Assembly: GCF_011762045.1 (NCBI RefSeq)
Contig: NZ_JAASQS010000010.1
Coordinates: forward strand, 62,001 to 126,000
Source: Rhizomicrobium electricum
Lineage (GTDB): Bacteria > Pseudomonadota > Alphaproteobacteria > Micropepsales > Micropepsaceae
Length of the DNA stretch: 64,000 nt
Reading direction: 5' to 3'
Positions 1 to 64,000 of the stretch are shown here, piece by piece. The notes under the pieces are model-generated. The model searched no databases. It worked only from the letters and a program-made list of their open reading frames with translations, and was not told where the DNA came from. Each line of letters begins with the position of its first letter. Position 1 is the first letter of the stretch. A program made the position numbers and the translations under genes.

Positions 1-887
1 TAGCCCGCCGCGATGGAACCATCCACCAACTGCCGCGCGTCCATCGCCCGGAGCGCCTTGATATCGGGCACATGCAACGCCGTGGTGAGATTGACACCGA
101 GCTGCTCGGCAGACGGCGTACCGAATTTGGTCTGCTTCAGCTCAGGCGCCGTAAACATGTAGCCGCTTTCCGCGATGGCCTTGGCGAACAGGCCGCGCGC
201 CATCGGCGAGGCCATCAGGAACTCGACCGAGAGCGCCCCCGCCGACTGGCCCGCGATGGTCACATTGCTTGCATCTCCACCGAACGAAGCGATGTTGCGT
301 TTCACCCATTTGAGCGCCTCGATCTGGTCGAGCAGACCGTAATTGCCCGAAATGCCGAAGGGAGATTCGGCACTGAGTTCGGGATGCGCCAGATAGCCGA
401 GGACGCCGAGGCGATAATTGATCGTCACGACGATGATGCCACGGGCGGCCATCTTCGAACCCGAGAATACGGGGTAATGACCCGAGCCGCCGATCAAGTT
501 GCCGCCGTGGATGTAAAAGAACACCGGCAGGTTCTTGGCGCCGGCCGGAGCCCATACATTCAGCACCAGGCAATCTTCGCTCAGCGGACCCGGATCGGCC
601 GTGTACATGGTGGGAGGGCCCTTGCTGACGGGCTGCATGCAGGCATTGCCGTACTGCATCGCGTGCTTGACGCCATTCCAGCGCGGCATCTCCACCGGGG
701 GTTTCCAGCGCAATTGACCGACCGGCGGCACTGCGTAGGGAATGCCCTTGAACACATTAAGGCCGTCCTCGCTCTGCCCCTGAAGCGTTCCGACCGGCGC
801 CTTCACGATCGGCGGGCTCGCGGCACCGGAGAAGGAAAGATAAACCGCGGCAACGGCCGAAGCGGCCAGATGGCGAATCGAGATCAT
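1..887 (-). CDS. Type-B carboxylesterase, C-terminus cut off by the window edge
   Basis: About 295 N-terminal residues of a secreted type-B carboxylesterase (alpha/beta hydrolase) that would cleave carboxylic esters outside the cytoplasm. Reading down from the ATG at 887 gives a hydrophobic signal-like N-terminus, then FKGIPYAVPPVG, SEDCLVLNVW and the nucleophile elbow G-Q-S-A-G, all typical of the family. It is closely similar to the complete esterase at 2197-3849, so the two are tandem paralogues. Its ATG overlaps the TGA of the upstream MFS gene (ATGA), and TAGGAGAG sits upstream, so the two are probably translationally coupled. The Glu and His of the catalytic triad lie outside the window. 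The natural substrate is unknown. Confidence 0.9.
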   Translation of the reverse strand, partial: MISIRHLAASAVAAVYLSFSGAASPPIVKAPVGTLQGQSEDGLNVFKGIPYAVPPVGQLRWKPPVEMPRWNGVKHAMQYGNACMQPVSKGPPTMYTADPGPLSEDCLVLNVWAPAGAKNLPVFFYIHGGNLIGGSGHYPVFSGSKMAARGIIVVTINYRLGVLGYLAHPELSAESPFGISGNYGLLDQIEALKWVKRNIASFGGDASNVTIAGQSAGALSVEFLMASPMARGLFAKAIAESGYMFTAPELKQTKFGTPSAEQLGVNLTTALHVPDIKALRAMDARQLVDGSIAAG

Positions 888-2185
888 TCGACGAACTCTC
901 CTACCAAGTGCGTTGGCTTGCGGCTCTCCCGCCGCAGCACGCGCGCCAAAACCAGGAAAAGCGAAATAGCCACAAGGTAAAACGGCACCAGGGTGAACAG
1001 GGCAACCTGCAAGGACTGTCCAGGATGACTAGCGCGCAGAGCGTCGCTGACTGCCCCAACGTACGTCGGACCAAGGCCGAGACCGATGAAGTTCATCACC
1101 AGAAGCAACAACGCACCGGACATGACGCGTTGATCGGGCCGCACTTCCTGCTGCACAAGCGTAACGTTGGACGACAGGAAGAAATGGTTCAGAAATACCG
1201 CGACGACCAGGAACCAGCAGGCACTGCTCCATGTCGGCGACGTAACGAAGGCAATGAAAAAGGGAACCGCCAAGACCAGCGCCACGCCAGGGATCAAGGC
1301 ATAAGCCGCTTTCGAATGCCTCGCGAGACGGTCCACCATCGCGCCACCAATCACCATGGCTCCAGTCATTCCAACCAGAACCACCAGTGAATAATAAACG
1401 GCAACCTCGCCAAGGGTCATGCCCTTCTCGCGCATCAGAAAGAGCACGGCGAAATTCTGTAGCCCATAGGTGATGATCTGGGTGGCGCCGCCTCCGAGCG
1501 CGGCGAGCACAAGAGGCTTCCGCGAAAAGAACATCGCGAAAGTTTCCCAAAAACTCCCCTTTTTCACGGGATAAGCCGGGACAGGGTCGAGACCGCCCCG
1601 CACAGGCTCGCGCACGATCACGAGAACTGCGATCGCCGCGAGAATGCCGACGCCGCCAAGCACAATAAAGGCATATCGCCAACTATAGGCGGCGGCGATC
1701 GAGGCCCCGAATGCCACACCCAAAGCGGCCCCAATTCCCGGACCGGTGTTGAAGATGCCGAGCGCAAGGCCGCGGCGGCTTCGAGGGAAGTAGTCCGAGA
1801 TGATCGCATAGGATGGAGGTACACCGCCCGCCTCCCCGAAGCCGACCGTCATGCGCGCGATGGCAAATTGCAGATAGTTGGCTGCCAGCCCGCACGACAT
1901 CGTTGCCGCGCTCCAGATTGCGCACGAGGCTGCGAGAACTTTGGACCTCGAGGTCTTGTCGGCCAGGTATCCAATCGGGATCGAGATAAAGCAGTAGACG
2001 AGCGCGAAATAGAAACCGCCGATCAGCCCGAGTTGCCCGTCGCTGAAGTGCATCGTGTCCTGGATCGGCTTTGCCAGTATGGGCATCAACTGCCGGTCCA
2101 GGAAATTGATGACGTAGACGAAGCAGAGCATGCCCAACACCAGCCAGGCACGCTTGCCGACTGGTGCTGGTTGACCGACCTCCAT
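884..2185 (-). CDS. MFS transporter, second of two paralogues in the operon
   Basis: Major facilitator superfamily permease of 433 residues with about 12 hydrophobic segments, predicted in the inner membrane. Family signs are NFLDRQLMPILAKPI in the first helix, GYLADKTSRSKVL in the first cytoplasmic loop (motif-A-like) and GFGEAGGVPPSYA in helix 4. It is most like the anion/sugar-acid or Spinster-like group. I chose the ATG at 2185 because GAGG lies 5 nt upstream, the esterase ends 11 bp before it, and the ORF extension further upstream overlaps that esterase and is not MFS-like. It is a clear paralogue of 5123-6469. Its place between two esterases suggests import of an ester or export of a hydrolysis product; the substrate is not known. 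Confidence 0.9.
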   Translation of the reverse strand: MEVGQPAPVGKRAWLVLGMLCFVYVINFLDRQLMPILAKPIQDTMHFSDGQLGLIGGFYFALVYCFISIPIGYLADKTSRSKVLAASCAIWSAATMSCGLAANYLQFAIARMTVGFGEAGGVPPSYAIISDYFPRSRRGLALGIFNTGPGIGAALGVAFGASIAAAYSWRYAFIVLGGVGILAAIAVLVIVREPVRGGLDPVPAYPVKKGSFWETFAMFFSRKPLVLAALGGGATQIITYGLQNFAVLFLMREKGMTLGEVAVYYSLVVLVGMTGAMVIGGAMVDRLARHSKAAYALIPGVALVLAVPFFIAFVTSPTWSSACWFLVVAVFLNHFFLSSNVTLVQQEVRPDQRVMSGALLLLVMNFIGLGLGPTYVGAVSDALRASHPGQSLQVALFTLVPFYLVAISLFLVLARVLRRESRKPTHLVGEFVE

Positions 2186-2196
2186 TGCAGCCTCGC

Positions 2197-3849
2197 TTAG
2201 TTGCAAGCTGCCGTTTTCGGAGGAAGCTTGGGCGCGACGATGCCCACATTCCAGCTCCAGGCCTGATCGCCACTCGCATGGCGGCGGCAGACCACCTGCT
2301 CGACAAGATCGTACATGCCTCGCATGAGATGCGCGGACACCCTGGGCACTTCCTGAAATGCCATGAAGGCCGAAGCGGACCCGTAGGAAGGCCATGCCGG
2401 TGCGTTCGCCGCTTCCGGCTGTCCGGTGCGCGCGAAACTGATCCAATAGCCCATCATGGCATCAGACATTTCCCGCTCCTTTGTCGTTGGCGGGATTTTC
2501 GGCCAGTACATCGGGACGCGCTGGAGATCTCCAAACACATACGGCACTTCGCTGGAGTGGAAGGCGTGCAGACCGGCCGCATCCGCGGCGGGATAGCCGT
2601 GGTCCCAGATATAAAGGAACGCGGGTTGCCCCAAAGCCGTCTGGTTCCTTACCATCCGCTCGGCCGTCCAGCCGTAAAATGCATCGCGCGTGGTGGCGAG
2701 CATGCTCTCCCGCACATTGCTGCTGGGGTAGAGGCGCAGGAAATCTTCGGCCAGATCCTGGTAGCGATCCCGAATGATCGCCTCGTAATCCGCTGCGGAG
2801 GGTGGCGGCGGCGGCGGCAGAAGCACCGGAAGCGAGCGCACTTCACCACTGTTGAATCCAGCCAGAAGCGGCACGGGCGCCTGTTCGCCTTTGGCGAAGG
2901 TATCGACGAGCTGACGCGGCAGGATATGGCCGTCAACGGCGCCGATGGTCAGGAAGCCGGCCGCGACGGAGCCCTCCAACAGTTTATCCGCGTCCATCGT
3001 TCTCAGCGCAGCCATGTCCGGCACATGCAGGGCCGTGGTGAGATTGACGCCGATCTGCTCGGAGGATGGCGCCCCGTATTTCGCCTGCTTCAACTCGGGC
3101 GTTGATATCATGTAGCCGCTTTGCGAAATCGCCTTGGCGAACAGGCCGCGTGCCGCCGGCGACGCCATCAGATACATGACGGACAGACCACCCGCGGACT
3201 CACCGATAATGGTGACGTTGGCGGGATCGCCGCCGAACGCGGCGATATTACGCTTCACCCATTTGAGCGCCTCGATCTGATCGAGAAGACCATAATTGCC
3301 GGAAATATTGAGCGGAGATTCGGCGCTGAGTCCGGGATGCGCCAACCAGCCGAAGACGCCGAGACGATAGTTTATCGTCACGACGACGACGCCACGGGCT
3401 GCCAGCTTGGAACCCATGAAAAGCGGATATTGGCTTGACCCGCCGGTCAAAGAGCCTCCGTGGATCCAGAATAACACCGGCGCGTTCTTCGCATCTGCCG
3501 GGGCCCAGACATTCAATGTCAGGCAATCTTCGCTCAGCGGACCGACATCGGCCGAGTAAATGCTGACGGCCGCCTTGCTATGCGGTTGCATGCAGGCATT
3601 GCCGAAATCCGTGGCGCGCTTGACGCCAGTCCAGCGCGGCATCTCGACCGGTGCTTTCCAGCGCAAGGGACCGACCGGCGGCAAGGCATAAGGAATACCC
3701 TTGAAGACGTTGACGGCATCCTCGCCCGCCCCTTCCAGCGTACCGGCAGGAGCGTTCACGACCGGTGGCGTTGCGGCGCTCAAACCGGTGAAGGAAAGAC
3801 AAACAACCGCGACGGCTGAAGCGGTCAGACGACGAATAGCGCGACTCAT
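2197..3849 (-). CDS. Secreted type-B carboxylesterase
   Basis: Complete 550-residue carboxylesterase/lipase-type alpha/beta hydrolase. An N-terminal signal peptide (about residues 1-26) predicts export. The oxyanion-hole HGG is at 130-132, the nucleophile Ser218 lies in G-E-S-A-G, and likely triad partners are Glu336 (FNSGE) and His431 (FHSSE). A run of six prolines (345-350) sits in a surface loop. Its ATG overlaps the stop of the beta-lactamase-like gene (ATGA) and GAGGGAG lies upstream inside that gene, so translation is coupled. With its partial paralogue at the left edge, it implies repeated use of ester substrates by this operon. It might act on plant or xenobiotic esters, but the sequence does not show which. 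Confidence 0.93.
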   Translation of the reverse strand: MSRAIRRLTASAVAVVCLSFTGLSAATPPVVNAPAGTLEGAGEDAVNVFKGIPYALPPVGPLRWKAPVEMPRWTGVKRATDFGNACMQPHSKAAVSIYSADVGPLSEDCLTLNVWAPADAKNAPVLFWIHGGSLTGGSSQYPLFMGSKLAARGVVVVTINYRLGVFGWLAHPGLSAESPLNISGNYGLLDQIEALKWVKRNIAAFGGDPANVTIIGESAGGLSVMYLMASPAARGLFAKAISQSGYMISTPELKQAKYGAPSSEQIGVNLTTALHVPDMAALRTMDADKLLEGSVAAGFLTIGAVDGHILPRQLVDTFAKGEQAPVPLLAGFNSGEVRSLPVLLPPPPPPSAADYEAIIRDRYQDLAEDFLRLYPSSNVRESMLATTRDAFYGWTAERMVRNQTALGQPAFLYIWDHGYPAADAAGLHAFHSSEVPYVFGDLQRVPMYWPKIPPTTKEREMSDAMMGYWISFARTGQPEAANAPAWPSYGSASAFMAFQEVPRVSAHLMRGMYDLVEQVVCRRHASGDQAWSWNVGIVAPKLPPKTAACN

Positions 3850-5123
3850 CGCTCGGCTCCCTCAAGAGTGTCTTCTTCCTGGTGTCCCAGCGCGGCATAG
3901 ACGCCATGCTGGAAGATCGGAAGCCCACGCCGCCCGGCAGCTCCTCTGCCGGTTGCGATTGTTGCTCCCGAATCCGCCGTCACCGGCACCTGGTGCTGAA
4001 TGAAGTAGAGCATCACGATGTCTTCGACCGGATCGGCCTGCCACCATGTCCCGAATATCCCCGGCCAATTCATCGAACCCGCCCGGCCGCAACCATAGAC
4101 ATTGTCGATGGGGTCTTCGATCAATGCGAAACCAAGCCCGAAGCCGGACTTCTGCCACAACGGCATTCCGAGAAACGGCAGTTTGCGCTGTTCCGGCGTC
4201 AGGCGGTTGGTGCGCATCAGACGCACGGTCTCCGGCTTCAGCAAGCGCACACCATCCAACACGCCTTCGTTCAGCAGCATGCGCGCAAACCGGTGAAAGT
4301 CGGGAGCCGAGGAGATCAATCCGCTGCCGCCGGGGGTATAGGCCGGTGGCTTGTCATACATCGGCAAGTCGACCTTGGTGAGACGATCCGATTTGGCGTC
4401 ATAGCGGTATACGCTGGCCAGCCGATGCCGCTTGGATTGCGGCAGCCAGAAGTCGGTGTCGGACATTCCAAGTGGGGCGAAAATCCGCTCGCGTAAGACT
4501 TCGCGGAAGGGCTTGCCCTCGACGCGTCCAATCAGGAAACCCAGAACATCGCTCGATTGCCCATACTGGAAGCGCTCGCCAGGCTGGCACACCAGCGGCA
4601 GGGTGCCGAGCCCAGCCAGCCATTCGTCGGGCGTGAGACGGTTCATCGCGGGGTCATCAATCGCCGCGTCGTAGGCCGCCTTGATGGGGCCGTCGCAGAG
4701 AAAGCCGTAAGATATCCCCGAACGGTGGGTCATCAGATCTTCGATCGTGATCTCGCGATGTGCGGGAACCGTGTCGTCCAAAGGACCCGCAGGATCCTTG
4801 AGCACCCGCCGGCGGCCAAGCTCAGGCACCCAGCGCGTGACGGGAGCGTCGAGCGCAAGCTTTCCCTCTTCGATGAGCATGAGCGCCGCCACCGAGGTGA
4901 CCGGCTTTGTCATCGAGGCGATACGGAAGAGCGTGTCTTGCTGCATCGGAACCCGCTCTTCGAGATTGCTCCAGCCGAGAGCGTCGGCACTGACGATATC
5001 GCCGTGGTGCGAGACGAGGGTCACGACGCCGGCAAGCTCGCCGCGATCGATGAACCTCTGAAGCTCAGGCCGGATCGCGGCGAGCTTCGTGCTCGACAAC
5101 CCCGAATGTCGAAACGGATTCAT
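3846..5123 (-). CDS. Serine hydrolase, class C beta-lactamase/esterase family
   Basis: 425-residue protein of the beta-lactamase PF00144 family, which includes esterases, D-aminopeptidases and class C enzymes. The catalytic S-x-x-K is Ser70-Met-Thr-Lys73, and a Tyr-containing second motif is at Tyr187 (FQYGQSS). The C-terminal third motif is replaced by a GCGRAGSMNW stretch followed by GTWWQADP, as is common in esterase-like members rather than true lactamases. No signal peptide is evident, so it is probably cytoplasmic. Its ATG shares one base with the stop of the upstream MFS gene (TGATG), and GGAGAAG precedes it. In an operon with two carboxylesterases, a role in ester or amide hydrolysis is more likely than antibiotic resistance. 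Confidence 0.88.
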   Translation of the reverse strand: MNPFRHSGLSSTKLAAIRPELQRFIDRGELAGVVTLVSHHGDIVSADALGWSNLEERVPMQQDTLFRIASMTKPVTSVAALMLIEEGKLALDAPVTRWVPELGRRRVLKDPAGPLDDTVPAHREITIEDLMTHRSGISYGFLCDGPIKAAYDAAIDDPAMNRLTPDEWLAGLGTLPLVCQPGERFQYGQSSDVLGFLIGRVEGKPFREVLRERIFAPLGMSDTDFWLPQSKRHRLASVYRYDAKSDRLTKVDLPMYDKPPAYTPGGSGLISSAPDFHRFARMLLNEGVLDGVRLLKPETVRLMRTNRLTPEQRKLPFLGMPLWQKSGFGLGFALIEDPIDNVYGCGRAGSMNWPGIFGTWWQADPVEDIVMLYFIQHQVPVTADSGATIATGRGAAGRRGLPIFQHGVYAALGHQEEDTLEGAER

Positions 5124-6469
5124 CAGACGGCTTCTCCAGCTTTGCGGCCATCACCCGCCAGGATGCGCGACAGCCAGTAGAACAACGCGATAGCCAAGAC
5201 ACTGCACGGCAGCAGCGCCAAGAACGCGTACTGCAACGAATGCTGCGGGGAGATCGCGTGGAAATAGTCGCTAGCGACGCCGATAAAGGTTGGGCCAAGC
5301 CCGATGCCGATGAGATTCATCGTGGCCAACATCAGGGCGCCCGACAAGGCGCGCTGATCCGGACGCACTTCCTGCTGCACAAAGGTAATCACCGACGGCA
5401 GATAGAAGAAATTCACGAACATGCACCCCGCCAGGCACACCAAGGCGATCGGCCAGGTCGGCGCCATCACAAACGAGATGTAAAACGGCAGGGAGACCAT
5501 GAGCGAAACAGCGGGCACCAAGCCGTAGGCTCGTTTCGAGCCCCGCGTGAACCTGTCGACCGAGCGGCCCGCGACAAACAGGCCAGCGCTCATCACGATC
5601 ACCACCATCAGTGCGTACCAGACCGCGACCTGACCGAGAGTCATGCCTTTTTCACGCATCATGAACAGAATGGCGAAGGCGCCAACGCCCGCGGTGATGA
5701 TCTGCGTAATGCCGCCGGCCAGGGCGGCGACGACCAGGGACCGTCGCGAGAAAAACGAGAAAAGGGTCTCCCGGAAACCCGACTTCTTCGTTTGCTGGGC
5801 CGAAACAGGATCCAATCCGCCGCGCTTGGGCTCCTTCACGATCACGAGGATCCCGACGACCGCGACTAGCCCGATTACGCCAAGCCCCCGGAATGCCGTT
5901 TCCCAGCCGAAAGCGGCGGCGATGGCGGCACCGAAAGCGATGGCAAGCGATGCTCCGATCGGCATACCGAGGTTGAAAAGGCCGAGAGCTGTCCCACGCT
6001 TGCCTGGCGGGAAATAGTCCGAAATGAGCGCGTACGACGGGGGAACACCTCCGGCCTCGCCGAAGCCGACCGCCATATAGGACGCGGCAAACTGAATGAA
6101 ATTCACCGCAAAGCCGCACGCCGCCGTGGCCACGCTCCAGATCGCACAGCCGCACGCCAGAACCTTCGATCGCGACGTCTTGTCGGCGAGAAAGCCGATC
6201 GGAAGGGAAATAAGCGTATAAAACAATGCAAAATAGAAGCCGGTAATAAGGCCGAACTGACCGTCGGTGATGTGGAGCGTCTCTTCGATCGGTTTGGCGA
6301 GTACCGCGGGCAAGAAGCGGCACAGGTAATTCAGAACGTAGACGACGATCAGCATGGCCAGGACGAGCCAAGCCCGCCTGGATACGGGCGCGGCCGGCGG
6401 CGTTACGGAGGAATGGCCGCTTTGCGCTGCCGATGGGGACGAATTACCGCTCATTGCCGCTGCATCCAT
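5123..6469 (-). CDS. MFS transporter, first gene of the TetR-linked operon
   Basis: Twelve-helix major facilitator superfamily permease, paralogous to 884-2185. They share the LAKPIxxT, GFLADKTSRSKVLA, GFGEAGGVPPSYA and QQEVRPDQR blocks. The first-helix motif reads NYLCRFLPAV, so the Asp of the usual N-x-x-D-R is Cys here. The start is uncertain: the ORF is open to a GTG at 6523, with ATG codons at 6520, 6469 and 6454. None has a good ribosome-binding site. I chose 6469 because the transmembrane core begins shortly after it. It heads a five-gene minus-strand operon diverging from a TetR gene, so it is probably repressed by that regulator. The transported substrate is unknown. Confidence 0.88.
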   Translation of the reverse strand: MDAAAMSGNSSPSAAQSGHSSVTPPAAPVSRRAWLVLAMLIVVYVLNYLCRFLPAVLAKPIEETLHITDGQFGLITGFYFALFYTLISLPIGFLADKTSRSKVLACGCAIWSVATAACGFAVNFIQFAASYMAVGFGEAGGVPPSYALISDYFPPGKRGTALGLFNLGMPIGASLAIAFGAAIAAAFGWETAFRGLGVIGLVAVVGILVIVKEPKRGGLDPVSAQQTKKSGFRETLFSFFSRRSLVVAALAGGITQIITAGVGAFAILFMMREKGMTLGQVAVWYALMVVIVMSAGLFVAGRSVDRFTRGSKRAYGLVPAVSLMVSLPFYISFVMAPTWPIALVCLAGCMFVNFFYLPSVITFVQQEVRPDQRALSGALMLATMNLIGIGLGPTFIGVASDYFHAISPQHSLQYAFLALLPCSVLAIALFYWLSRILAGDGRKAGEAV

Positions 6470-6583
6470 GATGTTTGAGAAGCGCCCGACTCCAACAACC
6501 CGAATTCCGGGCACCGTCATCACGATGCCAGCACGTTCACCGCAGCCAGGAGCTTAATGCGGCCGTGACAGGGGGTCAATGTT

Positions 6584-6601
6584 ATTCAATCGCGGTTGAA
6601 T
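6584..6601. promoter_or_regulatory. Perfect palindrome in the divergent promoter region, candidate TetR operator
   Basis: ATTCAA-TCGCGG-TTGAAT is an exact 18-bp inverted repeat lying between the divergent MFS operon and the TetR gene. Its size and symmetry suit a dimeric TetR-family repressor. Operator function is inferred from position and symmetry only. Confidence 0.55.
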
Positions 6602-6718
6602 GACTTTTTGGTCGCGGCTATCCGCGGGTTCCGGTTAACTTGACCAAGCGCCGGACCAAGGAATACGTTGCTCGCGAAAAGGACGAGCACTGCCTTTTCG
6701 CTTTGCCCACGGTGTTTT

Positions 6719-7501
6719 ATGCCTGCAAAATCGCGTCCCAAAGCCCACCGCACCAAAGCGGAACAGCGGGCAGAAGCCATCAAACAGATTCTCGATGTGG
6801 CCGAGGAGCTCTTCTCGGTTCACGGCTATTCCGGCGTGACCATCAAGGATGTGGCCGAGAAAATCGGGGTGCACTCCGCACTCATCCTTTATTACTTCGA
6901 CGGCAAGCAGGGTTTGTTTGATGCTGTCTGGGAGCGCCGGATCCAGGGAACCGCCGCCTCCCGCATACGGGCGCTCGATGCCTATGAGGCCAAGGTTGGA
7001 GATCGTCCCACCGTCGAAGGGGCCCTGAAGGCTTACTACGACAGCGCGTTCGATGATTTCATCAAAGGCGGAGAAGGGTTGCGCAATTTCGGACGTCTCT
7101 TCGCGCAGATCAACAATGCGCCCGGCTTCGGTGCTCAGAAGATGCAGATGTCCTTCGATCCCGTCGTGCTGCGCCTGATCGACATTTTGCAGAAAGCCTT
7201 ACCGGGTGTCGACCGGCGGGACATTCTGTGGGGCTTTCAGTTCACGTCGGGGGCTTATTCTCAATCCTTGGCGCGGACAGGGCGCATTGATCGGCTTTCG
7301 GATGGGCTGTGCTCCTCAGACGACCTTCAGGCTGTTCGTGAAAGAATGTCCGAATTCATGGCCGCCGGGTTCGAATCCCTTCGCAACCGCAAGCGGATTG
7401 GGACGTCTCTCAGCAGCGCCAATAATAATAAAGACCGCACGCGCGGAAGAACGAAGGCCCCTCGGGCCGGCAAAGCAGCCGCGAAAAAAGACCACGCGTA
7501 G
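6719..7501 (+). CDS. TetR/AcrR-family transcriptional regulator
   Basis: 260-residue one-component regulator. The N-terminal helix-turn-helix spans roughly residues 16-65: ILDVAEELFSVHGYSGVTIK, then DVAEKIGVHSALILYYFDGK, which is the standard TetR DNA-binding layout. A C-terminal ligand-binding/dimerisation domain follows, and the tail is Lys/Arg-rich (RTRGRTKAPRAGKAAAKK). The ATG at 6719 is chosen because homology to TetR proteins begins just after it; the ORF is open upstream to a TTG at 6668. It diverges from the transporter/esterase operon and ends 40 bp before the left boundary of the genomic island. It probably represses that operon and itself through the palindrome at 6584-6601. Confidence 0.92.
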   Translation: MPAKSRPKAHRTKAEQRAEAIKQILDVAEELFSVHGYSGVTIKDVAEKIGVHSALILYYFDGKQGLFDAVWERRIQGTAASRIRALDAYEAKVGDRPTVEGALKAYYDSAFDDFIKGGEGLRNFGRLFAQINNAPGFGAQKMQMSFDPVVLRLIDILQKALPGVDRRDILWGFQFTSGAYSQSLARTGRIDRLSDGLCSSDDLQAVRERMSEFMAAGFESLRNRKRIGTSLSSANNNKDRTRGRTKAPRAGKAAAKKDHA

Positions 7502-7540
7502 CTTTCCACCCTCTTTATCGTGCCAACCCGCGAACGAACC

Positions 7541-7558
7541 TCACTCCCACTCGATGGT
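7541..7558. repeat. Left attachment site of the island (18-bp direct repeat)
   Basis: TCACTCCCACTCGATGGT is identical to 27221-27238 and is followed by non-guaA sequence. It is the scar copy of the guaA end created by site-specific integration. Confidence 0.85.
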
Positions 7559-7788
7559 CAACTGGGTTGAGTTAGCGTTGTAGTTATTGACTTTTCCCCT
7601 GGGCTACAAGCGCAATACCAACCGCCATACCACCAAGCCAAGACTGGATTCGTCGATCATAGGGATTTGGTCGCTGATGAGATTCGGGGGCTCTGGTCAC
7701 AGCCAGTTTGCACTCTTAGCTTCCCCTGCGCACCAAACAGGACAAAACCTGCGATACTTAGCGTGGGTTGGCCCATACCAATGTGCCT
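7559..7788. other. Non-coding left end of the island
   Basis: No convincing gene is present. The stretch contains three short related motifs, ATACCAAC (7615-7622), ATACCACC (7627-7634) and ATACCAAT (7775-7782). ATACCAAC recurs near the right end of the island at 27085-27092. These may be integrase or excisionase arm sites; this is inference. Confidence 0.4.
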
Positions 7789-8787
7789 CTATTGCTTTGT
7801 GTCGATCGCCGCCCCAGCCGGAGGTGTTGTCATGCCTGCAGCAGGACAGTCTTGCGAAACATAATGCGATTTGAGCACCCCGGACATTGTTATGGTCTCC
7901 GCCCCTGCAGGCACCGTTTGGAACACCTTTATGGAATAATGCTCACTGTCTTGGCGCGTGAGTTCGGCGGAAAACGTCGCCCCCGGCGTTTTGCAAACGC
8001 CATCCGCGATAATTGTATCGCCTTTGATGCGAGGTTTGGAAAGAGGGCAGTCATCGTTCAACTTCGCCTCCATGAGGCCCCGTTCGAGCTCGCCGGAAAT
8101 ACAGTCGTGAAAATCGTGGTTACTGTTAATTAGAGCTATCAAATTGTCGAACTGTTCCTGCACCGCCGCTCGCTTGTCTTCCGGCAGCCGCGGAATGACA
8201 CGCTGCGTCACCTCTTTTATGTTGGATGTATAGCTCACACTTGCTTCCCAGTGTCCAGGCTTGACCCTGTGCGAGTCTTTGAGGAACGCGTCGAAACTTG
8301 GCATCGGATCTGATTTGCTCTCTTTCGGACAGTTGGTGGATACGAATGTGACATCGGCCTTGCTGTACATCGAAACGTTTTCGCCCGTCCCCGTAATTGT
8401 CATGTTGTAATGCTCGGGCGCATCGATGGTCATATGTATGCGCGAGGTGTTTCCAGCACAGGTGAATTCGGCATCAAAGCTGCGTTCACCGAATTTGAAC
8501 GGCTTGGACTTGCAGTTAGCCGGCATCTTGTCCGCCACGATTTTCGACACATCGCCGTTGGTGCAGAAATAGTCGGTTCGGATAACTTCGTTGTTGTATC
8601 CCAACGACTTCAGGTACGCGGCCATATCGGCCGGCACCCCGTCCATCGGCAGTTTCGCGTCGATCCGCATTCGGCTTACCATTTTCCAGTATCCGGGTTT
8701 CAACTGTGTCATCATCGTGTCTGCCGTCGCGGAGCACAAAATCAAGGCACCGCAGGAATAGGCAATAAATTGGAGCGGCCGTTTCAT
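7789..8787 (-). CDS. Secreted protein with two DUF3617-like repeats
   Basis: 332-residue protein with an N-terminal signal peptide (MKRPLQFIAYSCGALILCSA), so periplasmic or secreted. Two tandem DUF3617-like units are visible. One begins at QLKPGYWKMVSRM and the other at RVKPGHWEASVSY, each with several cysteines that could form disulfides. DUF3617 has no known biochemical function. I chose the ATG at 8787, with AAGG upstream; the ORF extends further but that part overlaps the TIR-WD40 gene. It starts 10 bp after that gene's stop, so the two are probably co-transcribed. Its position as last gene of the TIR/RyR cluster makes it a possible envelope component of that system. Confidence 0.8.
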   Translation of the reverse strand: MKRPLQFIAYSCGALILCSATADTMMTQLKPGYWKMVSRMRIDAKLPMDGVPADMAAYLKSLGYNNEVIRTDYFCTNGDVSKIVADKMPANCKSKPFKFGERSFDAEFTCAGNTSRIHMTIDAPEHYNMTITGTGENVSMYSKADVTFVSTNCPKESKSDPMPSFDAFLKDSHRVKPGHWEASVSYTSNIKEVTQRVIPRLPEDKRAAVQEQFDNLIALINSNHDFHDCISGELERGLMEAKLNDDCPLSKPRIKGDTIIADGVCKTPGATFSAELTRQDSEHYSIKVFQTVPAGAETITMSGVLKSHYVSQDCPAAGMTTPPAGAAIDTKQ

Positions 8788-8797
8788 CTTCTGACCT

Positions 8798-11662
8798 TCA
8801 TTGACATGTGTCGCCCATCGCCGGCACCATCCAGCGATAGAGCGGTTTGATAGGTTCGAACCACTGCGAGAAGCGCAGAACCGGGGTACCAGTAAGGAAG
8901 TATTGGCTTCGTTCGGAGGACGTGAGTGCGCGACCAGAACGGGCAATGCGTCGACGGCTGGCATCGATCAGTGTCTGGCAGCGCGGAATGGGATCCCACT
9001 TGCGGAATGTACCGTCCCAGGATGCTGTGAGGATATGGTCGTTATCCACCGCGAAGGCGGCGCTCGACACGACATCGACATGGCCGCGTAGAATGTCGAG
9101 CTTCTTTCCCGTCGCAACATCCCAAACGGTCGCGGTCTTGTCACCGGACGCAGTGACAACCCGTGTTCCATCGGGCGAGAACGCGGCGCGATAGACCTGC
9201 GCCGTTTGGTGCAGAATCGAGATTTGCGTGCCGGTAGCAGCATCCCAAATCCGCGCCGTCTCGTCTTCGCCTGCGCTCGCCAAGCGCCGGGAGTCTGGCG
9301 AATAGGCCACCCCATTCACACGGCCGAGATGCCCGCGGAGGACTTTCAAGAGTTGGCCGCTGGAGCGGTCCCAAATGCGGATGTTTCCATCCGTAGAAGC
9401 TCCGGCGATGTGACGGCCGTTCGGAGAAATTGCTGTAAAGGTCGCAGCGGCATTACCCGTTTTCAAGGTAAGGGCCGTACGTCCGGTGGCGGCGTCGAAG
9501 ACCACGATGGTGTTGTCGGTGCGGGTGGCGGCGATCGTGGTTCCATCAGCGGAGAATACGGCGGATCCGAAATACCCGCCGGGATAGGACAGCAACTGTC
9601 GCCCGGTTGCGGCATCCCATACACGAACGCTGCCCGCCAACGACGAGTCAAATCCGGTCGTGACGACGCGGGCCCCGTCGGACGAGAACAGCGCGGTGTT
9701 GATCATCACGCCTTGACTGCCGAGTACGCGTATCACTTTGCCTGTGCGGGCATCCCAGATCTGTGCCGTTCCGTCCATTGATGCGGTCGCAACGCGGCGT
9801 CCGTCGGCGGACCACCCAGCAAAGTTGATCTTTTCGCCCGTGACGAATACTCCGGGATCCGACCATATGCGGACGGTTCCGTCGTCCGATGCCGTGATCA
9901 CGCGCGTGCCATCGGCAGACCATTCTGCCGAACTGACGCCGCCTGTGTGCCCGCGCAACACCAGAAGCGCAATTCCCGTCGACGCCGTCCAGATTCGGGC
10001 AGTGGTGTCGCGCGAGGCGGTAACGATCTGCCGGCCGTCGGACGAAAAGCGGGCCGAAACAACCTCAGCCTCATGTCCACGCATTACGACGCGGGCTTTG
10101 CCGGTTCTTGCATCCCAAGTGCGAGCCGAATGATCCCATGATGCAGTGACGATGGATCCTCCATCTGGCGAAAAGTCAGCAAACGTCAACCCTTCGTCGT
10201 GGCCTCGCAACACAGCGATCTGCTGACCCGATCTCGCGTCCCACACTCGTGCAGTCGCATCGCTAGAAGCGGTCACCACACGCGTGCCGTCTGGCGAGAA
10301 CACGACAGACTTGATTTGGCCGTCATGGCCGCGCAGGACGACAAGGACCTTTCCGGTCGCGGCATTGCGAATCGTGGCCTCGTCCCAACTTGAAATCGCG
10401 ATCCACTTGTCGTCGGGTGAGAAGCTGGCATAGCTCGCATTCACAAGGAATCCAGTGATCACCGACAGCTTGCGCCCGGTTGCGGTATCCCAAATGCAGA
10501 CGGATTTGTCGTCATACACCGCGACAATACGCTTGCCGTCCGACGACGGTGCGACCGAGAGAATCTTCGCACCGGGGTGCGCCATAGCGAGGATGCGCTG
10601 TCCGTGCACAATGTCCCACACCGTCACGGTACCTTTGGCCGAGCCCGTCACAACTATGCGGCTGTCGGTCAAATAACCACCACCGACCAGCGGCTCACCA
10701 ACATTGATCTGCCCGATTTCATGCATATCTCTCCAAGCATGGCTCAGAGCAGCCAGCGCTTCCCGTTTCAGGGGGCGGGATGGCGCCGAGATCTTTTCCG
10801 GCAGCGCTTGCAGCGCAAGCATCATTCCGAGTCCCGCATCACCGGACGTGGTCGCCGTATCGGCGTCCCTCGCCAGGAACTGCGACTGGGCGATCAAAGC
10901 GCTGTTGCGGGTGGTTTCAGAATCGACGAGAGCGAATAGCGACAGCACAAGCAGCGCCGTCAAGGACAATGCGATAGCCCCCGAGAGCGCCGCCGCCCGG
11001 CGCATGCGTCGCCGCTGTGCCTCATGCTCACGCTGACGCAGGACATCGTAGCCAACACCGAGCAGTCCAGCCAGCAATTTTAGCCTTGCATTCTCCTTGC
11101 CGTCGCCTTCAGCACGGACGTCGGCTGCTATCGGCTCATTCCGCCTGGTCCCGAGGTTACCTTCCTCATCTAATTTAAATTTCAGAGCACTCGGGAAACA
11201 CTCTCTGGGATAATCCCGTGCCACGCCGAAGGCCGCTGCAAAGCCCGGTTTCTGAAGGTCTTCGAGCGCAGGCTCGTCATCCGCATTTGGAACGCCATCT
11301 ACGACCAAGGCGAGAATCCGATTCTCCCGCCCCTTGCGTTTGAACGCGAGGATTTCCTCATTCACCCACCGGCTTGTGACCGCACGTGGTGAACAGATGA
11401 CGATGAGGTATTCAGATGCATCAAGGGCTGCAACGATCTGTTCATTGAGATCCGCTGAAGACGGCAATTCCTCCCGGTCACGAAACACCGGAAAGACGCG
11501 AGGTGGAATCTTGCCGTTCCGCCCTTGAGTGCCTGCGAGGCGCTTCGGAACGCGATAGCTCTCCAGCGCTTTATGGAGCCAGTCGCCCCATTTCTTATCT
11601 TTGTGGCTATAGCTGATGAACGCGGCGTACTTTTGCGCGCGCGCTTTCGCCTCTTGCGGCAT
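8798..11662 (-). CDS. TIR domain - transmembrane helix - 14 WD40 repeats (copy 1)
   Basis: 954 residues. A TIR domain occupies about 11-150 (YAAFISYSHKD, PVFRDREELPSSADL), with SRWVNEEI at 98-105 whose Glu103 aligns with the NADase glutamate of SARM1-type TIRs. One membrane helix follows at about 230-255, preceded by the basic segment QRRRMRR. That predicts a cytoplasmic TIR and an outside C-terminus. The C-terminal two thirds hold 14 WD40 blades, enough for two seven-bladed propellers. The ATG at 11662 has GGGAGGGGG upstream. The gene starts 57 bp after the RyR gene ends. Function is inferred: a sensor whose propellers recognise a ligand and whose TIR domain signals or consumes NAD. Activity is untested. 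Confidence 0.88.
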   Translation of the reverse strand: MPQEAKARAQKYAAFISYSHKDKKWGDWLHKALESYRVPKRLAGTQGRNGKIPPRVFPVFRDREELPSSADLNEQIVAALDASEYLIVICSPRAVTSRWVNEEILAFKRKGRENRILALVVDGVPNADDEPALEDLQKPGFAAAFGVARDYPRECFPSALKFKLDEEGNLGTRRNEPIAADVRAEGDGKENARLKLLAGLLGVGYDVLRQREHEAQRRRMRRAAALSGAIALSLTALLVLSLFALVDSETTRNSALIAQSQFLARDADTATTSGDAGLGMMLALQALPEKISAPSRPLKREALAALSHAWRDMHEIGQINVGEPLVGGGYLTDSRIVVTGSAKGTVTVWDIVHGQRILAMAHPGAKILSVAPSSDGKRIVAVYDDKSVCIWDTATGRKLSVITGFLVNASYASFSPDDKWIAISSWDEATIRNAATGKVLVVLRGHDGQIKSVVFSPDGTRVVTASSDATARVWDARSGQQIAVLRGHDEGLTFADFSPDGGSIVTASWDHSARTWDARTGKARVVMRGHEAEVVSARFSSDGRQIVTASRDTTARIWTASTGIALLVLRGHTGGVSSAEWSADGTRVITASDDGTVRIWSDPGVFVTGEKINFAGWSADGRRVATASMDGTAQIWDARTGKVIRVLGSQGVMINTALFSSDGARVVTTGFDSSLAGSVRVWDAATGRQLLSYPGGYFGSAVFSADGTTIAATRTDNTIVVFDAATGRTALTLKTGNAAATFTAISPNGRHIAGASTDGNIRIWDRSSGQLLKVLRGHLGRVNGVAYSPDSRRLASAGEDETARIWDAATGTQISILHQTAQVYRAAFSPDGTRVVTASGDKTATVWDVATGKKLDILRGHVDVVSSAAFAVDNDHILTASWDGTFRKWDPIPRCQTLIDASRRRIARSGRALTSSERSQYFLTGTPVLRFSQWFEPIKPLYRWMVPAMGDTCQ

Positions 11663-11719
11663 TGCCCCCTCCCGCAGATTGACACTCAGCGTCGACACCC
11701 GCCAAAACAAAGACGTCTT

Positions 11720-13393
11720 TCAGTGCGACCTCGACAACCCGCCCTTTTTTCGCTTCAAGATTTTATCCAGCAGACCAATGAAGGCCCGATCGTAATCCTT
11801 CGTCGCCTCGGTGAGTTGATCGAAAGGCTTTATATCCGGGTGGTGCTTGCGGACATTGTCGCGAGGCTCGCCATGGCGCCAGCCGCTGATGCGCCGGTCG
11901 GCGATCCATCGCTCATGCTCAAGTTCTGCCAGACGTTCGCGTTCGGCCGGGTTGCGGTACAATGACTCGCCGGGGGCAAGTGCAGGCAGGCTCTTCCAGA
12001 CGTCATGCTTTGCCATCCAGGCACGCACGTCGAACCCAGCCTCGAACAGCTTGGCATAGATGTGAGCCACGGCCCGGCGGTTGGAAATGCGGTATTCCTC
12101 TGCCAACTCGTCCCAAGGCTTCGACGCGGGACCATTGCTAGGCGAGGTGGCCAAGTAGGCTCGATGATATTCGCGCTCGGCAATATCATCTTCTTTGGCC
12201 AGAAAGCTGCTCGCCGCGATCATGTCCGCAGTGGTGCCAAATGCTATGATTTCATTTGGCTTCAGCGTGCTGCCGGGCGCCGGCCTGTCGATCTCGTGAG
12301 CGCCATGGAGCACGAAAACCGGCGCGGCAAAGACAGCTTCGCGCGCTTGCGGAACGAACGAAAGAGCGGTGGCGAGCGAACGCCTGCCATCGTCGAACAA
12401 GACGTAAACGGCTGTCACCGGCGCGTTTTCGGCCAGTCGCCCGATGTTGCCGGCAAAGCTTGTGCTGGTATCGAGATAACCCGCCGGAAGGAGGTGGATA
12501 TCCGCTTCCACCTCGATCTCAGGATAGCGGCTCGCTAGCCGTGCCCTAAATTCATCGGGGTTTGCGCAAAGCGCGCTGAATATCAACTTGCCGAAGGTGA
12601 GCGTGCGAGCAGTGAGGATCATTTCGCAGATCAGTGCTTCCAGCCAATCATCGTCTCCCATCAGCATGGCATGGACACGCTGCTGGCCCGCATCTTTGGC
12701 CAGCAAAAAAGGCGGATAGCTGCGCACAACATAGCGCGCAGCCAGGCCGGGTTCGGAAAAGGCACTCAATCGTTCGGCTCCGGGCAAATTGCGCAAAGTT
12801 TCGGCAAGCCAGAAATCATGCGCTCTGACATGGACTTGGGTGCGAGGGTAATGCCGCTTGGCTGCCAAAGCGAGATCGATTGCCTTAGCGTCATCGGTGG
12901 GCGCAACAACGATCGCCTGCGCTTTCGTGGCCCCTGTGGAGTGCAAATTGCGGGGGCCAGCGAACGGCAGCCGGACAAGTCCACCGCTCGAATGTACTGC
13001 ATCAGTCAAGCTGCGCAGATGCACGACCGAAGCGCCCGGCGCTTCGCTCAAATCGTCGGCGAAGGCGCTGTCACCTACCACGATCAAGTGGCCACGCTTG
13101 AGGGCTGCGCCGAGGCGGATCAGATTTTGCCGGAACAGCCCCAGAAACACGATAAACACTGCCAGCGGCCCGACGATCACGCCAAGAAAGCGCGCCGCCT
13201 CAAGCGCCCAATTGGCGTCGTGATGTTCTGCGAGGAGTTCATAGGTTTCGCCGGCGTCGATTGTCCTAATGGCGAGGTAAATTTTGTCGGTGAACGGCAC
13301 CTGGCCGCTCCAGCCATAGAGGCCGAGCGCAATGGCGGTGGCCGACAACAGACCCAACAAAAGAAGAAGCCGCAGGCTGTGTTTGTGTTCCAT
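11720..13393 (-). CDS. Membrane protein with 2TM, RCK/TrkA-like Rossmann domain and C-terminal RyR domain
   Basis: 557 residues. Two membrane helices (about 8-28 and 68-88) flank FTDKIYLAIRTI, which resembles the pore-helix region of two-TM potassium channels but lacks the T-V-G-Y-G filter. A Rossmann-like domain begins at GHLIVVGDSAFA (101-112), like RCK/TrkA-N domains. The C-terminus (about 485-550) carries a Ry (ryanodine-receptor) domain with LEHERWIADRRISGW, HGEPRD and FDQLTEATKDYDR. Prokaryotic Ry domains have been proposed as sensors of nucleotide-derived ligands. It starts 4 bp after the stop of TIR copy 2 and precedes copy 1, so it is embedded in the TIR cluster. Inferred role: an effector channel or sensor gated by a TIR product. 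Confidence 0.75.
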   Translation of the reverse strand: MEHKHSLRLLLLLGLLSATAIALGLYGWSGQVPFTDKIYLAIRTIDAGETYELLAEHHDANWALEAARFLGVIVGPLAVFIVFLGLFRQNLIRLGAALKRGHLIVVGDSAFADDLSEAPGASVVHLRSLTDAVHSSGGLVRLPFAGPRNLHSTGATKAQAIVVAPTDDAKAIDLALAAKRHYPRTQVHVRAHDFWLAETLRNLPGAERLSAFSEPGLAARYVVRSYPPFLLAKDAGQQRVHAMLMGDDDWLEALICEMILTARTLTFGKLIFSALCANPDEFRARLASRYPEIEVEADIHLLPAGYLDTSTSFAGNIGRLAENAPVTAVYVLFDDGRRSLATALSFVPQAREAVFAAPVFVLHGAHEIDRPAPGSTLKPNEIIAFGTTADMIAASSFLAKEDDIAEREYHRAYLATSPSNGPASKPWDELAEEYRISNRRAVAHIYAKLFEAGFDVRAWMAKHDVWKSLPALAPGESLYRNPAERERLAELEHERWIADRRISGWRHGEPRDNVRKHHPDIKPFDQLTEATKDYDRAFIGLLDKILKRKKGGLSRSH

Positions 13394-13397
13394 TGGA

Positions 13398-16313
13398 TCA
13401 GTTCGCCTTGTTCAAGAAGGACAGATACGTGCGCAACTGGTCGAGCCAGCGTTGCGGCGCTGACAGCTTCGGTTTGGCGCCTGGCAATGGCGGCACGCCG
13501 GGAATGCCCTCGCAAACATCGCGGGTTGGATCAGGCCATTCGGCCTGCAGCAGCGGGTCGTTTTGGATTTCTGCAGCACTGAAACGGCGGCCGCCGCTGC
13601 CCAGAACAATATTGCAGGCTTCAGTTGCGGCTTGGGCCCAATCCTTCACATACAGCGAAGAGTCCCAATGCAATATCCTTCCGCTATAATCTGCGGATAC
13701 GATGCGGTGATCGTTCGGCAAAAACACGACGGTCACGACGGCGTCGGCATGCCCCTTCAACGGTTCGCCGATCTGCTTGCCGGTACGAGTGTCCCAGATG
13801 CGGATTGTATTGTCCCACCCCCCCGATACGATGCGGCTGCCGTCGGTCGAAAAAGCGACGGTTGAAACAGCTGCGGTGTGCCCCGTCAGTGGCGCGCCGA
13901 CCTGTTTTCCGGTGCGCGCATCCCAAAGACGTACAGTGTTGTCGCCACTTCCCGACACAACGCGACTGCCATCCGGCGAAAAAGCGACCGATTCGACAGG
14001 GCTGGTATGGCCGGTGAGGGGGGCGCCAATTTGTTTTCCGCTCCGCACATCCCAAATGCGAATGGCATTATCGATATCACCCGACACGAGATATCGACCG
14101 TCGGTCGAAAATGCGACGCTTGAGACTTCTTCGTCGTGCCCTGAGAGGGATGATCCGATTTGTTTTCCGGTATGAGCATTCCAAATAACAATGCTCGCGT
14201 CCCTTGACCCTGTTCCGGCCCCAGACCAATCCATGCCACTTCCCGACGCAATCAGGTTACCATCCCGTGAAAAGGCGATTGATCGTGCTCCACCTTTGAG
14301 TGCCGTAAGCGGCGATCCGACTTGACTCCGCGTACGGACATCCCAAATGCGCACGGTGGCATCCAGCCGTCCCACAAACATGCCGACCGGGTTTATCCGG
14401 CTGCCCGACGCGAGACGTTGTGCATCAGGAGAAATCGCTACCGAAGAAATCTCATCGGTATGCCCAATGAATGGTGCTCCGACTTGATGTCCGGTCTTTG
14501 TATCCCAGATACGGATACCGGCGTTGAAATCTCCGGACACAATTCGGCTGCCGTCAACGGAAAATGCAAAACAACTGAACGACGTTCCTTCCAGGAGCGT
14601 GGCGCTAATCTGCTTATCTATGCGGGCATCCCACAGACGGACTGTAGAATCCCAACTTCCAGATACGATCGTGCGGCCATCTGGTGAATAGCCTACAGAT
14701 CTAACTGTACTTGTATGCCCCGCAAGAGCATCTCCGATCTGTTTGCCTGTGTGCGCATTCCATATGCGGATGGTACCATCCCAACCCGCTGACACAATTT
14801 GGCTGCCGTCAGGCGAATAAGCGACCGAGCCAACTACGCCGGTGTGCCCTTCAAGAGGCGGCCCAATTTTTCGGCCGGTCTTTGCATCCCATATTCGGAT
14901 CACATTGTCGCCATCACCCGTCACAACGCGGCTGCCGTCAGGTGAAACAGTAAGGGATCTGGCAACACCTTCGTCCAGGATCAAGCCGATCTGCTTGCCG
15001 TTCGTCGAATTCCAGATTCGGATTGTTTTGTCGTCGCTCGCGGAAAAAATGCGACTGCCGTCCGGTGAATATATAACGGCATTTATATGGAATTTATGTC
15101 CTACCAGAGACATGGCTGCCGGTATGCCAGTGCGCCAATCCCAAATTTGGATATTGTGATCCAACCCTCCCGAGACTATGCGGCTGCCATCAGGTGAAAA
15201 CGAAATTGTACTGATCGACGATCTGCCCGTGAAGAACTCGCGTATCAGTTTGCCAGTCGCCACATTCCATACGCGAATAAAGCCGTCGCTGTTTCCTGCT
15301 GCTACCTGTGCTCCATCAAGCGAAAAGACGACTGATTCAACGATATTGGTGCGCGAAGTCGCCAATACGTGCGTTTGACTGCCGCTTTTCACATCCCAAA
15401 TGCGCAACGTGCCATCGGCACTACCGGTCGCAATACGTCTGCCATCGTGTGAAAAGACAACCGAATTAACAGAGCCAGTGTGTCCTTCTAGAACCCTGCT
15501 CTCATGCGTGGCATCGAGCGCACTGAGAAGGACATCATGATACTCCGGACCATTTGCCGGAGCGAGTTTCATACCGGCAAGGGCGTAGCGCATTGCGAGC
15601 AGGGGATCGCCGTGTTTCACAGCAGATTCGGCGGCTATTGCTACGAAGCGATTGAGCGCGTTGTTGGCTTTCTGGGTGTTTGCCTCCGATTGCTGCCAGA
15701 ACCAGCCCGCTGCCACAGCCATCCCCGCGAACACCGTCATGCCCAGCCCTGCCAGCGCTAAACGCTGCCGTTGCGCCCGTCTTTCGCGATGCACCAGATC
15801 GTCGGGGTTCACCCCCAACATTCCGGCGATGATTTTTATCGCGCCGTTTTCGCGCCCGTCTCTGCCGGAGCGCAGATCGGCATTGAGATTTTCGCCAGCC
15901 GCTTCCAACGCCGGGGGATAGCAACCGGGCGGATCGCCCTCGACGATCACCGGGATGATGCGGCCCTTGCCCAGCCGCCTGAACTCGGCAATCTCGTCGT
16001 TGACATACAGGCTCGCCGCCGCGTTCGGCGAACAGAGCACAATCAGCGCTTCGGAAGCGGCCAACGCTTCAAACAGCTTCGGCGCTAGCGGCTGGCCGGC
16101 GGGTAATTCCTCGCGGTCACGGAAAATACGTCCTAAGCGCCGGCCCCACAGCGCCCGCTTGCCGTATCCGGGCGCGACACCACCGGGAATGCTGTAGCGT
16201 TCAAGACACCGGTGCAGCCAAGCGGCGATTTCCTCGTCCTTATGGCTGTAACAAATATACGCCGCGTATTTGAACGCGCTCTTTTCGTTCTTCCCCGCCA
16301 CGCACGCCCCCAA
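13398..16313 (-). CDS. TIR domain - transmembrane helix - 14 WD40 repeats (copy 2)
   Basis: 971 residues if the TTG at 16313 is the start (GGGAAGAG lies just upstream); a GTG at 16301 is an alternative. The TIR domain begins at KYAAYICYSHKD and has SLYVNDEI with Glu107 in the catalytic-type position. The basic segment RRAQRQR precedes a single membrane helix (LALAGLGMTVFAGMAVAAGW), predicting N-in topology. Fourteen WD40 blades follow, several with near-identical IRIWD ends, again two seven-bladed propellers' worth. It is the most divergent of the three paralogues, with a shortened TIR-to-helix linker. It ends 4 bp before the RyR gene, the tightest coupling in the cluster, so these two may form the functional pair. 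Confidence 0.86.
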   Translation of the reverse strand: MGACVAGKNEKSAFKYAAYICYSHKDEEIAAWLHRCLERYSIPGGVAPGYGKRALWGRRLGRIFRDREELPAGQPLAPKLFEALAASEALIVLCSPNAAASLYVNDEIAEFRRLGKGRIIPVIVEGDPPGCYPPALEAAGENLNADLRSGRDGRENGAIKIIAGMLGVNPDDLVHRERRAQRQRLALAGLGMTVFAGMAVAAGWFWQQSEANTQKANNALNRFVAIAAESAVKHGDPLLAMRYALAGMKLAPANGPEYHDVLLSALDATHESRVLEGHTGSVNSVVFSHDGRRIATGSADGTLRIWDVKSGSQTHVLATSRTNIVESVVFSLDGAQVAAGNSDGFIRVWNVATGKLIREFFTGRSSISTISFSPDGSRIVSGGLDHNIQIWDWRTGIPAAMSLVGHKFHINAVIYSPDGSRIFSASDDKTIRIWNSTNGKQIGLILDEGVARSLTVSPDGSRVVTGDGDNVIRIWDAKTGRKIGPPLEGHTGVVGSVAYSPDGSQIVSAGWDGTIRIWNAHTGKQIGDALAGHTSTVRSVGYSPDGRTIVSGSWDSTVRLWDARIDKQISATLLEGTSFSCFAFSVDGSRIVSGDFNAGIRIWDTKTGHQVGAPFIGHTDEISSVAISPDAQRLASGSRINPVGMFVGRLDATVRIWDVRTRSQVGSPLTALKGGARSIAFSRDGNLIASGSGMDWSGAGTGSRDASIVIWNAHTGKQIGSSLSGHDEEVSSVAFSTDGRYLVSGDIDNAIRIWDVRSGKQIGAPLTGHTSPVESVAFSPDGSRVVSGSGDNTVRLWDARTGKQVGAPLTGHTAAVSTVAFSTDGSRIVSGGWDNTIRIWDTRTGKQIGEPLKGHADAVVTVVFLPNDHRIVSADYSGRILHWDSSLYVKDWAQAATEACNIVLGSGGRRFSAAEIQNDPLLQAEWPDPTRDVCEGIPGVPPLPGAKPKLSAPQRWLDQLRTYLSFLNKAN

Positions 16314-16454
16314 CTCTTCCCGTCAGAAGAGAATACATCGCGTTTCCCAACTGGTCACGTTCTGCCCACATAGCTTTTAGCAATTCAGAAACCGGCCCAA
16401 TCTTAGAACAACTCCAAAAGCCAACACTGCAAACCAGGCGGCGCTGGTTCAGCG

Positions 16455-19331
16455 TCACCGGCATTGATCCCCAGTTTGGGGGATCATCCAAGCAAATAGC
16501 GGGCGCAAATGCGCATAGGCACGCGTGAGCACATCATCATTCTGCCGGTCGAGCGAATACCGGGCGCGCTCCTTTTCGGTGAGCACGCGACCTATTCTGG
16601 CGATGCGGGCATTGCTGTCGTCGATCAGTGCCTGGCAGCGCGGAGCAATCGGCCAGACACGGGCCGTTCTGTCGGATGAGGCCGTAACTATGTGCCTTCC
16701 ATCCGGCGAGAACACGGCGGCGTTGACATCATCGCCATGACCCTTCAGCTCCAGAAGAAGTTTTCCGCTTGCCGCATCCCAAAGGCGCACCGTTCTGTCG
16801 CTTGACGCGGTGACGATGCGCGTACCGTCGCGTGAGAAGTTTGCCGAATAGATGAAATTCTCATGGCCCCGCAACACGGCAAGCTGCGTTCCGTTGGCAG
16901 CATCCCAAACGCGCGCCGTCGCATCGGTTGACGCGGTAACGATACGCTTTCCGTCAGGCGAGAACGCCGCAAAGGTCACAAAATTATCGTGACCGCGCAG
17001 CACCATGAGTTCCTTGCCGCTCATGGCATCGACCACGCGTGCGGTCTTGTCCCACAACGCGGTGACGATGCGCTTTCCGTTTGGCGAGAACGTTGCATAG
17101 TTTACGGCGCTGCCGTGACCGCTGAGCACCAGAAGCTGCTTGTCACTCGCGGCATCCCAAACACGTGCGGTTTCGTCAACCGACGCCGTGATGACCCGCA
17201 TGCCGTCCGGAGAGAAGACGGCGGATGCGATGGGGGCTTCGTGCCCCTTGAGCACTATAATTTCATTTCCGGTGCTCGCGTCCCAAATGCGCGCGGTCGT
17301 ATCCGCAGATGCGGTGACGATACGCATTCCGTCAGGAGAGAAGGTGGCGAAAGTAACAGGACCCTGGTGGCCTTTGAGTACCAAAATCTGCTTGCCGCTG
17401 ACCGCATCCCAAAGGCGGGCCGTCGCATCTTCCGACGCCGTAATGATACGCCTGCCGTCCAGCGAATATGCGGCGGACTGAACCGTGTTCTCATGTCCCT
17501 TGAGGACTAAGAGCTGATTTTGGCTCACCACATCCCACAGCCTCACCGTCTTGTCATCCGAGGCGCTCACCACGCGCGCGCCATTCGGGGAGAAGGCTGA
17601 GGAATTTACGGTTTCCGCATGACCACGCAGCACCAAAAGCTGTTCTCCGCTTGCCGCGTCCCAGATACGCACGGTCTTGTCCGGTGAGGCGGTCACGATG
17701 CGCCGGCCGTCGCGCGAAAAGGCGGCCGAGATCACGGAAGCCTCGTGACCGCTGAGCATCGAGAGTTGCTTACCGCTTGCGGCGTCCCAGATGCGCGCGG
17801 TCTTATCGCCAGATGCGGTGACGATTCGCCTGCCGTCCGGCGAGAACGCGGCGGAATGAATGGTGAAGCTATGCCCTCTTAGGACCGCTATCTGTCTGCC
17901 GGTCGCGGCGTCCCAGATGCGCGCTGTTTGGTCAACCGAGCCGGTGACGATCCGCGTACCGTCCGGCGAGAACGCGGCGGACAAGACCTTATCTGCATGA
18001 CCGCCAAGCAACAATAGCTGCTTGCCGTTTGCCGCATCCCAAACGCGTGCGGTCTTGTCCCAAGATGCGGTGACGATGCGTTTGCCGTCCGGCGAAAAAG
18101 CGGCAGATTTTACGCAGTCGGCATGACCGCCAAGCAAAACGATTTGGCTGCCGCTCGTCGCACTCCAAATGCGTGCCGAGTTATCGCACGACGCGGTGAC
18201 GATGCGCTTTCCGTCCGGCGAATAGGCGGCAGATTCGACTCCGCTTGTGTGCCCCCTGAGTGTCAGGAGGTCCCGGCCGTTGGCGATATTCCAAATACGC
18301 GCGGTATTGTCCCAAGATGCGGTAACGATGCGCGTACCGTCTGGAGAGTAGGCGACGGAGTTGATGCCGCTGGTATGATCAAGCTGCGCCGAAACCTCTT
18401 GCGCTTCGCTCCAGTTTCGTCTGAGCTTTGGGTCGCTATTCAGGTCGGAGATTTCACGTAACTCGATCCATGCCTGACTGAGTGCAGCAAGTGCATCCAT
18501 CGACAACGGCCGTGATGGCGAATCCAGCCGCTCCGGCAAAGCCTTAAGCGCGAGCAACATCGCCAGCCCGGCATCGCCCGATGCGGTAGCTGTCTGCGAT
18601 TCATGCGCCAGGAAACTCGACTGCGAAATCAGCGATGCGTTACGTGTCTTTTCAGACGTGATCGCGAACAAAACGGATAAAACCAATAGGCTCGCGAGCC
18701 CTAGGACCACACTGCCGGAAATCATCACGCGTTTTCTGAACTGCGCGCGCTGTGCCTCCAAATCGCGTTGCTTAAGCGCGTCATAGCCGATGCCCACCAA
18801 GCCTGCGATCAGCTTGAGCTTGGCGTTCTGTTTGCCGTCGGCACTGGGGCGCGCATCCGCGGCAATTGGTTCGGTACGTTCCGCCGAGAGATTGCCATCG
18901 GACCCGAGCTTGAATTTCAGCGCTGGTGGAAAACACTCGCGTGAAGCAGTTTGCGGATCGCCGGCCGCACTCGGTTCGCCATCGACGATGACGGCGAGAA
19001 TGCGGTTCTCCCGCCCCATGCGCTTAAAAGCCAGGATTTCCTCGTTCACCCAATGGCTTTGCGCTGCATGAGAGGAGCATATGACGACCAAATAGGCGGA
19101 ATCGTTCAGCGCATTGACGATCTGCGAATTGAGATCGGCGGAGGAAGGAAGCTCATCACGGTCGCGAAAAATTGGATAGAGACGCGCTGGAACCGGCCCG
19201 TCGCGTCCGTCCGTACCGACGAGGCGTTTGGGAATCCGATAGGATTCGAGGGCCTTGTGCAGCCACGCGCCCCACTCCTTATCCCTATGGCTATAACTGA
19301 TAAATGCGCGATATTTGTAGCCTTGCCCCAT
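16455..19331 (-). CDS. TIR domain - transmembrane helix - 14 WD40 repeats (copy 3)
   Basis: 958 residues. The TIR domain occupies about 6-120 (YRAFISYSHRD, IFRDRDELPSSADL), with SHWVNEEI and Glu98 aligning with the SARM1-type catalytic Glu. A linker (AKLKLIAGLVGIGYDALKQ) leads to one membrane helix at about 203-224, preceded by RAQFRKR, so the TIR is predicted inside. A conserved helical segment (SGDAGLAMLLALKALP) then leads into 14 WD40 blades. The blades are unusually alike at DNA level with a period near 126 bp, which suggests recent amplification or gene conversion. The ATG at 19331 has a GGAG site. It is the first gene of the minus-strand cluster, and 141 bp separate it from copy 2, so a second promoter is possible. 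Confidence 0.88.
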   Translation of the reverse strand: MGQGYKYRAFISYSHRDKEWGAWLHKALESYRIPKRLVGTDGRDGPVPARLYPIFRDRDELPSSADLNSQIVNALNDSAYLVVICSSHAAQSHWVNEEILAFKRMGRENRILAVIVDGEPSAAGDPQTASRECFPPALKFKLGSDGNLSAERTEPIAADARPSADGKQNAKLKLIAGLVGIGYDALKQRDLEAQRAQFRKRVMISGSVVLGLASLLVLSVLFAITSEKTRNASLISQSSFLAHESQTATASGDAGLAMLLALKALPERLDSPSRPLSMDALAALSQAWIELREISDLNSDPKLRRNWSEAQEVSAQLDHTSGINSVAYSPDGTRIVTASWDNTARIWNIANGRDLLTLRGHTSGVESAAYSPDGKRIVTASCDNSARIWSATSGSQIVLLGGHADCVKSAAFSPDGKRIVTASWDKTARVWDAANGKQLLLLGGHADKVLSAAFSPDGTRIVTGSVDQTARIWDAATGRQIAVLRGHSFTIHSAAFSPDGRRIVTASGDKTARIWDAASGKQLSMLSGHEASVISAAFSRDGRRIVTASPDKTVRIWDAASGEQLLVLRGHAETVNSSAFSPNGARVVSASDDKTVRLWDVVSQNQLLVLKGHENTVQSAAYSLDGRRIITASEDATARLWDAVSGKQILVLKGHQGPVTFATFSPDGMRIVTASADTTARIWDASTGNEIIVLKGHEAPIASAVFSPDGMRVITASVDETARVWDAASDKQLLVLSGHGSAVNYATFSPNGKRIVTALWDKTARVVDAMSGKELMVLRGHDNFVTFAAFSPDGKRIVTASTDATARVWDAANGTQLAVLRGHENFIYSANFSRDGTRIVTASSDRTVRLWDAASGKLLLELKGHGDDVNAAVFSPDGRHIVTASSDRTARVWPIAPRCQALIDDSNARIARIGRVLTEKERARYSLDRQNDDVLTRAYAHLRPLFAWMIPQTGDQCR

Positions 19332-19686
19332 ACGCTCCGCCCCCTCTCACGGCCTGCCCTGACACGGTGGACAGGTCATTCCCTCCGTACGCTAAGACGA
19401 TAGAATAGGACACGTAGGTCGTTGGGACATGCATCGACTGTGCGACACCTGGAACCAGGGAGCTTATAGGAATTTCCTTATCAACTGCGCACTAAGATCA
19501 TTTTAGCAATTTACCGGGGAACGCCTTGTGTCGGAAGGGCACTGTGCCCCCCGACCTTTTTTTGCAGGTAAGGCCAAATCTGTCCGAGCGACTATCTGGA
19601 GATCTGGCAGGACATGCGATCAATTAACTTTCGCACGCGATGTCGATACCGCTACGATTAGCCAAGCACGATTCTGGGAGGGTACA
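19332..19686. other. Divergent promoter region between TIR copy 3 and the amidase
   Basis: 355 bp without a gene. It must hold the promoter of the TIR cluster (minus strand) and that of the amidase (plus strand). The visible structure is the terminator-like hairpin at 19531-19563, reading toward the amidase. I see no confident -35/-10 pair. Confidence 0.5.
19531..19563 (+). terminator. Intrinsic-terminator-like hairpin in the amidase upstream region
   Basis: TCGG-aa-GGGCA-ctg-TGCCC-cc-CCGA forms a stem, and seven T residues (19557-19563) follow two bases later. It lies about 120 bp before the amidase start. It could therefore insulate that gene from readthrough or act as an attenuator in its leader. 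Confidence 0.5.
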
Positions 19687-20472
19687 ATGTGCAGATATGC
19701 AGCCGCCATTCTCGTGTGTCTTTTCGTCGGCAGTTTTGTAGGCTTTCGAGCTTATGCGGGCCAAAGTTTACATTGCGACCGTGTGCATGATGGTCGAAAG
19801 CTTATCCTTATTGATCCAGGTCATGGTGGTGTCGACAAGGGCGTCACGAACAAAAACGGCGTTGACGAAAAGACCCTCGCGCTCGTCGAAGCACAGACGC
19901 TTTCTGCGAGGCTGTTGCAGCGTGGTTATTCGGTTTGTCTAACGCGCAAATCGGATGAGCTGCTAGCTTTGAACGAGCGGCTGGAAATAGTGATACAGGC
20001 TCATCCCTCCTTGTTTATTTCGCTCCATGTCAACTACAGCGGTGATCCTTCCGTGAGCGGTGCTTCGGTGTATGTCTATACCAACAGCGAGAGCGGGAGC
20101 ATGCTCAAGGAGGAGAATATCGGCACATCAAACCCCGATGGTCGCTCCTCGGATGCTCCCAGCGGATTTGTTACGCCAACCGTCTCGCGCCACACCGCCA
20201 ATCTTTCCGGCTCGTTCGCCGAAAAGCTGACAGCAAGACTAGCTGACGTGACGAATATGCTTCCCAACGGTTCGATTCGGAGCGCCCGTCTGAGCGTGCT
20301 TACGACGCCGGAAATCCCATCTGTGCTTCTAGAAATGGGCTTTCTGTCCAATAATGCCGAGGCTGCTCGGTTGAAGTCCGCGTCCTGGCGAGCAGCTTTG
20401 ACCGATGCCATCGCTAACTCTGTTGATGACTACTTCCACGTGAAGCAAAATAGGGGTGGTAGATCGCAATAA
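19687..20472 (+). CDS. Secreted N-acetylmuramoyl-L-alanine amidase (Amidase_3)
   Basis: 261 residues. The signal peptide or anchor is at about 1-25 (YAAAILVCLFVGSFVGF). The zinc amidase fold shows His46 in LIDPGHGG, Glu61 in the following helix, His114 in FISLHVN and catalytic Glu216 in LLEMGFLSN, so all expected metal and catalytic residues are present. It would cleave the amide bond between MurNAc and the stem peptide in the periplasm. The ATG at 19687 has a strong GGGAGG site. It lacks AMIN or SPOR domains seen in division amidases. It is divergent to the TIR-WD40 cluster and inside the island, so it is accessory. Possible roles are an envelope effector of that cluster or wall remodelling during DNA transfer. 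Confidence 0.88.
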   Translation: MCRYAAAILVCLFVGSFVGFRAYAGQSLHCDRVHDGRKLILIDPGHGGVDKGVTNKNGVDEKTLALVEAQTLSARLLQRGYSVCLTRKSDELLALNERLEIVIQAHPSLFISLHVNYSGDPSVSGASVYVYTNSESGSMLKEENIGTSNPDGRSSDAPSGFVTPTVSRHTANLSGSFAEKLTARLADVTNMLPNGSIRSARLSVLTTPEIPSVLLEMGFLSNNAEAARLKSASWRAALTDAIANSVDDYFHVKQNRGGRSQ

Positions 20473-20527
20473 TTTTCGCGTCTTTGTTCGGTGCCGCACT
20501 ATTGCTGAATCAGTCACGCCCGCACGC

Positions 20528-20875
20528 TCAATTTCGCCCTCGCCCACTCGGCCCCGCCGGTTCCACTCCTCTTGCCACATCTTCTTCGTTGAATGCTCGT
20601 CCACCCCGCCGCCTCCAAAGAATAATCGTCTGCTCGCAATTTTCACTTTGACGGGTGAGTGCGAGTTCTAGGAATGCCCCGTAGAGCGCAGTCCGATCGT
20701 CCTTGGTGAGTTCGACAAGGCCGGATTTGACGACCAGCCCGCCGAGTTCGATCAAATGCCGAGTACGCTCGCGCCGTTTCACGACCCAATCTCGCGTATC
20801 AATTCTTGCCTGCTCCGCTTCGAGACGGCGCAAAGAGGCTATCGCTCGCTTGAGTGCTTTCCGGTTGGCTTGCAT
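20528..20875 (-). CDS. traD: TraD-like conjugal transfer protein
   Basis: 115 residues. The stretch RERTRHLIELGGLVVKSGLV followed by ELTKDDRTALYGAFLELA is characteristic of small TraD proteins of Ti-type mobilisation regions, which accompany the TraA relaxase and probably act in relaxosome assembly. The N-terminal 35 residues are basic and coiled-coil-like. The start at 20875 overlaps the end of the TraC-like gene by 77 bp in another frame. That is long for a real overlap, so translation may start later at a non-ATG codon. It diverges with its neighbour from traA. Confidence 0.72.
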   Translation of the reverse strand: MQANRKALKRAIASLRRLEAEQARIDTRDWVVKRRERTRHLIELGGLVVKSGLVELTKDDRTALYGAFLELALTRQSENCEQTIILWRRRGGRAFNEEDVARGVEPAGPSGRGRN

Positions 20876-21122
20876 CAGCGCTCTGAGCGGCTTTTGCCTT
20901 CCGAAAGAACTCTGCCCCCGCTTTCTTCCAGGTCTGCTTCTGTGCGGTTTCGGTGGATTGAACCGCCGCGATCAATGCACCGGCTAAAGTTTCGATGTCG
21001 ATCGCGTCGGCACCGGTCGCAACGATCAGATCGCCGAGCTGTTTGCGTTTGTTCTCTTTGAGAGCCTTGGTCTTTTCGGTGAGGGTTTTGAGCGCGGCGT
21101 CAAAATCACGAGGTTTGCGCAT
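20799..21122 (-). CDS. traC: TraC-like conjugal transfer protein
   Basis: 107 residues, Lys/Ala-rich, with KENKRKQLGDLIVATGADAI resembling the conserved core of TraC-type accessory proteins of Ti/Rhizobium mobilisation regions. The ATG at 21122 is preferred over 21137 because GGAG is 6 nt upstream. It is divergent from traA with a candidate oriT between them, the arrangement seen in Agrobacterium Ti-plasmid Dtr regions (traCD / oriT / traA). It probably contributes to relaxosome formation at oriT. The Ser/Ala-rich C-terminus overlaps the TraD-like gene. Confidence 0.65.
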   Translation of the reverse strand: MRKPRDFDAALKTLTEKTKALKENKRKQLGDLIVATGADAIDIETLAGALIAAVQSTETAQKQTWKKAGAEFFRKAKAAQSADASQPESTQASDSLFAPSRSGAGKN

Positions 21123-21213
21123 GGTGGGCTCCATCATTCCTTGCTGTCTGGATAATAACGTGAGCTCTTGCCGAACGCGCCATTGAGCGTGAGACAGTCT
21201 GGTACCAAGCGAT

Positions 21214-21255
21214 CCCTCACGGGATTTTTTCTCGTGAGGGCGCGCTTATACGTCG
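21214..21255. other. Candidate origin of transfer (oriT)
   Basis: CCCTCACG (21214-21221) and CGTGAGGG (21233-21240) form a perfect 8-bp inverted repeat with an 11-nt loop. It runs into AGGGCGCGCTTATACGTCG (21237-21255). The complement reads TATAAG-CGCGCCCT, close to the nick region of Ti/RSF1010 (MobQ) origins. The site lies between the divergent traC and traA genes, where Ti-type oriT is expected. Confidence 0.65.
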
Positions 21256-21290
21256 TGCCGACGTGCGCTTCGAAGCGTATCTGTGTGGCT

Positions 21291-24272
21291 ATGGCGATCT
21301 ACCACTTCTCGGCCAAGGTCATCAGTCGTGCCAACGGATCGAGCGCGCTGGCCTCGGCTGCCTATCGCTCCGCGGGGCGGCTCTATGATGAGCGCCTGGA
21401 TCGACATCACGATTTTACCGGCAAAAGCGGCGTGGTTCATTCCGAAGTATTGACGCCCGAGAATGTGCCGGATGAGTTCCACGATCGCGAGCAGCTCTGG
21501 AACGCCGTCGAAGCCTGCGAGAAGCGGCGCGATGCCCAGCTTGCCCGCGAGATTGAATTCGCCATTCCGCGCGAGCTCGATCAATCCCAAGGAATTGAAC
21601 TCGCGCGAGACTTTGTCCGGGACGAGTTCGTCTCGCGTGGCATGATCGCCGACCTCAATGTGCATTGGGATATCGGCGCGGACGGTCAGGCCAAGCCCCA
21701 CGCCCATGTCATGCTGACCATGAGGAGCGTCGACGAAACTGGATTCGGCGCCAAGGTGCGCGAATGGAACCGCAGCGAGCTTTTGGAGCATTGGCGGGAA
21801 GCCTGGGGCTCCCATGTCAATCAGCGGCTTCGGGAACTTGGAATCGAGGCGCGGATCGATCACCGCTCCTTTGAAGACCAAGGCATCGACCTTGAGCCCC
21901 AGCACAAGATCGGCCCGGCGGCCACGCGGATGGCCGGGGATGGGCTGCAATCGGAGCGGCTCGACGACCATCGCCAAATTGCCCGGGAAAACGGCGAGAA
22001 GATCATCGCCAGTCCGTCCATTGCCCTGGATGCCATTACCCATGGACAGGCAACCTTCACTCGGCGGGATTTGGCAATGTTTGCCCATCGCCATTCCGAC
22101 GGGCTGGAGCAGTTCAATGGCGTGATGGCGGCGGTGGAAGGCTCGCCGAAATTGGTCCGACTTGGGAGGGACGGCCACGGCGAAGATCGTTTCACCAGCC
22201 GGGATATGGTTCGGATCGAAGAGCGCCTTCACCGCTCGGCCGATCGTCTGGTCGGACGGGAACACCACGAAATCTCGGAATATGCCCGGGATCGGGCTTT
22301 GGCCGCGGCCGAAAAGAGGGGTTTGGTGCTGTCCGGGGAGCAGCGCCGGGCCCTACTCCATATTACGGACGGGCGAGACCTGGGCCTCGTCATCGGCTAC
22401 GCCGGAACTGGCAAATCGGCGATGTTGGGCGTGGCCAAAGAGGCGTGGGAGCATGCTGGGTTTGAGGTGCGCGGGATTGCACTTTCCGGTATTGCCGCCG
22501 AGAACCTGGAGGCCGGTTCCGGGATCGCCTCTCGCACCATTGCCAGTCTGGAGCACCAATGGGCGCAAGGCCGGGAGCTTTTGGACCGCAATCATGTGCT
22601 GGTGATCGATGAAGCCGGGATGGTTGGCTCACGGCAATTGGAGCGGGTTCTCTCAGAAGCCGAGCGCCGCGGCGCCAAAGTGGTTCTGGTTGGTGACCCC
22701 GAGCAGCTCCAGGCGATTGAAGCTGGCGCTGCCTTCCGGTCTCTCAGCGAGCGCCATCCCCATGTCGAGATCACCGAAATCCGCCGCCAGCGCGAGACCT
22801 GGCAGCGCGAAGCCACAAGGCATTTGGCGACCGGGCGGACCGACGAAGCGCTTCAGGCCTACCGCGACCGCGGCATGGTTCATGTCGAGCTGACACGCGA
22901 CGAGGCACGGGCCAAGCTCATCGAAAGCTGGGATCGAGACCGGCAAGCCTCTCCCGGCAAATCCCGCATCATACTCACCCACACCAATGAAGAAGTGCAA
23001 AGCCTCAACCAGTTGGCGCGGGAGAGGCTCCGGGAAGCCGGAAATCTAGGTGAAGATGTCGCCATTACGGTCGAGCGTGGGAAGCGAGACTTTGCGGCTG
23101 GCGACCGGGTGATGATGCTCAAGAATGAGCGCAGCCTTGGCATCAAGAACGGCACCCTTGCCACCGTCGAACGGGTCACCTCCTCCCATATGGACATCCG
23201 TTTGCATGACGGGCGGCAGGTCGGGTTCGACTTCAAAGACTATAACCAGCTCGATCACGGCTATGCCGCCACCATCCACAAGGCCCAAGGCGTCACGGTG
23301 GACCAGGTGCATGTGCTGGCAACACCGGGTTTGGATCGTCACGCTTCTTACGTGGCGCTGTCTCGTCATCGCGAGCGGGTGGACCTGCATTTGGGCCGTG
23401 ACGACTTCACCGACGACGACAAACTTGCTCGCGTTCTGTCGCGCGAGCGGGCCAAGGATATGGCGAGCGACTACGGCAGGGATGCGCGAGCCCAAGTTCG
23501 CGAAACGGACCGCGGCCAGTCGCGTGACATCTCCACCGCGGATCAGCACCGCCATCAGGTAACGCCGGAACAAAATCGGACGCGCGATGCCGGACAGCAG
23601 ACCGCCGAGACTAAGCGCGGATTGTTCGTGACCTTCCGGCCGCCAATGCCGCCGCCGGATCGGGGAATAGACTCGCATCGTGCCCCAGAACGCACGGCGG
23701 TTCCCAAAACGTTGGTCGGTGCGCCCGAACGGGCCGCCGAGCGAGATGCCGCCATTGGCCAATATGGCCGCGCGCGGACCGATATTGACCGCATGAGTGC
23801 GCGGCAACTGCCGGTGCTGCCGGAACAGGAACGCGCTCTCGAAAAAGCGCGAAGACGCCTCGACGAGGTGCGACCCAAACTGGCGGCCGATCTGGAAAGT
23901 GCGATCGCTCACGATCCCACGCTGCTTTCCGATGCCGCCAAAGGGCAGACAAACCGGATCATCCGGGCTCTTCAAGCCGAGGTCGAAATCCGCACCAATC
24001 CGGCGCTGCGCGCCGACCGGTTTGTCGCCGAATGGCAAGGGCTCTCGAAGGCGCACGATCGGCTAGAGCGGGCTTACGATTTTGAGGGTGCCAAGGCAGT
24101 ACGCGCCAACATGGCCGGGATGGCGAAATCCCTGGAGCGCGACCCGCAAGTCGAATCGATCCTGCGCAATCGAAAAATCGAATTGGGTCTTGGGGCACGG
24201 GAAGGACCGAGTATCGGCGCCGAGCTGATGGACCAGTTAGGCCGGGGCCGAAATCGGGGGCTTGGCTTGTGA
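21291..24272 (+). CDS. traA: Ti-type conjugative relaxase-helicase TraA
   Basis: 993 residues. The N-terminal MobA/MobL relaxase has Tyr25 (SAAYRSAG) as the likely nucleophile and the metal motif His125-x-Asp127 plus Pro-His137-x-His139 (KPHAHVML). It is followed by a RecD/TrwC-like helicase with Walker A GYAGTGKS (about 369-376), VIDEAGMVGS, VLVGDPEQLQAI, YAATIHKAQG and YVALSRHRERV. The C-terminal part is charged and probably contacts the coupling machinery. The ATG at 21291 starts exactly at the conserved MAIYHFSAK; upstream codons show no similarity. It would nick at oriT and unwind DNA for transfer. The length is near that of plasmid TraA proteins, so it looks intact. No mating-pair genes are nearby. 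Confidence 0.93.
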   Translation: MAIYHFSAKVISRANGSSALASAAYRSAGRLYDERLDRHHDFTGKSGVVHSEVLTPENVPDEFHDREQLWNAVEACEKRRDAQLAREIEFAIPRELDQSQGIELARDFVRDEFVSRGMIADLNVHWDIGADGQAKPHAHVMLTMRSVDETGFGAKVREWNRSELLEHWREAWGSHVNQRLRELGIEARIDHRSFEDQGIDLEPQHKIGPAATRMAGDGLQSERLDDHRQIARENGEKIIASPSIALDAITHGQATFTRRDLAMFAHRHSDGLEQFNGVMAAVEGSPKLVRLGRDGHGEDRFTSRDMVRIEERLHRSADRLVGREHHEISEYARDRALAAAEKRGLVLSGEQRRALLHITDGRDLGLVIGYAGTGKSAMLGVAKEAWEHAGFEVRGIALSGIAAENLEAGSGIASRTIASLEHQWAQGRELLDRNHVLVIDEAGMVGSRQLERVLSEAERRGAKVVLVGDPEQLQAIEAGAAFRSLSERHPHVEITEIRRQRETWQREATRHLATGRTDEALQAYRDRGMVHVELTRDEARAKLIESWDRDRQASPGKSRIILTHTNEEVQSLNQLARERLREAGNLGEDVAITVERGKRDFAAGDRVMMLKNERSLGIKNGTLATVERVTSSHMDIRLHDGRQVGFDFKDYNQLDHGYAATIHKAQGVTVDQVHVLATPGLDRHASYVALSRHRERVDLHLGRDDFTDDDKLARVLSRERAKDMASDYGRDARAQVRETDRGQSRDISTADQHRHQVTPEQNRTRDAGQQTAETKRGLFVTFRPPMPPPDRGIDSHRAPERTAVPKTLVGAPERAAERDAAIGQYGRARTDIDRMSARQLPVLPEQERALEKARRRLDEVRPKLAADLESAIAHDPTLLSDAAKGQTNRIIRALQAEVEIRTNPALRADRFVAEWQGLSKAHDRLERAYDFEGAKAVRANMAGMAKSLERDPQVESILRNRKIELGLGAREGPSIGAELMDQLGRGRNRGLGL

Positions 24273-24291
24273 ACATGATCTGGAGATGACC

Positions 24292-25032
24292 ATGACAGAT
24301 GGACCCGAGGTTTTGCCCAACGCAGTGACGCCAACACCGGCAACCCAAGAGCCGAAAGCTTCCCTCGCCGAAGATCCCGCGGCGGCGGCGTTCGAGGCAC
24401 TTCGTGAGGAAGTGGCGCTCGCCCGCCGCGCCGTTGCTGGTCTTGCTGCCGAACGCGCCACCATCCCCGATTACAGCGAAACCCTGGGACAGATTTTGAA
24501 AGCCTGCACCGCTGCGGCGTGGCACTTCAAAAAGCTCGGTGAGTTGCTAGGGTTGCACCTAACGCCGGAGAATATCGGTCGGCAAATTGATGATGCGGCC
24601 GAAAGCGCCAGGCGGGCCAATCATGCAGTGCTGACCGGCGCGAGCGCTGCGTTACAGCAGGCGACGCGGGACCTGAATAGCTATTTGCAGTCGGCGCGCA
24701 GCGCGAAGTCGCAGCGCATTTGGCTCGTCGCTACGGGTGCAGCGTGCCTCATCACCGGCATGATCCTCTGGGCGGTTATCGCAGGGCTTATAGTTCAGTC
24801 CCCTCCAGTCGATCATCGATCGCCTGAAGCAAAAGCCGCCGCGATTCTCGGTATGGAACAAACGGCGGCCGGAGAACATCTGATCCAAGCCTCCGCGCCC
24901 GCGCTTTGGAACGATATTGTTCTCGGCAATCGCATTGTTGTTGCTAACAGGCACGCGTTGGATGCCTGCCTGAAAAGCACCAGCAAGCAGCGCAAGCGCT
25001 GCGTGATCACAATGCCTGCGGCAGAACGATAA
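24292..25032 (+). CDS. DUF6118-like membrane protein linked to the relaxase
   Basis: 246 residues. The N-terminal half is helical and Ala/Glu-rich (EALREEVALARRAVAGLAAE) and continues to a single membrane helix around 145-170 (IWLVATGAACLITGMILWAV). A C-terminal tail of about 75 residues contains two cysteines. It resembles the DUF6118 proteins often found just downstream of TraA in alphaproteobacterial mobile elements; I assign the family from memory with moderate confidence. The ATG at 24292 is chosen because GGAG lies 6 nt upstream; ATG 24286 is also in frame. It starts 19 bp after traA, so it is probably in the same operon. Its role is unknown. Confidence 0.65.
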   Translation: MTDGPEVLPNAVTPTPATQEPKASLAEDPAAAAFEALREEVALARRAVAGLAAERATIPDYSETLGQILKACTAAAWHFKKLGELLGLHLTPENIGRQIDDAAESARRANHAVLTGASAALQQATRDLNSYLQSARSAKSQRIWLVATGAACLITGMILWAVIAGLIVQSPPVDHRSPEAKAAAILGMEQTAAGEHLIQASAPALWNDIVLGNRIVVANRHALDACLKSTSKQRKRCVITMPAAER

Positions 25033-25045
25033 TCGACCAATGCCG

Positions 25046-25177
25046 CCGTCGATCCGATCCAGGCAGAAGTTCCGCTTCCCACACACTGTCAAGACTGGCG
25101 CTTCGCGCCACCGCAGAGCGGCTCGCGGCCTTGACAGAGAGTGGGCAGCGGATAGTGGCTTGGGATCGGATCGACGG
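25046..25177. repeat. 132-bp interrupted palindrome able to form a T-shaped structure
   Basis: The outer arms CCGTCGATCCGATCC (25046-25060) and GGATCGGATCGACGG (25163-25177) are exact complements. After an 11-nt unpaired stretch on both sides, a second 22-bp stem with three mismatches pairs 25072-25093 with 25130-25151. The 36-nt centre contains two further small hairpins, TGGCGC-ttc-GCGCCA (25096-25110) and CCGC-aga-GCGG (25111-25121). It begins 14 bp after the DUF6118-like gene. It may be a replication or transfer origin, or a structured RNA. Confidence 0.75.
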
Positions 25178-25402
25178 TCAGCTATGGCTTCTTGAGAAAG
25201 GTTCAGTAGTCGGGGCCCCCGCAATCACGTCTGGCGCAAAATATTTTTGCCGGTTCCAAACCATACCGACGGCACGCTCGCGTGCGTTGTCGCATCCCTT
25301 AATGCTCCGCAATACGCCAAGAACAATAATGGGCCACCACAACTCGCGTTGACTTCGATGGCGCACCGACGAACATAATCCTCACGCTATCGAGGATGTT
25401 TC
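25178..25402. other. Non-coding region before the AlpA-like gene
   Basis: I see no supported gene. A 73-codon ORF crosses the right palindrome arm but has no family resemblance and no clear ribosome-binding site. Confidence 0.4.
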
Positions 25403-25681
25403 ATGCCGGAGCCCGAGAAGATTTTACGAATACGAACGGTGCTGACCCGCACCGGTCTTAGCCGATCGACCATCTATCGCAAGATCGCCGAAGGCACGTT
25501 CCCCGCCCAGCTTAAGATCAGCACCAATGGCTCGGGCTGGCATGAATCCGACATCAATCGCTGGATCGCTAATCCCGCACGCTGGCGAGCCACAATTGAC
25601 AACGACAAATATTCCAAACGGGATGACAGAATAGACGCAAACGACGTAGTTCAGAGATCGTCATCCAGTTCATCGTCGTGA
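25403..25681 (+). CDS. AlpA-family excisionase-like regulator
   Basis: 92 residues. A MerR/AlpA-type winged helix reads LRIRTVLTRTGLSRSTIYRK, then IAEGTFPAQLKIS and WHESDINRWIANP, the standard AlpA pattern. Proteins of this family activate integrase expression or act as recombination directionality factors in P4-like elements. The ATG has GAGG 7 nt upstream. It converges on the integrase and overlaps its 3' end by 31 bp. Its run of seven serines at the C-terminus is the complement of the integrase's Asp/Glu-rich end, so it may be non-functional tail. Likely role: control of island excision. Confidence 0.85.
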   Translation: MPEPEKILRIRTVLTRTGLSRSTIYRKIAEGTFPAQLKISTNGSGWHESDINRWIANPARWRATIDNDKYSKRDDRIDANDVVQRSSSSSSS

Positions 25682-27000
25682 ATTTCGGAGGCACGTCGCT
25701 TCGCGTCGGCGATCAACTCCTTGGCGGTTTCGCCCCTCACCCAAGCATCGAGCATATCAGCCCAGCACTGCAGCATAACCTTCCGCTCGGCGAGATACCG
25801 GTTCACGTTGTAGATGGCCGCGATCCGGTTTCTGGGCGCGTGGGCCAAACTCATCTCAATCCAACGATCATCGAACTTGGCACGGTTCAGGCCAGTCGAA
25901 AACGTGCGGCGCAGGTCGTGAACGCCAAAGCTCTGAAAATCAGGATCAGTCACCCGGATACGCTCTACTACCGTGTCGATCACACGGTTGAGCGTGGCGT
26001 TGCTAATGGGCGTGTCGCTGTCGTATCGGCCGGGGTGCAGGTATCGGCTGGCACCGAACATGGTGCGGAATACCGTTAGAATGTCGAGCGCCTGATCGCT
26101 TAGCGGAACGACATGCGCCTTACCGGCCTTCATGCGCTCGGCTGGGATCGTCCAGCGCGCGGTGGCGAAGTCGATTTCCTTCCACGTGGCGTCGATGAAC
26201 TCCGACTTACGGACGCCGGTCAGCAGGACAAACTTCACCGCTAAGCGCAGCGTGGGCGCTGCCGATACATGATCCAAGGCTCCCAGGAACGCGCGGACCT
26301 CGGAAGGTGACAGGGCGCGCTCGCGCGGCTCGAACGTGGCGATGGCGCTGGTGCGGATCGACTCGGCCGGGTTGCTCACGTCCAGCCCGCATCCCTGGGC
26401 ATGGCGGAACACCAGTAACACGACCTCGCGAACATGCACGGCGACGGCCGGCCCACGCCTCTCTTTGACCTCGTCGCACAGATGTTTGAGGCGTTGTGGC
26501 GTCACCTCCCCCAGCTTGAGCTTCGAAAACTCTCCCGCGATGGCGCGATCATAAACCGATCGGCGCATCGCCAGGGTGCTGTCGGCCAGTTTCTCGGCCC
26601 CAGACTTAGGATCGGCTTTGTGCTTAAAATAGGCTTCCGCCCACCCACCGAACGTCAACGCCTTGGCTGATGCGGTGCGTTTCTCCACCTTGGCTTTTGA
26701 CGGCGACTCGCCCCGCTCGACCTGACGCCGAGCCCGCGCCAGCAGCGACCGTGCCTCCGCAAGCGACACCTCCATGCCGTAATCCAGCGCGTCGGGCGCC
26801 CGTGTCAGCTTGTGCGCCGACGCGGCGCTATATCGGCCGATAGTCAAGACCTCCTGCCGTCCATTCACCCGGTACTGATATCGGAACGAAACGACCCCGG
26901 TTGGGGTGACGGCCGCGTACATCCCGTCGCGGTCCGTCACCTTGTAAAGCTTGGCCCTCGGCTTGAGATTTTTCAGTTCTTTATCAGTGAGTTCGCTCAT
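25651..27000 (-). CDS. Tyrosine recombinase/integrase of the island
   Basis: 449-residue P4-type integrase. An N-terminal DUF4102-like arm-binding region (about 1-100) includes LYKVTDRDGMYAAVTPTG. Next come a SAM-like core-binding domain and the catalytic domain, with Arg264 (TGVRKSEF), His361-x-x-Arg364 (HDLRRTFS), His387 (LAHAPRN) and Tyr397 (AIYNVNRYL). All catalytic residues are present, so it looks functional. The ATG at 27000 fits the family N-terminus; the ORF extends upstream into the att region without similarity. It sits 221 bp from the guaA att site with its start facing it. It most likely catalyses integration into, and with the AlpA-like partner excision from, guaA. Confidence 0.93.
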   Translation of the reverse strand: MSELTDKELKNLKPRAKLYKVTDRDGMYAAVTPTGVVSFRYQYRVNGRQEVLTIGRYSAASAHKLTRAPDALDYGMEVSLAEARSLLARARRQVERGESPSKAKVEKRTASAKALTFGGWAEAYFKHKADPKSGAEKLADSTLAMRRSVYDRAIAGEFSKLKLGEVTPQRLKHLCDEVKERRGPAVAVHVREVVLLVFRHAQGCGLDVSNPAESIRTSAIATFEPRERALSPSEVRAFLGALDHVSAAPTLRLAVKFVLLTGVRKSEFIDATWKEIDFATARWTIPAERMKAGKAHVVPLSDQALDILTVFRTMFGASRYLHPGRYDSDTPISNATLNRVIDTVVERIRVTDPDFQSFGVHDLRRTFSTGLNRAKFDDRWIEMSLAHAPRNRIAAIYNVNRYLAERKVMLQCWADMLDAWVRGETAKELIADAKRRASEIHDDELDDDL

Positions 27001-27045
27001 AAATCCGCATCCGGTCGGGGGCGAACGGATACCATCAGGAGGAGC

Positions 27046-27105
27046 TGTTGGTACCGGAAGCCCGTTTCTCGACCATCCTGCGCCATACCAACATCGGTAC
27101 CAACA
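27046..27105. repeat. Inverted repeats next to the right attachment site
   Basis: TGTTGGTACCG (27046-27056) and CGGTACCAACA (27095-27105) are perfect 11-bp complements, with an extra ATACCAAC at 27085-27092 between them. They lie between the integrase start and the att core, so they are candidate recombinase or excisionase binding sites. Function is inferred. Confidence 0.5.
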
Positions 27106-27220
27106 AAGTGGCTCGGTTGGGGTGACATGCAGCGACACGGGGTGGAAAAAATAATCCTTGTCAGTAAACGAGTTCGTGCGATTTCCGGCACGGAGCGGGA
27201 TGGTCTGAAACCACCTTAAT

Positions 27221-27238
27221 TCACTCCCACTCGATGGT
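27221..27238. repeat. Right attachment site (18-bp direct repeat, end of guaA)
   Basis: TCACTCCCACTCGATGGT covers the guaA stop codon and the five codons before it. It is identical to 7541-7558. The recombination leaves the GuaA C-terminus unchanged. Confidence 0.85.
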
Positions 27239-28765
27239 TCCCGGCGGCTTCGAGGTGATGTCGTAGCAGACACGATTGATGCCCTTGACCTCGTTGACGA
27301 TACGGGTCGAGACGCGGGCGAGGAAATCGTGGCCGAAGGGATAGAAGTCGGCGGTCATGCCGTCGGATGAGGTGACGGCGCGCAGCGCGCAGACGTAATC
27401 GTAAGTGCGGTCGTCGCCCATCACGCCCACGGTCTTGACCGGCAGCAGCACCGCGAACGCCTGCCAGATTTCGTCGTAGAGACCGGCGGCGCGGATCTCT
27501 TCGAGATAGATGGTATCGGCCTTGCGCAGGATCTCGAGTTTCTCGCGCGTGATCTCGCCCGGAATGCGGATGGCGAGACCGGGGCCAGGGAAGGGATGGC
27601 GGCCGACGAAGGCTTCGGGCAGGCCAAGCTCGCGGCCGAGCGCACGCACTTCGTCCTTGAAGAGTTCGCGCAACGGCTCGACCAATTTCATCTTCATGTG
27701 CGCCGGCAGGCCGCCGACATTGTGATGGCTCTTGATCGTCGCCGACGGGCCGCCCGTGGCCGAGGTGGATTCGATCACGTCGGGATAGAGTGTGCCTTGC
27801 GCCAGGAACTCGGCGCCGCCCACTTTTCCGGCCTCGTAATCGAACACGTCGATGAAGCCCTTGCCGATGATCTTGCGCTTCTTTTCGGGGTCGCTGACGC
27901 CGTGAAGCTGTTCGAGGAACATGTCGGAGGCATCGGCATGCAAGAGCGGAATGTTGTAGTGGCCGCGGAACAGGCTGACCACCTGTTCGCTTTCGCCCGC
28001 ACGCATCAAACCGGTGTCGACATAAATGCAGGTGAGCTGGTCGCCGATGGCCTCGTGGATTAACACCGCCGCGACGGAGGAATCGACGCCGCCGGAGAGG
28101 CCGCAGATCACCTTACCTTTGCCGACCTGGGCGCGAATGCGGGCGATGGCCTGTTCCTTGAAGGCCCGCATATTCCAGTCGGGTTTGATGCCGGCAATGC
28201 CGACGACGAAGTTGCGCAGGATTTCGATGCCGCGCGGGGTGTGCGCCACTTCGGGGTGGAACTGCACGCCGTAAAACTTGCGCGCCTCGTCGGCGATGAC
28301 GGCGTAGGGCGAATTCTCGCTGGTCGCCACCACTTCGAAGGCCGGCGGGATCGAGACGATCTTGTCGCCATGGCTCATCCACACGGGCTCGCGGCCGGAC
28401 GGGTCGCCGAGACCAGCGAGCAGCGGCGACTGCTTGCCGATCACGATGTCGGCGCGGCCGAACTCGCGGGCATGACCACCTTCGACGCGCCCGCCGAGCT
28501 GGGTCACCATCGTCATTTCGCCGTAGCAGATGCCGAGCACCGGAACGCCTGCCGTGAACACGCTTTCCGGCGCCCGCGGAGAACCGTCCGCGTGCACGCT
28601 CATCGGCCCGCCGGACAGGATGATGGCTTGCGGCTTCTCCGCCAGCGCGGCCTCCGCCTTGTTGAACGGAACGATCTCGCAATAGACGCCGATCTCGCGC
28701 ACTCGCCGCGCGATCAACTGGGTGACCTGAGAGCCGAAGTCGAGAACGAGGACGGGAGCGGACAT
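27221..28765 (-). CDS. guaA: GMP synthase (glutamine-hydrolysing)
   Basis: 514 residues, normal length. It makes GMP from XMP using ATP and glutamine in purine synthesis. The class I glutamine amidotransferase domain has Cys80 (LGICYGE) and the His/Glu pair in [11 protein letters not shown]. It is followed by the ATP-pyrophosphatase loop SGGVDSS and the C-terminal dimerisation domain ending [12 protein letters not shown] precedes the ATG. Gene order guaB-rsmB-guaA on one strand puts both GMP-branch enzymes in one unit. Its final 18 bp are the island attachment core, so the gene stays intact after insertion. Confidence 0.98.
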
Positions 28766-28795
28766 GGGATAATTCCTGCGGGCGTTGGGGACGAA

Positions 28796-30001
28796 CTATG
28801 TAGAGCGGCGCAATACGGCTGTGAAGAACCCGTCGGTCTGGGTCCGGCGCGGGCTGGCGTGGAAGAACGTCTCGCGGTCCGAGACCGGGACCGGCGCGAA
28901 TTCGGGGTGGGTGCCGAGAAAGGCGGCAATGTGCTCGTCGTTCTCGCACGGCAGAACCGAACAGGTGGCGTAGACCAAGCGTCCGCCGGGAGCGACGAAC
29001 CGCGAGGCGTCCGCGATCAGCTTGGCCTGCAACGCGACCAATTGGGCCAAACGTTCCGGCGTGAACCGCACGCGCAGTTCGGGCTGACGGCGCCACGTAC
29101 CGGTCCCGCTGCACGGCGCATCGAGCAGAACGAGGTCGTATTGCACCGGCGGAAGCGACGTCGTCGTGCGGATGATGCTCACACCAGCCCGCTCCGCGCG
29201 CGGGCCGATCATCGCCAAACGGCCGGCTTCGATGTCGTGGGCGACGATCTCGCCTTTGTTGTTCATAGCGGCGGCGAGCGCCAAGGCCTTGCCGCCCGCG
29301 CCGGCGGCGTAATCGAGCACGCGCATGCCGGGCTTGGCATCGCAGAGGGCGGCACAAATTTGCGCGGCTTCGTCCTGGAATTCGAAATGCCCGGCGGCAA
29401 ACAAACCGGACGCGGAAAGTTTGGATGTCGTCGCACCATCAAGACGCAAGCCGGTCGCGGCATGCGGCGTGGGCGTGGCTTCGAAGCCTTCCGAGGCGAG
29501 CGCGGTGACGAGCGTTTCGCGCGCGGTCCTTAACGTGTTGACGCGAATGCCGACCGGCGCGCGCGGCTGCATGGCCGCCATTTCGGCGAAAAGATCGGCG
29601 CCGAACGCTTTGGTCAGTTCCGGTTCGAGAAAGGCGGGAAACTCGCCCTCGACATGCAACGGCGGATCGCGCGGCGGCGCAGCGAGTGCGGCGGCTTCTT
29701 CTTTGGTAAGTGCAGCCGGTGCATAGGACGCACCGGTGAAGAAATCGGCCGGATCGGCACCTTCCGCCAGAAGCGAGGCGATCACCCGCGCGCGCGGCGA
29801 GGCTTCGTTCATCCGCCATGCATACGAACCGGCATGGCGGAAGCAATCGAACACCCGTTCGGCCACCGCAGCGCGATCCTTCGAGCCCGCATACCGGCGG
29901 GCGCGAAAGTATTCGCGCAACACGCGGTCCGCCGGTGCCGCCGTCGTTTCCAGCGCAGTCAACACGTCAATCGCAGCCTGGAGACGGGCGGCGGGGGTCA
30001 A
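28796..30001 (-). CDS. rsmB: RsmB-type 16S rRNA cytosine-C5 methyltransferase
   Basis: 401 residues. An N-terminal NusB-like region is followed by a SAM-dependent RNA m5C methyltransferase domain with VLDYAAGAGGKALAL (SAM binding), DAPCSGTGTWRRQP (active-site PC motif) and YATCSVLPCEN (catalytic TC motif). It is expected to methylate C967 of 16S rRNA, though other RsmB/NSUN substrates are possible. The start is a TTG directly abutting the guaB stop (TAATTG), with GGGAG upstream; no ATG fits the family N-terminus. It lies between guaB and guaA on the same strand, a conserved alphaproteobacterial arrangement. Confidence 0.9.
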   Translation of the reverse strand: MTPAARLQAAIDVLTALETTAAPADRVLREYFRARRYAGSKDRAAVAERVFDCFRHAGSYAWRMNEASPRARVIASLLAEGADPADFFTGASYAPAALTKEEAAALAAPPRDPPLHVEGEFPAFLEPELTKAFGADLFAEMAAMQPRAPVGIRVNTLRTARETLVTALASEGFEATPTPHAATGLRLDGATTSKLSASGLFAAGHFEFQDEAAQICAALCDAKPGMRVLDYAAGAGGKALALAAAMNNKGEIVAHDIEAGRLAMIGPRAERAGVSIIRTTTSLPPVQYDLVLLDAPCSGTGTWRRQPELRVRFTPERLAQLVALQAKLIADASRFVAPGGRLVYATCSVLPCENDEHIAAFLGTHPEFAPVPVSDRETFFHASPRRTQTDGFFTAVLRRST

Positions 30002-31955
<1,954 letters not shown>

Positions 31956-32078
31956 ATGTTCTCGTTGGTACTGTGGTCGGTCGTTGCGTACCTGGTCGCC
32001 GGACCATGGGGCGTCGTCATGGCCCTGCCGCTGATCCTGACGGCCGTCATCGGCCTCAAGACCCATCCCTGGCACTGA
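31956..32078 (+). CDS. Small hydrophobic membrane protein (40 aa)
   Basis: A 40-residue ORF beginning MFSLVLWSVVAYLVAGPWGV and ending in THPWH. It is almost entirely hydrophobic and could span the inner membrane once or twice. GGAG lies 7 nt before the ATG, which supports translation. I do not recognise a family. It converges with another tiny membrane-protein gene at 32087-32245; the stops are 9 bp apart. It might be a regulatory or stress-linked small protein, but nothing in the context shows which. Confidence 0.5.
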   Translation: MFSLVLWSVVAYLVAGPWGVVMALPLILTAVIGLKTHPWH

Positions 32079-32086
32079 GCGCCGCC

Positions 32087-32245
32087 TCAGAACACGTGCA
32101 GCACCAGCGCCGCGATCAGCGCGACGAAAATCAGCGCCACGATCACCATCCCGAAACACGAGCCGATGCACGAGGTGATCAGCCGGATGACCCCGCCGAT
32201 GATACCGGCGATGAGGTCGATCAAAGCGGTGATGACGGAGAACAT
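32087..32245 (-). CDS. Small membrane protein (52 aa)
   Basis: A 52-residue ORF with two hydrophobic stretches, MFSVITALIDLIAGIIGGVI and GMVIVALIFVALIAALVLHV, joined by a short segment with two cysteines (TSCIGSC). It is predicted to sit in the inner membrane as a helical hairpin. The ribosome-binding site is weak. No family is recognised with certainty; many alphaproteobacteria have unannotated peptides of this kind. It converges with the 40-aa gene. Codon use (many ATC, GTG, CTG) matches the host, which argues for a real gene. Confidence 0.5.
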   Translation of the reverse strand: MFSVITALIDLIAGIIGGVIRLITSCIGSCFGMVIVALIFVALIAALVLHVF

Positions 32246-32410
32246 GGGTTCTTTCGGGTTCTGCGCTACGCCTTAACACACTAAGACTGACGACATTATG
32301 CTGTTGAGCCAAAAACCACTGACAATGGCCAAATCATACCCAGATCGAGAATTAGTGCCAATCCAGATCATGATGGGTGATGGCGCTTACCGAGAAACAG
32401 CGGCTGGAGT

Positions 32411-33595
32411 ATGCTTGTTTGTCTTGGTATGGGGCGAGGGGCAATGGGGGAAGATGCGCCGGCCGCAGGCGAAGCGGCGTCTGACGCGGGAGCGAAACAG
32501 ACAATCAAAAACAACTGGCATTTCCACGAAGTCGGGACAAACTTTCGGCACTTCCCTGCCGATCTGAAACTCGACAACGTGGAACCGGAAGCGTTTAGCA
32601 AGGCCGGACCAGATGAGCGCGCAGAAATCTCGCAGCAGATGAATGCACTACTCGATCGGACCCGAACGCGCGACGAGATGTTCCCAGATTCGCGAGTGAC
32701 CTATTTGCTGGGGCGAATGTACTTCCGTGTCTTCGCCGACGAAACTGAACTCAATTTCCCCAACGCCGATAACGATCTGCGAGCCCTGTATCAGCGCTTC
32801 GCCTATCTTTTTCGTACGAGCTACGGACACAAGGTCATCATCAAGCGCGTAATCATCCTGGGGACAATCGCCGTCTTCAGCATCCTGCTGGGTCTGACCA
32901 GTGCACTTTGCGGCGCGATTACATCTCTGAGCGTTCTGGATGGCACCATATATGGAACGCTTGTGATCTACCCAACGTGCGCACTCTTGGCGTACGGACT
33001 ATACTTGCTCGTGTTGGGCAGAGTGGATCAGGAATTCGCCACAGCGTTGCAGCAGTCTTGCATCGCCGTTAGCCAGAATACGCTTCAGCGCCTCGCTGCG
33101 CTGAAGGCCTGCATTGACAACATCCAAATCGCCATTCGCGACTCCTACGACCTAGACGAAGGCAAGTGGATGGCACAATCGGACTACCTGATGGCACTAA
33201 CTATCTGGTTGCCCTTGCGTGTCCTCCATATCGAACGCTACTTCCAGATGACGATGTGGCGAGTCCACCGCAATTATGTTTACATCCAGTATGGCGCCGC
33301 AATACTGCAAATTTTGCTTTGCGTTGCGGTGCTGGCTATCGTGCTATGCGTCGGTCCTCACGCCATTGTTGGCGGCTTGCCGGGCGAAATACTGTTCATC
33401 CTGGCCGTTACGACATTCGGTTGGTTTTCGTTCATCGGCCAGAGCACTACAGTCGAGTACATACGCGACAACATCCCAATCGATCAGTGGAAAACGTTCG
33501 GCGAACTCCGAATGGACACCGTTATCAGCGGTGTCGTCGGGTTTCTGATCAAAAAGTTCATAATGCTGCGTGATGTTGGTCGACCAAATCACTAG
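32411..33595 (+). CDS. Uncharacterised membrane protein
   Basis: 394 residues from the first ATG; the ATG at 32444, with GAGGGG just upstream, is an equally good start. The N-terminal 130 residues are soluble and polar. Four or more hydrophobic segments follow, for example VIILGTIAVFSILLGLTSAL, IYGTLVIYPTCALLAYGLYL, AAILQILLCVAVLAIVLCVG and a segment near PGEILFILAVTTFGWFSF. I do not recognise a family. Base composition is visibly less GC-rich than the neighbours and codon choice is mixed, so it may be horizontally acquired. It has no obvious operon partners; the acetyltransferase downstream has a host-like composition and starts 100 bp later. Confidence 0.7.
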   Translation: MLVCLGMGRGAMGEDAPAAGEAASDAGAKQTIKNNWHFHEVGTNFRHFPADLKLDNVEPEAFSKAGPDERAEISQQMNALLDRTRTRDEMFPDSRVTYLLGRMYFRVFADETELNFPNADNDLRALYQRFAYLFRTSYGHKVIIKRVIILGTIAVFSILLGLTSALCGAITSLSVLDGTIYGTLVIYPTCALLAYGLYLLVLGRVDQEFATALQQSCIAVSQNTLQRLAALKACIDNIQIAIRDSYDLDEGKWMAQSDYLMALTIWLPLRVLHIERYFQMTMWRVHRNYVYIQYGAAILQILLCVAVLAIVLCVGPHAIVGGLPGEILFILAVTTFGWFSFIGQSTTVEYIRDNIPIDQWKTFGELRMDTVISGVVGFLIKKFIMLRDVGRPNH

Positions 33596-33695
33596 GCCTA
33601 CTCATTCCCTCGCCAAACCTCGACATAGTGCGGTATATCCGATTAGTGTGGTCGCGTCTCGCGACAACACTGGGCAAATGTCGATTGAGGATTGC

Positions 33696-34262
33696 ATGTC
33701 CCCAAAATCCGAATACGAAAAGATGCTCGCGGGTGAGCCGTTCGATGCGCACGGGCCGGAGCTGATCGGGGTGCGCAAGAAGGTCAAGCGCATCCTGCAC
33801 CGGCTCAACGTCACCGAATATCATGCCGACACGATGCAGGACGTCATCCGTGAGTTGTGTCCGAACTCGGCGCCCGACCTTTATCTCGAGCCGCCGTTCC
33901 ATTGCGACTACGGGGTGCGCATCCATGCGGCCGAAGGCGTGTTCGTCAATTTCGGCTGCACCTTTCTCGACGGCGGCGGCATTACCATCGGCAGGAAGAC
34001 GCTGATCGCGCCGGGCGTGCACATCTATACCGCGCGCCATCCCTTGGAACTGGCCGAACGGCTCCAATGGGAAGACGTCGCGCCGGTGGTGATCGGCGAC
34101 AATTGCTGGATCGGTGGCCACGTGACCATCCTGCCGGGCGTGACCATCGGCGATCGCAGCGTGATCGGCGCCGGTGCGGTGGTGACAAAAGACATTCCGC
34201 CGGACTGCCTCGCTGTCGGCAATCCGGCCAGGGTGGTCAAACGGCTGAACCAGACGGTTTGA
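33696..34262 (+). CDS. Maltose/galactoside O-acetyltransferase-like hexapeptide transferase
   Basis: 188 residues. The N-terminal Mac domain (SEYEKMLAGEPFDAHGPEL) is followed by a left-handed beta-helix of hexapeptide repeats with the acetyl-CoA site (IYTARHPLE, GDNCWIGGHVTILPGVTIG). His in the TARHP motif is the expected catalytic base. It transfers acetyl from acetyl-CoA to a sugar hydroxyl; the exact sugar is not determined, and nodulation NodL-type proteins share this layout. The ATG at 33696 is preferred because GAGG is 5 nt upstream and the Mac domain begins there. It is cytoplasmic with no linked sugar operon. Confidence 0.9.
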   Translation: MSPKSEYEKMLAGEPFDAHGPELIGVRKKVKRILHRLNVTEYHADTMQDVIRELCPNSAPDLYLEPPFHCDYGVRIHAAEGVFVNFGCTFLDGGGITIGRKTLIAPGVHIYTARHPLELAERLQWEDVAPVVIGDNCWIGGHVTILPGVTIGDRSVIGAGAVVTKDIPPDCLAVGNPARVVKRLNQTV

Positions 34263-34280
34263 CGAGAAGGCTGCCTGCCG

Positions 34281-34357
34281 GCAGCCCTTCGCCCTGTGCG
34301 CTCCGCGCCCGTCCCCGCGGCCTCTATCGAAAACACACGCCCGCGAGGGCAGAAACC
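34281..34357. repeat. Dispersed intergenic repeat, copy 1 (diverged)
   Basis: Shares CCCTTCGCCCTGTGCGC, CCCCGCGG and GCCCGCGAGGGCAGAAA in the same order with the copies at 48213-48308 and 49094-49191. The C-rich and G-rich blocks can pair as a hairpin. Confidence 0.6.
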
Positions 34358-34396
34358 CGCGCGATTTTCCAACCTTCCCGCCAAGGGAGGCGGGTC

Positions 34397-34723
34397 TTAC
34401 TTCTTGCAAGGCCAGACTTCGTCGATGCCGGTCCACATCAGGTCGGCGAGCGACTCTTTGACGTACTTCGGGTCCTTGGCGGCCGTGTAGCGCAACCAGT
34501 CGAGCAGCCTGTCGCCGGCGTCGTCGGCCGAGATTTTTTCCGGAATACAGCCGTATTTCGCGTTGCGCGCCGAGTGGATCGCACTCGTCGCCGCCGAATG
34601 ACAGCCCTTGGAGTCCGACGTGCAGCTCGACACGAAGGCGCTGAGCGACGACATGTCGGTCGCCGCGGCCGGCACGGACAACGCTGCCGCCAAAGCCAAT
34701 GCTGCCAGAATGTACTTGGTCAT
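34397..34723 (-). CDS. Secreted Rap1a/Tai-domain protein
   Basis: 108 residues. The signal peptide is at about 1-21 (ILAALALAAALSVPAAA), so it is periplasmic. The C-terminal half, YGCIPEKISADDAGDRLLDW and then ESLADLMWTGIDEVWPC, matches the Rap1a/Tai pattern known from Serratia type VI immunity proteins, including the cysteines that form a disulfide. Most alphaproteobacterial members are not tied to type VI effectors, and none is visible here, so immunity function should not be assumed. It is a single gene on the minus strand between a repeat copy and a 190-bp gap. Confidence 0.72.
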   Translation of the reverse strand: MTKYILAALALAAALSVPAAATDMSSLSAFVSSCTSDSKGCHSAATSAIHSARNAKYGCIPEKISADDAGDRLLDWLRYTAAKDPKYVKESLADLMWTGIDEVWPCKK

Positions 34724-34917
34724 TTTTCCTCCTTCCCGGCCCGTAACGGCCGACGTGGAGGAGGCTCGCGCGAATAGCCGTTCGGGCCGCCGCTTACCGC
34801 CGCAGCGGTCCTGAACGCGAGTTTAAGCCGGAACCGGCCGTAATTCATCGCGACGTGTGGTCATGGCTGCCCCGCACGGAGCGGGACAGCCGGATTTTCC
34901 ACACGTTTTGCCGGGCC

Positions 34918-36093
34918 TCAGACTTTGCCGAGGTCGATCACGAAGCGGTAGCGCACGTCCTTGGCTTTGACCCGCTTATAGGCGGCGTCGAGATTCTTGC
35001 CGTCGATCATCTCGATATCGGCGGTGATGCCGTTGGCGGCGCAGAAATCGACCATCTCCTGCGTTTCCTTGAGGCCTCCGATTACCGAGCCGGCGACGGC
35101 CTTGCGCTGGCCGATCAGCGGCGGCCCCCACACCTGCATCGGCTCGCCGTCGAGCGCCCCCACCAGCACCAGCGTGCCGTCGCGCCGCAAGAGGTTGGTG
35201 TACGGCATCAAGGGATGGTGCTGCGGGATGGTGGAGAGGAGGAAATCGAAGCGGTTGGCATTCGCCTTCATCGCCGCCTCGTCGGTCGAGACGATCGCGT
35301 CCTTGGCGCCGAGCCGCTTGGCATCGGCCGCCTTGCCGGGCGACGTGGTGATGGCCGTGACCTCGGCGCCGAGCGCGGCCGCGATCTTGACCCCGACATG
35401 GCCAAGCCCGCCGATGCCGATGATGCCGACCTTCGAGCCCTTCTTCACCTTCCAGTGGCGCATCGGCGAGAACGTGGTAACGCCGGCGCACAGGAGCGGC
35501 GCGGTGGCGGCCGGATTCATCTTCTCCGGAATCTTCACCACGAAATGCTCGGTGACGGTGATGAGGTTGGAATAGCCGCCGTAGGTGTAGCCGCCGAGGG
35601 TCTTGTCGGCGCTGTCGTAGGTGAGCGTGTACCCGTTTTCGCAGAACTGCTCGAGACCTTCCTCACAGCTCGGGCAATGGCCGCAGGAGTCGACCAGACA
35701 GCCGACGGCGGCGATGTCGCCCTGCTTGAAGCGGGTCACTTCCTTGCCGACCTTGAGCACGCGGCCGAGAACCTCGTGCCCCGGAACGCACGGATAATGT
35801 GTGCCCGGCCATTCGTTCCAGGCGGTGTGGATGTCGGAATGGCAGACGCCGCAATAGAGAACGTCGATCAGCACGTCCTTGGGGCCGACATCGCGGCGCT
35901 TGAAGGCGAACGGCGAGAAGCCGGAATCCTTGGCCTTCACCGCAAAGCCCTTGGCCGGCAACGTCTTCGGGCCGGTGGCCGCCTGAGCATACTCGGCCAA
36001 AGCCGCAGCAACTCCCAGGGCCGCTGTCGAACCCATCACCACGCGGCGGGACGGCTGCCCGCAAGTACAATGCCGGTCGTGATTTTCTGACAT
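34918..36093 (-). CDS. Zinc-dependent NAD(P) alcohol dehydrogenase with a twin-arginine signal
   Basis: 391 residues, MDR family, close to the YahK/cinnamyl-alcohol-dehydrogenase group. The catalytic zinc site is C-G-V-C-H-S-D and GHEVLG, the structural zinc cysteines are in DSCGHCPSCEEGLEQFC, and the Rossmann motif is GIGGLGHVGVK. It reduces aldehydes or oxidises alcohols with NAD(P). The N-terminus has PSRRVVMGSTAALGVAAALA (Arg16-Arg17), a typical Tat signal, so export of the folded enzyme is predicted. The ATG at 36093 has AAGGG upstream. A Tat-exported nicotinamide-dependent MDR is unusual, because the cofactor would have to travel with it. Confidence 0.88.
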   Translation of the reverse strand: MSENHDRHCTCGQPSRRVVMGSTAALGVAAALAEYAQAATGPKTLPAKGFAVKAKDSGFSPFAFKRRDVGPKDVLIDVLYCGVCHSDIHTAWNEWPGTHYPCVPGHEVLGRVLKVGKEVTRFKQGDIAAVGCLVDSCGHCPSCEEGLEQFCENGYTLTYDSADKTLGGYTYGGYSNLITVTEHFVVKIPEKMNPAATAPLLCAGVTTFSPMRHWKVKKGSKVGIIGIGGLGHVGVKIAAALGAEVTAITTSPGKAADAKRLGAKDAIVSTDEAAMKANANRFDFLLSTIPQHHPLMPYTNLLRRDGTLVLVGALDGEPMQVWGPPLIGQRKAVAGSVIGGLKETQEMVDFCAANGITADIEMIDGKNLDAAYKRVKAKDVRYRFVIDLGKV

Positions 36094-36253
36094 ATTACAA
36101 ACCCTTAAGAGTGCTCTACGCCACAGAGCATACATCGTTCCTCGGCGGCAGGAAGGCAGCGCCGGGCCCTCGGGGGATCACATCCGCGCGACTGCGGATC
36201 GGGCCGCTTCGGGGTTGATAAGCTAGGCCGTTGCTGGTCAAACCCCTCCCGCC

Positions 36254-36727
36254 ATGTCTCACACCACCCGCGCCACCCAATTCCTGCAGCAGCAGGGTAT
36301 CGCCTTCCGGCTCGCCGAATACGCCTACGATCCGAACGCCGACCGCATCGGCATGGCGGCGGCCGAAGCGATGGGGGTGGAACCCTCACGGGTCTTGAAA
36401 ACGCTGATGGCGACCGTGGACGGCAAGCCGGTCTGTGCCGTCGTGCCCTCCGATTGCGAGGTCTCGATGAAACGGCTGGCGGCAGCGTTCGGCGGCAAAT
36501 CGGCGGCGATGATGAAGCCGGCCGATGCCGAGCGGCTCACCGGCTATCACGTCGGCGGCATCTCGCCATTCGGCCAGAAGAAGACGGTACCGACCGTGCT
36601 CGAGGAACTCGCGCTGGTGTTCGACGACGTTTACCTCAATGGCGGGCAACGCGGACTGCAGGTCCTGATGGCGCCCGGCGACATTCTCCGTGCACTGAAC
36701 GCCACCGCCGCGGCAATCGTGGCATGA
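36254..36727 (+). CDS. ybaK: YbaK-type Cys-tRNA(Pro)/aminoacyl-tRNA deacylase
   Basis: 157 residues, the usual length for YbaK. It hydrolyses mischarged Cys-tRNA(Pro) (and related species) in trans, protecting translation fidelity. Family features are VEPSRVLKTLMATVDGKPVC, VPSDCEVSMKRLAAAFGGKS with the conserved lysine of the editing pocket, and GYHVGGISPFGQKKTVPTVL. It is cytoplasmic. It is a stand-alone gene 160 bp from the divergent dehydrogenase and converges with the small gene at 36738. The start matches known family N-termini (TRATQFLQQQGIAFRLAEY). Confidence 0.92.
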   Translation: MSHTTRATQFLQQQGIAFRLAEYAYDPNADRIGMAAAEAMGVEPSRVLKTLMATVDGKPVCAVVPSDCEVSMKRLAAAFGGKSAAMMKPADAERLTGYHVGGISPFGQKKTVPTVLEELALVFDDVYLNGGQRGLQVLMAPGDILRALNATAAAIVA

Positions 36728-36737
36728 GACGTTTCGT

Positions 36738-37010
36738 CTAGTGGGGAGATTTGCGGCGCGTTCGTCTTTCCCTTTGTTGGGGTGTGGACTTCGCTGGCTT
36801 GGACGGCTTGTTCTCCCAGAACCCGCGCGCCAGAGCGAAGGATACCAATTCCAGCTCGTTGGTGGCGATGCCATGTGCCCGCATCATCAGATCGAGACGC
36901 GCCATCCGCAATAAAGCTACCGTCTCTTCCAGCTTCGCGGCGCGAGCTGCCGCGATGATGTTGTCCAACTCCACGATGAGCGGCTGTAGCGCGCCCTTTT
37001 TCATTTTCAT
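36738..37010 (-). CDS. Small helical protein of unknown function (90 aa)
   Basis: 90 residues. A predicted helical bundle (ALQPLIVELDNIIAAARAAK, EETVALLRMARLDLMMRAHG) is followed by a basic, Pro/Arg-rich tail (RERRTRRKS) that could bind nucleic acid or acidic partners. AGGG precedes the ATG. It resembles small uncharacterised alphaproteobacterial proteins, but I cannot name a family. It diverges from the XRE regulator at 37109 with less than 100 bp between them, so that regulator may control it. Confidence 0.65.
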   Translation of the reverse strand: MKMKKGALQPLIVELDNIIAAARAAKLEETVALLRMARLDLMMRAHGIATNELELVSFALARGFWENKPSKPAKSTPQQRERRTRRKSPH

Positions 37011-37085
37011 TGTTTACCCTGCGCGACGTTGGGTCTCCTGATAACGCCTATGCGTCTCACACAAATTCGGGAAGACTGCGAAACC

Positions 37086-37112
37086 ATGAATATTCGTGAA
37101 TTCGTCCCATGA
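37086..37112 (+). other. Possible 8-codon leader ORF overlapping the XRE gene start
   Basis: ATG-AAT-ATT-CGT-GAA-TTC-GTC-CCA-TGA encodes MNIREFVP, and its stop overlaps the ATG of the XRE gene (ATGA). Such an arrangement allows translational coupling. There is no direct evidence that it is translated. Confidence 0.3.
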
Positions 37113-37942
37113 GTGTTACCGCGACCGCCATCGGCCGACGCATCCGACGCCTGCGCGAAGCCAAAGGTCTTTCGCGCACCGACCTCGCCCGCAAGATCGA
37201 CGTGGATGTCAGTTCCATCTCGGGATGGGAACGCGGCTTGCGCCTGCCGCGCGACACCTTGCGGCCGTTTCTGGCGCGCGCCCTCGATTGCGAACTCGAG
37301 CAGCTGATGTCGCCGCAGATCGAGGACGATCAACCGAGCGAAGTGACCGTGCTCGACGTGACCAGCGAATTCCCTCCCCTGTTCGCCAATTGCATCCGCA
37401 GGGCGCGCCGGACCATCAAGGCGATGCGCCTGTCGTCGTCCTATTCCACCACGGTAAACGTGCAGACCGAAGCCCGCCGGCTCATCGGCGAACGTATCAT
37501 GGCGGGAGACATCGAGGTCCAGCGGGTCGAGATCTTCTACACGCTGGAGCGCCTGCGCGAGGTGCTGTCGAACATCCTGCGCTATGACGGCAAGCGCTAC
37601 TACGTGAAAGCCTATTGCGTCGGTCTCAAGGAGATAGCCCCCTTTCTCAGCGGTTACGCCTTCGACGACAACGACGTCGTTCTCGGCGGCTATTGGACCG
37701 GCTATCCGCCCCAGCACGATCCGGTGCTGCGCATCCGGGGCCCCGCCATCCGCACCTTCTTCGCCAGCTATTGGCGGGAGACCTGGGGACGCGGAACGCT
37801 CCTCAACAGTCACGGCGGACGCGATCTCTCGGCGGTGCGCGAGGTGGCATTGGCGATGGGGCTGAAACCGCGGCACTGGCGGCGTTTTGTCGATGACGCC
37901 ATCGGCCTCGAAACCGGCGACGACGCACCGCCGCTGATATGA
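37109..37942 (+). CDS. XRE-family regulator with a C-terminal sensor-like domain
   Basis: 277 residues. The XRE/Cro helix-turn-helix is at about 7-62 (IRRLREAKGLSRTDLARKID, VSSISGWERGLRLP). The remaining 200 residues form an alpha/beta domain (RRTIKAMRLSSSY, ILRYDGKRYYVKAYCVGL, GPAIRTFFASYWRETW) that resembles phospholipase-D-like sensor domains of other regulators but has no HKD catalytic motif. It probably binds DNA as a dimer and senses an unknown signal. It diverges from the 90-aa gene. The ATG overlaps the stop of a possible 8-codon leader. Confidence 0.8.
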   Translation: MSVTATAIGRRIRRLREAKGLSRTDLARKIDVDVSSISGWERGLRLPRDTLRPFLARALDCELEQLMSPQIEDDQPSEVTVLDVTSEFPPLFANCIRRARRTIKAMRLSSSYSTTVNVQTEARRLIGERIMAGDIEVQRVEIFYTLERLREVLSNILRYDGKRYYVKAYCVGLKEIAPFLSGYAFDDNDVVLGGYWTGYPPQHDPVLRIRGPAIRTFFASYWRETWGRGTLLNSHGGRDLSAVREVALAMGLKPRHWRRFVDDAIGLETGDDAPPLI

Positions 37943-37999
37943 GAGGGAACGCAGCGCCCCCTTCGCGCATTGTTGCCGGCAGTAAGCGGGAAAAGCGCA

Positions 38000-38197
38000 A
38001 TGTCCCTGGTCAGCCTGATCCTGATCCTCATCGTCGTCGGCGTGGTCTTGTGGCTGATCAACACCTACGTGCCGATGGACCCCAAGATCAAATCCATCCT
38101 CAACGCAGTGGTGGTGATCGCGGTCGTCCTCTGGCTGCTGCAGGTGTTCGGCCTGATGGAAACGCTGTGGAACATCCGGATCGGCAAGACCTCGTGA
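38000..38197 (+). CDS. Thivi_2564-family small membrane protein
   Basis: 65 residues with two membrane helices ([20 protein letters not shown] and [20 protein letters not shown]) separated by the conserved polar hairpin [10 protein letters not shown]. This matches the Thivi_2564 family of small inner-membrane proteins, whose function is unknown. The ATG at 38000 begins the conserved block; the ten in-frame codons upstream are not family-like. It is encoded 57 bp after the XRE gene on the same strand and could be co-transcribed. Confidence 0.75.
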
Positions 38198-38360
38198 GGT
38201 AATCGCGCGGCGGCGATCCCGCCTCTTGCACCAGCCCGGCAGCGGAAGACCGCGGCCGAAAAGTATCGCAGCGAAACCGAACCGGGCACGGCCAACAAAG
38301 CGGTCCAGGAACGCGCGCGCATCCGCCGAGTTATCAGACGCGATCCAGAAGGAGTTTCTC

Positions 38361-39536
38361 ATGCGCGCCTTGGTGTGGCACGGCCGGACCGATGTCCGTT
38401 GCGACACGGTTCCCGATCCGGTCATCGAGGAACCCCGCGATGCGATCGTCAAAGTCACCGCGACGGCGATCTGCGGCTCGGATCTGCATCTCTACGACGG
38501 CTACATTCCGGGGATGATGAACGGCGACATTCTCGGCCACGAATTCATGGGCGAAGTGGTGGACGTCGGTCCGGGCAATACCAAACTCAAGGTCGGCGAT
38601 CGCGTGGTGGTGCCGTTCACCATCTGCTGCGGCGAGTGTTTCTTTTGCCTGAAGGGCCTGTGGTCGTGCTGCGAACGCACCAATCGCGATGCCGACAAGG
38701 CGCGCGAAATGTTCGGCCATCCCTGTGGCGGACTGTTCGGCTATTCGCACCTGACCGGACACTATCCGGGCGGACAGGCGGAATATGTGCGCGTGCCGTT
38801 CGCCGATGTGGCGCCGACCAAAGTACCCGACGGTTTCAGCGACGAACAAATGCTGTTCCTCACCGACATCCTGCCGACCGGCTACCAGGGCGCGGTGTAT
38901 GCCGAGATCGAAGACGGCGATACGGTGGCGATCTGGGGTGCAGGCCCTGTCGGACAGATGGCACTGCGCTGCGCCAAGATGCTGGGCGCGGGGCATGTGG
39001 TGGTGATCGATCGCGTTCCCGAGCGCCTCGCCATGGCGGCGGAAGCAGGTGCGGAGACCATCGACTTCGAACAGGAAGACACTTACGACCGGCTCAACAA
39101 GATCACCAACGGGCGCGGCCCCGATCGCGTCATCGAAGCGGTCGGCATGGAAGCGCACGGAGCGGGAAGCTGGGATGCCTGGGGCGATCGCGCCCTTGCT
39201 GCCACCGGCCTCGGCACCGACCGGATCCATGCCCTGCGCGAATGCATCCGCAACGTACGTGCCGGTGGAACGGTATCGGTTTCAGGCGTGTTCGGCGGCT
39301 ATCTCAACGGCTTTCCGTTCGGCGCCGCGGTGCAGAAGGGTCTGACCATCCGCACCGGCCAGTGCAACGTGCTGAACTACATGCAGACGCTGATCCGCGC
39401 CATCGAGGAGGGCAAGATCGACCCCTCTTTCGTCATCACCCATCGCTGCGGCCTGGAAGACGGACCCAAGATGTACGAGACCTTCCGCGACAAGAAGGAC
39501 GGCTGCATCAAAGTGGTGATGCGCCCGCACGGATGA
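38361..39536 (+). CDS. Zinc-dependent alcohol/formaldehyde-type dehydrogenase
   Basis: 391 residues, MDR family, like the glutathione-independent formaldehyde dehydrogenase and threonine-dehydrogenase-like group. The catalytic zinc ligands are in [12 protein letters not shown] and GHEFMGEV, the structural cysteines in [16 protein letters not shown], and the NAD-binding motif is [16 protein letters not shown] lies 6 nt before the ATG at 38361. It is cytoplasmic, with no signal sequence. It probably oxidises or dismutates short aldehydes or alcohols with NAD. It stands alone and ends 3 bp before the converging lipoprotein gene. Confidence 0.88.
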
Positions 39537-39539
39537 GCG

Positions 39540-40502
39540 CTATTTCCGTTGCTTCGCCGTCCGGCGCAGCTCCTTTTGCGCGGCGATCAGGCGGCGAACG
39601 CGGTCGATGGATTCGGCCACATCGTTGTCGGGCTTGAGGGCAAGCGAGCGGGCCTTTTCGTAGTGTGTCAGAGCACCGGCGAAGTCGCCATTGGCTTCGG
39701 CACAGACGCCGATGTTGTAGATCGTCCAGGGATGAGACGGATTGGTCGTCAGCAGTCCATCCCAGGTATGGCAGGCGGTCGACAGATCGCCTTTGCCTGC
39801 CGCCTTGACCGCGGCATCGAATAGTTGGCCGTCCGCTTCCGACAGTCCGTCCTTCTTCTCGATCACCGTCGCTTTCAGAACGGTGTTGTAGGGCGCGATA
39901 TCGGGACGGATCTGTCCCAGGATGTTGGCGATCGCGCCGTCGATCATCTGATCGTCGCTGATCGGCTGTATATCGCCCCGGCACCAACTGGTTTCGGCAT
40001 TGGCCGTTTTGCGCGCGGAGTACACCACCTGTCCCGATCGGACGTTGGTCACCGAGGGAAACACTTCCATATGGAAGGTGCGGCGCAGACACGGCCGAAC
40101 GAACATCTCCTTGCGCACGCACTTGCCGTCTTTGTCCTTCTCGACGCAACGCTTCTCGCGCTCTTCCCAGGGGTAGTTGTCGAAATTTACCGCCTGCATC
40201 AAACCGGAATAAACGCCATCGGCTCCGACGGCGCGGCCGAAGGACAGCGTCTGATCGGGACGCACGTCGCGCGCCCCCGATCCGACCAAAGTGAAATAAG
40301 CACGGCCATCGAAATCGGCGTTGGCCAGCATGTCTTCGAGGGCATAGGCGAAGTGGTCGCCTTCGGGGCCATCGAACGCCGCCACCGCAACACGGCGCAA
40401 GGCCGCCGCGTCGGGATCGTTAGCCGGAAATCGAGCCGGAACCTGAACAGTCGTCGCGCAGCCGCAAAGACCGAGTACCAAAACCGCTGCCCACACCCGC
40501 AT
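39540..40502 (-). CDS. Lipoprotein with TPR-like C-terminus
   Basis: 320 residues. The signal peptide carries a lipobox (LVLGLCGC) with Cys15 as the lipidation site, so it is membrane-anchored in the periplasm. The central region (DMLANADFDGRAYFTLVGSG, YSGLMQAVNFDNYPW) resembles lipoproteins of the CsgG/GNA1162-like assembly type, but this is weak. The C-terminal 90 residues contain tetratricopeptide-like helices (TIYNIGVCAEANGDFAGALT, HYEKARSLALKP). Six or more cysteines may form disulfides. The ATG at 40502 begins the signal peptide. Function is unknown, perhaps envelope assembly. It converges with the dehydrogenase at 38361. Confidence 0.75.
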   Translation of the reverse strand: MRVWAAVLVLGLCGCATTVQVPARFPANDPDAAALRRVAVAAFDGPEGDHFAYALEDMLANADFDGRAYFTLVGSGARDVRPDQTLSFGRAVGADGVYSGLMQAVNFDNYPWEEREKRCVEKDKDGKCVRKEMFVRPCLRRTFHMEVFPSVTNVRSGQVVYSARKTANAETSWCRGDIQPISDDQMIDGAIANILGQIRPDIAPYNTVLKATVIEKKDGLSEADGQLFDAAVKAAGKGDLSTACHTWDGLLTTNPSHPWTIYNIGVCAEANGDFAGALTHYEKARSLALKPDNDVAESIDRVRRLIAAQKELRRTAKQRK

Positions 40503-40700
40503 GGCAATGCCCCTTTGTTTCCCTGGCGCAAGCATGGTTGTACGGCGATGAACCGAAGCTGAACAGCGGCCTCGGGAAACTCACGAAACCTTGATTTGGC
40601 GGCCCCTCGCTCCCGTCGCTGCGGGAAGCGGAACAGCCGCACCGGCGCGTGCGTTCTCGACGGACACAGCTCGCACGCCGGGCGACGGAAGGAGACACTC

Positions 40701-41342
40701 ATGACGCTTCGCAAAAGCCTGCTTATCGGAATTACCGGGCTCGCCATCGGCATGCTGACGCCGGCGGCAACCGCCCAAACAACCAGCCCTGGCACCCCAG
40801 GGTCCAGCGATTCGACCTCCAGCGCCACGCCGGGTTCGGGCGCATCGAGCGACCAGAGCGTCAGCCATCCCAAGAAGCACAAGCGCCATCACACCAAGAA
40901 ATCGCATTCGATGCACAGTTCTTCGTCGGGATCGGAGCAAAACCAGACCGAACGCCTGAACCAGCAGCAGCTCGGCGCCGGTTCGTCGACCGGCGGCATG
41001 GGCGCGGGCAGCAACAGCAACAATGCCGCCACCTACCAGAACGGCACCAATCCGGGCGGCGACAGCGGCGCGACGACCAGTTCGGGCACGTCGGGCTCGA
41101 CGACGGGCGGCTCGACCAGCGGCATGTCGGGCAGCACCACCGGCTCCCAGGGCGGCAGCCAGAACGAGAACAATTCCGGTTATTCGACACCGCCGACCGT
41201 GCAGCCGCAACCGGGCACCGAAAACGGCCCGCGTTCGCCGAACGATCCGACCATGAGCCCATCGAGCGGCCAATCGACCCCCGGCAGTTCGACGGGAACA
41301 AGTTCGCCGAGCGGAACCAGCACCACACCGCCGCAGCAGTAA
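40701..41342 (+). CDS. Secreted low-complexity Ser/Gly/Thr-rich protein
   Basis: 213 residues. The signal peptide is at about 1-25 (SLLIGITGLAIGMLTPAATA), followed by a disordered chain of Ser, Gly, Thr, Pro and Asn with a basic cluster near the front (HPKKHKRHHTKKSH). No domain is recognisable. GGAAGGAG precedes the ATG, and a strong terminator follows the stop. It is probably an exported, unstructured envelope or surface protein. The His/Lys cluster could bind metal or polyanions. Similarity searches on such sequence are unreliable. Confidence 0.72.
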   Translation: MTLRKSLLIGITGLAIGMLTPAATAQTTSPGTPGSSDSTSSATPGSGASSDQSVSHPKKHKRHHTKKSHSMHSSSSGSEQNQTERLNQQQLGAGSSTGGMGAGSNSNNAATYQNGTNPGGDSGATTSSGTSGSTTGGSTSGMSGSTTGSQGGSQNENNSGYSTPPTVQPQPGTENGPRSPNDPTMSPSSGQSTPGSSTGTSSPSGTSTTPPQQ

Positions 41343-41350
41343 GTCATGCG

Positions 41351-41375
41351 GGGCCGGGCGACCGGCCCCTTTTCT
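41351..41375 (+). terminator. Rho-independent terminator
   Basis: GGGCCGG-gcga-CCGGCCC (41351-41368) is a perfect 7-bp GC stem with a tetraloop, followed by CTTTTCTTTT. It ends the transcript of the low-complexity secreted protein. Confidence 0.75.
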
Positions 41376-41388
41376 TTTCGGGCCTCTC

Positions 41389-41544
41389 ATGTCGCAACAG
41401 CCGAACGAAGATAACGAGCAGCACGAGCTCAATACGTATCAGGCACGCCAAGCGGTTACGCTCGGCCGCATGCGCTACGTGCTGGCGATCGGCCTCATTC
41501 TGGTAGTGGTGCTGTTTGCGGTGATCTATTTCGCCGGACCGTAA
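41389..41544 (+). CDS. Small single-pass membrane protein (51 aa)
   Basis: 51 residues. A polar, acidic N-terminus (MSQQPNEDNEQHELNTYQAR) precedes one C-terminal membrane helix (YVLAIGLILVVVLFAVIYFA). It resembles the many tail-anchored micro-proteins of alphaproteobacteria, but I cannot assign a family. It follows the terminator of the preceding gene and ends directly against the stop of the converging DUF885 gene. The ribosome-binding site is poor (CGGGCCTCTC), so expression is uncertain. Confidence 0.55.
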   Translation: MSQQPNEDNEQHELNTYQARQAVTLGRMRYVLAIGLILVVVLFAVIYFAGP

Positions 41545-43284
41545 CTACTCCATCTCCGGATACGGACCTTTGCCGCCGTTGGCGATAAAAGCGTCGACTT
41601 CGCGATCGAGCACAGGCAGCGGCACCGAGCCGGTCGCCAGTACCGCATCGTGGAAGGCGCGGATGTTGAATTTCGGTCCTAGCGCCTTTTCGGCACGCGC
41701 GCGGGCGGCACGGATCGCCATTTCGCCGAGATAATAGGACGTCGCCTGTCCCGGCCACGCGATGTAACGATCGACTTCGGTTTCGATCTCGTGCTCGGGC
41801 AGCGCCGTGTTGTCGTGGAAATACGCGATGGCTTTGTCGCGGCTCCAACCCTTGGCGTGCAGACCGGTATCGACCACCAGACGCGCCGCACGCCAGACCT
41901 GATACGACAGCATGCCGAAACGCTCATAAGGCGTGTGATAGATGCCCATCTCCTGGCCCAGCCACTCGCTATAGAGCGCCCAGCCTTCGCCATAGGCCGA
42001 AATGTAGGACTGGCGGCGGAAGTCGGGCAGCGAGGTGTCTTCCATCGCCAGCGGCATCTGGAAGGCGTGGCCCGGCGCACTTTCGTGCAAGGTCAGCGCC
42101 GGCAGGCTGTAAAGCGGGCGCGCTTTCAGATTGTAGGTATTGACGAGATAAAGGCCGGGACCGCCGCGGCCCGAGGTGTAGAACGGCGCCACGTCATCGG
42201 GCACCGGGCGGATCGCAAACCGCGCCCGCGGCAAACGGCCGAAAAAGAGCGACGCCTTGCCATCGAATTCCTTGGCGACCCAGGCGGCGCGATCGAGCAG
42301 GTCCTGGGGCTTGGTCACATAGAATTGCGGATCGGTGCGCAGGAATTTCAAGAAGGCGGCAAAATCGCCTTTGAAACCGGTCTCACGCATCACCGTTTCC
42401 ATCTCGCTACGCAGCTTGGCGACTTCGGCGAGGCCGATGCGATGGATCTCGTCGGGCGAAGTCTCCACCGTCGCGTATTCGAGGATCTGCTGGCGGTAAT
42501 AGGCCTTGCCGTCGGGCAATGCATAGGCGGCGAGCGTTGTGCGGGTGTGCGGGACATACTCGTTGTCCCAGAACCTGGCGAGATCGACGAACGCGGGCTG
42601 CACCTTTTCGGCAATGACCTTGAGCGCTTCGGCCTTGAGGCGGGCCTGTTCGGCGGCGGGAATGGCCGACGGCATCTGCTTGAAAGGCTCGAAGAACACC
42701 GTCGCGTCGGGCTTGGCATCGGCAACCGCATGGATGGCTTTGCCGCGGCCCTGCAGTGTCACCTGCGGCGGCGTGAAACCGCGCTTCAGACCGGCCCGCA
42801 TGTTCGCGATGTTCTCGGCGAAATAGCGCGGCAGTTCGCCGATCTGGGCGATCCAGTTCCTATAGTCTTGTTCGGTGCGGAAGGCGCGGCGGGCGCGATA
42901 ATCGAACTCGCCCCAGAAACTCGAATCCGAGTTGGCCGGCATTTCGTAGCCGCGGAACGTCTGTTCGGCAATCAGATTGCGAAGCTGGAAGCGATAGACT
43001 TCGGCGTTGACCCGCTCCTTCTCGGAGAGTTCGGCAACGGGAATCTTGTCGAGCTTGGCGAGCACGTCCTGCCAATGCGCGAGACGGGCGTCCTGGGCTT
43101 TGGGATCGACATGCGGCAGACGTGCGGGGACCGGACGGGTTTCGTTTTCGTCGTCGGCGAATTCAGCGATCCGCCACGACCACTCATTGGTATAGAGCGC
43201 CCGAAGATCGGCATCGGCCGAGCCTGCGTGCGCACCTGCCACCGCCAGCACGGCCACCATTGTCGCAAAGATTCCGGCGCGCAT
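41545..43284 (-). CDS. Secreted DUF885-family metallopeptidase-like protein
   Basis: 579 residues, normal for DUF885. The signal peptide is at about 1-20 (FATMVAVLAVAGAHA). The family's metal-site motif HESAPGH lies in TLHESAPGHAFQMPLAM, with a second conserved block GEGWALYSEWLG and a third, ALPEHEIETEVDRYIAWPGQ. DUF885 proteins resemble M32/M3-like gluzincins in fold and are thought to be peptidases, though few have been tested. It is predicted periplasmic. It is a single gene, its stop touching that of the small membrane protein. Confidence 0.88.
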   Translation of the reverse strand: MRAGIFATMVAVLAVAGAHAGSADADLRALYTNEWSWRIAEFADDENETRPVPARLPHVDPKAQDARLAHWQDVLAKLDKIPVAELSEKERVNAEVYRFQLRNLIAEQTFRGYEMPANSDSSFWGEFDYRARRAFRTEQDYRNWIAQIGELPRYFAENIANMRAGLKRGFTPPQVTLQGRGKAIHAVADAKPDATVFFEPFKQMPSAIPAAEQARLKAEALKVIAEKVQPAFVDLARFWDNEYVPHTRTTLAAYALPDGKAYYRQQILEYATVETSPDEIHRIGLAEVAKLRSEMETVMRETGFKGDFAAFLKFLRTDPQFYVTKPQDLLDRAAWVAKEFDGKASLFFGRLPRARFAIRPVPDDVAPFYTSGRGGPGLYLVNTYNLKARPLYSLPALTLHESAPGHAFQMPLAMEDTSLPDFRRQSYISAYGEGWALYSEWLGQEMGIYHTPYERFGMLSYQVWRAARLVVDTGLHAKGWSRDKAIAYFHDNTALPEHEIETEVDRYIAWPGQATSYYLGEMAIRAARARAEKALGPKFNIRAFHDAVLATGSVPLPVLDREVDAFIANGGKGPYPEME

Positions 43285-43382
43285 CGCATCCTCCCAGCCG
43301 CTCCCGGTCGAGCGTACCGGGAGAACAGGAGCAGCTGGTAGTCAAACCTTGTTGAAGACGCAGATTTGTCGCGCTTGGAGGC

Positions 43383-44234
43383 TTAATGCGAAGCGCCGTA
43401 GGCCTTGCGGTAGATCACCCAATACACAAGGCCGACAAAACCGCCGCCGCCGACGATGTTGCCCAGCGTCGCGTACACGAGGTTGTGACCGATAGCGCCG
43501 AGCGTCACAGCCGAAACGTCGAGGCCGGCCGGAACATGACCGGTCGTCACCAGCACCCAGGCGAGCGGCAACAGATACATGTTGGCGATGCAGTGCTCGA
43601 ACCCGGCGGCAATGAACGCCGCCACCGGCAGAACGAGACCGATCATCTTGTCGGTCACCGTGCGCCCGGCATAGCTCATCCACATCGCAAGGCAAACGAG
43701 CAGATTACAGAGCACGCCCTTGAAGAAGATCGTGATGCCGTCCGGCGTCAGCTTGGAAACGGCGAGCTTGACCACCGCGTTGCCCACCGCGCCGTCGTTC
43801 ATCGCCCAGTGATGCGACATGAAGACGAGGAACACCAGCGTCAGCGCGCCGACGAAATTGCCGAGCCAGATGATCGTCCAGTTCTTGCCGACCTCCCACG
43901 CCTTGATCTGACCTTGCGCCCACGCCATCGTCAAAAGGCAATTGCCGGTGAAGAGTTCGGCGCCCGCCACCGCGACCAATCCAAGACCGAGCGCAAACAC
44001 CAATCCGCCGAGCAGGCGCTGGGATGCAAAGCCGAGCGTCGCATCCGCCAGCACGATGCAGAAGAACAGGCCGCCGAGGCCGATATAAATGCCGGCGAGA
44101 AATGCCTGTCCGAGGCTCGCCATCAGCGGCGAGCGGGCTTTCTTCAGCCCCAGCTTCTCGACATTCGCTTCGATTTCCTGCGGCGAAAAACAATCGCCCC
44201 ATCCCGCCGTCTTGCCGACCGGTTCTACGCCCAT
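43383..44234 (-). CDS. Formate/nitrite transporter (FNT) family channel
   Basis: 283 residues with six membrane helices. FNT features include GIYIGLGGLFFCIV near helix 1, GAELFTGNCLLTMAWAQGQI with the conserved F-T-G-N-C slit, KGVLCNLLVCLAMWMSYA, and GFEHCIANMYLLPLAW with the central pore histidine (F-E-H-C-I-A-N-M). It should carry small monovalent anions such as formate, nitrite or hydrosulfide across the inner membrane. No formate or nitrite genes are adjacent, so FocA and NirC cannot be told apart. The ATG at 44234 fits the family N-terminus; in-frame upstream codons do not. Confidence 0.9.
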   Translation of the reverse strand: MGVEPVGKTAGWGDCFSPQEIEANVEKLGLKKARSPLMASLGQAFLAGIYIGLGGLFFCIVLADATLGFASQRLLGGLVFALGLGLVAVAGAELFTGNCLLTMAWAQGQIKAWEVGKNWTIIWLGNFVGALTLVFLVFMSHHWAMNDGAVGNAVVKLAVSKLTPDGITIFFKGVLCNLLVCLAMWMSYAGRTVTDKMIGLVLPVAAFIAAGFEHCIANMYLLPLAWVLVTTGHVPAGLDVSAVTLGAIGHNLVYATLGNIVGGGGFVGLVYWVIYRKAYGASH

Positions 44235-44343
44235 CAGTGATCCATGCTGCAGTGTTTTCCGGTGCCGGTGATTAGACGCGGCCGGTGACCGGTTTGGGGC
44301 ATCAAAGCGCGGCCAATCCGCGCAATACATTCAGGGGAAATGC

Positions 44344-44745
44344 TTATTGCGGCACGGTCGTTTCGATCACCGCCCAGCCGTATCCGGCCAGACGCCACCC
44401 TTCTGCCTCCAATTTCAGCACCAGCGCCCAGCCGCCCGTCTCGCGGAACGGCACGCCGCGGTTGAAGCCGGACCAGGTGGTCGGCAGGGCGAAGTAAGCG
44501 GTATCGCCGTCACGCGCGAAATCGACCGGCGCGCCGAAGCGGTGGTGCAGGTCCGAAAGGTCGGCGAGATGGACGCGCATTTCCTTCGCCCATGTCGTCA
44601 CATCCCGGAAGATGAAGGGCGCGAAGTTCTCGACGATGACCACCTCGCTAGCGAAGAGATCGGCCGGCAGCGACAGCCCGCGCCCTGCGATGAAGCCCGC
44701 CAGCTTATCGGCGGCGGCGAGCATCGCGGCGTCGGGCGCATTCAT
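44344..44745 (-). CDS. NTF2/SnoaL-like protein of unknown function
   Basis: 133 residues with the look of an NTF2-like cone fold: an N-terminal helix (AADKLAGFIAGRG), VVIVENFAPFIFRDVTTWAK and a beta-rich end (TGGWALVLKLEAEGWRLAGY). Such proteins are hydrolases, isomerases or binding modules, and no catalytic residues can be picked here. Its ATG overlaps the stop of rlmE (ATGA), so it is probably coupled to the ppx-rlmE transcript. It could be a small-molecule-binding accessory; nothing more specific is supported. Confidence 0.65.
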   Translation of the reverse strand: MNAPDAAMLAAADKLAGFIAGRGLSLPADLFASEVVIVENFAPFIFRDVTTWAKEMRVHLADLSDLHHRFGAPVDFARDGDTAYFALPTTWSGFNRGVPFRETGGWALVLKLEAEGWRLAGYGWAVIETTVPQ

Positions 44746-45392
44746 CCCTTGAAGCCCATGGCCACGAGGTAGAGTTCCACCGACTCCGCCCGGCTTGCCG
44801 GCGGCTTGACGTGCTTCACATCGGAAAAGCGCTTCTTCACCTTGGGGAGGATCTCGTTGGTCGCCCCGCCCTGGAACACCTTGCCGACGAACGATCCGCC
44901 CGGCTTCAGCACTTCCACCGCCAGATCGAAGGCGGCTTCGAACAGCGCCAGGGTGCGGATGTGATCGGTCGAGCGATGGCCGGTGGTCGGCGCCGCCATG
45001 TCGGTCATCACCACATCGGCATTGCCGGCGAGCGCTTCCTTGACGCGATCGGGCGCGTCCTCGTCCAACATATCGAGCTTGAGGATGGTGACGCCCGCGA
45101 TCGGTTCCATCTCCAGAATGTCGGCGGCGACGATCACGCCGTCATCGCCGACGCGCTCGTGCGCCACCTGGCTCCAGCCGCCCGGCGCGGCGCCGAGATC
45201 GAGCACCCGCCCGCCGCGCTTGAGCAGATGAAAGCGCTGATCGAGTTCCTTGAGCTTGAACGCGGCGCGGCTGCGATAGCCTTTGGCCTTGGCGGCGGCG
45301 ACATACGGGTCGTTCAACTGGCGCTCGAGCCAGCGCACCGACGAGGCCGTCCGCCCCCGTGTCGTGCGCACCCGCCGGTCATTGCCTGTCAT
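44742..45392 (-). CDS. rlmE: 23S rRNA 2'-O-methyltransferase RlmE (FtsJ/RrmJ)
   Basis: 216 residues. It methylates the 2'-OH of U2552 in 23S rRNA with SAM. Family blocks are YRSRAAFKLKELDQRF, VLDLGAAPGGWSQVA (SAM binding), VVMTDMAAPTTGHRSTDHIR and GGSFVGKVFQGG, giving the K-D-K-E catalytic set. The long upstream in-frame extension belongs to ppx DNA read in another frame, so the ATG at 45392, overlapping the ppx stop (ATGA), is the start. The ppx-rlmE pairing is common in alphaproteobacteria. Confidence 0.95.
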   Translation of the reverse strand: MTGNDRRVRTTRGRTASSVRWLERQLNDPYVAAAKAKGYRSRAAFKLKELDQRFHLLKRGGRVLDLGAAPGGWSQVAHERVGDDGVIVAADILEMEPIAGVTILKLDMLDEDAPDRVKEALAGNADVVMTDMAAPTTGHRSTDHIRTLALFEAAFDLAVEVLKPGGSFVGKVFQGGATNEILPKVKKRFSDVKHVKPPASRAESVELYLVAMGFKG

Positions 45393-46399
45393 CGCCGTGC
45401 CTCTGCCATCAGTTCCCGGAGGATGCCTTCGCGCAGGCCCCGGTCTGCCACCCTGAGCCGCGTGCACGGCCAGACATCGTGGATGGCGGTAAATATCGCA
45501 CATCCGGGCACGATCAAATCCGCCCGTTCGGGACCGATGCAGCCCTGCTGCGCCCGCCCCTTGCGGTCCATCTTGATGAGGTCGGCGGCCAGCGTCAGCA
45601 CGTCGGAACAATCGTGCCAGGACGCATCGACCTTGGACCGCACATAGCGCGGCAGTTTCAGCACCACCCCCGCCAGCGTGGTGACGGTGCCCGAGGTGCC
45701 GAGCAGATGATGGCGGCCCTCCTCGAATACGCCCTTGCGCTCCATATCGCGGCGGACGGCGGCGAAACGCGCCTTCATGTCCTCGTGCATGGCGGCGTAG
45801 CGGGCGGCATCGCCGTCGATGCGCGAATGGCCGTTGGTCTCGGTGAGGGTCATCACCCCGAGCGGCACCGAGGCGAAATGGGTGATCAGCGCCTTGCCGT
45901 TCTCGCGCTTCAGCCAGATCACTTCGGTCGAGCCGCCGCCGATGTCGAACACCAGGGCGCCCTCGTACTCCTCGCCGATCAGCGGGGCACAGCCGAGCGC
46001 CGCCAGCCGCGCTTCCTCAGCGGCCGAGATCACCGTCAGCGCAATGCCCGCCTCGCGCGCCACACGTTCTACCAAAACGGGTGCATTGGCCGCCTGCCGG
46101 CAGGCCTCGGTCGCCACCGCCCGGACGTGCCGCACCTTGGCTTTGTCCATGTGGGCGGCGCAGACCTTGAGGGCCGCGACGGTCCGGTCCATGGCGGCCT
46201 CGGACAACAGGCCGGTGCCGACCACCCCCTCGCCCAGCCGGACGATGCGGGAAAAGGAATCCAGGATCCGCATCGACCCGTTGGGGCCGGGGGCGGCAAT
46301 CAACAGGCGGCAATTGTTGGTGCCGAGGTCCAGGGCCGCAAGCACCGGCGCCCGCCCCCGCCGACGCCGCCTTTTGCCCGAATTCTCCATTGGCCCCAT
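45389..46399 (-). CDS. ppx: Ppx/GppA-family phosphatase
   Basis: 336 residues, the short alphaproteobacterial form with only the ASKHA phosphatase core. LAALDLGTNNCRLLIAAP is the first phosphate-binding loop, VFDIGGGSTEVIW the second, and LGTSGTVTTLAG follows. It probably hydrolyses polyphosphate and/or pppGpp, linking it to stress and stringent control. The N-terminus is very basic (KRRRRRGR). The start may be 46399 or the ATG at 46390. It is translationally coupled to rlmE downstream. It is transcribed away from the tRNA-Gln gene. Confidence 0.92.
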   Translation of the reverse strand: MGPMENSGKRRRRRGRAPVLAALDLGTNNCRLLIAAPGPNGSMRILDSFSRIVRLGEGVVGTGLLSEAAMDRTVAALKVCAAHMDKAKVRHVRAVATEACRQAANAPVLVERVAREAGIALTVISAAEEARLAALGCAPLIGEEYEGALVFDIGGGSTEVIWLKRENGKALITHFASVPLGVMTLTETNGHSRIDGDAARYAAMHEDMKARFAAVRRDMERKGVFEEGRHHLLGTSGTVTTLAGVVLKLPRYVRSKVDASWHDCSDVLTLAADLIKMDRKGRAQQGCIGPERADLIVPGCAIFTAIHDVWPCTRLRVADRGLREGILRELMAEARR

Positions 46400-46568
46400 A
46401 CCGTTACGCCCCCGCCGGGCCTCACCGAACCGGCCCTTGCCGCCCGCTTATGACCGGATTTCGGCCGCCGCGCCCTGCGACGCACCCCCGCGACCGTATC
46501 ACCCCCAACAGGCCGCGTGCATATCCTTGAAATCGGACGCCAAAAAAGGCTAGAAGCGCCCCCTCCGT

Positions 46569-46642
46569 TGGGGGATCGTCTAACGGTAGGACTGCAGACT
46601 CTGACTCTGCCTGTCTAGGTTCGAATCCTAGTCCCCCAGCCA
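46569..46642 (+). tRNA. tRNA-Gln (anticodon CTG)
   Basis: 74 nt with a complete cloverleaf. Acceptor arms TGGGGGA and TCCCCCA pair. The D arm is GTC-TAACGGTAG-GAC. The anticodon stem GCAGA/TCTGC encloses CTCTGAC with anticodon CTG, and the T arm CTAGG-TTCGAAT-CCTAG is canonical. Discriminator G and encoded CCA end at 46642. Decodes CAG. Confidence 0.95.
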
Positions 46643-46671
46643 ATTCTTCCGAGCGAAGCGAGAGAAGAATT
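46642..46671 (+). other. Hairpin directly behind tRNA-Gln
   Basis: AATTCTTC (46642-46649) and GAAGAATT (46664-46671) are perfect complements around a 14-nt loop. No T-tract follows, so it is more likely a processing or stabilising element than a classic terminator. Confidence 0.45.
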
Positions 46672-46777
46672 GCCGTCCGTAGCCAAGCGGTCGGTGGTTC
46701 GCACTGTGCTGCCGGCACAGGCGAAGGACGGCTGGTCGACGCACTGTCCTTTTCGAAACAGTCCCCGCGAAGCGCGG

Positions 46778-46814
46778 GCGTCCAAAATCGAAATCGAATC
46801 GTTCCAGACTACGC
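46778..46814. repeat. 37-bp direct repeat, first copy
   Basis: Differs from 46937-46973 at only two of 37 positions; the shared core is AATCGAAATCGAATCGTTCC. The copies are 159 bp apart and in the same reading frame of a doubtful ORF. Confidence 0.75.
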
Positions 46815-46936
46815 ACTTCCAAAATCCGATCAGCGAAAACGTGAAATCAATTCGGCGATTTCCGGCGCAAGTGCCGGACGCGGCGCGACAATCGCTTTAC
46901 GACGCGATGCACACGAACGGCACCCAAGCAGCGCGC

Positions 46937-46973
46937 GCGTCCAGAATCGAAATCGAATCGTTCCAAACTACGC
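46937..46973. repeat. 37-bp direct repeat, second copy
   Basis: Second copy of the repeat at 46778-46814, with the same core AATCGAAATCGAATCGTTCC and same orientation. Confidence 0.75.
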
Positions 46974-47350
46974 GTGCACGCAAACGCGACTGCGACGCAT
47001 GAAGTCGTGATGCCTCCGGCGCGGTCAAAGAGCTTGTTTGATGTAGGTACGATTGAGGTGGATTCAAGAGGACGAGGTATCAGAGCGGAAGTACCACAAA
47101 GATTTGGAGCGAAGATCTGAAATCTCAGGAGACATAGACTTAATGAGGTCTCGGACTCCCAAAATCTCGTCAAAACTAATACATCAGAAAACCGGTGATA
47201 TCGACGTAAACGAGACGAAATGGAATTTGCGGAATAAGATCAGCCTTTGAGGATTATACAGCGACCATTCCAATCTTGCGTTTGGAACAACTAATTGTTG
47301 GCTGCTCCATCTGTATTCAAGGGATATTTCCGGAACGGGGATAATGTAAT

Positions 47351-47986
47351 ATGGCTAAAAACAAAAAACGAAGGCAAAGCCCCAAAGGGTCACACAGACC
47401 AAGACGCCCACAACAGAGCCCGTCGCCCCTCCAAAAGCAGTCGCTCACGGACATTCAAGAGAGCTTTTGGCTGCGAATTCAAAAACATCCTCTAGGGTGG
47501 CTTCTTGGCTCAATTGCGACGCTAACGACGTTGTGCGGCTTTGTCTGGCAAGCCTTGATTGGTCCTGACATTGATGTGCCAATCGCGGAATCTGTTTCGC
47601 CATTTGCAGCCCCCATCGCTGTGAGTAATCGGAGCTACATGTTTGAAATGTCAGAGACACATATATTGTGTGGGCTCGGCACCGTCTCACTCACTAATCG
47701 CAAAAGAGGAAATCCACATTCCGTTACTGCCGTCATCACTGGCATACAGTTGCAGTTCGCAAAGGCCATTGAGAATATAGCTCCTAGTGATGTCGGGAAT
47801 TTCCAATGCAGTGCAATTGGGATCGGAGAGGGGGGCATCTCAGAAGCCAACATATTTGTGACGGTGGAATATCGCACACTTGGTTTCAAACGAACTTCGC
47901 GAACTCAAGAAATTACGTGGTGCAAAAGTTGCGCTCCGCCCCGATGGGTGAAGGGGCAATTCCCCCATCAGATCACTGAATGGTAA
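47351..47986 (+). CDS. Orphan membrane-anchored protein of unknown function
   Basis: 211 residues. The N-terminus is strongly basic (MAKNKKRRQSPKGSHRPRRP), one membrane helix follows at about 48-70 (PLGWLLGSIATLTTLCGFVW), and then comes a C-terminal domain with beta-rich stretches and five cysteines (HILCGLGTVSLTN, WCKSCAPP). The positive N-terminus predicts a cytoplasmic N-end and an outside C-domain. Base composition is clearly less GC-rich than flanking genes, and it lies in the gene-poor tract behind tRNA-Gln, which suggests transfer. No family is recognised. Confidence 0.6.
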   Translation: MAKNKKRRQSPKGSHRPRRPQQSPSPLQKQSLTDIQESFWLRIQKHPLGWLLGSIATLTTLCGFVWQALIGPDIDVPIAESVSPFAAPIAVSNRSYMFEMSETHILCGLGTVSLTNRKRGNPHSVTAVITGIQLQFAKAIENIAPSDVGNFQCSAIGIGEGGISEANIFVTVEYRTLGFKRTSRTQEITWCKSCAPPRWVKGQFPHQITEW

Positions 47987-48335
47987 CTCGCCAGCCTGAC
48001 ATACATGACTCCATGTGGACGACAGAAGATGCCGCGCCCTTTTCTAGTCGTGGAGACTCTGTTCGAGGGGCGTGACGAATTTGCGGCAGAAGCGTCGCCT
48101 CGTAAATTGGGTCAGAGTGGAATTTCCGGAGTGCGTCCTGCGGACCAGGACGCGGCTCACGGAGGAATTTTCGCTCTGATCTCAACTGCGCAACTGCGTC
48201 CGTTATTTGAACGAAGCCCCCTTCGGCTCGGCGCTTGCGCACCGATCCACTTCCCCCGCGGTCTTAGTGCCAGCGGTGAAATCGTCTTGCCCGCGAGGGC
48301 AGAAAAGAAGGGGGCGCCTCGCTCATTGAGGCGGC
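47987..48335. other. Intergenic region holding a dispersed repeat copy
   Basis: 349 bp with no supported gene. The main content is the intergenic repeat at 48213-48308; the rest shows nothing recognisable. Confidence 0.4.
48213..48308. repeat. Dispersed intergenic repeat, copy 2
   Basis: Aligns along its length with 49094-49191. Shared blocks are GAAGCCCCCTTCG, CACTTCCCCCGCGGTCT, GTGAAATCGT versus GCGAAATCGT, and a GCCCGCG(A/G)GGGCAGAAAAG end. The CCCCCGCGG and CCCGCGNGGG blocks can pair into a hairpin. Confidence 0.7.
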
Positions 48336-49022
48336 CTATCGCGCCTTCTTCCCCACCCAGATCACATACCGACCGCCGCGGCCTTTGTGGGCGCGGGCGG
48401 TGATTTCTTCGACGGCGAAGCCGGCGTGGCCGAGGCGGGCGGCGAAGGCGCGGTCGGGGGCGGCGGACCACACGATCAACAGGCCGCTCGGCTTCAGCGC
48501 CTTGCGCGCGGTTTCGAGTCCGGCGCGGGTGTAGAGCTTTCCGTTGGCACTGCGGCTGAGGCCGTCGGGGCCATTGTCGACATCGAGCAGGATGGCATCG
48601 AAGCTTGAAGAGGCCGCGCCGATCGCGGCACCGACATCGCCGTCATGGATCGAAACGCGCGGATCGTCGAGGCTGCCGGCGGTCAGTTCCGCCATCGGGC
48701 CGCGCGCCCAATCGAGAACCGCGGGCACCAGTTCGGCAACCACGATCTTCGCATCGGCACCCAGCCCGGCCAGCGCCGCGCGCAAAGTGAAGCCCATGCC
48801 GTAGCCGCCGATCAGCATACGGACATTGCGCCGTCCCTTGAGGCGCTCGCATGCCACCTCGGCCAGTGCGATCTCGGAGCCGGTCATGCGGCTGTTCATC
48901 AGCGCGATCGGCCCCACCATGATCGCGAATTCGCCGCCGCGCTGCATCAGCCGCAGTTCAGAGCTATCGCCCGGTACGGTTGTCCGGCCCAGTTCGACCC
49001 ATGGAAGCATGAAATCCGCCAC
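48336..49022 (-). CDS. Spermidine synthase-like SAM-dependent methyltransferase-fold protein
   Basis: 228 residues. The Rossmann core has VRMLIGGYGMGFTLRAALAG (motif I), KIVVAELVPAVLDWAR and FDAILLDVDNGPDGLS, the pattern of spermidine-synthase-like proteins. The aminopropyltransferase acidic set is incomplete, so polyamine synthesis is not certain and it may be a methyltransferase of another substrate. It is cytoplasmic with no operon partner. The ATG at 49022 or the one four codons later could be used. The gene is flanked on both sides by copies of the dispersed repeat. Confidence 0.78.
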   Translation of the reverse strand: MADFMLPWVELGRTTVPGDSSELRLMQRGGEFAIMVGPIALMNSRMTGSEIALAEVACERLKGRRNVRMLIGGYGMGFTLRAALAGLGADAKIVVAELVPAVLDWARGPMAELTAGSLDDPRVSIHDGDVGAAIGAASSSFDAILLDVDNGPDGLSRSANGKLYTRAGLETARKALKPSGLLIVWSAAPDRAFAARLGHAGFAVEEITARAHKGRGGRYVIWVGKKAR

Positions 49023-49093
49023 TTCTCGTTGTGTGCGCCACGCCTAGCACATCGGGCGGGGAAATTCCCAATGGCGCGGTGACCTGCGTTCGC

Positions 49094-49191
49094 GAAGCCC
49101 CCTTCGCCCATTGCGCTGCGCGCCCTGGGCACTTCCCCCGCGGTCTCATGTGCAGGTGGCGAAATCGTTGTGCCCGCGGGGGCAGAAAAGG
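49094..49191. repeat. Dispersed intergenic repeat, copy 3
   Basis: Best-formed copy of the family. CCCCCGCGG (near 49135-49143) and CCGCGGGGG (near 49174-49182) are perfect inverted blocks. It lies between the methyltransferase-fold gene and the squalene-hopene cyclase. Confidence 0.7.
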
Positions 49192-49291
49192 AAATATCTG
49201 ACCGTCCTCCCTTGCGCCAAGTTCATTACCAGCCTCGGCTTTTCGTGCTAAGCGATCCCCTGACGGGAGCCGGGGTATTCGGGAGCAGGTC

Positions 49292-51319
49292 GTGAGCGAA
49301 GTAGGGTCCAATCTTTCGGCGGCGCTTTCCGCCAGCATCGACGGCGCGGTCGATTGGCTGAAGGCAACGCAGCGCCCCGACGGGCATTGGGTCGGGCGGG
49401 CGGAAACCAACGCCTGCATGGAGGCGCAATGGTGCCTCGCGCTGTGGTTCATGGGTCTCGAAAACGATCCCTTGCGGCCGCGGCTGGGACAGGCCCTGCT
49501 CGATACCCAGCGGCCCGACGGCGCCTGGGACGTGTTCCGCGGCGCGCCCAACGGCGACATCAATGCAACGGTGGAAGCCTATGCGGCGCTGCGCTCGCTC
49601 GGCCATTCCGACGACGAACCGGCGCTGGCCAAGGCGCTCGCCTGGATCCGCTCCAAAGGCGGGCTTCGCAATATCCGCGTCTTCACCCGCTACTGGCTGG
49701 CGCTGATCGGCGAATGGCCGTGGGAGAAGACGCCCAACGTGCCGCCGGAAGTGATCTGGTTTCCGACCTGGTTCCCGTTCTGCATCTACAATTTCGCGCA
49801 ATGGGCCCGCGCCACACTGATGCCGATCACGATTCTGTCGGCGCGCCGCCCCTCGCGGCCATTGCCGCCCGACCGCCGGCTCGATGCGCTGTTTCCCGGC
49901 GGTCGCGATGCGTTCGATTACGAGTTGCCGAAAAAAGCCAGCGCCGATGCCTGGGACTCGTTCTTCCGCGGCGCCGACAAAGTGCTGCACGAGTTGCAGG
50001 AGATGGGCTCGTTCATGGGCCTGTCCTTGTGGCGCGGCGCAGCGGTGAAGCAGACGCTGGAATGGATCATCGCGCATCAGGATGCCGACGGCGCCTGGGG
50101 CGGCATCCAGCCGCCGTGGGTGTACGGATTGATGGCGCTGCATGCGGAAGGCTACAGCGCTGCGCATCCGGTGATGGCGAAAGGCCTCGCCGGCCTGAGC
50201 GATCCCGGCTGGCGCATCGATATCGGCGACGCCACCTTCATCCAGGCCACCAACAGTCCGGTGTGGGACACCATCCTGATGCTGATGGCGTTGAAGGATG
50301 CCGCCGCGGTCGACAAGACCGAAGCGGAAATCGACAAAGCGATTGAATGGCTGTTGGCGCGGCAAGTGCGCGTGAAGGGCGACTGGAGCGTGAAGCTGCC
50401 GCATGTGAAACCGGGCGGCTGGGCGTTCGAATACGCCAATCTCTGCTATCCCGACGTCGACGATACCGCCGCGGCGCTGATCGCACTGGCGCCGTTCCGC
50501 AAAGACCCGAAATGGCAAGCGCGCGGCATCGAGGAGCAGATCCAGCTCGCGGTCGACTGGCTGATCGGCATGCAATGCGAAGGCGGCGGCTGGGGCGCGT
50601 TCGACAAGGACAACAACAAGGCGATCCTGACCAAGATCCCGTTCTGCGATTTCGGCGAAGCGCTCGATCCGCCGTCGGTCGACGTCACCGCGCATGTGGT
50701 GGAAGCGTTCGCAGCGCTCGGCCTCGGCAAGCATCATCCGGCGATGGTGCGGGCGCTGGCGTATCTCAAGCGCGAGCAGGAAGCCGAAGGGCCGTGGTTC
50801 GGGCGCTGGGGCGTCAATTATCTTTACGGCACCGGCGCCGTGATGCCCGCCCTGAAGGCGATCGGCGAAGATATGAGCGCGCCGCATATCGGCCGCGCCT
50901 GCGATTGGCTGATCTCGCGCCAGCAGTCGAACGGCGGCTGGGGCGAATCTTGCGAAAGCTATATGGACGCCAGCAAAGCGGGCTACGGCACGACCACGGC
51001 GTCACAGACGGCGTGGGCGCTGATGGCGCTGCTCGCGGCGAACCGGCCGCAGGATCGCGGCGCGATCGAACGCGGGCTGCTCTATCTGATCGAGCATCAG
51101 CAAGGCGGCACCTGGATCGAGATGGAATACACCGGCACCGGTTTCCCCGGCTACGGCGTCGGCCAGACGATCAAGGTCAGCGATCCCGAAGTGAAGAAAC
51201 GCCTGCAGCAAGGCCCGGAACTGAGCCGCGCCTTCATGCTGCGCTACGCGCTCTACTGCCACTACTTCCCGCTAATGGCGCTCGGCCGCGCCAAGGCGAT
51301 GGGGTATCTGGCGGGATAG
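49292..51319 (+). CDS. shc: Squalene-hopene cyclase
   Basis: 675 residues, normal length. It cyclises squalene to hopene/hopanol, the core step of hopanoid synthesis, and acts as a monotopic membrane enzyme. The catalytic acid motif is DVDD at residues 388-391 (CYPDVDDTAA). Several QW repeats are visible (for example QRPDGHWVG, QRPDGAWDVF, QDADGAWGGIQPPW, QSNGGWGESCESY). A GTG start is used, with GGGAG/CAGG upstream. No other hopanoid genes (hpnC-E) are in the window, so the pathway is split. Hopanoid production fits an alphaproteobacterium. Confidence 0.97.
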   Translation: MSEVGSNLSAALSASIDGAVDWLKATQRPDGHWVGRAETNACMEAQWCLALWFMGLENDPLRPRLGQALLDTQRPDGAWDVFRGAPNGDINATVEAYAALRSLGHSDDEPALAKALAWIRSKGGLRNIRVFTRYWLALIGEWPWEKTPNVPPEVIWFPTWFPFCIYNFAQWARATLMPITILSARRPSRPLPPDRRLDALFPGGRDAFDYELPKKASADAWDSFFRGADKVLHELQEMGSFMGLSLWRGAAVKQTLEWIIAHQDADGAWGGIQPPWVYGLMALHAEGYSAAHPVMAKGLAGLSDPGWRIDIGDATFIQATNSPVWDTILMLMALKDAAAVDKTEAEIDKAIEWLLARQVRVKGDWSVKLPHVKPGGWAFEYANLCYPDVDDTAAALIALAPFRKDPKWQARGIEEQIQLAVDWLIGMQCEGGGWGAFDKDNNKAILTKIPFCDFGEALDPPSVDVTAHVVEAFAALGLGKHHPAMVRALAYLKREQEAEGPWFGRWGVNYLYGTGAVMPALKAIGEDMSAPHIGRACDWLISRQQSNGGWGESCESYMDASKAGYGTTTASQTAWALMALLAANRPQDRGAIERGLLYLIEHQQGGTWIEMEYTGTGFPGYGVGQTIKVSDPEVKKRLQQGPELSRAFMLRYALYCHYFPLMALGRAKAMGYLAG

Positions 51320-51338
51320 TTGTCAAAGGAAGAACACT

Positions 51339-51447
51339 CACGCGGAGACGCGGAGGCGCGGAGAAATCCTGCAAATCCGCAATGAGCGCGAAGTGTTATG
51401 CCAGCATCGTCAGGCAACTACTCTCCGCGGCTCCGCGTCTCCGCGTG
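51339..51447. repeat. Long inverted repeat between convergent shc and YceI genes
   Basis: The 26-nt arms 51339-51364 and 51422-51447 pair with one mismatch and are built of the repeated unit CGCGGAG. A 57-nt spacer separates them. Its position between convergent genes suggests a bidirectional terminator or a REP-like element. Confidence 0.7.
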
Positions 51448-51451
51448 AAAA

Positions 51452-52057
51452 TCACTTTTTCTCGAACGGCGCCGAGATGATCAAGGTGACGTCGTCGCCG
51501 ATCAGCGGGACGTATTTGGTCACGCCGAAATCGCTGCGCTTCAACATGCCTTTGACCTCGAAGCCGATGGTGAAGGCTTTCGACATCGGATTGGCGCCGG
51601 AGGCTTTGTAGGTCGCCTCGAGGTCCACCGGCTTGGTCACGCCGTGAAAGGTCAGAGCGCCAGTGACGCGCGCGGTGGTGGGGCTCGTCGCCGTGACCTT
51701 GGTCGTCGTGAAACTGATGGTGGGGAATTTGGCGGCGTCGAACCAATCGGCGCTTTTCAGTTCGTCATCGAGCTTGGCGTTGGTGGTGGAGACCGACGCG
51801 ACCGGAATCGTCACGCTGAGCGCGGCGCTCGCGGGGTTCTTGGGATCGAGTTTCAGCGTGCCCGTGGCGCCGGTAAAATCGCCGTACCAGGTCGAGAAAC
51901 CCATATGCGAAACCGCGAACAGCACGCGGGCGTGATTGGTTTCGAGCGTATAGGTGCCGGCCTGCACCTTGCCCGGATCGGAATCGGCGACCTGCGCGGA
52001 TGCAACGGGCGCAAACGCGGCGACAGCAAAGGCGAGAGCGGCGGCAGTGCGATACAT
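51452..52057 (-). CDS. YceI-family periplasmic lipid-binding protein
   Basis: 201 residues. The signal peptide is at about 1-21 (AAALAFAVAAFAPVASAQ). The YceI lipocalin-like barrel pattern is clear: GTYTLETNHARVLFAVSHMG, FSTWYGDFTGATGTLKLD, DWFDAAKFPTISFTTTKV and VTGALTFHGVTKPVDLEATY. Such proteins bind isoprenoid or fatty amide ligands in the periplasm and are often stress- or alkali-induced. Proximity to shc on the opposite strand may be coincidence. AAAGGA precedes the ATG. Confidence 0.92.
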   Translation of the reverse strand: MYRTAAALAFAVAAFAPVASAQVADSDPGKVQAGTYTLETNHARVLFAVSHMGFSTWYGDFTGATGTLKLDPKNPASAALSVTIPVASVSTTNAKLDDELKSADWFDAAKFPTISFTTTKVTATSPTTARVTGALTFHGVTKPVDLEATYKASGANPMSKAFTIGFEVKGMLKRSDFGVTKYVPLIGDDVTLIISAPFEKK

Positions 52058-52368
52058 GGCGTGTCCTTTCGAGCGACAACGCCGGGAAGTCTAGGCTCCC
52101 GCGGGGAGGAGAAATAGGCGAAATAATCGGAAAGCATTGTTTCTGGAAATTGCACAATCTGTCATCCTGGGCGCGCCACGATGATTGCGTCATGTGGCGT
52201 GTGGCGCGACCCAGGATCCACTCAGACACAATTCAGATCTCGAAGTGGTTCCCGGATCGCGCCCACGTGCAAGCTTCGATAATTTTGCGGGCGCGTCCGG
52301 GATGACAAGTGGGGAGGACATTCCGTTCAGGAACATTATAGTGCCGCCTGCTGCTTCGCTTGTTCCCG
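52058..52368. other. Intergenic region upstream of dinB with a repeat element
   Basis: 311 bp, no gene. Nearly half is the 148-bp element at 52160-52307. I looked for an alphaproteobacterial LexA box (GTTC-N7-GTTC) before dinB and did not find one. Confidence 0.45.
52160..52307. repeat. 148-bp repeat-like element with terminal inverted repeats
   Basis: Its ends TGTCATCCTGGGCGCG (52160-52175) and CGCGTCCGGGATGACA (52292-52307) are complements at 14 of 16 positions. An internal CCTGGG-GCGCCAC / GTGGCGCG-CCCAGG inverted pair also lies within. TGTCATCC-ended elements are common between genes in alphaproteobacteria. Confidence 0.6.
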
Positions 52369-53454
52369 ATGTCCGATCCCGTCCGCAAGATCATCCATAT
52401 CGACATGGACGCGTTTTATGCGTCGGTGGAACAGCGCGACAATCCCGAGTTGCGGGGCAAGCCGGTGGCGGTCGGCAGTCCCAGGGCGCGCGGGGTGGTG
52501 GCGGCGGCGAGTTACGAGGCGCGCAAATTCGGCGTGCGTTCGGCGATGCCGTCGACGACGGCGCTGCGCAAATGTCCGGACCTGATCTTCGCGACCCCGC
52601 GGTTCGAGGTTTATCGCGGCGTGTCGCGCCAGATCCGCGCGATCTTCCTCGAATACACGCCGCTGGTGGAGCCCTTGTCGCTCGACGAGGCCTATCTCGA
52701 CGTCACCGCAAACTTGCGCCATCTGCCGAGCGCATCCGACACCGCCGGCGAAATCCGCCGTCGCATTTTCGAATGGACCGGGCTGACCGCCTCGGCCGGC
52801 GTCTCCTACAACAAGTTCCTCGCCAAGCTCGCTTCCGACTACAAGAAGCCGAACGGGCAGTTCGTCGTCTCGCCGGCGATGGGCGAGCGCTTCATCGCCA
52901 CCCTGCCGGTGGCGAAATTCCACGGCGTCGGTCCGGTGACGGCGGAGAAGATGAACAAGCTCGGCATCCACACCGGCGCCGACTTGCGCGGGCAGTCGAT
53001 CGAATTCCTGACCCGCCATTTCGGCCGCTCGGGCGCGTGGTATTTCGATATCGCCCGCGGTATCGACGAACGGCCGGTGGAACCGGACCGGCCGCGCAAA
53101 TCCTCGGGCAGCGAAACCACCCTCCTCACCGATCTCACCGATCCCAACGAAATCGAAAAGGAAGTGCTGGGACAGGCCGACGAAGTCTGGACCTGGTGCG
53201 AGAAGACCGGCACGTACGGGCATACCGTCACCGTGAAGATCAAATATGCCGACTTCCGCCAGATCACCCGCGCCCGCACCTTGAACAAGGCGGTGCTGGC
53301 GCAATCCGATCTGCACGAGATCGCGCTGGCGCTCACCCGCAGCATTTATCCGCTCGAGAACGGCGTCCGGCTGGTGGGCGTGACGGTGTCGCATTTCCCG
53401 GCCGAGGACGGCGACGCTTCGGATCAGCTCGATTTCGATTTCGGCAGGATTTAA
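52369..53454 (+). CDS. dinB: DNA polymerase IV
   Basis: 361 residues, Y-family translesion polymerase. Palm motifs are IHIDMDAFYASVE (metal-binding Asp12) and EPLSLDEAYLDVT (catalytic Asp-Glu). The fingers contain the conserved SYEARKFGVRSAMP, the thumb helix-hairpin-helix reads FHGVGPVTAEKMNKLG, and the little finger is complete. The C-terminus (ASDQLDFDFGRI) may be the beta-clamp motif. The ATG at 52369 is chosen over a TTG three codons upstream. It copies past damaged bases and may be SOS-induced, though no LexA box is visible just upstream. Confidence 0.95.
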   Translation: MSDPVRKIIHIDMDAFYASVEQRDNPELRGKPVAVGSPRARGVVAAASYEARKFGVRSAMPSTTALRKCPDLIFATPRFEVYRGVSRQIRAIFLEYTPLVEPLSLDEAYLDVTANLRHLPSASDTAGEIRRRIFEWTGLTASAGVSYNKFLAKLASDYKKPNGQFVVSPAMGERFIATLPVAKFHGVGPVTAEKMNKLGIHTGADLRGQSIEFLTRHFGRSGAWYFDIARGIDERPVEPDRPRKSSGSETTLLTDLTDPNEIEKEVLGQADEVWTWCEKTGTYGHTVTVKIKYADFRQITRARTLNKAVLAQSDLHEIALALTRSIYPLENGVRLVGVTVSHFPAEDGDASDQLDFDFGRI

Positions 53455-53666
53455 GCAACGCCAGTACCTGCGCTTCGCCGGCAGACAACCTTCGCGCGAC
53501 GGCGCTACCGGCAACCCGAACGCACCGGGTCCCGCACTGGCAAGGGGCCGCATTTGGTAGCGATATCACCACTCCTGCGGCATAGACAGCGCTTACCACC
53601 GAGAGGGATACTGCCCCAGCGTCCGTCAACTCAAGCGGACGACAACAAGATTTGAGGGGAGGATTT

Positions 53667-54854
53667 ATGAACAAGTGGATCGTGGCGCTCTGCGCAGGAG
53701 CGCTTATGGCGGCGTCGGCCGTAGCGGCGGAAACCAAGAGCGGCGACATGCTGGATCATATGATCCTCAGCGCCAGCGGCGACTCCTGGACCGTGTGGGG
53801 CGCGCCGGGGGCCGTGCGCGACGATGCCGGCGTCAAAGGCGGCAAGATCACGCGCGTGACTGCCAAAAAGGGTGCCAATCCCTGGGATGCGCAGGCCTCG
53901 ACGGTCGTGCCGCAAGCGGTGCAGAAGGGCGATATCATTCTGGTCGCTTACTATGCGCGCGTCGAAACACCACCCGCCGGTGCCGCCACCGCCAATATCC
54001 CGAGCGCCAGTATCGGCCTCAACAAAGCCCCCTATACCAGCTTTGCGAGCGAGCCGTCGGCGCCGAACGGAACCTGGGGCGTCTATTACACGTCGGGCGT
54101 CGCCGAAGCCGATCATCCGAAGGGCAGCCTCAATTTCGGCATCCAGCTCGCTGCGGCCGATCAGGTCGTCGATCTCGGCCCGGTCTTCATGTTCAATCTC
54201 GGACCCAATTGGGATCTCACCAAAATTCCGCACAACAAGCTGGCCGCCGCCGCGCCGGCAGCCCCTGCTGCGCCTGCCGCGGCCTCATCGCCGGAAGCCG
54301 CTTATGCCGCCGATCTCGCCAAGCTCCGCACCAAGCTGCCGGTCAAAGGCGTTTTGATCAACGATCCGACGCAAATCTATTCCTACGGTCCCGACATCAC
54401 CGAGACCCAGATCGCTGCGGCCGACATCACCGGCGGCAAAGCCAAGCGCATCGTGACCAACAAGGCAGGCGCTCATCCTTATGACGACGGCGCGTCCAGC
54501 CCGATCTCGGCCGCCATCAAGAAAGGCGATGTCGTGTTCGCCGCCGTGCTGGTGCGTGCGACGGAACCTGCGCCGGGCGCGCAGGCGGCTCTGATTCCGG
54601 AACTCGGCGTGCATCTGGCGGGCGCACCCTACACCGCCATCGCCACCTCGTCGGCGACCGCACCCAAAGGCCAGTGGACCTGGGTTTATGCCAGCGGCGT
54701 CGCCACGACCGATTACGCCTCCGGCACCACCGGCTTCGCCATGCAGCTCGGCGGCAGCGCACAGACTCTCGATATCGGCGCCGTCTACGTTCTCAATCTC
54801 GGACCGGGCGTCGACACCAACAAGCTGCCGAACAATTTCGGCAAGCCGTTCTGA
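53667..54854 (+). CDS. Secreted protein with two related beta-sandwich-like domains
   Basis: 395 residues. The signal peptide is at about 1-22 (WIVALCAGALMAASAVAA). Two domains of about 170 residues are clearly related, sharing WTVWGAPGA / IYSYGPDIT, GGKITRVTAKKGANPWD / GGKAKRIVTNKAGAHPYD, VYYTSGVAEADHPKGS / VYASGVATTDYASGT, and FMFNLGPNWDLTKIPHNK / YVLNLGPGVDTNKLPNN. An Ala/Pro linker (AAAPAAPAAPAAA) joins them. The jelly-roll-like pattern resembles carbohydrate-binding modules, but no enzyme motif is seen. A strong GGGGAGG site precedes the ATG, and a terminator follows. Probably a periplasmic or surface glycan-binding protein. Confidence 0.75.
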   Translation: MNKWIVALCAGALMAASAVAAETKSGDMLDHMILSASGDSWTVWGAPGAVRDDAGVKGGKITRVTAKKGANPWDAQASTVVPQAVQKGDIILVAYYARVETPPAGAATANIPSASIGLNKAPYTSFASEPSAPNGTWGVYYTSGVAEADHPKGSLNFGIQLAAADQVVDLGPVFMFNLGPNWDLTKIPHNKLAAAAPAAPAAPAAASSPEAAYAADLAKLRTKLPVKGVLINDPTQIYSYGPDITETQIAAADITGGKAKRIVTNKAGAHPYDDGASSPISAAIKKGDVVFAAVLVRATEPAPGAQAALIPELGVHLAGAPYTAIATSSATAPKGQWTWVYASGVATTDYASGTTGFAMQLGGSAQTLDIGAVYVLNLGPGVDTNKLPNNFGKPF

Positions 54855-54877
54855 TCGGACGCTATGGGGGAAATGGG

Positions 54878-54912
54878 ACCCGGTACGGGATGCCGTGCCG
54901 GGTCTTTTTTTT
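54878..54912 (+). terminator. Rho-independent terminator
   Basis: ACCCGGTACGG pairs with CCGTGCCGGGT (54893-54903) through one G-T pair, and a T-rich tract follows at once. It ends the transcript of the two-domain secreted protein. Confidence 0.85.
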
Positions 54913-55031
54913 GTGGTGGTAAAGCACTCGAACAATAGCTCCGCGTTCTTTCCTCCCTCGCGGATATCAAATCGAAGACCCGCACTTTGTTCGGATAGCG
55001 GGGGAGGAAAGACAGATTCTCGTCAGATTTC

Positions 55032-55883
55032 CTATTGCAGCTTTTGGATCAGCCTTTGCGCGTCGAACGGCGCTTTCACCTTGGCATCGTTGTCGAAATA
55101 GACGAACACGTCGCGCTTTTTCTTGCGTCCCGGTTTCCCCACCCGCGGACCGTCGGCAATTCCGGCCGAGGTCCAGGCCCGGATGCGCCCCGCCCAGGTG
55201 TCGAGCGCTTTGTCGGTATAACCCGAAACATAAAGCCGTTCGGAGCCGTGCAAGCGGCAATAGACGAAATCGCTGGTCTCATCCATCAGACACGGCCATT
55301 CCACCGTGTCGGCGACGACCAGCGCCACGTCGTATTTTTTCAAGAGCGCGATGAAGGCCGGATCGCGAAAAGACTCGTTGCGGATTTCGAGCGCGTGCCG
55401 CACCGGGCGTTCGGCATCGGTCCTGGTAAGCACGCTGCCGAGGCGGCCGTCGTTCTTGCGAGCCAGCGCGGCGGCTTCGCGGGTGGTGTGCGGCAGCAAA
55501 GCCAGGAACGTCTCCAGCCGCTCCGGATCGAAACGGAAACTCGGCGGCACCTGCCACAACAGCGGACCGAGCTTCTGCTTCAGCGCCAGAAGACCGGAAG
55601 CGAAGAAATTGGCGACGGCCCGATCCGCCTCTTTTAACCGGAGGACATGGGTGATGTAGCGCGGCGCCTTAACCGAGAACATGAAGTCGTCCGGGGTCTG
55701 ATCGTACCAGGCGGAAAAACTCGCCGGCCGCTGCAGCGCATAGAAGGTGCCGTTGATCTCGATGCTGCGGAAGGTGCGCGAGGCGAACGGCAGTTCGTCC
55801 TTCTGGCGCAAGTCCTCGGGATAGAACACGCCCCGCCACGGCTTGTAGCGCCATCCCGAAATGCCGATCCGGACCTCTGCCAT
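55032..55883 (-). CDS. DUF72 family protein
   Basis: 283 residues with the TIM-barrel-like DUF72 (YecE) pattern. RIGISGWRYKPWRGVFYP is the N-terminal signature, then TFRSIEINGTFYALQRPASF, FMFSVKAPRYITHVLRL, FVYCRLHGSERLYVSGY and VFVYFDNDAKVKAPFDAQRL. The function is unproven; the fold resembles xylose-isomerase-type barrels. The ATG at 55883 has GGGAGTGAG upstream and starts the conserved block. It is cytoplasmic, and no operon is evident. Confidence 0.92.
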   Translation of the reverse strand: MAEVRIGISGWRYKPWRGVFYPEDLRQKDELPFASRTFRSIEINGTFYALQRPASFSAWYDQTPDDFMFSVKAPRYITHVLRLKEADRAVANFFASGLLALKQKLGPLLWQVPPSFRFDPERLETFLALLPHTTREAAALARKNDGRLGSVLTRTDAERPVRHALEIRNESFRDPAFIALLKKYDVALVVADTVEWPCLMDETSDFVYCRLHGSERLYVSGYTDKALDTWAGRIRAWTSAGIADGPRVGKPGRKKKRDVFVYFDNDAKVKAPFDAQRLIQKLQ

Positions 55884-56007
55884 GCTCACTCCCGTCGCGG
55901 TACACAACCCGCACGGGCGGGCCCCGGTTGCAATGCCGCGGAAGGACAGCCTATTTCACGCCGAGGCTCTGCTATAAGGCCATCCCGCCGGAACGGTCGA
56001 AGCTCCC

Positions 56008-56466
56008 ATGCGCTACACGCTGAATGTCAACGGTCAGGATTGCAGCGTCGATGTCGACGCGGATACGCCGCTGTTGTGGGTGCTGCGCAATTCCCTCAAT
56101 CTCAAAGGCACCCGGTACGGCTGCGGCAAGGGCGAGTGCGGCGCCTGCACGGTGCATATCGACGGCGTTCCCAAGCAGGCGTGCCAGACGCCGATATCGG
56201 CGCTCGGAACCTCCAAGATCGTCACGCTCGAAGGCATCGGCGATACGGCAGCAGGCAAACGCGTTTTGGCGGCATGGATGAAGGCTCGCGCGACCCAGTG
56301 CGGCTATTGCCAGGGCGGACTGATCATGGCGGCCGCCGCGCTGCTGGCGGAGAACCCGAAACCCAATGACGACGAGATCGGGAACGCGATGGAAGGCCAT
56401 CTCTGCCGCTGCGGGACGTACGCGCGCGTCCGACACGCGATCGAACTGGCGACCGATGAAAAGTGA
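56008..56466 (+). CDS. 2Fe-2S subunit of a molybdenum hydroxylase (IorA/CoxS-like)
   Basis: 152 residues. Both [2Fe-2S] clusters of the xanthine-oxidase small-subunit type are complete: ferredoxin-like Cys39, Cys44, Cys47 and Cys59, and helical-domain Cys98, Cys101, Cys133 and Cys135 (QCGYCQGG and CRCGTY). It passes electrons from a molybdopterin large subunit. The closest type is the isoquinoline 1-oxidoreductase alpha subunit. No large subunit or cofactor gene lies beside it; the next gene is on the opposite strand and unrelated. It must therefore pair with a partner elsewhere or be a remnant. Confidence 0.9.
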   Translation: MRYTLNVNGQDCSVDVDADTPLLWVLRNSLNLKGTRYGCGKGECGACTVHIDGVPKQACQTPISALGTSKIVTLEGIGDTAAGKRVLAAWMKARATQCGYCQGGLIMAAAALLAENPKPNDDEIGNAMEGHLCRCGTYARVRHAIELATDEK

Positions 56467-56507
56467 ACGCACCCCCGGCCGAAAAACCCGGCCGGGGATG
56501 GCTCTTC

Positions 56508-57386
56508 TTACATGCGCGTATCGTGAACGTGCCCGGCGGTCTCGGCACGCCAGTTCCAGGCCGGCATTCCGCCGCGCTGACGATCGCGTCCGCCTTCGAC
56601 GGCCGCATACCACGCCACCGCCGCACCGAGCAGCAAGCCGGCGGCAGCCATGAAGGCCTGCAACACGGCCGCGACGCGGGCGCGATGAAGTTCCTGTGCC
56701 GAGGCTGCGATCACCCGCTCGACGCGCGCGGCCGCGGCATCGGAGGACAAACCGGTACGGTCGTAGACCATCGTCGCGAGGTAGTTACGCTCCTCGGAAC
56801 CGATGCCGACGTGACCGTTGCTCTTGAGCAAGATCCGCGAAGCTTCGGCGCGCCGCGCCGCCAGCAGATTGGCGTCGGTGGTGTTGCGCGTCGACCGGAA
56901 CAACTCGTCGAGCTCCGAGGCGATGATGTTTTCGCCGGCGGTCGACGCCCCCGGCCCCATGGTGCCGCCCGACGGTGCCATCATCGGCGTCACGGCGGCC
57001 GCTCCGGCCAGACCGATCAGCGCGGTGATGAGGATCGCAAGGCCCCAAGTGACGAGGCCGTGCACGCCGTCGCGGAACTCGCTTTCATGCACGGTCGGCG
57101 TGCGGAACGCGGTGCGCATCCGTCCGGCGATGTAGCCGCCGAAGCCGAAGGCGCACAGCGCCACCAGGATCAGGAACAATCCCGACAGGATCCACAGCCA
57201 CGCACTGGAATCGCGCCAGGTCGGGGCCGTCGACACCACCGACAGGCCGATACCGGCGCCGAACGCCAGCAAAGTGAACGATATTCCGGCCGCCGCGATC
57301 GCACCGGCAATCACGCTCGACCACTGCACGAACGGCGCTGCGCCGTCGCTTGCCGCCTGGGTCGGCGGAATGCTCGCGGAACTCAT
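56508..57386 (-). CDS. Membrane protein of unknown function (292 aa)
   Basis: 292 residues with about four membrane helices: VIAGAIAAAGISFTLLAFGA, LWILSGLFLILVALCAFGFG, LVTWGLAILITALIGLAGAA, and a C-terminal helix near AVLQAFMAAAGLLLGAAVAW. A periplasmic or cytoplasmic helical segment of about 90 residues separates the last two (SELDELFRSTRNTTDANLLA). It resembles uncharacterised alphaproteobacterial membrane proteins of the PhnA-like type, but I am not certain of the family. Its start overlaps the stop of a 24-aa membrane peptide gene (TGATG), so the pair is translationally coupled and may form a complex. Confidence 0.75.
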   Translation of the reverse strand: MSSASIPPTQAASDGAAPFVQWSSVIAGAIAAAGISFTLLAFGAGIGLSVVSTAPTWRDSSAWLWILSGLFLILVALCAFGFGGYIAGRMRTAFRTPTVHESEFRDGVHGLVTWGLAILITALIGLAGAAAVTPMMAPSGGTMGPGASTAGENIIASELDELFRSTRNTTDANLLAARRAEASRILLKSNGHVGIGSEERNYLATMVYDRTGLSSDAAAARVERVIAASAQELHRARVAAVLQAFMAAAGLLLGAAVAWYAAVEGGRDRQRGGMPAWNWRAETAGHVHDTRM

Positions 57387-57460
57387 CAGCGCAGTCCGAA
57401 AAACGAAAGAATGGCGACGATGACGACGACGAGTCCAACCAGATAAATGATGCCGTTCAT
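57386..57460 (-). CDS. 24-aa single-helix membrane peptide coupled to the 292-aa membrane protein
   Basis: A 24-codon ORF (starts MNGIIYLVGL, ends FFGLR), essentially one membrane helix. Its TGA shares a base with the ATG of the downstream membrane-protein gene, and a GGGAT site precedes it. Very similar tiny peptides occur beside such membrane proteins in alphaproteobacteria, to my recollection, which supports a real gene. It may be a subunit or regulator of the larger protein. Confidence 0.55.
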   Translation of the reverse strand: MNGIIYLVGLVVVIVAILSFFGLR

Positions 57461-57594
57461 GGATTTTATCCCGCTTTCATGTGTCCGGGTGAACGGCCCG
57501 CAGGCGCAATGGTTCCGACCGCGGCAGCATGCGCGTTTGGGATGCCCCGCGCCTCGCATAAGATCGGCCCAAGAGTTCCAGCGGGAGAACCTTC

Positions 57595-58557
57595 GTGAAA
57601 CGGCTTGTTGCGACGACAGCATTCCTGGCACTGGTGGCGGGTGCGGCCACGGCCCAGTTGCAGCAAAGCAACGGTTCCGGCGGCGCCGTCGGACCGGCCC
57701 CGATCACCAATCCCGGTGCCGGAAACCCGCCGAGCTACAAGGACCCGTACGCCGGCAAGAAAGCCAAAGCGCCGAGCAAGGAAGATGTCCTGCGGGACGC
57801 CGCCGCGCTGGCGAAGCCGCTGTTCTGCGAGGTCACCGACGCCAAACTGCTCGCCGACGGCAACGCCGACATCAACGGCAAATCGGTGCATGTGCGCACC
57901 TACGAGACCGCGTGCAGCAACGGTCTCGGCTATTTCCTGGTCGATCAGGCGCCCGAACCGATGGTGGGCTTCTCCTGTTTCGGCGCCGACGCCACCCACG
58001 CGGCCGACGTCGCGGCAGGGCGCGAGCCGCAGCCGACCTGCAGCCTGCCCGCCAATGCCGACGTGAAAAAGGCAGCGGGCGCGGTGCTTTCCCGCCTCGG
58101 CCTGCAATGCACGGTGACGGCGCTGCGCCCGATCGGACGCGACACCAAAGCCAATACCGAACTCACCGAAGCCGCCTGCAGCGGCGGTACCGGATATATC
58201 ATCGCGAGCCCCCTGCCCGGTGTGACGCAACCGGTTTCGGCATTGAGCTGTCCGGACTCCTATCGCCGCGGCGTCGCCTGCAAGCTGTCGAGCAACGGCG
58301 CGCCACTGGTGACCCTCGACACGTTCAAACAGGCTTTGAAGCAACACAACGTCGCCTGCACGGTAGAGGACACACGCTTGATCGGGCGCCAGAACGCCTC
58401 CAAACGCCATGTCGTCGAATTCAAGTGTCCGGAACATCCCGAGGGCCTCGTCGCCTTCATCCCGCTCGAGGATTCGACCGCCCCGTTCGAAACGATGGGC
58501 TGCTCCGATGCCGGCTATAAGCACCATATCGTCTGCTCGCTGACGCAGCTTCGCTGA
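57595..58557 (+). CDS. Secreted protein with three cysteine-containing repeats
   Basis: 320 residues. The signal peptide is at about 1-20 (LVATTAFLALVAGAATA), followed by a Pro/Gly-rich linker. Three repeats of about 80 residues share a pattern of Cys, then a Gly-containing loop, then Cys pairs: PLFCEVTDAKLLADG, GLQCTVTALRPIGRDTKANT and NVACTVEDTRLIGRQNAS. Each is followed by TACSNGLGYFLVD-like strands. Paired cysteines suggest disulfide-stabilised periplasmic domains. No family is recognised. It is followed one base later by the DUF2905 gene, so the two may be co-transcribed. Confidence 0.72.
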   Translation: MKRLVATTAFLALVAGAATAQLQQSNGSGGAVGPAPITNPGAGNPPSYKDPYAGKKAKAPSKEDVLRDAAALAKPLFCEVTDAKLLADGNADINGKSVHVRTYETACSNGLGYFLVDQAPEPMVGFSCFGADATHAADVAAGREPQPTCSLPANADVKKAAGAVLSRLGLQCTVTALRPIGRDTKANTELTEAACSGGTGYIIASPLPGVTQPVSALSCPDSYRRGVACKLSSNGAPLVTLDTFKQALKQHNVACTVEDTRLIGRQNASKRHVVEFKCPEHPEGLVAFIPLEDSTAPFETMGCSDAGYKHHIVCSLTQLR

Positions 58558-58558
58558 C

Positions 58559-58759
58559 ATGGCGCGGCTGCTGATCGTCGGCGGCGTGGTGCTGATCCTG
58601 GCCGGACTGGCGTGGCCCTGGCTGAGCCGACTCGGCCTCGGCCGCCTGCCCGGCGACATCCTGATCCAGCGCGGGCAGACGAGTTTCTACTTCCCGATCG
58701 TGACCTGCATCATCGTCTCGGTGGTGCTGTCGCTGCTGTTCTGGCTGTTCCGAAAATAG
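58559..58759 (+). CDS. DUF2905 family membrane protein
   Basis: 66 residues with two membrane helices (LLIVGGVVLILAGLAWPWLS and FYFPIVTCIIVSVVLSLLFW) joined by the signature loop RLGLGRLPGDILIQRGQTS. This is the full DUF2905 pattern; its function is unknown. It begins one base after the stop of the cysteine-repeat protein, indicating one operon. No adjacent gene suggests a pathway. Confidence 0.88.
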   Translation: MARLLIVGGVVLILAGLAWPWLSRLGLGRLPGDILIQRGQTSFYFPIVTCIIVSVVLSLLFWLFRK

Positions 58760-58870
58760 ACAGATGAGCGATTTCAGGGGCCAATCGCTCACAACTGCGG
58801 CAAGGCGCAACGTGGCCATAAGCGCTCAAATGCGGATAATCATCGCGCATTTCCGATCAGGAGCGCTCCC

Positions 58871-60019
58871 ATGGGCTTCCGCCTGTGCTTCCCCAAAATC
58901 AACATCAGCGGCGCGGGCTGCCTCGCCGAGGTCCCGGCCGAACTCGTCAAACGCGGTCTCAAGCGGCCGCTGATCGTGACCGATGCGGTGCTGGTGAAAG
59001 CGGGCGTGGTCGCGCCGCTGATCGCGGATCTGCAGATGGCCGATCTGGCGCCGGTGGTATTCGACGGCGTCATTCCCAATCCGACCGTCGCGGTGGTGGA
59101 CGCGGCCTACGCGGCCTTCAAGAACGGGCGCTGCGATTGCGTCCTCGGCGTCGGCGGCGGCAGCCCGATCGACACCGCCAAGGCGGTGCGGATTCTCTCG
59201 GCCAATGCGGGACCGATCACGCTCTATAACGGCATCGGCAAGGTCGGCAAGGAAGGCGCCTTCCTCGTCGCCATCAACACCACCGCCGGCACGGCGGCGG
59301 AAGTCACCTCCAACGCGGTCATCACCGACACCGCCAACGCGGTGAAGATGGTCATCATCGACGCCAACATCATTCCCGACATCTCGGTCAACGATCCCAA
59401 GATGATGGTCAGCGTGCCCAAAGGCACCACCGCGGCGACCGGCATGGACGCCCTCACCCATGCGGTGGAAGCCTATGTCTCGGTCGGCGCCCATCCGCTC
59501 ACGGATCACGCCGCGCTCGAAGCCATCCGCATCATCGCGCAATACCTGCCGCGCGCGGTCGCGAACGGCCACGATCTCGTCGCGCGCGAACAGATGGCCT
59601 ATGGCGAATTCATCGCCGGTCTCGCCTTCAACAGCGCGGGGCTGGGCCTTGTCCATGCCATGGCGCATCAGCCGGGCGCGGTGAAGGATCTGCCGCACGG
59701 AGTCTGCAACGCCATTCTCCTGCCGGTGGTGGAAGCCTTCAACCGTCCGCATGCGGTCAAGCGCTTCGCCCGGATCGCCGAAGCCCTGGGCGTCGAAACC
59801 GCCAATCTCAACGACGAGCAGGCAAGCCACGCCGCCATCGAAGCCATCCGCGATCTATCGATCAAAGTCGGTATTCCGAAGGGCTTCGCCGAACTCGGCG
59901 TGACCGAGGCCGATCTCGCCGATTTCGTGCCCAAGGCGCTCAAAGACCCCTGCGCCGGCGGCAATCCGATTCCGGCCACGGCCGACGACGTGCTGAGGCT
60001 GTACAAGCAGGCGATGTAA
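58871..60019 (+). CDS. Iron-containing alcohol dehydrogenase
   Basis: 382 residues, normal for group III Fe-ADH. The N-terminal dinucleotide-binding domain contains VLGVGGGSPIDTAKAVRIL, and the metal site is in GMDALTHAVEAYVS plus HAMAHQPGAVKDLPHGVCNA, giving the Asp/His ligands. It interconverts alcohols and aldehydes with NAD(P)H; substrates from 1,3-propanediol to ethanol or lactaldehyde are possible. AGGAG lies 7 nt before the ATG. It is cytoplasmic and stands alone between DUF2905 and the DUF4038 gene. Confidence 0.92.
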   Translation: MGFRLCFPKINISGAGCLAEVPAELVKRGLKRPLIVTDAVLVKAGVVAPLIADLQMADLAPVVFDGVIPNPTVAVVDAAYAAFKNGRCDCVLGVGGGSPIDTAKAVRILSANAGPITLYNGIGKVGKEGAFLVAINTTAGTAAEVTSNAVITDTANAVKMVIIDANIIPDISVNDPKMMVSVPKGTTAATGMDALTHAVEAYVSVGAHPLTDHAALEAIRIIAQYLPRAVANGHDLVAREQMAYGEFIAGLAFNSAGLGLVHAMAHQPGAVKDLPHGVCNAILLPVVEAFNRPHAVKRFARIAEALGVETANLNDEQASHAAIEAIRDLSIKVGIPKGFAELGVTEADLADFVPKALKDPCAGGNPIPATADDVLRLYKQAM

Positions 60020-60067
60020 CGGCTTCGTCGATTGCGAGGCACCAAGCGCACCGCTAGGCTGCCGCGC

Positions 60068-61948
60068 ATGAAACGAATGCTCTGCGCGCTTGCGGTGCTG
60101 GCGCTCGCCTTGGCGAGCCCGGCCCAGGCTTCGCTCAAGCGCGGCGAAGCCCATGTCTGGGACACCCAGGAAATCGTCCTCGCGGCGGCCAAGGATTACG
60201 CCAATCCGTACGCCGACGTGACGGTGTGGATCGACCTCAAGGGACCGGGTTTCGACAAGCGCGTCTACGGCTTCTGGGATGGCGGCCGGACGTGGCGGGT
60301 GCGCTTCGTGGCAACGGCGCCGGGCGACTGGACCTGGACCGCCCATTCCGATCATCCCGACGACGCCGGTCTCAACAACGGCAACGGCGCCCTCAAAGCG
60401 GTGGCGTGGAACGCCGACGAGATCAAAGCCAATCCCAACCGGCGCGGCTTCATCCGCGCGACCGCCAACGGGCATGCTCTTCAGTATGCGGACGGAACGC
60501 CGTTCTTCATCGTCGGCGACACCTGGCTGGCGGCGTCGACGTGGCGGCTGCCGATGACCGGCGCCGATCCGCGCAGCGCGTACGCACCGGGCCCCGGCAT
60601 CAGTTTCGAACAGGCGATCGGCTATCGCCAGCGCCAGGGCTTCAATTCGATCAGTTTCATCGCCGCGTTCCCCAACTGGGCGAGCGACGCGCACGGCGCC
60701 ACGTATGACGATGCCAAAGGCGTCGGCATCCGCAATGCGTGGGAGAAATTCGGCGTCTGGGCGCCCGGCGCCAAGATCTCGACCGGCGACGGCGCCACCA
60801 CCACGGCGAAGAACATGGAAGACGAAGCGGGCAATGTCGCGTTCCCGCTGCTCAAGCCCGAGGATTGGCTGTCCGATTTCGACCGCATCAATCCGGCGTA
60901 TTTCCGCAGCCTGGATCGCAAGATGCGCTTCCTCGCCGATAACGGCTTCGCACCGATGTTCGAACCGGTACGGCGCGATACCGGGCCGTCATGGAAAGCC
61001 TATTTCGATTTCAACAAATCCTACGCCCGCTTCGTCGGCTATCTGCAGGCGCGCTACGGCGCTTACAATCTGTTGTTCAGCGGCATCCATCTCGACTGGC
61101 TGACGCCGCGCTACGGCCTGTCCGGCGCCGAGTACAACGGCGCCCTCGAACAATGGCGCCAAACCTACGGTGTGATGCCGTTCGGCCAGCCGGTGACGGC
61201 GCTGATCGACACCTCGACCTATCGCGTGTTCGGCGATCCCAAGTGGCTCACCATGCACACGGCCGGCAACCGCCCGCGCGACCACGGCATCTATCCGATG
61301 ATGGAGGAGAGCTTCCGCCTTTCGCCGGCAAAGCCGCTCGCCAATATGGAGCCGTATTACACCGGCTGGGATCACACCATGAATTCGCCGGCCGGCGAAC
61401 GGCCGGAGCCCGATTCCGATCGCGACATCTATTTCGCCCGCGCCATGATGTACGGCTCGGTGCTGTCGGGCGGACTGGCCGGGCATGTGCACGGCACCGC
61501 AGCGTATGACCTCACCTCGACCGGCGAGCCGGCGGGCTGGCGGCCGTACATCTGGGACGCGCTGAACTACCGCTCGGCCGGATACATGGCGCATTTGCGC
61601 GACTTCGTGCTGTCGGAAGGCGCACGCTATCAGGATCTGACACTGGCGACGGATGCGCTTTCTCCGCGCGCCAGTACGAAGGCCGTTGCCGACGGGCTCG
61701 ACGGCTGGTCGTTCCTGATGCGCACGCCGGACAAGACGTTCGCGCTTGCCTATTTCGAACGCAAAGCGGCGGCACCGAAAATCGCCGGTATGAAGCCCGG
61801 CGCGCGCTATCGCTGGGTCTGGTTCGAACCGCAAACCGGCGGCTGGAGCAAAGCGATCACGCTCACCGCCGACGCCAACGGCGTGCTGCAAACCCCGGCG
61901 CTGCCGAGCAAGGACGACTGGGCGGCGAAGATTCTGGCAGCGAAATAG
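60068..61948 (+). CDS. Secreted DUF5060/DUF4038 glycoside-hydrolase-like protein
   Basis: 626 residues. The signal peptide is at about 1-22 (MLCALAVLALALASPAQA). An N-terminal DUF5060 beta-sandwich reads VWIDLKGPGFDKRVYGFWDG, GRTWRVRFVATAPGDWTWTA. The DUF4038 TIM-barrel begins at YADGTPFFIVGDTWLAASTW and continues with RQRQGFNSISFIAAFPNW, FEPVRRDTGPSWK and LEQWRQTYGV. A C-terminal beta domain follows. DUF4038 proteins are related to apiosidases (GH140) and other plant-glycan hydrolases, so a periplasmic or secreted sugar-cleaving role is likely. The ATG at 60068 begins the signal peptide. No polysaccharide-utilisation locus is seen nearby. Confidence 0.88.
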   Translation: MKRMLCALAVLALALASPAQASLKRGEAHVWDTQEIVLAAAKDYANPYADVTVWIDLKGPGFDKRVYGFWDGGRTWRVRFVATAPGDWTWTAHSDHPDDAGLNNGNGALKAVAWNADEIKANPNRRGFIRATANGHALQYADGTPFFIVGDTWLAASTWRLPMTGADPRSAYAPGPGISFEQAIGYRQRQGFNSISFIAAFPNWASDAHGATYDDAKGVGIRNAWEKFGVWAPGAKISTGDGATTTAKNMEDEAGNVAFPLLKPEDWLSDFDRINPAYFRSLDRKMRFLADNGFAPMFEPVRRDTGPSWKAYFDFNKSYARFVGYLQARYGAYNLLFSGIHLDWLTPRYGLSGAEYNGALEQWRQTYGVMPFGQPVTALIDTSTYRVFGDPKWLTMHTAGNRPRDHGIYPMMEESFRLSPAKPLANMEPYYTGWDHTMNSPAGERPEPDSDRDIYFARAMMYGSVLSGGLAGHVHGTAAYDLTSTGEPAGWRPYIWDALNYRSAGYMAHLRDFVLSEGARYQDLTLATDALSPRASTKAVADGLDGWSFLMRTPDKTFALAYFERKAAAPKIAGMKPGARYRWVWFEPQTGGWSKAITLTADANGVLQTPALPSKDDWAAKILAAK

Positions 61949-62156
61949 ACTCCTGCACACGATCCAACAGCCATAAACCCAGCACATGCCAAGCAATTGA
62001 TCTAGATGGCATTATCTCTAACGCAGAATTTCCTATCGAGCTACTACTAGCGCCGGAAGCGGCCTTTTGGCTCACACATGCGGTGGAATACCCATGTAAA
62101 GTGTGCGGGGGGTCCGCAGCATTCGTGCCGATCGGACTGCTTGTTCGGGGGCGAAC

Positions 62157-63632
62157 ATGGGCCGGAATAAACTCGGCGTCATTCTCAGCGTAATGATTTT
62201 TATAATCGGTATCGCTCTTGGAGCGCTGCTGATGTCGGGCGTGCTGAATCCAAGCATTTCGGTTTTTAACTATGAGCACGGATCCATCGCCACCGAGGCG
62301 CCATCCGGCTTGCTCGATAAAAGCGAGGAAGGGCTTCCGGCCGCCAGCATCAAGCACATCAACAAGGAAGCAAAAGACGCGATCTTCTTCACGGTTCTCC
62401 ATGAAACCGGCCATATGTTCATCAAGGAACTTGATCTGCCGGCAATTGGTCCGGAAGAGGATGTCGCCGACGAATTCGCCGGCTTCGTCCTGACGGAAGC
62501 GATCAAGAACGCACGTACACCTGAAGAAAAGCACGACTATCGCATGGTCGTGGTGGATGGTCTGAATTTCTGGTATCTCAGCGCCCAGTTTCACGGCCTG
62601 CCCAAAACCGCAGCCGTATGGTCTGACGAGCACTCCCCCGATCTGCGACGTCTCTACAATATCTACTGCGTTGCGACCGGCGCTGATCCGGGCTTCTTCG
62701 CCCCGCTGGGCGCCAAGCTCGGGGTGCCCGACGACCGCGTCACCCGCTGCGCCGACGAGTATCAGCGCAAACTCGGGTCATGGCAGAAACTGCTTGCCGA
62801 ACATCGAAAGAGCTTCATTGACCGGGTGCTCAATCGTGGCGGAAAACTGAAGCTTTCCATCGAGCCGAACGGAAGCGCTGAATACCAGGCGATCGAGAAC
62901 ATGTACCTGTCGAACGCCATCCAACCGTTATTGGATGTAGTTTCCGACAACCTCGCGCTCCCGGAAAACGTCAAGGTCGTCGCGAAGAAATGCGGCACGG
63001 TCAACGCCTACTGGTCGCCATCCGACAAGGCGATCTACATGTGCCACGAGATGGCATCCTACACCGTCAGCCTGTTCGTTCTCGCAGAGTTGAGCCATCT
63101 CGACCAACAGGCAAAAGCCCCCCGGCCGAGCCGGGGCAACGAAACTGCAAACAAGACAGACAGCGACACCCAGCAAAAAGCGCCGAGAGACACCACCGCG
63201 CCATCCGCTGCCAGCAACGGACCGGCGCCGGCGCCCACTTCCACAGCGGCAAATCAACCACCCCAAAAGCACGGCGGCTTTCTGATATTCGCCTATAGAA
63301 AGCTGGCCTTGAAACGCAAAATCAGCGATCTGCAATACCGGGAAATGGTCCTTTCCATGCAGATCAAACTGATGGAAGAGAAAATCGCCGATGCCCGGAC
63401 GACTTTCAGCGCCTATAACTCATCGCTGCATAACGCCGACACCGTGGAAAAGGCGCACCAAGCCGAGGAAACGTATGTGGCGCAGTTGAATCAGAAGATA
63501 GCTGGCATGAGACAGGAGGTCGAACAGATCGACGCCGAGCTACTGCAATTGAATGCCAAATTGAAGGAAGTGGAAAAGCAGGACGAAGAACAGGCCAAAT
63601 CCGCTCCCCCAAAATTCGGCCAAGGCGGATAA
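62157..63632 (+). CDS. DUF4344-like metallopeptidase with coiled-coil C-terminus
   Basis: 491 residues. An N-terminal membrane helix or signal (VILSVMIFIIGIALGALLMS) is followed by a metalloprotease helix HETGHMF (H-E-x-x-H) and the downstream EEDVADEFAGF motif, typical of DUF4344. A second conserved block, CGTVNAYWSPSDKAIYMCHE, lies about 190 residues later; in the DUF4344 proteins I know it precedes HExxH, so the order looks swapped. A disordered Pro/Thr-rich linker leads to a long coiled coil (MQIKLMEEKIADARTTF to LLQLNAKLKEVEKQDEE). The ATG at 62157 has GGGG upstream. It is probably periplasmic or membrane-anchored. Confidence 0.7.
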   Translation: MGRNKLGVILSVMIFIIGIALGALLMSGVLNPSISVFNYEHGSIATEAPSGLLDKSEEGLPAASIKHINKEAKDAIFFTVLHETGHMFIKELDLPAIGPEEDVADEFAGFVLTEAIKNARTPEEKHDYRMVVVDGLNFWYLSAQFHGLPKTAAVWSDEHSPDLRRLYNIYCVATGADPGFFAPLGAKLGVPDDRVTRCADEYQRKLGSWQKLLAEHRKSFIDRVLNRGGKLKLSIEPNGSAEYQAIENMYLSNAIQPLLDVVSDNLALPENVKVVAKKCGTVNAYWSPSDKAIYMCHEMASYTVSLFVLAELSHLDQQAKAPRPSRGNETANKTDSDTQQKAPRDTTAPSAASNGPAPAPTSTAANQPPQKHGGFLIFAYRKLALKRKISDLQYREMVLSMQIKLMEEKIADARTTFSAYNSSLHNADTVEKAHQAEETYVAQLNQKIAGMRQEVEQIDAELLQLNAKLKEVEKQDEEQAKSAPPKFGQGG

Positions 63633-63689
63633 GGGAGAGCGATTTAGCCACTGCTCCTGTCAGATGACCTTCGCGACAGCGGTACGATA

Positions 63690-64000
63690 TTACGGCATCC
63701 GCTCGCCGCGGGCGGCTTCGACGATGTCGTACCAGTCGCGGCGGCTGAGATTGACCTTGAGGCCGTCGATGCATTCGCGGGCGCGCGCTTCATTGGTGGT
63801 ACCGAGGATCGGCGTCACCGCCGCGGGATGGGCCAAGAGGAACGCGATGGCGATCGCATTCGGCGAGACGCCGTGAGCGGCGGCGAGTTTCGCCAAAGCG
63901 GCGCGAACAGCTGCAAGGTCCGCCGGTCCGTTCTCGGCGAGACCGCCGCGCGCCAGCGGCGACCATGCCGCCACCGCGATGTCCTCGGCCATGGCCTGAT
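63690..64000 (-). CDS. Aldo/keto reductase, C-terminal part (cut by the window edge)
   Basis: About 100 residues of the C-terminal end of an aldo/keto reductase, continuing beyond the right edge. AWSPLARGGL and AAHGVSPNAIAIAFLLAHPA, then VTPILGTTNEARARECIDGL, are the family's conserved end, including the NADPH-binding loop. It likely reduces aldehydes or ketones with NADPH. The N-terminal catalytic Tyr and Asp are not in the window. It converges with the DUF4344-like gene. Confidence 0.88.
   Translation of the reverse strand, partial: QAMAEDIAVAAWSPLARGGLAENGPADLAAVRAALAKLAAAHGVSPNAIAIAFLLAHPAAVTPILGTTNEARARECIDGLKVNLSRRDWYDIVEAARGERMP

What the first reader, a model, noticed from the sequence alone, without database searches (positions are those of the whole stretch)
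25046..25177. 132-bp T-shaped palindrome inside the island
Exact 15-nt outer arms, a symmetric 11-nt bulge, a 22-bp inner stem with three mismatches and two tiny apical hairpins give a T-like fold reminiscent of viral terminal hairpins or rolling-circle origins. Symmetry over 132 bp is far beyond what ordinary terminators show. It could be a replication origin for the excised circle, a single-strand origin, or a structured RNA.
Basis: seen in the sequence. Interest (0 to 1): 0.6.

Follow-up and report, generated by a model that had tools for sequence, protein, structure and literature searches.

The report
T-shaped DNA hairpin in mobile islands
This 132-base palindrome belongs to a widespread, apparently undescribed family of T-shaped hairpins carried by mobile DNA of alphaproteobacteria; its shape is kept while its letters change, and it probably works as a folded single strand beside the genes that move the element.

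Summary
The palindrome is real (fold z -9.4) and lies inside a 19.7-kb mobilizable island bounded by 18-bp repeats of the guaA end. It is one of three copies in this genome and has dozens of relatives in Alphaproteobacteria. They share a T-shaped tip (GTCAAGG, two small hairpins, CCTTGAC) on stems that change sequence but stay paired. Copies are few per genome; 68 of 77 examined lie within 6.5 kb of a recombinase, AlpA, relaxase or IS110 gene. It is not the transfer origin (a Ti-type oriT candidate lies 3.8 kb away), not REP-like, not in Rfam, and its tip pattern is absent from viral contigs. A larger cloverleaf with a similar core stands 42-85 bp upstream of small genes in 13 of 13 plasmid regions read, on the leading side of oriT in the four where oriT was located. 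In that cloverleaf (15 of 15) and beside serine recombinases (33 of 34) the template strand of the next gene folds better, which fits a signal on transferred single-stranded DNA (Frpo/ssi-like). Against it: no strand bias in the window's own group, no -10 box, late entry, IS110 carriers, inverted second copies that break the rule. Function is inferred, not shown.

The parts
25046..25177 (.). T-shaped palindrome (whole element as reported)
25046..25060 (.). left outer arm, exact partner of 25163-25177
25163..25177 (.). right outer arm
25068..25155 (+). inner 88-nt unit (inner stem and T-shaped tip) shared across Alphaproteobacteria; covariance model R1, which was built with it, matches at 72.9 bits
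25088..25093 (+). conserved GTCAAG (5' side of stem P1)
25130..25135 (+). conserved CTTGAC (3' side of stem P1)
25096..25110 (+). apical hairpin P2 (TGGCGC-TTC-GCGCCA)
25111..25121 (+). apical hairpin P3 (CCGC-AGA-GCGG)
21238..21276 (+). candidate oriT of the island, Ti/RSF1010-like nic region starting GGGCGCGCTTATACGTCG
   Evidence: conserved before the relaxase in relatives; nic identity recalled
21291..24272 (+). MobA/MobL (Ti TraA-like) relaxase-helicase; start codon inferred from the MAIYHF N-terminus
24262..25032 (+). DUF6118 gene; ends 13 bases before the palindrome
25403..25681 (+). AlpA-family regulator, about 225 bp after the palindrome
25651..27273 (-). tyrosine integrase of the island
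7541..7558 (+). attL candidate (18-bp repeat of the guaA 3' end)
27221..27238 (+). attR candidate (guaA 3' end)

Best explanation
The palindrome is a structure-dependent signal that acts when one strand of the mobile element is single-stranded. Shown here: a conserved T-shaped (three-way-junction) tip on a long stem that stays paired while its sequence changes; frequent placement between the end of a mobility or antitoxin gene and the start of a recombinase or AlpA gene; in the LSR-linked relatives and the plasmid cloverleafs, a better fold of the strand that is the template of that next gene. Inferred: in the recipient the incoming strand folds into this hairpin, and host primase or RNA polymerase uses it as a duplex-like entry point, so that second-strand synthesis and/or transcription of the recombinase/AlpA side can start on single-stranded DNA, much as Frpo/ssi hairpins do in F-type plasmids.
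For: Covariation: 14 of 45 pairs have changes on both sides in 13 copies; 95.2% of cells pair against 88.4% shuffled and at most 46.5% slid. Folding both strands without an imposed structure: the template strand of the LSR gene is the more stable in 33 of 34 LSR-linked copies with RNA and with DNA parameters, in both orientations of the tip (13 of 14 and 20 of 20). Over 28 copies near a relaxase, the relaxase template strand is better in 22 with DNA parameters. A larger cloverleaf that the same covariance model finds in 3 of 15 loci (E 1.8e-4, 0.007, 0.02) occurs on 89 plasmid records, 63 typed conjugative. In 13 of 13 regions read (13 of 89 records, two nearly identical) the next small gene is read away from it, its 5' end 42-85 bp from the BLAST match; 7 of the 13 regions hold an ArdC-like/zincin gene and 8 a DUF736 gene. 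A Ti-type oriT motif was found between traA and traC in 4 of 9 regions scanned (L304, L307, L308, L314); there the cloverleaf lies on the leading side and the small gene is templated by the inferred T-strand. That strand is the better fold in 15 of 15, and on it wobble cells are 41 G-U to 6 A-C (my count, on a structure predicted for that strand, which favours G-U). The candidate oriT in the window makes its bottom strand the likely T-strand, which is also the template of AlpA (nicking polarity recalled).
Against: The window copy and its group show no consistent strand bias (AlpA-linked: template better in 3 of 8 with RNA, 5 of 8 plus one tie with DNA parameters). Inverted second copies in L022 and L026 fold better on the strand that is not the inferred T-strand, and three TrwC-linked copies also go the other way. 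IS110-family insertion sequences, which are not conjugative, carry the element at the transposase 3' end. In this island the palindrome would enter late (about 15.8 of 19.7 kb), not in a leading region. CTTGAC resembles an alphaproteobacterial -35 hexamer (recalled) but I saw no convincing -10. Counted as independent events, wobbles in the small palindromes are 31:7 to 14:7 depending on clustering, p 0.0001 to 0.19, and 18:7 to 13:7 without one position. Pooled by tip orientation there is no bias (49:44); the strand rule was formed after looking at the data, and the copies are related.
Confidence: 0.4

Rival explanations
1. A structured non-coding RNA transcribed away from the recombinase (antisense to the end of the upstream gene), regulating relaxase, antitoxin or recombinase expression.
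For: Covariation and wobble polarity cannot tell single-stranded DNA from an RNA of the same strand. It would also cover the inverted second copies and the IS110 carriers.
Against: No Rfam match at gathering score (the weak hits are eukaryotic RNA families far below threshold). I established no promoter for such an RNA. One pair of small proteins next to plasmid cloverleafs was compared and is unrelated, which favours a general signal.
Confidence: 0.2
2. An RNA-level insulator or terminator at the end of the mobility-module transcript.
For: In 34 of 77 copies a gene's 3' end lies within 35 bp of my estimated element edge (DUF6118, RlxS and TrwC relaxases, TumA, IS110 transposase, TraD; one is an overlap with an LSR match).
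Against: No T-run follows the stem in the window. In the LSR-linked copies the mRNA-sense strand is the poorer fold. A sequence-conserved three-way tip is not expected of a terminator. IS110-linked copies are mixed: sense strand better in 4 of 5 with DNA and 2 of 5 with RNA parameters.
Confidence: 0.12
3. A small mobile or hitch-hiking palindrome (MITE-like) without function for the element, its symmetry kept by template switching between the arms.
For: Flanks can be unrelated right up to the inner unit: between L033 and L034 similarity covers about -20 to +85 around the tip and the DNA next to it on both sides is not alignable. Unrelated elements carry it, including IS110 copies in G160.
Against: 1-3 places per genome in 29 genomes. 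TumE, TumA and LSR genes accompany it in 11 loci, with alignable DNA across the module. The tip is conserved in sequence. In LSR-linked copies strand bias follows gene orientation.
Confidence: 0.15
4. A double-stranded function: cruciform or inverted protein-binding site, for example a replication origin of the excised circle.
For: Near-symmetric; both strands fold well; it often sits beside recombinase genes. The window's own group shows no strand bias.
Against: Strand polarity in the LSR-linked and cloverleaf sets. No replication initiator among the nine neighbouring proteins scanned.
Confidence: 0.1
5. It is the island's origin of transfer.
For: Palindrome near a relaxase gene.
Against: A conserved Ti/RSF1010-like nic region lies at 21238 before the relaxase; the palindrome is shared by elements with MobA/MobL, VirD2-like and TrwC relaxases.
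Confidence: 0.03

Closest known systems
Frpo / ssi single-strand promoters and initiation sites of F-type plasmids (Masai and Arai 1997, seen only as a reference entry; PMC11541004, passages read)
   Same: Long folded hairpin; on plasmids the larger cloverleaf relative stands upstream of genes whose template is, where oriT was located, the inferred transferred strand.
   Different: No sequence comparison with Frpo was made; three-way or four-way tip; no -10 seen; the small form stands beside recombinase/AlpA genes and in IS110 elements, and in this island far from the leading side.
Ti/RSF1010-type (MOBQ) oriT
   Same: A candidate is present in the same island and in several relatives beside a TraA-like relaxase.
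   Different: A separate sequence 3.8 kb away; the motif scan did not find the nic motif in the palindrome.
Parvovirus (AAV) T-shaped terminal repeats
   Same: Stem with two apical arms (recalled).
   Different: Internal, not terminal; no viral relatives found.
REP/BIME repeats
   Same: Intergenic palindrome, often near gene 3' ends.
   Different: 1-3 places per genome, mostly beside mobility genes.
Single-strand origins (sso) of rolling-circle replicons
   Same: Hairpin that starts complementary-strand synthesis (recalled concept).
   Different: No sequence comparison made; tip orientation relative to the relaxase is not fixed.

Membership tests
Frpo/ssi single-strand promoter | Folded hairpin mimicking duplex DNA | tested here: met
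   fold predictions only:
Frpo/ssi single-strand promoter | -35 and -10 elements in the stem | tested here: inconclusive
   CTTGAC-like sequence kept on both arms of the small form; no -10 recognised by eye
Frpo/ssi single-strand promoter | Upstream of leading-region genes with the T-strand as template | tested here: inconclusive
   Fits the larger plasmid cloverleaf in the four regions with an oriT motif, of nine scanned; the window copy is templated by the inferred T-strand for AlpA but enters late; second copies in L022 and L026 do not fit
Frpo/ssi single-strand promoter | Transcription or priming from single-stranded DNA | not testable with these tools
   needs in vitro or mating experiments
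MOBQ oriT | nic motif in the element | tested here: not met
   motif scan with up to 3 mismatches finds it in the window only at 21238
Parvovirus-like terminal hairpin | Located at the ends of the replicon or element | tested here: not met
   island ends at 7541 and 27238; palindrome at 25046
REP repeats | Many dispersed copies per genome | tested here: not met
   3 places in the own genome; 1-3 in 29 others
Known Rfam RNA families | Match at or above gathering score | tested here: not met
Phage element | Present in viral collections | tested here: not met
   0 exact tip matches in viral contigs; no match in phage records with the L036 relative as query; none of 80 outer-arm viral loci matches R1

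The most novel reading that the evidence does not exclude
Probability: 0.2. Interest if true: 0.85.

Novelty: new variant of a known kind. Interest (0 to 1): 0.66.

Why it matters
How alphaproteobacterial plasmids and islands express genes, or prime DNA synthesis, in the first moments after entering a new cell seems little explored compared with F (my impression; in the Frpo paper, of which I read passages, the word Alphaproteobacteria does not occur in the main text). A conserved, low-copy, structure-selected element found in islands, with a larger relative on Ti-type plasmids, gives a concrete target to test and a marker for finding mobile elements in rhizobia and sphingomonads.

Tried and rejected
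Rejected: viral origin; oriT; REP-like repeat; known RNA family; fixed partner of one relaxase: of 27 relaxase loci only the own genome's two carry the small form within the roughly 1.5-kb flanks held. A first wobble count pooled by tip orientation showed no bias, 49 G-T to 44 A-C; the bias appeared only after grouping by gene orientation, so it is post hoc. The promoter reading was weakened by the lack of a -10. The window palindrome itself had no plasmid match; the six plasmid records came from the L036 relative as query. An outer-arm pattern in viral contigs gave 81 stretches (80 loci listed), all taken as chance because none matched R1. An oriT motif was not found in 5 of the 9 plasmid regions scanned, although L309 has traA and traC. 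Literature searches listed no paper that I recognised as describing this element; I saw listings only, plus passages of PMC11541004 and PMC10413263. The library holds openly licensed PMC papers only, so this does not prove that none exists. An order search round G248 covered 3 genomes and says nothing.

Dropped before counting: A2 used 43 of the 57 stretches (44 sequences) and 12 copies from other loci. Of the 14 left out, L042, L065 and L076 are the contigs of L034, L024 and L022; the other 11 were not returned by my pattern, energy and edge filter or were identical to another copy. Some of these are genuine (L054, L069, L083, L088) and are counted; L056, L066 and L081 lack the T-shaped stem and were left out there too. 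The 77 rows include two copies of one IS (L216, L217) and L063, which failed the filter. One search kept 62 distinct copies under a stricter pattern; 42 had a recombinase or AlpA facing away within 2.5 kb and entered the strand test. In one search, 55 of the 56 copies had enough flank.

Full report
Observation. The palindrome at 25046-25177 is as described: exact 15-nt outer arms, an internal loop, an inner stem with three mismatches and two apical hairpins; MFE -83 kcal/mol, z -9.39 against 200 shuffles. It scored highest in a simple scan of the window for long palindromes, with one other above the cut-off at about 51393.

Setting. The window holds an integrated island of about 19.7 kb bounded by an 18-bp repeat (7541-7558 and 27221-27238) that is the 3' end of guaA. 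Order at the right end: TraD-like gene leftward, relaxase-helicase (MobA/MobL plus AAA_30) rightward, DUF6118, palindrome, AlpA, then the integrase leftward, then guaA. The palindrome begins 13 bases after the DUF6118 stop and ends about 225 bp before AlpA.

Relatives. The own genome has three copies. Among 195 genomes of relatives, 10 including the own one have matches, all in the same genus. L022 and L023 carry two inverted copies about 4.4-4.6 kb apart on either side of the relaxase/DUF6118 module. A pattern for the tip in one genome per species gave 57 stretches, mostly titled as Alphaproteobacteria or unspecified Proteobacteria; of the others, Nocardioides (L066) and Hylemonella (L081) lack the T-shaped stem, L088 is a Binataceae MAG and L090 an unnamed bacterium. 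A covariance model of the inner 88 nt (R1) found matches in 5 of 387 genomes of the class including the own, in 6 of 43 of one order, 1 of 23 of another, and, in 29 genomes known to have it, at 1 to 3 places each (my count). There was no exact tip match in viral contigs, none in phage records with the L036 relative as query, six plasmid records with that query and none with the window copy.

Structure under selection. On 13 window-type copies, 14 of 45 pairs show changes on both sides; 95.2% of cells pair against 88.4% when the 3' letters are shuffled and at most 46.5% when slid. The tip (GTCAAGG, P2, P3, GCCTTGAC) is conserved in sequence over 56 copies, the stem much less. Template switching between arms could also produce double changes, so this shows that symmetry is kept, not by itself why.

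Context. In 68 of 77 copies examined a recombinase, AlpA, relaxase or IS110 transposase gene lies within 6.5 kb; 45 have a large serine recombinase (LSR) and 30 a relaxase. Relaxases are of three kinds: MobA/MobL, VirD2-like with DUF3363 and TrwC. In 34 of 77 a gene's 3' end lies within 35 bp of my estimated edge of the element, mostly DUF6118, DUF3363-type relaxase, TrwC or TumA. TumE, TumA and LSR accompany it in 11 loci, several with alignable DNA across the module, while in L033 the adjacent flanks are unrelated to those of L034 and a PemK/MazF-type gene stands between palindrome and LSR. In G160 three nearly identical 1.3-kb IS110-family elements carry it between transposase end and element end; two more loci in other genomes (L228, L229) show it beside IS110 transposase matches. 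It is not tied to one relaxase family: of 27 relaxase loci from two searches only the own two have the small form within the flanks held.

Not oriT. Before the relaxase the window has GGGCGCGCTTATACGTCG at 21238, kept in L022, L023, L024, L026, L031, L045, L050, L082, L089 and L190 (flanking alignment). It resembles the Ti/RSF1010 nic region (recalled). With the recalled nicking polarity the transferred strand is the bottom strand of the window, the template of both relaxase and AlpA; the palindrome would enter after about 15.8 of 19.7 kb.

A larger relative. R1 matched, weakly, bigger cloverleafs with the same stem and first two hairpins in L213 and L201 (folds) and one in a plasmid region (L308, E 1.8e-4); it found 3 of 15 such loci at E below 0.05, so common descent is plausible but not proven. 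By BLAST the cloverleaf is on 89 plasmid records, 63 typed conjugative. I read 13 of the 89 (L303 and L305 nearly the same). In all 13 the neighbouring small gene is read away from it, its 5' end 42-85 bp from the BLAST match; 7 regions hold an ArdC-like/zincin gene, 8 a DUF736 gene, and single regions psiB, ssb or methylase genes. A Ti-type oriT motif was found between traA and traC in L304, L307, L308 and L314, four of nine regions scanned, placing the cloverleaf there on the leading side with the small gene templated by the inferred T-strand. One pair of the downstream small proteins was compared and shows no similarity. The cloverleaf covaries: 20 of 36 pairs have changes on both sides.

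Which strand folds. Pooled by tip orientation there is no wobble bias (49 G-T, 44 A-C). Grouped by neighbouring genes there is. Folding both strands without imposing a structure, the template strand of the next gene is more stable in 33 of 34 LSR-linked copies with both RNA and DNA parameters and in 15 of 15 cloverleafs, but in 3 of 8 (RNA) or 5 of 8 with one tie (DNA) of AlpA-linked copies, the window's own group. Relative to relaxases, 22 of 28 favour the relaxase template strand with DNA parameters; the six exceptions are L022, the second copy of L023, L292 and three TrwC-linked copies. IS110-linked copies are mixed. Inverted second copies in L022 and L026 favour the strand that is not the inferred T-strand. 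The copies are related, the grouping was chosen after seeing data, and event counts give 31:7 to 14:7 depending on clustering. Taken together a message-sense RNA is disfavoured for the LSR-linked and plasmid forms; single-stranded DNA, or an RNA of the opposite sense, remain. For the window copy itself the strand test is silent.

Mechanism. The reading I rate highest (0.4) is a hairpin signal on transferred single-stranded DNA, used to start second-strand synthesis or transcription. The Frpo work supplies the precedent: promoters that fold to mimic duplex DNA, with leading-region genes encoded for transcription from the transferred strand (PMC11541004, passages read). Weak points: no -10, IS110 carriers, late entry in this island, inverted second copies.

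Novelty. Nine paper searches listed nothing that I recognised as this element, and no Rfam family reaches its threshold. DUF6118 appears in one held paper, in a gene table next to TraA, MobC-like and TraG genes of a Bosea plasmid (PMC10413263, passages read).

Noticed in passing
window 21238-21276: Candidate Ti/RSF1010-type oriT of the island, conserved just upstream of the relaxase start in related islands.
   Followed up: yes
window 7541-7558 and 27221-27238: 18-bp direct repeat at the guaA 3' end marks the probable island ends, about 19.7 kb apart.
   Followed up: partly
L213 4145-4265 and 4695-4815; L303-L315: Larger cloverleaf on many conjugative plasmids, upstream of small genes, often near ArdC-like or DUF736 genes; 20 of 36 pairs with double changes.
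   Followed up: partly
L216, L217, L218 (G160): IS110-family element of about 1.3 kb in three nearly identical copies, apparently inserted in a REP-like palindrome and carrying the T-shaped hairpin at its transposase end.
   Followed up: partly
L032, L033, L034, L048, L054, L072, L079, L088: About 55 bp conserved at variable distance from the palindrome; in one frame it reads ...DDDEHYVYAIAL-stop: possibly an attachment site in a gene end.
   Followed up: no
window 13398-16313 and 16455-19331 (minus strand): Two large ORFs in the island cargo (971 and 958 aa) with repeats of 15 or more bases within and between them.
   Followed up: no
window 79-730 and 3032-3683: Repeated stretches at a constant offset of 2953 bp, suggesting duplicated genes at the left end of the window.
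   Followed up: no
window about 51393: A second long palindrome, score 22, found by the scan.
   Followed up: no
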